A stretch of DNA of 15,190 nucleotides, from positions 1 through 15,190 of the forward strand of contig CABUCP010000020.1 in the NCBI GenBank assembly GCA_902490055.1, written 5' to 3'. Of the stretch, positions 1 to 15,190 are shown in pieces; the stretch's first letter is position 1, and every line of letters starts with the position of its first letter. The position numbers and the translations under genes are program-made. A model generated the notes under the pieces. It saw only the letters and a program-made list of their open reading frames with translations. It made no database searches and had not been told where the DNA came from. This stretch comes from an uncultured Klebsiella sp. (GTDB lineage Bacteria > Pseudomonadota > Gammaproteobacteria > Enterobacterales > Enterobacteriaceae).

Positions 1-23
1 CCGCTTTCAGGCACTGTGCTTTA

Positions 24-51
24 TTAACGTTCAGCCTAAAGAGTCTATATT
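24..51 (+). promoter_or_regulatory. Possible dlhH promoter
   Basis: The 88 bases before dlhH are AT-richer than the flanking coding DNA. A TTAACG box (24-29, 4/6 to the -35 consensus) and a TATATT box (46-51, 5/6 to the -10 consensus) lie 16 bases apart. In E. coli the gene on the far side, divergent from dlhH (ysgA), is udp, so this stretch is probably one half of a shared control region cut by the window edge. No clear CRP or CytR site is visible in the part present. This is a motif-level call only. Confidence 0.3.
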
Positions 52-88
52 TATCGATGCGCTAATAAATAAGGGTACGGAGAATACC

Positions 89-901
89 ATGACCACAACC
101 AAGCAACCCGGATTCGCACCTGCAGCCTCGCCGCACGCCTCTACCGCCGTCCATACGCCGGAAGAGCACATTACCGCCGGAGAAACCTCGATCCCATCGC
201 AGGGCGAGAATATGCCGGCCTATCACGCCCGCCCGAAAAACGCCGACGGCCCGCTGCCGATCGTTATCGTGGTACAGGAAATTTTCGGCGTGCATGAACA
301 TATTCGCGATCTCTGCCGCCGCCTGGCGCAAGAGGGCTATCTGGCCATCGCCCCAGAGCTCTACTTCCGCCAGGGCGATCCTAATGAGTACAACGATATT
401 CCCACCCTGTTTAAAGAGCTGGTCACTAAAGTGCCAGACGCGCAGGTACTGGCGGATCTCGACCATGTCGCCAGTTGGGCGGCGCGCCACGGCGGCGATG
501 CTCATCGGCTGCTGATCACCGGTTTCTGCTGGGGCGGGCGCATTACCTGGCTGTATGCCGCGCATAACCCGCAGTTGAAGGCAGGCGTCGCCTGGTATGG
601 CAAACTGGTGGGTGAAAAATCGCTGAATTCGCCGAAGTATCCGGTAGATATCGCCGTCGATCTCAACGCGCCGGTGCTTGGCCTGTACGGCGCTAAAGAC
701 GCCAGCATTCCACAGGATAGCGTCGAGACCATGCGCCAGGCGCTGCGAGCGGCCAACGCTAATGCCGAGATCGTGGTGTATCCCGAGGCCGATCACGCTT
801 TTAACGCCGACTATCGCGCCAGCTATCACGAAGAGTCAGCCAAAGACGGCTGGCAGCGGATGCTGGCCTGGTTTGCGCAGTACGGCGGTAAAAAAGGCTA
901 A
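89..901 (+). CDS. dlhH: Dienelactone hydrolase family protein (DlhH/YsgA)
   Basis: A 270-residue alpha/beta hydrolase of the dienelactone hydrolase family, cytoplasmic, close in length to E. coli YsgA (271). The catalytic triad expected for the family is visible: nucleophile Cys147 in GFCWGG, Asp204 in LYGAKDASIP and His236 in ADHAFNADYR. The family's conserved Glu sits at position 64 in VVQEIFGVHEH. Dienelactone hydrolases open the lactone ring of 4-carboxymethylenebut-2-en-4-olide in chlorocatechol degradation. The enterobacterial copy stands alone without catechol genes, so its natural substrate is unknown. The start is supported by a CGGAG ribosome-binding site at 78-82, six bases before the ATG. 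It is convergent with metE and shares a terminator with it. Identification of the family is very secure; physiological role is not. Confidence 0.95.
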   Translation: MTTTKQPGFAPAASPHASTAVHTPEEHITAGETSIPSQGENMPAYHARPKNADGPLPIVIVVQEIFGVHEHIRDLCRRLAQEGYLAIAPELYFRQGDPNEYNDIPTLFKELVTKVPDAQVLADLDHVASWAARHGGDAHRLLITGFCWGGRITWLYAAHNPQLKAGVAWYGKLVGEKSLNSPKYPVDIAVDLNAPVLGLYGAKDASIPQDSVETMRQALRAANANAEIVVYPEADHAFNADYRASYHEESAKDGWQRMLAWFAQYGGKKG

Positions 902-916
902 CCCGCCTGATGCATG

Positions 917-950
917 AAAAAGAGGAGGCCATGGCCTCCTCTGTTGTTTT
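917..950. terminator. Bidirectional terminator between dlhH and metE
   Basis: A perfect 22-base palindrome (921-942, AGAGGAGGCC mirrored around a central AT) has an A-run on its left (917-921) and a T-rich tail on its right (943-950). Read leftwards, as metE mRNA, it gives a GC-rich stem followed by five U residues. Read rightwards, as dlhH mRNA, the tail is GUUGUUUU. It therefore fits a Rho-independent terminator for both convergent genes, stronger for metE. Confidence 0.85.
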
Positions 951-961
951 CCGCGTCGCTA

Positions 962-3226
962 TCAGGCGGATTCGCGCAGATTCTGCGCCGCTTGCACCAT
1001 ATTCGCCAACGCGGCGCGAGTTTCCGGCCAGCCGCGGGTTTTCAGGCCGCAGTCCGGGTTAACCCACAGACGCTCCGCCGGGATACGCTGGGCGGCTTTC
1101 TCCAGCAGCGCTTCAATCCATTCCACGCTCGGTACGTTTGGCGAGTGGATATCGTACACGCCAGGGCCAATTTCGTTCGGGTACTCGAACTCTTCGAACG
1201 ATTCCAGCAGTTCCATGTCGGAACGCGAGGTTTCAATGGTGATCACATCGGCATCCAGCGCAGCGATGGAGTCCATGATGTCATTGAACTCGCAATAACA
1301 CATGTGGGTATGGATCTGAGTGTCATCCTTAGCAACCGCCGCGTTGATGCGGAAGGCCTCGACGCCCCACTGCAGATAAGCATCCCAATCGCTGCGTTTT
1401 AGCGGCAGCCCTTCGCGCAGCGCCGGTTCATCAATCTGGATGATGCCGATTCCCGCCGCTTCCAGATCCGCGACTTCATCGCGCAGCGCCAGCGCAATCT
1501 GCTTCGCGATGGTTTCACGGCTGACGTCTTCGCGCGGGAAGGACCAGCACAGGATGGTCACCGGACCGGTTAACATACCTTTTACCGGCTTGTCGGTGAG
1601 AGACTGCGCATACTTCGCCCATTCAACGGTAATCGCTTGCGGGCGACTGACATCGCCAATAACAACCGGCGGCTTCACGCAGCGGGAACCGTAGCTCTGC
1701 ACCCAGCCATTTTGTGTGAAGATGAAACCGTCCAGATGCTCGCCGAAGTACTCCACCATGTCATTACGCTCGGCTTCACCGTGCACCAGCACGTCTAAAC
1801 CTAAACGCTCCTGCTCGACGATCGCCTGCTTGATATGTTCCGCAATACCGATCCGGTAATTGTTGGCGTCGAGATTACCCTTCTTGAAATCCAGACGCAG
1901 ACCGCGAATTTCGGTCGTTTGCGGGAAGGAACCGATCGTCGTTGTCGGCCATGCCGGTAGGTTAAAACGGTTACGCTGCGCCTGCGCGCGCTCGGCATAA
2001 GGACTGGCGCGCTGGCTATCCTGCGCGGCGATCGCCGCCAGCCGTTTTTCCACCGCCGCGTTGTGTACGCGGGTAGAATGACGGCGGGCCTGGATTGGCG
2101 CGCTCCACGCTTCGATCGCGGCAGTATCGCCGCTGTTCAGCGCATCGCGCAGCAGCGCCAGCTCGCCGCACTTCTGCAGGGCGAAAGCGAACCAGCTCTT
2201 CACCTCTGCATCGAGACGGGTCTCTACGCTCAGATCGATCGGACTATGCAACAGCGAGCAGGATGAAGCGATCCACAGCGCACGTTTACCGACGATCGCT
2301 TTAATTTGCGCATATTTTTCCGTTAAATCGGCACGCCAGACGTTGCGGCCGTTGATCAGACCCGCAGACAACAGCCAGCCGGCCGGCAGACGTTTATGCA
2401 GTTCGACAACATCATCTTTGCCGTGAACCAGATCGACGTGCAGCCCCTGCACCGGCAGCGCGGTGATGGTGTCGATGTTGGCGCTGATCCCTTCAAAATA
2501 GGTCGTCAGCAGCAGTTTGACCTGACCCTGCAAGGCGTCATAAGCCGGTTTAAAGGCCTCGAGCCACGCTTGCGGCAATTCCAGCACCAGCGCCGGTTCA
2601 TCAATCTGCACCCACTCGATGCCGCGCTTCGCTAGTTCGGCCAGTACCTGCTGATAAACAGGCAGGATGTCGTTGAGCAGGCTGAGGCGGTCAAACTGTT
2701 CGCCTTTTACTTTGCCCAGCCACAGATAGGTTACCGGCCCCAGCAGCACTGGCTTAACCTTGTGGCCCAGCGCCAGCGCTTCGTCCACTTCATCGAGCAG
2801 TTGGGTCCAGGTCAGCTTGAACTGCTGGCCTTGCACAAATTCCGGCACCATGTAGTGGTAGTTGGTGTTGAACCACTTAGTCATTTCCGCCGCGGCGGCC
2901 GGTTCACCGGTTGGCGCACGGCCGCGACCAATGCGGAACAGGGTATCGATATCGATGGAGCCGTCTTTGTTCTGATGACGAGCCGGCACGTTGCCCAAAA
3001 GCAAGCTGGTAGTCAGAACATGGTCGTACCAGGCGAAATCGCCAACCGGTAGCAGATCAACGCCCGCTTGTTTCTGCTGCTCCCAATGGCGGGCGCGCAG
3101 CTCACGGCCTACCGCTAGCAGCTCTTCACGCGTGGCGTTACCCGCCCAGTAGCTCTCTTGCGCTTTTTTCAGCTCGCGGCGAAGACCAACGCGAGGAAAA
3201 CCGAGGGTGTGATTGATAATGGTCAT
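962..3226 (-). CDS. metE: Cobalamin-independent methionine synthase MetE
   Basis: 5-methyltetrahydropteroyltriglutamate-homocysteine S-methyltransferase, which transfers a methyl group directly from methyltetrahydrofolate to homocysteine in the last step of methionine synthesis. The protein has 754 residues (E. coli 753) and the family's two-barrel layout. All zinc ligands are present at the E. coli positions: His641 and Cys643 in THMCYC, Glu665 in VITIETSRS, and Cys726 in [13 protein letters not shown]. Asp599 in [10 protein letters not shown] and His694 in DIHSPN also match conserved active-site residues. The ATG is preceded by AGAGGA on the minus strand. It is transcribed away from metR, and the inferred promoter lies about 170 bases upstream of the ATG beyond an ERIC element. 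Expected regulation is repression by MetJ and activation by MetR with homocysteine. Nothing is truncated. Confidence 0.99.
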
Positions 3227-3248
3227 GTGTTCTTCCTCTAATTAATTA

Positions 3249-3376
3249 TTAATCCAAAGGATTTTGTATTTAGGGAAGGCGGCAAGTTTGCTCATCCCCA
3301 GGAGCTTACTGAAGTAAGTGACTGGGGTGAGCGAACGCAGCCAACGCACCATAAATTCAAAAGACGAAGGATTTTA
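3249..3376. repeat. ERIC element (enterobacterial repetitive intergenic consensus)
   Basis: The core reads CCCCAGGAGCTTAC, a short spacer, then GTAAGTGACTGGGGTGAGCG, which includes the binding sequence of the standard ERIC2 typing primer without mismatch. Outer parts also follow the consensus (GGAAGGCGGCAAG on the left, CGCAGCCAACGCAC on the right). The ends are more diverged. My estimated length of about 128 bases agrees with the full-length 127-base form. The element is a long imperfect inverted repeat and would fold into a hairpin when transcribed. It occupies more than half of the 236-base metE-metR intergenic region, on the metE side. The exact end points are uncertain by several bases. 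Confidence 0.93.
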
Positions 3377-3399
3377 GCCATCCAGATGTTTACACATCC
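3376..3399. promoter_or_regulatory. Tandem met boxes (MetJ operator)
   Basis: Three adjoining octamers, AGCCATCC, AGATGTTT and ACACATCC, match the MetJ met-box consensus AGACGTCT at 5, 6 and 5 of 8 positions. MetJ with S-adenosylmethionine binds such arrays cooperatively, at least two boxes being needed. The array covers the inferred metE transcription start and overlaps the inferred metR -35 box, so one operator could repress both genes. It abuts the right end of the ERIC element. Confidence 0.7.
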
Positions 3400-3417
3400 A
3401 TAATTGGCGGTTACTGT
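3389..3417 (+). promoter_or_regulatory. Candidate metR promoter
   Basis: TTTACA (3389-3394, 5/6) and TACTGT (3412-3417, retaining the key T, A and final T) are 17 bases apart. The -35 box lies within the met boxes and the two promoters of metR and metE overlap. A better -10 look-alike, TATATT at 3417-3422, has no -35 partner at a usual distance except this one at 22 bases. Confidence 0.4.
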
Positions 3418-3428
3418 ATATTCCTCAA
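3400..3428 (-). promoter_or_regulatory. Candidate metE promoter
   Basis: On the minus strand TTGAGG (3423-3428) is followed after 17 bases by AATTAT (3400-3405), each 4/6 to sigma-70 consensus. Weak boxes fit a promoter that depends on an activator, here MetR bound just upstream. The start point would fall near 3393, inside the met boxes, leaving a leader of about 165 nucleotides that contains the ERIC element. Confidence 0.5.
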
Positions 3429-3429
3429 G

Positions 3430-3463
3430 CGCAAATTATTCATGCCGAAGTGAAGGACATTCA
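3430..3463. promoter_or_regulatory. Two MetR binding sites
   Basis: 3451-3463 is a perfect match to the MetR consensus TGAA-N5-TTCA. 3430-3442 is a weaker copy (CGCA-N5-TTCA, 6 of 8 fixed positions). Their start points are 21 bases apart, two helical turns, so bound dimers would face the same side of the DNA. The weaker site adjoins the inferred metE -35 box, as expected for activation. The strong site covers the metR Shine-Dalgarno sequence and the first base of its ATG. Confidence 0.75.
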
Positions 3464-4416
3464 TGATCGAGATTAAACACCTGAAAACGCTACAGGCGTT
3501 ACGGAACAGCGGCTCGCTGGCGGGCGCGGCGGCAGCCCTGCATCAAACCCAGTCAGCCCTGTCCCACCAGTTCAGCGATCTGGAACAGCGCCTTGGCTTC
3601 CGGCTGTTTGTGCGTAAAAGCCAGCCGCTGCGCTTCACGCCGCAGGGGGAAATTCTGCTGCAGTTGGCCAACCAAGTGCTGCCGCAGATCGCCCGCGCGC
3701 TGCAGGACTGTAATGAACCACAGCAAACCCGTCTGCGGCTGGCGATTGAGTGCCATAGCTGCATTCAATGGCTGACCCCGGCGCTGGAGAGCTTTCGCGC
3801 CCGCTGGCCGCTGGTGGAAGTTGATTTTCAGTCCGGCGTCACCTTTGATCCTCAGCCTGCCCTGCAGCAGGGCGAGCTGGATCTGGTGATGACCTCAGAC
3901 ATCCTGCCGCGTAGCGGCCTGCACTATTCGCCGATGTTTGACTATGAAGTTCGCCTGGTGCTGGCGCCGGAACATCCGTTGGCGGCGAAGACGCGCATCT
4001 CCCCGGAGGATCTGGCCTCGGAAACGCTATTGATTTATCCGGTACAGCGCGGGCGGCTGGATATCTGGCGCCACTTCCTGCAGCCGGCGGGGATCAGCCC
4101 GCAGTTGAAAAGCGTCGATAATACGCTGCTGCTGATTCAAATGGTTGCCGCGCGGATGGGCATTGCCGCCCTGCCGCATTGGGTGGTAGAAAGTTTTGAA
4201 CGCCAGGGTTTGATTGTCACCAAAACCCTGGGTGAGGGACTATGGAGCCGGCTGTATGCCGCGGTGCGCGATGGCGAGCAGCGTCAGCCGGTGACTGACG
4301 CGTTTATTCGCTCAGCGCGGAACCACGCTTGCGATCATTTGCCGTTTGTGCGGAGTGCGGAGCGACCCAGCGGCGATGGACCCATAGCGAAGCCAGGATT
4401 ACCAGCGCGCCAATAA
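3463..4416 (+). CDS. metR: LysR-type regulator MetR
   Basis: Transcriptional activator of methionine genes (metE, metH and others), using homocysteine as co-effector. At 317 residues it equals E. coli MetR. The N-terminal winged helix-turn-helix is plain (about residues 17-50, [20 protein letters not shown] followed by the usual [13 protein letters not shown]). It is followed by a LysR substrate-binding domain to about residue 295. The ATG has GAAGGA five bases upstream (3452-3457), itself inside a perfect MetR site, so MetR binding could affect its own expression. The gene is divergent from metE, as in E. coli. Its last 113 bases overlap the end of bioP on the other strand. The C-terminal tail that makes the overlap closely resembles that of E. 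coli, so it is not a readthrough artefact. Confidence 0.98.
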
Positions 4417-5212
4417 TAAAGCTCGGCCAGTGGGGCTGCTCCTGCCAGATGGCCAGATTAACCAGCAGCCCGGCGGGGACATGGACGTTATTCATGATTC
4501 CCAGCGTACCGGCATCCACCTGCGTCGCGCCGTAGTTCCACATGAAGTAGCCCAAACCGGAAGCGACAACCCCCAGCCAAATCAGAATACCCCACTGCAG
4601 GCCGGTGGTCGGTAGCCTCTGCGGATTGCCCAACATAAACCACGCAGCGACCGCCACAAGGAACGCGCCGGCGTAGAACCATGCAAAGGCATTGTGCTGC
4701 GGCATCGGGCGCACTTCCATCAGGCGTTTGTAGCCCACCATGCCGATGGCAAAACAGATGTTCGACAGCTGCACCAACAGTAACCCGGTCCAGAAATGAT
4801 CGCTGACTTTGTCATAGCGAATAATCGCCGCCCCCACTACCGCTAATCCAGCGCTGAGCAGATAACCCCAGCGAAGCTTACGTCCGCTCAGCAGATCGTA
4901 AATCAGCGTGATGTACAGCGGAGTAAAGACGGTAAACAGCAGGAACTCCGAGACCGTCAGGTAGAGATAGGCGCGGAAAGCCAACAAATACATAATGCCA
5001 AGCTGCATCGCCCCCACCAGCATATAAAGCACGATGGTGCGTGGCGACTGACCGCGCGTACGCAGGAAAGGCAAGAACACCAGCGCCGCCAGGCCCACGC
5101 GCATCAGCACGGAGAAATAGCTATCGACGCTACCGGCAAGGTATTCGCCAATCAGGCTAAAAGAAAAGGCCCACAGGATAGTGGTGATAATTAATAGCGC
5201 CACAATGGTCAT
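4304..5212 (-). CDS. bioP: Biotin transporter BioP (YigM), EamA/DMT family
   Basis: Inner-membrane protein of the drug/metabolite transporter superfamily. The E. coli homologue YigM is an energy-independent biotin importer. The sequence is hydrophobic throughout with about ten membrane segments, two EamA repeats, and blocks shared with E. coli such as [25 protein letters not shown] and [15 protein letters not shown]. The 302-residue reading starts at the ATG at 5210-5212. The 299-residue E. coli protein corresponds to a GTG start at 5201-5203 (residue 4). Neither has a strong ribosome-binding site, so the start is uncertain by three codons. It lies 79 bases downstream of yigL on the same strand, but a -10-like TACAAT (5234-5239) and a dyad in the gap suggest its own promoter. 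Its 3' end overlaps metR antisense. Confidence 0.95.
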
Positions 5213-5233
5213 CTCATTGGATAAAGAACACGC

Positions 5234-5285
5234 ATTGTAGCGGAGAGCGAGGTTGACGACTGGCCAGTTATTAGTCAGTCGTCAA
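5234..5285 (-). promoter_or_regulatory. Candidate bioP promoter with operator-like dyad
   Basis: TACAAT (5234-5239, minus strand, 5/6) is a plausible -10 box. Upstream lies a perfect inverted repeat, TTGACGACTG (5253-5262) and CAGTCGTCAA (5276-5285). Counted as nine-base arms with a 15-base gap, it has the geometry of BirA operators (TTGTAAACC, 15-16 bases, GGTTTACAA), but only 5 of 9 bases agree in each arm. It would cover the -35 region. A terminator for yigL is unlikely because no T-run follows on the minus strand. The BirA assignment is inference. Confidence 0.4.
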
Positions 5286-5291
5286 TCTTGA

Positions 5292-6092
5292 TCAATCGAG
5301 GTACAGCTTACGCAGATAGTGCGGTACGGCATCATCGGCATTGCTGCCGATCACTTCCAGCTCCGGATGCAAATCCTTCAGCCGCTGATGGGCGTTAGCC
5401 ATAATGCAGCCTTTGCCGGCCATCGACAGCATCTCGGCGTCGTTCATGCCATCGCCAAAAGCAATGCAATCTTTGAGGCTGTGACCCAGCATTTTCGCCA
5501 CCGCCTCCAGCGCATGTCCCTTCGAAACACCGCCAGCCATCACTTCAAGGCAGGTCAGCGTGGAGAAACTCACGTTAACGCGATCGCCCCAGCGCGCGTT
5601 GATCGCCTGCTCCAGCGGCAGCAAATGTTCATGGTCTTCACAGGTGAAGAAGACCTTGCTCACGCCATCGGCATCCAGCTCGCCCGGTTCATAAAGTTTG
5701 TAGTTAAACACCGCTTCTTTGAAAAAGCGCATCTCTTCCGGACGGTGGCGGTTCATAAACCATTCATCTTCACGATAAACGTTGGTCACAATCTTCGCGT
5801 CGTGACGCACCATCTCAAACAGATCGTTGGCGATATCGCGGTCGAGGTTATGGGCGAAAATTTGCTGGCCTTCGCTATCGTGCACGCGGGCGCCGTTAGA
5901 GGTGATCATGTACGACTTGATACCGAGATTATCGCGGATCTGCCCAACGTCGATGTAGTGGCGGCCGGTGGCGAAAACAAAATTGATCCCGCGCGCGGTG
6001 AGCAGCTTCAGCGTCTCTTTGGCATATGGGGTCAGGAAATGGTCGGGGGAAAGCAGCGTGCCATCTAAATCAGACGCAACAACCTGGTACAT
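5292..6092 (-). CDS. yigL: HAD-superfamily phosphatase YigL (sugar phosphate / pyridoxal phosphate)
   Basis: A 266-residue Cof-type HAD phosphatase, the same length as E. coli YigL. All HAD motifs are present: motif I DLDGT (nucleophile Asp8, acid/base Asp10), motif II TSNG (64-67), motif III Lys191, and motif IV FGDGMND (Asp214, Asp218 for Mg2+). The large C2-type cap lies between motifs II and III. The enterobacterial enzyme dephosphorylates sugar phosphates and pyridoxal phosphate, and takes part in the response to sugar-phosphate stress. The ATG at 6090-6092 is preceded by AGAGG on the minus strand. It follows pldB by 44 bases, which indicates a dicistronic mRNA. In Salmonella the small RNA SgrS pairs within pldB and stabilises a yigL-containing fragment. 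The matching pairing site is visible here. Confidence 0.98.
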   Translation of the reverse strand: MYQVVASDLDGTLLSPDHFLTPYAKETLKLLTARGINFVFATGRHYIDVGQIRDNLGIKSYMITSNGARVHDSEGQQIFAHNLDRDIANDLFEMVRHDAKIVTNVYREDEWFMNRHRPEEMRFFKEAVFNYKLYEPGELDADGVSKVFFTCEDHEHLLPLEQAINARWGDRVNVSFSTLTCLEVMAGGVSKGHALEAVAKMLGHSLKDCIAFGDGMNDAEMLSMAGKGCIMANAHQRLKDLHPELEVIGSNADDAVPHYLRKLYLD

Positions 6093-6136
6093 AAAAAATT
6101 TAACCTCTAAGCAGGGCGACGAGATGTATCGTCGGA

Positions 6137-7129
6137 TTAAGTATGTCGATTAAAAAACTCGACGATGACATTTAGCGCGACTGAGCGCATAGCGTCCTTT
6201 TCGAAAAGGATCTCATGATATGCCCCTTCTATGACGAGCGGCTTATCGCCTTCACAAGGGTGCCCGGCGGCGGCGCGCAATTCACAATAGCGGTCGTGCA
6301 TCAGGTTATCGACCACCCGTTCATCTTGCGCCTGAATGAGCAGCGTCGGGGTCGTGTCTTGCTCGACGCCGGTTAATATCTCTTCACCGGCGAGGATACC
6401 TTCGCGCACCCAGTGATAAGTCGGCCCGCCGACGCGTAGCCGCGGATCGTCAGCATAAAAGCGCAGATTGCGGCGGTAGCGCTGGCGGCTGTGGGTCAGC
6501 ACGTTGAGCGAAAACGGCAGCGCTCGCCAGCGGCCGGTACCGATAGCATACTCTTCGCGAATGCGCTGATGGCCCTCAGCCCAGTCGAGAATATGGCGCA
6601 CCATCCAGTCCGGTAAACGCATGATGATGCCGAACATCGGCGCGCATAAAGCGATGGCGTCGCAATGCTGTCGGTGGCGCTGCAAAAACAGCGTGGCGAT
6701 CGCCCCGCCCATCGAGTGAGCGAGAATAAAACGTTTACGCCAGTGGCCGGGGATCACTTCCTGCTGCCAAAGCGCCGCCAGATCGTCAACATAATCGCTA
6801 AAACGCACAACGTGACCGCGGTGGGTATCGGACAGCAGTCGGCCCGAACGGCCCTGACCGCGGTGATCGATAATCATCACGTCAAAGCCGCTGTGGAACA
6901 GATCGTAGGCCAGTTCGGCATACTTCACGTAGCTTTCGATGCGCCCGGGGCAAATGACCACCAGCCGGTCGTTATTTGCGGCACAAAAGCGCACAAAGCG
7001 TACCGGAACTTTATCGACGCCCGTAAATTCAGCTTCTTCCCGCTGATGCCAGAAATCCGTCAGCGGCCCCATGGTAAAGGCCGCAAACGCGTTTTCTCGT
7101 GTGTCCCAGTCCTTTTGCTGCCCAAACAT
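6137..7129 (-). CDS. pldB: Lysophospholipase L2 PldB
   Basis: An alpha/beta hydrolase of 330 residues that removes the remaining acyl chain from lysophospholipids, mainly lysophosphatidylethanolamine, at the inner membrane. The nucleophile elbow is AHSMGG with Ser139. His305 in GAYHEILFEKDAMRS is the catalytic histidine, and Asp274 in RVVDN the likely acid. DHRGQGRSGR (88-97) is the block next to the oxyanion region. It is about ten residues shorter than the E. coli protein (340), because the stop comes right after FFNRHT. The E. coli tail is not conserved and the catalytic core is complete. It is the first gene of a pldB-yigL unit. The ATG at 7127-7129 has AGGGG about eleven bases upstream, a rather distant ribosome-binding site. 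It is divergent from rhtB. Confidence 0.97.
   Translation of the reverse strand: MFGQQKDWDTRENAFAAFTMGPLTDFWHQREEAEFTGVDKVPVRFVRFCAANNDRLVVICPGRIESYVKYAELAYDLFHSGFDVMIIDHRGQGRSGRLLSDTHRGHVVRFSDYVDDLAALWQQEVIPGHWRKRFILAHSMGGAIATLFLQRHRQHCDAIALCAPMFGIIMRLPDWMVRHILDWAEGHQRIREEYAIGTGRWRALPFSLNVLTHSRQRYRRNLRFYADDPRLRVGGPTYHWVREGILAGEEILTGVEQDTTPTLLIQAQDERVVDNLMHDRYCELRAAAGHPCEGDKPLVIEGAYHEILFEKDAMRSVALNVIVEFFNRHT
6175..6185 (-). promoter_or_regulatory. Likely SgrS small-RNA pairing site inside pldB
   Basis: The mRNA reads CUCAGUCGCGC within the codons for MRSVAL. As I recall the conserved SgrS seed region (GUGUGACUGAG), all eleven bases pair, nine by Watson-Crick and two by G-U. SgrS is known in Salmonella to pair in the 3' part of pldB in the pldB-yigL mRNA and so protect yigL from RNase E decay. 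Position and sequence fit this. The SgrS gene itself is outside the window. Confidence 0.65.
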
Positions 7130-7188
7130 CGGGTTTACACCCCTGTTAACCGCTGAAAATCGTTTTTTTGTCGCACATCACACAATGC

Positions 7189-7211
7189 TGATGCAATAGC
7201 GTATTGTGGCA
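7189..7211 (+). promoter_or_regulatory. Operator-like dyad before rhtB
   Basis: TGATGCAATA (7189-7198), spacer GCG, and TATTGTGGCA (7202-7211) form a 23-base dyad matching at 7 of 10 symmetric positions, including a perfect CAATA/TATTG core. It sits just upstream of the rhtB ribosome-binding site and partly overlaps a weak -10-like CATAAA (7210-7215). It could be an operator for rhtB. No known regulator motif is recognised. Confidence 0.3.
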
Positions 7212-7238
7212 TAAAAATAGACAATCAGGGAGATTCTC

Positions 7239-7859
7239 ATGACCTTCGAGTGGTGGTTCGCTTATCTGCTGACATCAATTATTCTCAGCCTGTCGCCGGG
7301 TTCCGGGGCGATTAATACCATGACCACATCCATCAATCACGGCTATCGCGGCGCGGCGGCGTCTATCGCTGGCCTGCAAACCGGTCTGGCCATTCACATT
7401 GTGCTGGTCGGCGTCGGTTTGGGCACCCTCTTCTCACGCTCGGTGCTGGCCTTCGAAGTGTTGAAATGGGCGGGCGCGGCCTATCTTATCTGGCTGGGGA
7501 TCCAGCAGTGGCGGGCGGCGGGCTCCATCGACCTGAATACGCTAGCCCGAACTCAAAGCCGCGGTAAGCTGTATAAACGCGCGGTGTTCGTCAACCTCAC
7601 CAACCCAAAAAGCATCGTCTTCCTCGCCGCCCTGTTCCCGCAGTTCATCGTGCCGCATCAGCCTCAGGTGATGCAGTACCTGGTGCTCGGCGTCACCACC
7701 ATCGTGGTTGATATCATTGTGATGATCGGTTACGCGACGCTGGCACAGCGTATTGCGGCCTGGATTAAAGGGCCGAAGCAGATGAAGGCGCTGAATAAAG
7801 TCTTCGGTTCGCTGTTTATGCTGGTGGGCGCATTGCTCGCTTCGGCCCGTCATGCCTGA
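7239..7859 (+). CDS. rhtB: Homoserine/homoserine-lactone exporter RhtB
   Basis: A 206-residue inner-membrane protein of the LysE/RhtB amino-acid exporter family, the same length as E. coli RhtB and nearly identical through most of the sequence. RhtB exports homoserine and related compounds by proton antiport. About six hydrophobic segments are visible (near residues 5-20, 42-62, 68-87, 116-133, 145-167, 186-202). The family motif SPGSGAINT is at 19-27, and NLTNPKS, which precedes the fourth segment, is at 119-125. The start is supported by AGGGAG six bases before the ATG. It is divergent from pldB and convergent with the sister exporter rhtC, the E. coli arrangement. Here an rpn gene separates the two exporters. 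Confidence 0.98.
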
Positions 7860-7864
7860 ATACC

Positions 7865-7891
7865 GGAACCGCGTTCGCACAGCGCGGTTCC
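7865..7891 (+). terminator. Probable rhtB terminator
   Basis: GGAACCGCG (7865-7873) and CGCGGTTCC (7883-7891) form a nine-pair GC-rich stem with a nine-base loop, five bases after the rhtB stop. The tail is only CTTTG, so termination may be inefficient and some readthrough into the rpn gene is possible. Confidence 0.65.
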
Positions 7892-7931
7892 CTTTGCGGT
7901 CGTAGTCGTATCATCACGCGAGCTGACGCGC

Positions 7932-7975
7932 AAAGACGAAAGAGACTTTTTCCGTGCGCTGTCGGCCTCGTCTTT
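7932..7975 (+). repeat. Inverted repeat upstream of rpn
   Basis: AAAGACGA (7932-7939) is mirrored by TCGTCTTT (7968-7975), followed by T and CAG. The 28-base interval can fold further. It lies between the rhtB terminator and the rpn hairpin in a 162-base gap that otherwise shows only a poor promoter candidate (TATCAT at 7909-7914, without a good -35). It may be a second terminator-like structure insulating rpn from rhtB transcription, or a remnant of the element that brought rpn. No target-site duplication was seen. Confidence 0.35.
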
Positions 7976-7989
7976 TCAGTGCCAGAATG

Positions 7990-8028
7990 CCGCCATTGGG
8001 TTTATTCATGGATGAACGATAATGGCGG
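7990..8028 (+). promoter_or_regulatory. Hairpin covering the rpn ribosome-binding site and start codon
   Basis: CCGCCATT (7990-7997) is perfectly complementary to AATGGCGG (8021-8028), which contains the rpn ATG (8022-8024). An inner TTCA/TGAA stem (8005-8008, 8013-8016) surrounds part of the weak GGAT Shine-Dalgarno (8010-8013). In RNA this would pair the start codon and hinder initiation of the long product. Confidence 0.5.
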
Positions 8029-8930
8029 AAACGGCAACCCCTCATGATGCAGTCTTTAAGACCTTTCTCTCGCGGGTCGAAACGGCGCGCGACTTTATCG
8101 AGATTCATCTTCCACCGGCGTTAATTCAGGTTTGTAAACTGGAGACTCTGCGCCTGGAATCCGGGAGTTTTCTCGAAGACGACCTACGGCCTTATTACAG
8201 CGACATCCTCTATTCGCTGGAGACCACCAGTGGTCAAGGTTATATCCATGTCCTGATAGAACACCAGAGTTCTCCCGATAAACTGATGGCGTTCCGCCTG
8301 ATGCGCTACGCCATCGCAGCCATGCAGAGACATCTGGAAAATGGTCATAAAACGTTACCGCTGGTTATTCCCATTCTCTTTTACCAAGGGCGCCGCAGCC
8401 CCTACCCCTGGTCGTTAAACTGGCTGGATAATTTTGACGACTCGACCCTTGCGCATCAGCTCTATTCGGGAGCTTTTCCGCTGGTCGATATTACAGTGAT
8501 ACCTGATGATGAAATTATGCGCCACCGCAGCCTGGCGGCGCTTACGCTGGTGCAAAAACATATTCGCCAGCGCGATATGGCCCAGTTGCTGGACAAGTTG
8601 ACCCACCTCTTAATGTTAGAGCAGATGAGCGGACAACAAATCGCCGTGCTGATAAAATATATGGCTCAGGCGGGAGAAGCCCGGGATATTCGGGCGCTAT
8701 TGTATGGGCTGGCACAGCGTGTGCCGCAGCATGGAGGAATGCTAATGACTCTGGCAGAAACATGGCTCGCAGAAGGCAGAGAGAAAGGCATTAAAGAAGG
8801 CATCAAAGAAGGAAAACTACAGGCCCTTTTACAGGTCGCCGCAGCGATGCTCAATCGCGGCATGGATGACGATGCTATCCGGGAAATGACCGGTTTGACC
8901 AGCGATGAGCTACAGCGCCTTCGTCACTAA
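8022..8930 (+). CDS. Rpn family PD-(D/E)XK nuclease (recombination-promoting nuclease / putative transposase)
   Basis: A 302-residue protein of the Rpn family (formerly 'YhgA-like putative transposase', PD-(D/E)XK fold), clearly similar to E. coli RpnA from TPHDAVFKTFLS onward. The catalytic core is intact: Asp61 in SDILYSL, then Glu80 and Gln82 in VLIEHQS. FRLMRYAIAAMQRH and PLVIPILFYQG follow as in relatives. Rpn proteins are DNA endonucleases that raise RecA-independent recombination. Some act in phage defence with a short antitoxin made from the same gene. The variable C-terminal part has an EKGIKEGIKEGK stretch and ends in a helical MTGLTSDELQRL segment. GC, hand-counted on a few lines at about 50-56%, appears lower than in its neighbours. 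The gene separates rhtB from rhtC, which suggests acquisition at this site. The ribosome-binding site is poor and lies in a hairpin. It need not be a transposase: no ends or target duplication are seen. Confidence 0.95.
   Translation: MAETATPHDAVFKTFLSRVETARDFIEIHLPPALIQVCKLETLRLESGSFLEDDLRPYYSDILYSLETTSGQGYIHVLIEHQSSPDKLMAFRLMRYAIAAMQRHLENGHKTLPLVIPILFYQGRRSPYPWSLNWLDNFDDSTLAHQLYSGAFPLVDITVIPDDEIMRHRSLAALTLVQKHIRQRDMAQLLDKLTHLLMLEQMSGQQIAVLIKYMAQAGEARDIRALLYGLAQRVPQHGGMLMTLAETWLAEGREKGIKEGIKEGKLQALLQVAAAMLNRGMDDDAIREMTGLTSDELQRLRH
8630..8658 (+). promoter_or_regulatory. Candidate internal promoter for RpnS
   Basis: Within the rpn coding sequence CGGACA (8630-8635, 4/6) is followed after exactly 17 bases by TAAAAT (8653-8658, 5/6), with TGA immediately before it as an extended -10 (TGN). 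A transcript would start near 8665, about 80 bases before the internal ATG. This would allow the short product to be made without the long one. Confidence 0.45.
8745..8930 (+). CDS. Nested in-frame short product RpnS (candidate intragenic antitoxin)
   Basis: In frame with rpn, Met242 (8745-8747) is preceded by GGAGG (8733-8737) at seven bases, a far better start than that of the full-length gene. Translation gives a 61-residue protein equal to the C-terminal domain, beginning MTLAETWLAEG. In E. coli, rpn genes have been shown to produce such short C-terminal proteins (RpnS) from internal starts, which block the toxicity of the long nuclease. The corresponding Met occurs at the same place in E. 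coli RpnA (IMTIAE against LMTLAE here). Met240 at 8739 is only one base from the same Shine-Dalgarno and is less likely. Existence here is inferred from family knowledge plus the visible start signals. Confidence 0.65.
   Translation: MTLAETWLAEGREKGIKEGIKEGKLQALLQVAAAMLNRGMDDDAIREMTGLTSDELQRLRH
8787..8810 (+). repeat. 12-base coding tandem repeat in rpn/rpnS
   Basis: GGCATTAAAGAA and GGCATCAAAGAA follow each other directly, differing by one base and followed by GG, and encode GIKE twice. Copy-number change would add or remove four residues in frame. It lies in both the long and the short Rpn product. Confidence 0.8.
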
Positions 8931-8938
8931 TGTCAGCC

Positions 8939-8961
8939 CCACCCGGCAACAAACCGGGTGG
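8939..8961. terminator. Probable terminator between rpn and rhtC
   Basis: CCACCCGG (8939-8946) and CCGGGTGG (8954-8961) form a perfect eight-pair GC-rich stem with a seven-base loop, eight bases after the rpn stop and 16 before the end of rhtC on the other strand. Neither side has a real T-run, so it may end or stabilise both convergent transcripts imperfectly. Confidence 0.55.
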
Positions 8962-8977
8962 ATAATCGCATTACAAG

Positions 8978-9598
8978 TTAGCGCGAAATAATCAGATGAA
9001 TGCCGAAACCGGCAAACAGGGTTCCGGCAATGCCGTCTATCCATTTTGCCATCCGCTGATAACCGCGACGCATTTTCGGCAGTGCGAACAGGCTGGCCAC
9101 GATGGTGAACCACGCCAGCGTTTCAAGGACGATCAGCAGGAAAATGCCCCAGCGCGCCCCGGCGCCGATGTTATCGCCAACGAACAGCGAGAAGACCGAG
9201 CCAAAGTAGATAATCGCTTTCGGATTGGCGAGATTGGTCAGCAGGCCCTTCAGGAAACTGCGTCCGCTACGCGCCAGTTCAACCTGCGGTTCTGCAGCCA
9301 CAACGTCGGTTTTCTTCAACGCGCCGCGCAGCATTTGATAGCCCATCCAGCACAGATACAGCCCACCGCCGACCATAATCAGCGTATGCAGCCAGGCCAT
9401 TTTCTCGATAATCAGGTGCAAGCCGAGCAGCGCTACGCCCGCCCAGACCATCACGCCGCCGGTGATCCCCAGCACGCCCATCATCGCCTCTTTGCGCGAG
9501 CGGCTCACCGCGGTTTGCGAAACGAAGAAAAAATCCGGCCCCGGACTCATTAGCGCAATGATGTGCACCAGCGCCACGGTGAGAAAAAGCATCAACAT
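8978..9598 (-). CDS. rhtC: Threonine exporter RhtC
   Basis: A 206-residue LysE/RhtB-family inner-membrane exporter, the same length as E. coli RhtC, which exports threonine (and homoserine). The family signature SPGPDFFFV is at 18-26, and NLANPKAIIYFGSVFSLF, the conserved block before and into a later membrane segment, starts at 122. Six hydrophobic segments are visible. The assigned ATG (9596-9598) is followed by a second ATG at codon 3. The ribosome-binding site is weak for both, and the start follows E. coli. It lies 61 bases downstream of recQ on the same strand, as in E. coli, and is convergent with rhtB and rpn. No terminator is visible between recQ and rhtC, so cotranscription is possible. 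Confidence 0.98.
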   Translation of the reverse strand: MLMLFLTVALVHIIALMSPGPDFFFVSQTAVSRSRKEAMMGVLGITGGVMVWAGVALLGLHLIIEKMAWLHTLIMVGGGLYLCWMGYQMLRGALKKTDVVAAEPQVELARSGRSFLKGLLTNLANPKAIIYFGSVFSLFVGDNIGAGARWGIFLLIVLETLAWFTIVASLFALPKMRRGYQRMAKWIDGIAGTLFAGFGIHLIISR

Positions 9599-9659
9599 GT
9601 TTAACTCGCAGGGAAATAGTGAAGAGGGAAACTATTCTGGCACCTTTTCCCGCGGCTGA

Positions 9660-11486
<1,827 letters not shown>

Positions 11487-11504
11487 GTTGACCCCATTCG
11501 CCTG

Positions 11505-11535
11505 AAAAGAAAACAGGCGCTATTTTCAGCGCCTG
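11505..11535 (-). terminator. Rho-independent terminator of pldA
   Basis: On the minus strand CAGGCGC, an eight-base loop and GCGCCTG (11514-11535) form a seven-pair GC stem, followed by the T-run TTTTCTTTT (11505-11513). It starts 18 bases after the pldA stop and ends just before recQ, which therefore should be transcribed separately. Confidence 0.93.
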
Positions 11536-11553
11536 AGAGCCAGAGTGCAACGA

Positions 11554-12426
11554 TTAAAACAGATCGTTAAGCATCACACCGACGCCGACGCGTGTCTGAT
11601 TGAAGTTATAGTCAATGAGCGACTCGCCATAGCCGCTGTAGACCTGAGTATAGGCGCGCACGTGTTTGGTGATCGGATAGCTGACCCCGATTTCCGCGCC
11701 GCCGTAGCCGGTATTCCAGTTATATTGCCCCTGTGCGCTAAAGATAGCCTCCCCCAGTTGGTAGCCAATCTTCAGCCGGTAGTAACCCATATATTTAGTA
11801 ATATCGGGGTTATCATCGGTGCTGCCGACCACATACCACGGCTTCACTTCCACCAGCCAGTTGCCGTTTTGCGCCATCAGGCGGGTATACAGGCGGTTCC
11901 AGCTACGCGACGTTGGGTCGGAACGACCGTTGGAGTCGTGGTTATAGCCAACTTCGATATCACGCAGGGTCCAGCCGGCAAACTCATAATCCGTAGCAAA
12001 GCCAAGGAAGAGCTGAGGCTCGTAGTTGGTTTCGCGAAACGGCGCAGACCCCTTGCTATTGGAAAGCTGCCACCACGATTTTTGCGTATAGGAGGCGCCA
12101 AGCAGCGAATTATCGCCGAGGATCCCCCGCCATAGCGGGAACGCCAGGCTGAGCTGGAACTTCACCTCATCCTTACGTGCATCATCGGCCCAGTCGTAGC
12201 TGCGAATCGCCTCTTTGTTGAGATCGCTGGTCCAGGTATAGAGCAGATAGTTGCTCTCATAAGGATAAAGCAGGAACGGATTGTCGTGGTCCTGCAGCAG
12301 GTTGGCGATGATACTTCCCCGCACTGCGGGTTTATCATGAACGGATTGTTCAATCGGCGCGTCCTGCGCCAGAACGCCGGTCGGCAGCGCGCTAAGCGCC
12401 AGCAGCCAGGCCAAAGAGATACGCAT
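11554..12426 (-). CDS. pldA: Outer membrane phospholipase A (OMPLA, PldA)
   Basis: A 290-residue precursor (E. coli 289) of the calcium-dependent outer-membrane phospholipase A1/A2, which removes phospholipids that reach the outer leaflet. A signal peptide of 20 residues ends in GVLA before QDAP. The active-site block is conserved: His163, Ser165 (NHDSNGRS) and Asn177 (SRSWNRLY), equal to E. coli precursor 162, 164 and 176 with one residue inserted near the N-terminus. The rest is a 12-strand beta barrel ending in Phe (MLNDLF), the usual outer-membrane signature. AGGAG lies seven bases before the ATG on the minus strand. It is divergent from yigI. A possible -10 box TAGAAT (12475-12480, minus strand) lacks a convincing -35. 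Confidence 0.99.
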   Translation of the reverse strand: MRISLAWLLALSALPTGVLAQDAPIEQSVHDKPAVRGSIIANLLQDHDNPFLLYPYESNYLLYTWTSDLNKEAIRSYDWADDARKDEVKFQLSLAFPLWRGILGDNSLLGASYTQKSWWQLSNSKGSAPFRETNYEPQLFLGFATDYEFAGWTLRDIEVGYNHDSNGRSDPTSRSWNRLYTRLMAQNGNWLVEVKPWYVVGSTDDNPDITKYMGYYRLKIGYQLGEAIFSAQGQYNWNTGYGGAEIGVSYPITKHVRAYTQVYSGYGESLIDYNFNQTRVGVGVMLNDLF

Positions 12427-12520
12427 TACTGTTCTCCTGAAGAATGGTTCTTATTAATGTTTTGTCCTGCCGCCATTCTACCTATTTATCCATTTCCCGC
12501 TGCGTTATCGCCTCCGAAAG

Positions 12521-12549
12521 TGGAAATCAATATTTTTGAAGCATAAAAT
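12521..12549 (+). promoter_or_regulatory. Candidate yigI promoter
   Basis: TGGAAA (12521-12526, 4/6) and TAAAAT (12544-12549, 5/6) are separated by exactly 17 bases in the AT-rich 153-base gap between the divergent pldA and yigI. Transcription would start near 12556, leaving a leader of about 24 bases. Confidence 0.45.
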
Positions 12550-12579
12550 CAACATTTTATTAACGAATGGACCTGCGCT

Positions 12580-13044
12580 ATGTCTGAACTGACCGCCGCC
12601 GCCGCGCTCAAGCTGGTGGGAGAGATTTTTGTTTACCATATGCCTTTTAACCGTGCCCTGGGGCTGGAACTGGAACGTTATGAAAAGGAGTTTGCCCAGC
12701 TCAGCTTCAATAATCAGCCGATGATGGTTGGCAACTGGGCGCAGAGTATCCTGCACGGCGGCGTTATCGCTTCCGCGCTGGACGTCGCCGCGGGGCTGGT
12801 TTGCGTTGGCAGCACCCTGACTCGCCATGACACCATCAACGAAGAAGAGCTGCGCCAGCGCCTCTCGCGGATGGGAACTATCGATTTACGCGTCGATTAT
12901 TTACGTCCTGGCCGCGGAGAGCGCTTTACCGCCACCAGCAGCCTGCTGCGTGCCGGAAACAAAGTCGCGGTGGCCCGCGTAGAGCTGCATAACGAAGAGC
13001 AGGTTTATATCGCCAGCGCGACGGCCACCTATATGGTGGGTTGA
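12580..13044 (+). CDS. yigI: Acyl-CoA thioesterase YigI (hotdog fold)
   Basis: A 154-residue protein of the PaaI/4HBT hotdog thioesterase family, nearly the same as E. coli YigI (155). The hotdog helix motif is visible as [16 protein letters not shown], with His59, Gly60-Gly61 and Asp68, followed by strands such as [18 protein letters not shown] and ending [11 protein letters not shown]. The E. coli protein has been reported to hydrolyse medium- and long-chain acyl-CoA. The Shine-Dalgarno sequence is weak (AATGGA, about nine bases before ATG), and an ATG at 12566 is out of frame. rarD follows 48 bases later on the same strand with no terminator, so the two may be cotranscribed. The placement next to pldA suggests a loose link to lipid turnover, which is inference. 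Confidence 0.95.
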
Positions 13045-13092
13045 TTGCCGCAGATCGAGTAACATCACTCTCTTTGGCAATGGATTCTACCA

Positions 13093-13986
13093 ATGGACGC
13101 AAAACAAACGCGGCTGGGCGTTATGCTGGCTCTGGCCGCCTATTTTATCTGGGGTATCGCGCCCGCTTACTTCAAGCTTATCGATTACGTTCCCGCTGAT
13201 GAAATCCTGACGCATCGCGTGATCTGGTCTTTCTTCTTCATGGTGGCGCTAATTAGCTTCAGCCATCAGTGGCCGCAGGTAAAAAAACTGCTGCAAACGC
13301 CGCATAAAGTGCTGCTGCTGGCGCTATCGGCGGTGCTGATCGGCGGCAACTGGCTGCTCTTTATCTGGTCGGTCAATAACCACCATATGCTGGAAGCTAG
13401 CCTCGGTTACTTTATCAACCCACTGGTCAATATCGTGCTGGGGATGATATTCCTCGGCGAGCGCTTCCGCCGTATGCAGTGGCTGGCGGTAATGTTGGCC
13501 GCCTGCGGCGTGCTGGTGCAGTTGTGGACCTTCGGTTCGCTGCCGGTAATCGGCCTGGGGCTGGCGTTCAGCTTTGCCTTCTACGGGCTGGTACGCAAGA
13601 AAATCGCCGTCGATGCGCAAACCGGGATGCTGTTTGAAACGCTATGGCTGCTGCCGGTTGCCGCGATTTATCTGTTCGGCATCGCGGATAGCCCAACCAG
13701 CCATATGGGGAAAAATAGCTGGTCGCTTAACGTCCTGCTGATGGCCGCCGGCGTGGTAACCACTATTCCGCTGCTGTGCTTCACCGGTGCGGCAACCCGT
13801 CTGCGCCTGTCGACGCTTGGCTTTTTCCAGTACATCGGCCCGACGCTGATGTTCCTGCTGGCGGTCATGTTTTATGGCGAGGTGCCGGGGGCCGATAAGA
13901 TGCTGACCTTCGCCTTTATCTGGGTAGCGCTGGCGGTGTTTATTGTCGATGCCCTGTATACCCAACGCCGGTTACGCAAAAACTAA
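13093..13986 (+). CDS. rarD: RarD, EamA-family transporter ('chloramphenicol-sensitive protein')
   Basis: A 297-residue inner-membrane protein of the drug/metabolite transporter superfamily (E. coli RarD 296), with about ten membrane segments in two EamA repeats. Blocks identical to the E. coli protein include AAYFIWGIAPAYFKLI, EILTHRVIWSFFFMV, LEASLGYFINPLVNIVLG and LGFFQYIGPTLMFLLAV. The family name comes from an early link with chloramphenicol sensitivity; the substrate is not known. The start at 13093 agrees with E. coli (MDAKQTR), with only a weak GGA at a usable distance upstream. It is convergent with corA across a REP element. Confidence 0.97.
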   Translation: MDAKQTRLGVMLALAAYFIWGIAPAYFKLIDYVPADEILTHRVIWSFFFMVALISFSHQWPQVKKLLQTPHKVLLLALSAVLIGGNWLLFIWSVNNHHMLEASLGYFINPLVNIVLGMIFLGERFRRMQWLAVMLAACGVLVQLWTFGSLPVIGLGLAFSFAFYGLVRKKIAVDAQTGMLFETLWLLPVAAIYLFGIADSPTSHMGKNSWSLNVLLMAAGVVTTIPLLCFTGAATRLRLSTLGFFQYIGPTLMFLLAVMFYGEVPGADKMLTFAFIWVALAVFIVDALYTQRRLRKN

Positions 13987-13989
13987 GCT

Positions 13990-14020
13990 TGTAGGCCGGA
14001 TAAGCAAAGCGCATCCGGCA
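13990..14020. repeat. REP (repetitive extragenic palindrome)
   Basis: TGTAGGCCGGATAAGC, a short loop and GCGCATCCGGCA form the typical REP/PU palindrome, with perfect GCCGGAT (13995-14001) and ATCCGGC (14013-14019) arms. It fills most of the 40 bases between the convergent rarD and corA, and probably stabilises or ends both mRNAs. Only one unit is present, not a BIME array. Confidence 0.9.
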
Positions 14021-14026
14021 TAACAA

Positions 14027-14977
14027 CTACAGCCAGTTTTTGCGCTTAAAGTAGAGATACGGCGCCAGGCCGGCCAGCATCATAAAGACGATGGCCCCCG
14101 GATAGCCGAAGCTCCAGTGCAGTTCCGGCATAAACTCAAAGTTCATTCCGTAGCTGGACGCCACCAGCGTAGGCGGCAGGAAGACGACCGAGACCACCGA
14201 GAAGATCTTGATGATGCGGTTCTGTTCGATGTTGATGAAGCCCATCGCCGCCTGCATCAGGAAGTTTACCTTCTGGAACAGCGATTCGTTGTGCGGCAGC
14301 AGCGATTCGATATCTCGCAGGATCTCTCGCGCCTGTTCCAGCTGGCCTGCCGGCAGGCGCGCCTTGCGCACGAGAAAATTCAGCGCGCGCTGGGTATCCA
14401 TCAGACAGAGGCGAACCTTCCAGCCGATATCTTCCAGTTCCGCCAGCGTCGACAGCGCTTCATCGTACTCATCGCCCTGGTGGCCTTCCATAATCACACG
14501 ACTCAGCTTTTCCAGGTCGCTGTAGATATTTTCAATTTCATCCGCCAGCTGTTCGATTTTAGTCTCGAACAAATCTAACAGCAGCTCATAGGCGTTGCCG
14601 TCGACCAGCGTCTGGTTACGCACGCGCATACGATACAGACGGAAAGCCGGCAGCTCGCGCTCGCGCAGGGTAAACAGCCGGCCTTCACGGATAGTAAACG
14701 CCACGGTTGAGTTACCGGCGTGATCGTCGGCATCTTCGAAAAAGAAAAAGGAGTGGATGTGTAAACCATCTTCATCTTCAAAGAAACGCGCAGACGCTTC
14801 GATGTCTTCCAGTTCCGGGCGCGTCGCCAGGTTCTGGCCTAACTCCGTTTGCACACGGCTACGTTCGTCATCGTCTGGCTCGACCAGATCGACCCACACC
14901 GAGCTGGCAAGATGCTTGATCTCATCGGCCTCAAGGCGCGTTAAACGATTATTTTCCAGTTGAAATGCGCTCAGCAT
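14027..14977 (-). CDS. corA: Magnesium/cobalt transporter CorA
   Basis: A pentameric inner-membrane Mg2+ channel that also passes Co2+ and Ni2+. Starting at the ATG at 14975-14977 it has 316 residues, equal to E. coli CorA and beginning [10 protein letters not shown], with GGGAG eight bases upstream. A longer in-frame reading from GTG at 15025 is not supported. The large cytoplasmic funnel domain fills residues 1 to about 250. TM1 (about 255-275) ends in the signature [11 protein letters not shown] (GMN at 277-279). TM2 (about 291-311) is followed by the positively charged tail FKRKNWL. The upstream region on the minus strand holds hairpins and short ORFs that look like a regulatory leader. 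In E. coli yigF and yigG lie between corA and rarD; here they are absent. Confidence 0.98.
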
Positions 14978-15043
14978 GACCGGGACTCCCAATACAAAAA
15001 ATTTATCGGACAGTTCGGTGGGCACACAGAAACTATTTGTGTT

Positions 15044-15115
15044 TCAGACCATTAAGCCTGACTCAGAGCGACGGAAATGGGGCGGGTCGCCGACAACCGC
15101 TAAGGCTATCGGCAT
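15044..15115 (-). CDS. Candidate corA leader peptide, version 2 (23 codons)
   Basis: A short ORF in the corA leader, MPIALAVVGDPP and so on, ending LMV. Its ATG lies in the loop of the 15101-15130 hairpin, and it contains a Pro-Pro pair of the sort at which ribosomes stall. No Shine-Dalgarno sequence is visible. Salmonella corA has a leader ORF, corL, that controls Rho-dependent termination. I cannot tell which of the two overlapping ORFs, if either, is its counterpart. Confidence 0.25.
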   Translation of the reverse strand: MPIALAVVGDPPHFRRSESGLMV

Positions 15116-15167
15116 AAGGGGATAGCCTTAGGAGTTGTTCCTGAATGACAGGAAGTTGAGCCAGCAT
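15063..15167 (-). CDS. Candidate corA leader peptide, version 1 (34 codons)
   Basis: A short ORF in the corA leader, MLAQLPVIQEQLL and so on, ending APFPSL. It runs through both leader hairpins, so a translating ribosome would open them. It overlaps the other short ORF in a different frame. The ribosome-binding site is poor. It is listed because known control of corA in Salmonella works through translation of a leader ORF; coding potential here is otherwise unproven. Confidence 0.3.
   Translation of the reverse strand: MLAQLPVIQEQLLRLSPYADSLSGCRRPAPFPSL
15101..15154 (-). promoter_or_regulatory. Tandem hairpins in the corA leader
   Basis: TAAGGCTATC (15101-15110) and GATAGCCTTA (15121-15130) form a perfect ten-pair stem with a ten-base loop. 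TTCCTG (15138-15143) and CAGGAA (15149-15154) form a six-pair stem with a five-base loop, met first in the corA mRNA. The larger stem is followed on the minus strand by a C-rich stretch (about 15068-15090) without U-run, so it resembles a control structure upstream of a Rho loading region more than a simple terminator. The corA promoter was not identified and may lie beyond the window. Confidence 0.6.
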
Positions 15168-15190
15168 CTACTGGGTGTGTCCAAGGCGAA

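Follow-up and report, generated by a model that had tools for sequence, protein, structure and literature searches.

Toxin-antitoxin systems of the RpnL/RpnS kind, in which a long Rpn nuclease is accompanied by a short form, have already been published (Zhong et al. 2023, PMC10327210). In E. coli, rpn genes were reported to have internal starts of both transcription and translation; RpnA-S assembles with RpnA-L into a 2:2 complex and prevents RpnA-L from cleaving DNA, and RpnA-S as well as RpnB-S reduce the SOS response that their respective long forms induce (PMC10327210). Removal of the internal start resulted in a stronger growth inhibition by RpnA, RpnB and RpnP2, and in the case of RpnA it was the M244 start together with its ribosome site that was mutated in order to abolish RpnA-S (PMC10327210). 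The same study reported rpnS as a separate gene in E. coli, and also the loss of rpnS (PMC10327210). With respect to the nuclease part, the RpnA exchanges D11A, D63A, E82A and Q84K led to the loss of all three phenotypes assayed, while Q84A and R94A lost recombination and kept toxicity (PMC5350276); the PD-(D/E)XK superfamily has been treated in a paper of its own (PMC1913061). An earlier reading of the DNA described here, made from the sequence alone, had named the E. coli Rpn genes as a precedent for a long toxic nuclease active in phage defence and a short inhibitor produced from an internal start. The nuclease, the inhibitor and the internal start are indeed published, but in the available text of Zhong et al. 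phage defence is demonstrated for the plasmid-encoded RpnP2 only (PMC10327210).

The window analyzed here, i.e. the whole stretch of 15,190 nucleotides from an uncultured Klebsiella sp., shows 85.5% nucleotide identity to K. pneumoniae and 83.3% to K. michiganensis over 8.9 kb, which makes Klebsiella its closest genus. According to the list of open reading frames and their translations, it harbors at 8022..8930 on the forward strand a single unbroken frame of 302 codons with an ATG start, whose full-length product (302 aa) we refer to as RpnL. The product matches the Pfam family Transposase_31 (PF04754) over residues 6-206 with an E-value of 2e-84 and 282.7 bits (cut-off 21), as well as the NCBI Rpn subfamily model TIGR01784 with 201.8 bits, which is above the cut-off of 52.1. 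Within this Transposase_31/YhgA-like region (8037..8639, forward strand), which comprises the predicted PD-(D/E)XK core, D9, D61, E80 and Q82 align with D11, D63, E82 and Q84 of RpnA, and the protein also contains R92 and the sequence PDDEI at 161-165. The window and its 15 orthologues at the same site all carry D9, D61, E80, Q82 and R92. The assignment to the Rpn proteins with intact catalytic residues, of which the sequence-only reading had named D61, E80 and Q82, is thus confirmed. No model matched the rpn gene in a PADLOC scan with the 2023 library, which may hold no Rpn model.

The gene resembles E. coli RpnA (YhgA) and RpnA-S in the PF04754 nuclease, the catalytic residues, the column of the internal start and a predicted internal promoter, but it belongs to another subgroup. 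An identity as RpnA itself was ruled out, since the score of 328.6 bits lies below the cut-off of 583 of the RpnA equivalog model (NF007361); the PRK09956 score of 348 is likewise below its cut-off of 583. Furthermore, in contrast to RpnA, the window gene is located between rhtB and rhtC, a site that is empty in E. coli K-12 MG1655, and its protein contains two IKEG repeats, of which K-12 RpnA has none. A nearer E. coli counterpart with respect to location is WP_000133649.1, a protein of 286 aa encoded at the same rhtB-rhtC site, which retains the catalytic residues, a Shine-Dalgarno-like GGAGAG and the internal ATG, but which has a shorter tail than the window protein and is annotated as frameshifted in one of the four strains looked at.

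The predicted internal start is the ATG of codon 242 (8745-8747), which is preceded at a spacing of 7 nt by the Shine-Dalgarno sequence GGAGG (8733..8737, forward strand). The computed energy of the duplex with the anti-Shine-Dalgarno sequence is -9.3 at codon 242 compared to -3.1 at the full-length start (8022) and -2.4 at the nearby Met240, and values of -9.3 or lower are found at 0.5% of the codon positions of 83 aligned genes. The predicted ribosome site is thus stronger than that of the full-length start, as noticed in the earlier reading, and translation from it would give the 61-residue C-terminal product that had been proposed, i.e. the predicted antitoxin RpnS encoded by the nested rpnS (8745..8930, forward strand). 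M242 shares an alignment column with M244 of E. coli RpnA, again as had been stated. In this column, 82 of the 83 homologues carry Met (ATG) and one carries GTG; the set consists of those of 85 collected genes that encode at least 280 aa (L062 and L072 were dropped as shorter), and the E. coli rpnD pseudogene lies outside it. Further upstream, a predicted internal promoter is located at 8630..8658 on the forward strand (CGGACA, 17 nt, TAAAAT; TG of the extended -10 element at 8650-8651), which was identified by a consensus scan and by codon columns.

We consider it highly probable that rpn is a gene-within-a-gene Rpn toxin-antitoxin unit, which comprises the RpnL nuclease and a separately made RpnS. 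In the mechanism that we propose, the full frame would yield RpnL as a PD-(D/E)XK DNA endonuclease with a helical tail, and the internal promoter (8630-8658) together with the ribosome site (8733-8747) would separately yield RpnS as the 61-residue tail alone, which would pair with the tail of RpnL and keep the nuclease inactive until a trigger, probably phage infection, frees RpnL. We infer the two products, the inhibition and the toxicity by analogy from the published work on Rpn proteins of E. coli and C. difficile, and a role in phage defence would likewise follow from the published RpnP2. This kind of system is known; what appears to be new is the anatomy of this member, the codon evidence across the family, the occurrence of solitary RpnS at the site and the exchange of a tail. 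For these points we found no account in the available texts of the Rpn literature, supplements aside; solitary RpnS and the tail exchange, as well as the rpn of E. coli at rhtB-rhtC, may be described elsewhere.

The location between rhtB (7239..7859, forward strand) and the convergently oriented rhtC (8978..9598, reverse strand), which the earlier reading had recognized, is supported by tblastn and by the E. coli annotation. Among the best 80 of 167 rpn loci, ten occupy this position (L001-L008, L010, L072; hosts Klebsiella, Citrobacter, Kluyvera, Enterobacter and Superficieibacter), one of them (L072) with a broken frame. In E. coli, megablast located rpn at rhtB-rhtC in 643 of 5426 genomes; in four strains looked at, the gene is annotated as intact in three and as frameshifted in one, and in MG1655 the gap is empty and comprises 61 bases. 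We compared 20 genomes of the Klebsiella genus, i.e. the genus of K. pneumoniae ATCC 13883 (G001, the genome of L006), all of which contain rhtB. A full rpn is present in the gap in eight of them (G001, G002, G004, G007, G012, G014, G017, G020), a broken one in G018 and nothing in seven. In two further genomes, RpnS stands alone, its GGAGG and ATG being intact (G003, 61 aa; G011, 53 aa), and decaying remains are found in the last two, namely, in G006, a tail that lacks the Shine-Dalgarno sequence and is interrupted by a stop codon and, in G008, a relic that was recognized by eye and is not found by tblastn. In a wider family sample of 149 genomes, 71 of which contain rhtB, we examined 68 of the 69 loci besides G001 and G004 (G152 was left out); four have a full-length rpn match (L138, L147, L154, L158), one has a relic (L150) and 63 have no match. 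From these sequence comparisons we conclude that rpn at rhtB-rhtC is accessory and has been lost repeatedly, which agrees with the accessory character proposed before: far from being present in nearly all relatives, the gene is complete in 8 of the 20 Klebsiella-genus genomes.

In G003 (L132; also L111), the genome closest to the window among those compared, the nuclease part is deleted directly after the rhtB stop codon. The same deletion leaves an open 61-residue RpnS with its GGAGG and removes the internal promoter, because of which RpnS of this genome would depend on read-through from rhtB. G011 and G006 have one deletion junction in common, so that the nuclease was deleted independently at least twice, with RpnS initially left in place each time. 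Such a retention fits an antitoxin, since the toxin would be set free if RpnS were the first to go; given two events, it is suggestive and not proof. A universal retention of RpnS has to be rejected: L150 keeps another piece of the gene, the tail of G006 is decaying, and G008 holds a relic. In E. coli, all 643 megablast matches cover at least 80% of the query, and no solitary tail was found at that sensitivity. The relic at L150, which is a counter-example to RpnS retention, comprises rpn residues 187-212 including the promoter region and lacks RpnS.

These deletions also bear on the question whether the nested short protein, even if real, is mainly an assembly or activity partner or a regulator of the nuclease and not an antitoxin. 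Such a role would be in line with the 2:2 complex of RpnA-S and RpnA-L (PMC10327210), and inhibition by RpnS of the window is a prediction. However, the lowered SOS induction in the presence of RpnA-S and RpnB-S, the blocked cleavage by RpnA-L and the stronger growth inhibition after removal of the internal start (PMC10327210) argue against it, and a mere partner would not predict that G003 and G011 have lost the nuclease part and kept an open RpnS with its Shine-Dalgarno sequence. We therefore regard a partner or regulator role as unlikely.

Another possibility is that rpn is in decay or encodes simply a transposase-like nuclease without a separate RpnS, so that the ATG and the GGAGG would merely result from constraints on the protein. 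Taken alone, the window is compatible with this explanation, since 24% of 300 synonymous recodings equal the strength of its Shine-Dalgarno sequence, and the absence of rpn from many relatives would fit as well. Across the 83 genes the median of this recoding test is 17%, and values below 5% are reached in only 2.4% of the genes; gene by gene, the Shine-Dalgarno test by synonymous recoding is thus not significant, neither for the window nor for the 83 genes. The significance of the internal start is instead based on the comparative codon tests. In column -4, four codons upstream of the start, a Shine-Dalgarno-like synonym is used in 83/83 homologues, and this holds for three different amino acids: Gly is encoded by GGA or GGG in 41/41 cases (background 0.33), Glu by GAG in 32/32 (0.38) and Lys by AAG in 10/10 (0.34). 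By contrast, a control Glu column two codons nearer to the start shows GAG in 0/27 cases. The sequences of these tests are related, so that their p-values are not independent.

A ranking of the codon columns for unusual codon choice points in the same direction. Columns 211, 204 and 238 occupy ranks 1, 2 and 3 of 288, and the same columns again hold ranks 1-3 of 289 in 41 representatives with less than 75% identity. Column 238 corresponds to the Shine-Dalgarno sequence (column -4), and columns 204 and 211 correspond to the -35 and the extended -10 element, which means that the anomalies lie exactly at the three predicted control elements. In column 211, Ile is encoded by ATA in 39/39 and Val by GTA in 37/37 of the respective genes; other codons occur in 7 of the 83 genes, among them RpnA, B and E (TTT) and RpnC (CAA), and the -10 codon of the window is ATA where RpnA has TTT. 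The promoter consensus scan as such found one site compared to 1.2 expected in shuffled sequences, i.e. chance level. Among 16 sequences from the site, synonymous conservation peaks at codons 200-206 (0.88) and 234-240 (0.85) compared to a mean of 0.54. The conserved -35/-10 and Shine-Dalgarno columns agree with the internal starts published for E. coli rpn genes (PMC10327210). As far as sequence signals are concerned, the internal ribosome site and start are conserved at the tail and an internal promoter is present upstream of rpnS. The frame is intact in addition, and dN/dS amounts to 0.056 in the nuclease part, 0.131 in the RpnS part and 0.224 in residues 207-241 (36 pairs of nine intact Klebsiella-type copies, the window among them), which indicates that purifying selection acts on the Klebsiella-type copies. 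In light of these data, a relic or plain nuclease is a distinctly improbable explanation. It is difficult to prove a nested gene from its sequence; in the present case, the three control elements are the three most unusual of 288 codon columns, which therefore offers a simple test for a nested rpnS without ribosome profiling. A third peak of synonymous conservation among the orthologues of the site, at codons 133-139 (8418-8438; 0.83 compared to the mean of 0.54), is unexplained.

That the rhtB-rhtC gap is an insertion hotspot for defence genes with rpn as one of several cargoes, which would be compatible with the toxin-antitoxin unit and with the presence of rpn in some genomes and its absence from others including E. 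coli (643/5426), appears very improbable to us, since we noticed no defence gene besides rpn among 88 rhtB loci (20 of the Klebsiella genus and 68 others), a limited test in which the open reading frames were read at eight loci, the remaining gaps include ones of about 180-240 bases and rhtC was not found nearby at ten loci. Two gaps are filled otherwise, namely with a DUF2534 gene (L160) and with TetR and HPP genes (L176), and the three open reading frames scanned from these two gaps had no PADLOC match. Of the earlier proposal, the nested and separately startable RpnS is hence well supported at the level of sequence by the codon tests and the alignment with RpnA, but the small defence insertion site is not; a better fit is a long-established rpn locus that underwent repeated loss and recombination. 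In terms of the preferred toxin-antitoxin unit, the locus would be an old accessory one, from which the nuclease was deleted in two clear independent cases with an initial retention of the antitoxin part, and whose promoter-RpnS tail was exchanged by recombination in one relative.

This relative is G014 (L131), whose rpn is a mosaic of a K. pneumoniae-type head and a window-type tail with a break near codon 179. The window and G020 differ at 178 sites, of which three were set aside because G014 has neither base. G014 is window-like at 1/107 sites before codon 179 and at 63/68 after it, a distribution that was reached in 0/2000 permutations. The right breakpoint lies near the stop codon, with 5/17 window-like informative sites in 8931-8977 and 0/21 in 8978-9100; further to the right (9599-10621), 28/100 sites are window-like, and in its rhtB, G014 clearly resembles G020 more closely than it does the window. 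What was exchanged is therefore a piece that includes the predicted internal promoter and ribosome site along with RpnS. Among the 3403 pairs of the 83 more distant homologues, not a single one combines a head identity below 78% with a tail identity above 90%, from which we conclude that the exchange in G014 represents one event. A frequent swapping of tails across the family was accordingly rejected at the thresholds used. G014 or the window takes part in most of the other strong signals of 233 triplet tests, which may reflect the same event.

Tentatively, one could regard the tail with promoter, ribosome site and RpnS as an exchangeable specificity cassette, the solitary form of which could neutralize incoming rpn toxins of the same specificity; we hold this to be quite possible, if short of probable. 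If true, a single recombination would swap the toxin tail and the antitoxin together and create a new, still matched pair, and G014 would be a snapshot of such a swap, just as G003 and G011 would be snapshots of the persistence of a solitary antitoxin. Since natural variants with deleted toxin, exchanged tail or broken toxin exist at this site, the order of losses and the specificity of pairing are directly testable.

The tail contains a stretch of tetrapeptide repeats (GREKGIKEGIKEGK, residues 252-265; 8775..8816, forward strand) identified from alignments, and four-residue repeats are a feature shared with the E. coli RpnA family. A search with the predicted models returned no Foldseek match at E<=0.001; a second aligner ranked 7th0 first for the tail model of the window, which suggests that the tail may be RpnA-S-like. 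The PD-(D/E)XK nucleases EndoMS/NucS (5gkj, 2vld) reached middling scores only and differ in lacking an Rpn tail; we do not claim a common function. In the G001 genome, there are 15 Rpn-protein matches in total, eight of which are located within the 2 to 105 kb region of contig C2. On this contig, three matches are full-length, two end at residue 265-266 with their tails matched apart alongside, and one is a broken fragment. The number of four-residue repeats in the tail varies among the relatives according to the alignments, and the rpn in the rhtB-rhtC gap of L158, which encodes 350 residues, carries a very long series of such tetrapeptides in its tail.
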